This document shows, one piece after another, positions 1 to 5,433 of a stretch of 5,433 nt of DNA. The position numbers and the translations under genes were made by a program. Origin of the DNA: a bacterium (GTDB lineage Bacteria; ARS69); NCBI GenBank assembly GCA_025774865.1, contig JALGZO010000598.1:1-5433 (forward strand), read 5' to 3'. The notes under the pieces are model-generated. The model was not told where the DNA came from and searched no databases. It saw only the letters and a list, made by a program, of their open reading frames with translations. Position 1 is the first letter of the stretch. Each line of letters starts with the position of its first letter.

Positions 1-105
1 ATCCGCGTTGTGGAACAGGAACTGCGCCGCTTCCTCGAGTGCCGCGAACGACTCTCGCTTAAGCGTCGCCTGGCCCGAGTCGAAGAACACGCCCTTGAGC
101 GTCAT
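1..105 (-). CDS. OmpA-like C-terminal domain, start of it only (cut by the window edge)
   Basis: The minus strand from 105 to 1 encodes 35 residues without a stop. They include G-V-F-F-D-S-G-Q-A-T-L followed by an amphipathic helix (L-E-E-A-A-Q-F-L), which is the first strand and helix of the OmpA C-terminal peptidoglycan-binding domain (compare the family pattern I-x-F-D-x-x-x-A-T-L). The ATG at 105-103 directly follows, in the same frame, the TAG (108-106) that ends the upstream barrel protein. It has no Shine-Dalgarno of its own and no signal peptide, so a free protein starting here would stay in the cytoplasm, where an OmpA domain has no ligand. I infer that it is the C-terminal part of the neighbouring gene, separated by a nonsense codon. 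Alternatives are termination-reinitiation at TAGATG, stop readthrough or a sequencing error. The residues that bind diaminopimelate lie beyond the window. Confidence 0.75.
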   Translation of the reverse strand, partial: MTLKGVFFDSGQATLKRESFAALEEAAQFLFHNAD

Positions 106-1812
106 CTACTTCGGAAGGTTACTGAGATCGAAGTTGCGGACCGGCGCCTCTTTCTCGGCGATCTTGACCGGCTCCACCGGAGCGATGTAGCCGGAGCTCG
201 CCACCGAGACATTATAGGTGCCGGCTTCGACCTCGATCTCGAACAAACCGGTTTCGGGATCGACCGTCGTGGTCTTCGTGGTCTTGCCGCGAGCGGTCAC
301 GGTCGCAACGAGATTCGCGCCCGTATTCGCATCATGGACGTAACCGGAGATCACGCCCATCCGGGCCGAGATGTCGCGGTCGAGTGACACGTCGTGGCTC
401 GCGAGGTCGCCTGCGATCACGTTCGCGGTCGAGAGGAGCGTCTCGTAGCTCATCACGTTGAACTCGAGGTCCGCCTCTCCCTCCGGAACCTTCTCGAGAA
501 AGTAGCTACCGGAGGAGGGATCCGACTCGACCCACGTGTCCGTACCCGCTACCCGAACGCGGCCGAACAGCGGGGCCCCGGTCACGGCGTCACGGATGCT
601 TCCGCGAACGCTACCGAAGGTGTTTCGCTTCGTCATCGTGAAGTCGAGCTCGACCGCACCGTGGGCCGGGATCTCGACGACGCGCGTCTTCGCGTTGTAG
701 CCCTCGGCCGACAGCTCGAGTACGGCATAGCCCTCCACGACCTCGGTCTTGAACTGGCCCTCCAGGTCCGACTTCACCGGCCCTTCCTCGGAGTTGCGCA
801 CCTTGATCGCCGCGTTCGCGACGGGCTCACCGGTGTCAGCGTCACGAATCACGCCGAGAAGGTGACCCTGCACGGGGGTCACATGGCCCCCGAGCGTGAT
901 GCCGGACACGATCTGCCACGGCGGAGCGGAACTCTCGGAGGACACCCGGATGTCGTAGGCCGCCGTCCAGACGAAGGCGCCACCGGGCGACGACCAGCGC
1001 ACTCCCGGAGTCACGGCCATCGGATTGTCGGAGAAGTCCAGGTCGGCGTCCGTGTCGTACTGGCCGGACCACTCCGCAAAGAACGACCAGTCCCTCGGCA
1101 CCGCGACCTCGAAGCCGGCCCCGTAGAGCATCTGGTTCCCGTGCACGGTCGACCGGGGAATGGTCCCTTCGCCCGCCGTCGCGTCCCAGGCCGCCTCGTC
1201 GAACTCCTCGGTCCGTCCGAGGTACCCGCCGTTCGCGTGGAACGCGAACTTCGCTTCGTCGAGCTGGTCGCGGTACGCGTACGTGAGGTTCAGTTGGCCA
1301 CCGATGTCGAGGCCGGGCGAGTCCCACGTTCCGATGAGGGCGTTCCCGTCACTGAGTCCGCTCGCCACGAAACCCTCCGCCCCGACCATGAAGTTTCTCA
1401 TCGTCGCGGGCGTCAGCAGTGTCTTCACGTGGAAGCCGATGTCGCCGGCTCCGATCTTCGTCTCCGATTCGCCGACCGTGAATGCGTCGACGAACTGGCC
1501 CTCGACCGAACCGCGAAGGGCCAGCTCGACGTAGTGGGTGGGCGAGAACGAGAAACTGACGTGGCCGCCACCGAATCCGATCTTCTCGGAGCGCCCGCGC
1601 GGAGACTCCGCGCCGGAGTAGAACTGGCGAGCGTAAGAACCGTACACCGTGCCCGCGACGTAACCGGGAGCCGCCGGCTCCGCGGAATGAACTCTGAGCA
1701 TACCCTGCAGTCCGGACGGAGTCGGACCAGCCGCCGGCGCGCCCGTCACGGACATCGCCAACCCCGCGACGACCCCGAACGGGACGCCGAGGAACCTCTT
1801 CATGGAAAGCAT
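106..1812 (-). CDS. Exported beta-barrel protein with three CarboxypepD_reg-like repeats (OmpA-family, apparently truncated by a stop codon)
   Basis: The product is 568 residues and probably sits in the outer membrane. Residues 1-29 form a signal peptide (M-K-R, a hydrophobic core, then a small-residue A-P-A-A-G cleavage area). Residues about 30-312 are Gly/aromatic-rich alternating strands typical of a porin-like barrel. Three carboxypeptidase-regulatory-like beta-sandwich repeats follow at about 317-395, 400-479 and 486-566, each opening with G-x-(I/V)-x-D-A-x-T-G and carrying a later G-x-F/Y strand. I see no cysteine. Two ATGs lie close together. AGGAGG at 1823-1818 is 5 nt from the first (1812) and 14 nt from the second (1803), so 1812 is preferred. 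The frame ends at TAG (108-106), and an OmpA-type domain continues in the same frame immediately after, so the protein was probably longer. Barrel-repeats-OmpA proteins tether the outer membrane to the cell wall, and without the OmpA part this one would lose that anchor. The exact role is unknown. Confidence 0.82.
   Translation of the reverse strand: MLSMKRFLGVPFGVVAGLAMSVTGAPAAGPTPSGLQGMLRVHSAEPAAPGYVAGTVYGSYARQFYSGAESPRGRSEKIGFGGGHVSFSFSPTHYVELALRGSVEGQFVDAFTVGESETKIGAGDIGFHVKTLLTPATMRNFMVGAEGFVASGLSDGNALIGTWDSPGLDIGGQLNLTYAYRDQLDEAKFAFHANGGYLGRTEEFDEAAWDATAGEGTIPRSTVHGNQMLYGAGFEVAVPRDWSFFAEWSGQYDTDADLDFSDNPMAVTPGVRWSSPGGAFVWTAAYDIRVSSESSAPPWQIVSGITLGGHVTPVQGHLLGVIRDADTGEPVANAAIKVRNSEEGPVKSDLEGQFKTEVVEGYAVLELSAEGYNAKTRVVEIPAHGAVELDFTMTKRNTFGSVRGSIRDAVTGAPLFGRVRVAGTDTWVESDPSSGSYFLEKVPEGEADLEFNVMSYETLLSTANVIAGDLASHDVSLDRDISARMGVISGYVHDANTGANLVATVTARGKTTKTTTVDPETGLFEIEVEAGTYNVSVASSGYIAPVEPVKIAEKEAPVRNFDLSNLPK
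115..864 (-). repeat. Three tandem CarboxypepD_reg-like domain repeats (protein level)
   Basis: Three divergent copies of about 80 codons lie at 864-628, 615-376 and 357-115. Their opening signatures are V-I-R-D-A-D-T-G-E-P-V, S-I-R-D-A-V-T-G-A-P-L and Y-V-H-D-A-N-T-G-A-N-L. They align in protein but are too diverged in DNA to be a recent duplication. Such transthyretin-like folds usually act as spacers or ligand-contact modules in envelope proteins. Confidence 0.75.
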
Positions 1813-1942
1813 CGTTTCCTCCTGGTCAGCCTATGATTCCCTTGCGGTCCTTGAATCGGCGTCTGGAGGCGATCTCTTGACCCGGTTTTGCGCTTCTTGG
1901 AGGGGACCTGTCGTCTTGTCGGGGCGGTGGGAAACCCGAGCG
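1813..1942. other. 130-nt gap between the tusA-like gene and the barrel gene
   Basis: This stretch holds the strong ribosome binding site of the barrel gene (AGGAGG on the minus strand, 1823-1818). I found no coding sequence, no convincing -35/-10 pair and no hairpin with a U-tract. It may contain a promoter for the barrel gene or may simply be an intra-operon spacer. Confidence 0.5.
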
Positions 1943-2185
1943 TCAGCGGCGCCGGCGGACCCGGATTCGGGCCGAATCGCCGCTCCGCTCCACGTCGACC
2001 AGCTCCTGGCCATGGCCGCGGCACCAGAGCCGGACGTCCTCTTCGGCCGCCGGATCGTCGGCGATCAGGAGCACCGTGGCGCCCTTCTCGACGGTAACGA
2101 CCCGTTCCGCAAGCCTGATCACGGGAATGGGGCACAGAAGCCCGCGGGCGTCTTCGACGACGTCGCCAGGGGCATCTTCTCTCAT
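1943..2185 (-). CDS. TusA/SirA-family sulfurtransferase (sulfur carrier)
   Basis: The product is 80 residues, the usual size for stand-alone TusA proteins. It carries the family signature D12-A-R-G-L-L-C18-P-I-P21: C18 of the C-P-x-P motif is the persulfide-bearing cysteine. The later D44-P45 and G57-H-G-x-E-L elements also match the family alpha/beta fold. A second cysteine is C55. In the family the cysteine accepts sulfur from a desulfurase or rhodanese and hands it on for tRNA thiolation, molybdopterin synthesis or sulfur oxidation. No partner gene is visible, so the pathway cannot be assigned and I leave the symbol blank. The ATG at 2185-2183 shares its A with the TGA of the upstream lipoprotein gene (TGATG), and the bases before it contain no Shine-Dalgarno, so translation is probably coupled. 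A longer in-frame start at 2317 would run inside the lipoprotein gene and lacks family similarity. Confidence 0.85.
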   Translation of the reverse strand: MREDAPGDVVEDARGLLCPIPVIRLAERVVTVEKGATVLLIADDPAAEEDVRLWCRGHGQELVDVERSGDSARIRVRRRR

Positions 2186-2973
2186 CAGGAGGAACCCGGC
2201 AGGGCCTCGACCTTCTCCTTGGCCTTGATGGGAGCGAGCTCCTTCATCTCGCGCTCGGTGCCGAGGAACCGCATCTCCATCCATCCGAGATGACGACCCA
2301 TGAGGCACTGCGCCCACCCCTGGTGGAACCGGACCACCTCGACGCCGGTCCCGAACTGGTACTCCTGGATGACGTTCGCTTCGGAGCGCGGTCGATCCCG
2401 GAAGGCCGCCTGATCCCGAACGACATAGAAGGTGTCCGTGTCCAGCGTGAGAATGAGATCGCGGCGCTGCGTGCGAGAGGACGTGAACGTCTCATGGTGC
2501 CGCCAGCCGGCGTCGGAGCTCGCGACGAAGGAAACCGGACCTCGCTGCACGAGACGAAGATCCCCGAACGAGAAGGACGACTCGTAGACGCGGTCCGCGT
2601 CGAGACAGGGAACGGATACCGAGTACTCGCCTTCCTGGTTCAGCGAATCCACCGCCGTGTACGCGAAGCACGTGTCGTAGTCGAGCGACCAGAATCGCGT
2701 GCCGGGCTGGCGGCTCTCGACGCAGATCTCGCTCTTGATCTCGATCATGATCGCTTCGGGAAGAAGGAGGCCGTCGGAGGTCTTGATGGCACCGGCGACT
2801 CGGAAGAGCTCGATCCCGTCCAGGAGCCGCGCGTACGCGTCCGGCCGCGGATCGAGGTTTTGCTGAGGTCCGCCGGGGCGAACGGCGCTCGAGCGGGTTC
2901 CGCTGCAGGAAACGAGCGAGAGAGACGCGAGCCCACCCAGCAACACTACCGCCATGGCTCGGTCCCACGCCAT
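2185..2973 (-). CDS. Lipoprotein with a C-terminal bacterial SH3-like domain
   Basis: The product is 262 residues. The N-terminus (M-A-W-D-R followed by a hydrophobic stretch) ends in the lipobox L20-V-S-C23, so C23 should be lipidated. Serine at +2 fits outer-membrane sorting under the E. coli rule. Residues about 59-178 look like a beta-sandwich with three cysteines (C84, C102, C123) that I cannot assign to a family. Residues about 180-237 resemble a bacterial SH3 domain: F-Y-V-V-R-D, then V-I-x-E-Y-x-F-G-T-G, then G219-W220 and G230-W231 near the end. SH3b domains commonly bind cell wall or protein ligands in the periplasm. The tail (about 240-262) is charged. The start at 2973 is chosen because GGAGG (2985-2981) lies 7 nt upstream and the signal peptide begins there. 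Its stop overlaps the tusA-like start. A functional link between the two is not obvious. Confidence 0.78.
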   Translation of the reverse strand: MAWDRAMAVVLLGGLASLSLVSCSGTRSSAVRPGGPQQNLDPRPDAYARLLDGIELFRVAGAIKTSDGLLLPEAIMIEIKSEICVESRQPGTRFWSLDYDTCFAYTAVDSLNQEGEYSVSVPCLDADRVYESSFSFGDLRLVQRGPVSFVASSDAGWRHHETFTSSRTQRRDLILTLDTDTFYVVRDQAAFRDRPRSEANVIQEYQFGTGVEVVRFHQGWAQCLMGRHLGWMEMRFLGTEREMKELAPIKAKEKVEALPGSS

Positions 2974-3073
2974 CTCGCGACCTCCACGGACGGAATCCCC
3001 TTGAGAGGGACTTCCGCGTTTCGATACGCTCCGGGCTTGCCCTGGGTTCCAGGATAGGAGGGGCCCCGTTCCC
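2974..3073. promoter_or_regulatory. Divergent intergenic region with a weak candidate promoter for rlmN
   Basis: These 100 nt separate the lipoprotein gene (minus) from rlmN (plus) and should hold promoters for both. On the plus strand TTGAGA (3001-3006) matches the sigma-70 -35 at 5 of 6 positions. It lies 16 nt before GATACG (3023-3028), which matches the -10 at only 3 of 6. Ribosome binding sites are clear: AGGAGG at 3056-3061 for rlmN (12 nt from ATG, rather long) and GGAGG at 2985-2981 for the lipoprotein. I see no convincing minus-strand promoter. Confidence 0.35.
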
Positions 3074-4192
3074 ATGCAACCGCGCAGCGAGTCAGGTCCC
3101 CCCATCGCCACGAGACCGAGCCTCAGCACCCTGAGCCTCGGCGAGCTCCGGGAGCTCATTCTCTCCCGGGGCCTGCCGGAGTACCGCTACCGCCAGCTCG
3201 CGCGCTGGCTCTACGACAAGGGTGCGGAGTCCTTCGACGAGATGACCGACTTCTCCCTCGAGCTGCGGCGCGAGCTGGAGCGCGAATACGCGCTCGAGCG
3301 CTTGGAGGTGGCGTCACGCCGCGACAGCGCCGTGGACGGCTCCAGCAAGTACCTCTTCCGGCTCGCGGACGGGGCCGCGGTCGAGTCGGTGTTCATGCCC
3401 ACCGAGAAGCGGGTGACGCTCTGCATCTCCTCTCAGATGGGCTGCACGCTGGATTGTGTCTTCTGTCAGACGGGACAGATGGGGTTCTACCGGAATCTCG
3501 AGCCGCACGAAATCGTCGGGCAGCTGATTCCGCTCTGGAAGCGCGTACGAGGAACGGGTACCCGCACGAACGTCGTGTTCATGGGGATGGGCGAGCCGTT
3601 GCACAATGTGCGAGGGGTCGTCGCAGCGTGCCGTCTCATCATGGACCCGCTCGGACTGGGACTCGGACCGAAGCGAATCACGGTGTCCACGGCTGGCGTG
3701 GTCCCCGGAATCCGCCGGCTCGCGCGATCGGGCCTCGGGGTCCGTTTGGCGGTCTCTCTGAACGCCTCGACCCAGGAGGCACGAGAACGGCTGATGCCGC
3801 GAGCCGCGAAGACCGATCTCCGCGAGCTCGTCGGAGCCGCGCGAGAGTACGCCCGCCGGTTTCAGTCGAGAGTGACGATGGAGTACGTCCTGATGCAGGG
3901 CGTGAACGACTCACCCCGGGATGCCGACCGCCTGGCCGCTCTCCTCGCAGGCGGTCCGTTCAAGATCAACCTGATCCCCTACAACCCGGGGGCCTCGCCC
4001 GAGCTCCGACGTCCCTCGCGCGAGCAGGTGGACCGGTTCGCTCAGAGGCTCTTTCCGCAGGCTCCCGCCGTCACGGTGCGCTGGAGCCTCGGACCTGACA
4101 TCGCCGCCGCGTGTGGGCAGCTCCACGTCGAGGCCGCCGATCCGCCCCGAACGAGAAGAACCGCCTCCCCACGAGAGAGAGGCGGTTCCTGA
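3074..4192 (+). CDS. rlmN: Dual-specificity 23S rRNA (A2503-C2)/tRNA (A37-C2) methyltransferase RlmN
   Basis: The product is 372 residues, within the usual RlmN range. It is a cytoplasmic radical-SAM enzyme that methylates C2 of A2503 in the ribosomal peptidyl-transferase centre and, in E. coli, of A37 in some tRNAs. An N-terminal RNA-binding helical region (about 17-75, with the typical P-x-Y-R-x-x-Q motif) precedes the radical-SAM barrel. The [4Fe-4S] cluster motif is C124-x3-C128-x2-C131. G-M-G-E-P-L at 171-176 is the SAM-contact motif. N-P at about 304-305 and the C-terminal D-I-A-A-A-C347-G-Q-L are also typical. C347 aligns with the methyl-carrying cysteine (E. coli C355) and C117 with the second catalytic cysteine (E. 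coli C118). All key residues are present. The last 20 or so residues are a charged Arg/Pro-rich tail, partly encoded by a terminator hairpin. The start is supported by AGGAGG upstream, and no better internal start is seen. Confidence 0.96.
   Translation: MQPRSESGPPIATRPSLSTLSLGELRELILSRGLPEYRYRQLARWLYDKGAESFDEMTDFSLELRRELEREYALERLEVASRRDSAVDGSSKYLFRLADGAAVESVFMPTEKRVTLCISSQMGCTLDCVFCQTGQMGFYRNLEPHEIVGQLIPLWKRVRGTGTRTNVVFMGMGEPLHNVRGVVAACRLIMDPLGLGLGPKRITVSTAGVVPGIRRLARSGLGVRLAVSLNASTQEARERLMPRAAKTDLRELVGAAREYARRFQSRVTMEYVLMQGVNDSPRDADRLAALLAGGPFKINLIPYNPGASPELRRPSREQVDRFAQRLFPQAPAVTVRWSLGPDIAAACGQLHVEAADPPRTRRTASPRERGGS
4158..4188. terminator. 10-bp perfect hairpin between convergent genes, overlapping the rlmN 3' end
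   Basis: GAACCGCCTC (4158-4167) pairs perfectly with GAGGCGGTTC (4179-4188) around an 11-nt loop. On the minus strand the stem is followed by a T-rich run (T-T-C-T-C-G-T-T-C), so it best fits a terminator for the histone gene ending 57 nt upstream at 4245. On the plus strand there is no U-tract. The right arm ends 2 nt before the rlmN stop codon (4190-4192), so the hairpin is also coding sequence. Probably bidirectional. Confidence 0.6.
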
Positions 4193-4244
4193 CCCGACCG
4201 GCGCGAGGGAGAGCTCCCTCCGCCGCCGTCAAGCGGTCGAATCT

Positions 4245-4421
4245 CTAGATATCGGACCCCTTGACGGTCTTCCGGCCGTTCGCCTTGGTCCGCTGAACGG
4301 CCCTCTGGATGATCCGATTGACCTCGGTCGACAGGGCCTCAACCGCGTCGCCGCTCGTCGAGCAGCCCTGCCCCTTGATCATTTCCCGAACCTTCGACTG
4401 CACAACCAGGATTTCGCTCAC
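4245..4421 (-). CDS. Bacterial single-domain histone-fold DNA-binding protein (short, alpha3-truncated)
   Basis: The product is 58 residues. The start is a GTG at 4421-4419 with AGGAGG (4435-4430) 8 nt upstream. It reads as a histone fold: helix alpha1 (about 4-17, V-V-Q-S-K-V-R-E-M-I-K), loop L1 (G-C-S-T-S-G-D, 19-25), long amphipathic helix alpha2 (about 25-47), and loop L2 with the hallmark N48-G-R50-K-T52-V, then D57-I. In histones the L2 Arg-Thr pair and the following Asp stabilise the fold, and loop L1/L2 residues contact DNA. Archaeal histones such as HMfB continue about nine residues after the D-I; this protein stops there, so alpha3 is almost absent, as described for bacterial histones such as Bdellovibrio Bd0055. 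It should dimerise and bind DNA in the nucleoid, but multimerisation cannot be read from sequence. An in-frame ATG at 4640 would add 73 Pro/Ala/Arg-rich residues with no family likeness and is not favoured. Confidence 0.85.
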   Translation of the reverse strand: MSEILVVQSKVREMIKGQGCSTSGDAVEALSTEVNRIIQRAVQRTKANGRKTVKGSDI

Positions 4422-4678
4422 TTCACACTCCTCCTGAGAACGAGTCCAACGGAGACCGGGAACGCGTGAGAGGACCTCCCGGGCCTTCACGGGGCCGCAT
4501 GATGGGACGGCGTGCGGCCGGGCGTCAACACGAAATCCCGAGAAAATGGGCTCGTGAGGGCGTCCGGAGGCGCTCGGGCTCCGGCCCGCCGGGGGCAGAG
4601 CCGCGTCGACGACGGCGGCGGGGCCGCGGCCGGAATCCATAATTGATTGATATTGCTCTGTTTAGAGGTCTCGACCGA
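4422..4678. other. 257-nt gap between the pseudokinase and histone genes, with an AT-rich islet
   Basis: Apart from the candidate promoter at 4499-4528 and the histone ribosome binding site, I see no gene. A short AT-rich islet (about 4638-4664, containing A-A-T-T-G-A-T-T-G-A-T-A-T-T) stands out against strongly GC-rich flanks just after the pseudokinase stop. A 6-bp inverted repeat (4564-4569 with 4579-4584) lacks a U-tract and is a poor terminator. Confidence 0.5.
4499..4528 (-). promoter_or_regulatory. Candidate sigma-70-type promoter for the histone gene
   Basis: On the minus strand TTGACG (4528-4523, 5 of 6 to the -35 consensus) is followed after 18 nt by CATCAT (4504-4499, 4 of 6 to the -10). 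Transcription would start near 4492, giving a leader of about 70 nt before the GTG at 4421. Consensus matching in GC-rich lineages is unreliable, so this is tentative. Confidence 0.4.
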
Positions 4679-5433
4679 CTAGGACGCGCACCCGCGGGCG
4701 ACCCAGAGCGCGATCGCGGCCCCCACGATCAGGGCGAAGACGAGGCGCCGATTCCCGGGACCCCGGGCGGGCCTCTCGGTTCGTGGGCCGTAGGGCCCCC
4801 ACGAGGCACGGATCACGCCGATATCGCCGGCGAGCTCCTCCGCGCGGTGGACACGGGAGGCGCGGTCGGCCATGAGCGCGCGTGCGAGAAAGCGTCGCAG
4901 CCCCTCCGGGAAGACGTCCGAGATTTCTTCGGGGTCGGGTCGGGCGGGGTCCCGAAACACCGATCCCGCGCCGCCGGCGAACGGATCCCGTCCCGAGAGG
5001 CATTCGAAGAGGACGCGGGCGAGCCCGAACACGTCGCCCGACGGCGAGCCCTCCGGCCGGCCCTCGTCCTCGGGGGCGCGGGCATCACGAGTGGCGAGAA
5101 ACGGCGCGAACCCGACGTGCAAGAGAACCGTCCGACCATCGTCGGAGAGGAGAATCTCGCTCGCGGCGACCGCCCCATGCACGACGCCGGCTCGGTGCGC
5201 TTTCGCGAGACCGGCGCCGACGCTCTTCACGAGGTCCAGCGCTTCGGGAGGGTCGAGCGGCCCTTCGCGCAGCCGCTCGTGCAGACGTCGCCCGTGGTAG
5301 GGCGCCGTCACGATGACGGCTCGATCTTCAATGACCTCGGCCCCGAGCAATCGCGGCAGACTCGTGTGGAACACGCGCCCGAGACTCTGCTTCAGATCGG
5401 AAGGCGATAGTCCGCCGAGACCGCTGCCCGGGC
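4679..5433 (-). CDS. Ser/Thr protein kinase-like protein, catalytically dead (pseudokinase), tail-anchored; 5' end outside the window
   Basis: The frame is open to the right edge (first full codon at 5431), so the true start, glycine-rich loop and ATP-anchoring Lys lie outside. About 250 residues are visible. They follow the protein-kinase fold: an alphaC/beta4-5 stretch, a hinge (A-P-Y-H-G-R-R-L), helix alphaE, then the catalytic loop at about 5179-5153 reading H-G-A-V-A-A-S-E-I where active kinases have H-R-D-x-K-x-x-N-I. The catalytic Asp, Lys and Mg-binding Asn are all replaced. DFG is H-V-G (5119-5111). A-P-E, the subdomain IX Asp (S-G-D-V-F-G-L-A) and the late Arg of subdomain XI are kept, so the fold should persist. 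The activation segment is short. A Pro/Arg linker leads to one hydrophobic helix (about 4747-4694) and only a few residues after it, suggesting a cytoplasmic domain anchored by its C-terminus. ATP transfer is unlikely; a scaffold or allosteric role is inference. The TAG at 4681-4679 ends it. Confidence 0.82.
   Translation of the reverse strand, partial: PGSGLGGLSPSDLKQSLGRVFHTSLPRLLGAEVIEDRAVIVTAPYHGRRLHERLREGPLDPPEALDLVKSVGAGLAKAHRAGVVHGAVAASEILLSDDGRTVLLHVGFAPFLATRDARAPEDEGRPEGSPSGDVFGLARVLFECLSGRDPFAGGAGSVFRDPARPDPEEISDVFPEGLRRFLARALMADRASRVHRAEELAGDIGVIRASWGPYGPRTERPARGPGNRRLVFALIVGAAIALWVARGCAS

Follow-up and report, generated by a model that had tools for sequence, protein, structure and literature searches.

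The histone gene and its expression signals

The window analysed here is an entire contig of 5,433 bp (C602), from a 4.7-Mb bin of 785 contigs that is 92.65% complete and 8.3% contaminated. Its minus strand carries a gene of 58 codons at positions 4245–4421, running from a GTG start codon (4421–4419) to a TAG stop codon (4247–4245). The encoded protein (VSEILVVQSKVREMIKGQGCSTSGDAVEALSTEVNRIIQRAVQRTKANGRKTVKGSDI) has a net charge of +4 and a pI of 9.9, and ends in RKTVKGSDI. A bacterial histone of this length had been proposed at this position, and the sequence matches, AlphaFold2 model and structure comparison described below agree with that proposal; the coding strand is the minus strand, and the plus strand of 4245–4421 contains no histone-like reading.

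A Shine-Dalgarno sequence, AGGAGG (minus strand, 4430–4435), lies 8 nt ahead of the GTG. AGGAG-like sequence occupies the matching position upstream of the histone in three relatives, so the N-terminus of the tail-less protein is well supported. A longer histone, starting from an upstream ATG in a 131-residue frame, was rejected because the start and Shine-Dalgarno sequence are conserved and one orthologue (L085) has no other in-frame start codon. All four orthologues begin one or two residues ahead of the conserved core. A putative σ70-like promoter, TTGACG-N18-CATCAT (minus strand, 4499–4528), is the single promoter-like site between 4100 and 4800, where shuffled sequences lead one to expect 0.0 ± 0.1. 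In each of the relatives L090, L091 and L092, the stretch read has a single match to the pattern TTGAC[GT]-N15/18-CAT[CG]AT, about 105 nt upstream of the histone start codon. At the other end of the gene, a strong 15-bp hairpin followed by CTTCT (minus strand, 4156–4190) overlaps the 3′ end of the neighbouring rlmN gene and is a terminator candidate; each of the three relatives likewise has a hairpin 3′ of the histone, accompanied by T-runs in L090 and L092. The original prediction had pointed to the GTG start, a strong ribosome-binding site, a candidate promoter and a terminator. Of these, the start, ribosome-binding site and promoter look real, and the terminator is a candidate.

The shared Shine-Dalgarno distance, promoter and N-terminal starts indicate that the histone is very probably a separate gene and that the absence of a tail is real. 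Transcription of the histone alone, from its own promoter, is likely. A regulatory RNA in the histone leader was considered and rejected: an Rfam search gave no match anywhere in the window, and the leaders of the four genomes fold differently from one another.

Conserved neighbourhood and family distribution

The histone gene is convergent with rlmN (plus strand, 3074–4192), which encodes a 23S rRNA/tRNA methyltransferase. Upstream lies a kinase-like gene on the minus strand (4679–5431, cut by the contig end) that has lost its catalytic motifs. Both neighbours are taken as genomic context only. All four genomes with the histone share one gene order: the pseudokinase gene, then the histone gene, rlmN in convergent orientation and the gene found here at 2185–3159; genes for TusA and an outer-membrane-like CarboxypepD_reg protein come next in the two longer contigs. 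The β3 lysine of the pseudokinase is replaced (VRLW in L090, L091 and L092), and across the four genomes HRD has become HGA or HGH and DFG has become VGF, VGW or LGF. A C-terminal hydrophobic stretch, probably membrane-spanning, is present in three of the four (not in L090). The 2185–3159 gene (minus strand) belongs to no confident family; it has a weak SH3_4 match and a core identity of 59–69% with its counterparts in the three relatives.

Of the five genomes sampled for the family, which make up our whole sample of the phylum, four contain the histone. Its orthologues in three other genera are 68–72% identical, the conservation of the frame on which the original prediction had staked itself, and the nucleotide differences fall mostly in third codon positions (25 of 44 in the comparison with L090). 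The fifth genome (G003, 67% complete) lacks the histone locus. We rejected a loss of the histone there, given that rlmN is absent too and no close pseudokinase match was found, so that the locus is simply missing from the assembly. The genome of the window yielded no other histone; two weak matches in it (E = 0.03 and 0.8) were rejected as further histones for want of additional evidence. Outside the family, 23 of about 285 other bacterial genomes sampled encode a histone of this broad type, a frequency that fits the patchy distribution described before.

Most of the nearest named relatives in a pattern search are Diapherotrites archaea. Together with the 8.3% contamination of the bin, this might suggest an archaeal contaminant introduced by binning or assembly; an open frame arising by chance in GC-rich sequence would be another way to dismiss the gene. 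However, rlmN and TusA genes lie on the same 5.4-kb contig, and the same neighbours recur in three other genera, including one genome that is 100% complete with 1% contamination. The family also forms its own clade (support 99/93) and has the codon-position pattern of a protein gene. For practical purposes, both explanations are refuted. As a separate observation, L028 and L033 (labelled Chloroflexi, AB_1215_Bin_59) encode histones near those of Diapherotrites, and are possibly misbinned archaeal contigs.

Histone fold and class

In a phmmer search of the PDB, the protein matched HLp of Leptospira perolatii (E = 3.3 × 10^-9), HBb of Bdellovibrio (E = 7.7 × 10^-9) and HTkC of Thermococcus (E = 1.3 × 10^-5). 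Of the profiles suggested at the outset, Pfam PF00808 (CBFD_NFYB_HMF) reached 19.6 bits (E = 0.0011, residues 28–58 only), under its gathering score of 21.4. PF00808 is a related model that is too general for this histone. The NCBIfam archaeal histone model (E = 6.7 × 10^-6) was also below its curated cut-off. Given that the general models score below their cut-offs, automatic annotation could miss the gene.

The AlphaFold2 single-chain model, built from 52 aligned rows, has a pLDDT of 94.4. It consists of helix α1 (residues 8–17), helix α2 (26–47) and a single turn (55–57), and the chain ends at residue 58. Structure comparison (Foldseek, VIA-align) placed HLp (9qt0 and 9qt1) at the top, with a Z-score of 9.2 and a r.m.s. 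deviation of 0.7 Å over 57 residues, followed by HBb (Z = 8.6), HTkC (9f2c; Z = 8.2) and the nucleosomal archaeal histones (Z = 6.1–6.3). On the combined evidence of sequence and predicted structure, the 58-residue protein is a genuine bacterial histone. Since the Z-scores of HLp and HBb are tied within error, structure alone cannot separate the face-to-face (FtF) type from the dimer type.

Most of α3 is indeed missing, as had been noticed, with only one turn left in the model. This is not peculiar to the protein: Schwab et al. 2024 define the α3 histones by their truncated α3 (PMC11390915), so the missing helix is a family trait. Compared with nucleosomal histones, α3 in this group is reduced to 3–4 residues and α2 is 4–5 residues shorter (PMC11390915). 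The α2 (26–47) and α3 (55–57) of the window histone fit this description, and the protein aligns end to end with both HLp and HBb. The archaeal nucleosomal histones HMfA and HMfB share the histone fold and the RxTxxxxD motif, but they have a longer α2 and a full, three-turn α3, whereas the chain studied here stops one turn into α3; the structural match to them is weak (r.m.s. deviation 1.5–1.6 Å).

Within the α3 histones, an arginine and an asparagine join two dimers in the FtF type and are both missing from the bacterial dimer histones (PMC11390915). The conserved residues of the FtF profile are R48, N52, R54, T56 and D61 (PMC11390915). The window histone has R44-x3-N48-x-R50-x-T52-x4-D57, with spacing identical to R41, N45, R47, T49 and D54 of Haloferax D4GZE0, and these residues are common to all four family members (the window protein, L084, L085 and L086). 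HMMER profiles, which are small, gave 103 bits for archaeal FtF histones (an overestimate, since the members of this set had been selected for resembling the query), 85 bits for bacterial FtF histones and 58 bits for the HBb type. The invariance of R44 and N48 among loci from the pattern search is partly built in, KANGRKTV having been among the search words. Relatives from a separate genome search fall mainly into a group with both R and N and a '(D/A)(G/x)RKTVM(D/A)RD' group without one or both; the window family falls in the former.

The original prediction had likened the protein to both the Leptospira and the Bdellovibrio histone. The Leptospira half of the comparison holds: HLp and the archaeal FtF histones are the closest characterised relatives and should take the place of Bd0055 in the analogy. 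An HBb-like protein that bends DNA as a dimer seems distinctly unlikely. HBb (Bd0055) of Bdellovibrio bacteriovorus (PDB 8FVX, 8CMP and 9EZZ; PMC10627809, PMC11317129) is a close second in both searches and has in common with the window histone the truncated α3, shortened α2, GRKTV loop, RKTxxxxD motif and α1 lysines. However, it is a dimer only, and has S and D where the window histone has R44 and N48; the HBb-type profile scores 27–45 bits lower than the FtF profiles. A 64-protein tree places the HBb-type histones in a separate clade (99/96), with the window family outside it; the alignment of 58 columns does not resolve the deeper forks, and for this reason we rejected reading a direction of horizontal transfer from the tree. 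By its sequence, then, the window histone is best explained as FtF type and not as an HBb-type dimer histone, and it clusters with FtF sequences.

The known FtF histones differ from it in several respects. HLp (PDB 9QT0, 9QT1 and 9QT2; PMC12701072) is about 43% identical and agrees in its fold, one-turn α3, R/N/R tetramer residues, RD clamp and most DNA-contact residues, but has RTT in loop L2 in place of RKT and a disordered N-terminal tail of about seven residues. The window histone has no such tail, in contrast to most bacterial FtF histones. The archaeal FtF histones, represented by HTkC of Thermococcus kodakarensis (PDB 9F2C) and the Diapherotrites relatives, are tail-less as well, share the R/N/R/T/D pattern at identities of up to 66% (L007) and give the highest profile score; here, however, the host is bacterial and the four family proteins form a clade of their own.

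Proposed assembly and role in the nucleoid

HLp forms a tetramer around which about 60 bp of DNA is wrapped (PMC12701072). Its tetramer residues are R49, S52, N53, R55, T61 and F63 (PMC12701072), which correspond, with an offset of 5 in the structural alignment, to R44, A47, N48, R50, S56 and I58; HLp D62 corresponds to D57. The published DNA contacts A13, S14, K15, K17, K21, T27, G29, T56 and T57 (PMC12701072) correspond to Q8, S9, K10, R12, K16, T22, G24, K51 and T52. The residues are identical or similar at most mapped positions, the mapping being a transfer of published residues by alignment, from no modelled complex. By analogy with HLp, two 58-residue chains would form a head-to-tail histone-fold dimer, and two dimers would be closed into a ring tetramer by contacts at both ends that involve R44, N48 and R50 together with S56-D57-I58 at the C-terminus. 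About 60 bp of duplex DNA could then wrap this ring without sequence specificity, contacted by α1 (S9, K10, R12 and K16), loop L1 (T22 and G24) and loop L2 (K51 and T52).

HU/IHF-type genes are present in three copies in the same genome and in two or three copies in each relative. All five family genomes thus encode architectural proteins other than the histone. In this respect the lineage differs from the HLp hosts, HU and Dps being absent from Leptospira (PMC12701072), and resembles Bdellovibrio, where a histone and HU occur together (PMC10627809). It is likely that the window histone is a chromosomal nucleoid-associated FtF α3 histone which assembles as a ring tetramer, wraps DNA, is transcribed from its own promoter and functions alongside the HU/IHF proteins. 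It may also be abundant.

A histone fold with some other job, such as a local regulator or a partner of the pseudokinase or of some unknown protein, in place of general service in chromatin, we consider unlikely. The HU/IHF proteins of every family genome could do the bulk packing, the pseudokinase is a constant neighbour, and a prokaryotic histone does not necessarily organise the genome (PMC11390915). Against this, the residues with which HLp contacts DNA are retained, Bdellovibrio combines HU with an abundant histone (PMC10627809), and the histone's own promoter implies no operon with the pseudokinase. A fuller history is possible, if rather doubtful: an ancestor of the phylum may have acquired a tail-less archaeal-type FtF histone once, and its descendants retained it, alongside HU/IHF, in the role of a chromatin protein; its constant neighbour, a membrane-anchored pseudokinase, would then perhaps be functionally linked to it.

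The histone family itself was described recently, in archaea and some bacteria; what is of interest is the little-known bacterial group, the lack of a tail and the joint occurrence of histone and HU. Only two bacterial histones, HBb and HLp, have been studied at the bench (PMC12701072), and the host lineage appears to be as unstudied as was first supposed. A tail-less FtF histone in an HU-bearing bacterial lineage would show whether wrapping in bacteria needs the tail, and how histones and HU share one nucleoid. One more lineage is also available for asking whether FtF histones reached bacteria from archaea, tail-less forms being otherwise mostly archaeal.

Several other histone variants came to light in the searches. 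A variant α3 histone in L097 and L120 (genomes G033 and G180) has KAAGKKTV in loop L2, lacks N48 and has a lysine for the arginine of the RD clamp; both genomes also encode a canonical FtF histone (L119 and L100). Double FtF-type histones, with tandem folds in one frame, are encoded in L019, L054 and L056 (each from position 4001), from two archaeal bins and one bacterial. FtF-like histones are also present on contigs of 48–82 kb from a viral collection (L121, 3001–3168; L122, 2980–3168; L123, 2815–3165). The histone of L122 adjoins a DNA polymerase gene and a UvsX/RecA-like gene, and that of L123 has two histone folds in one chain and lies beside a primase-like gene.
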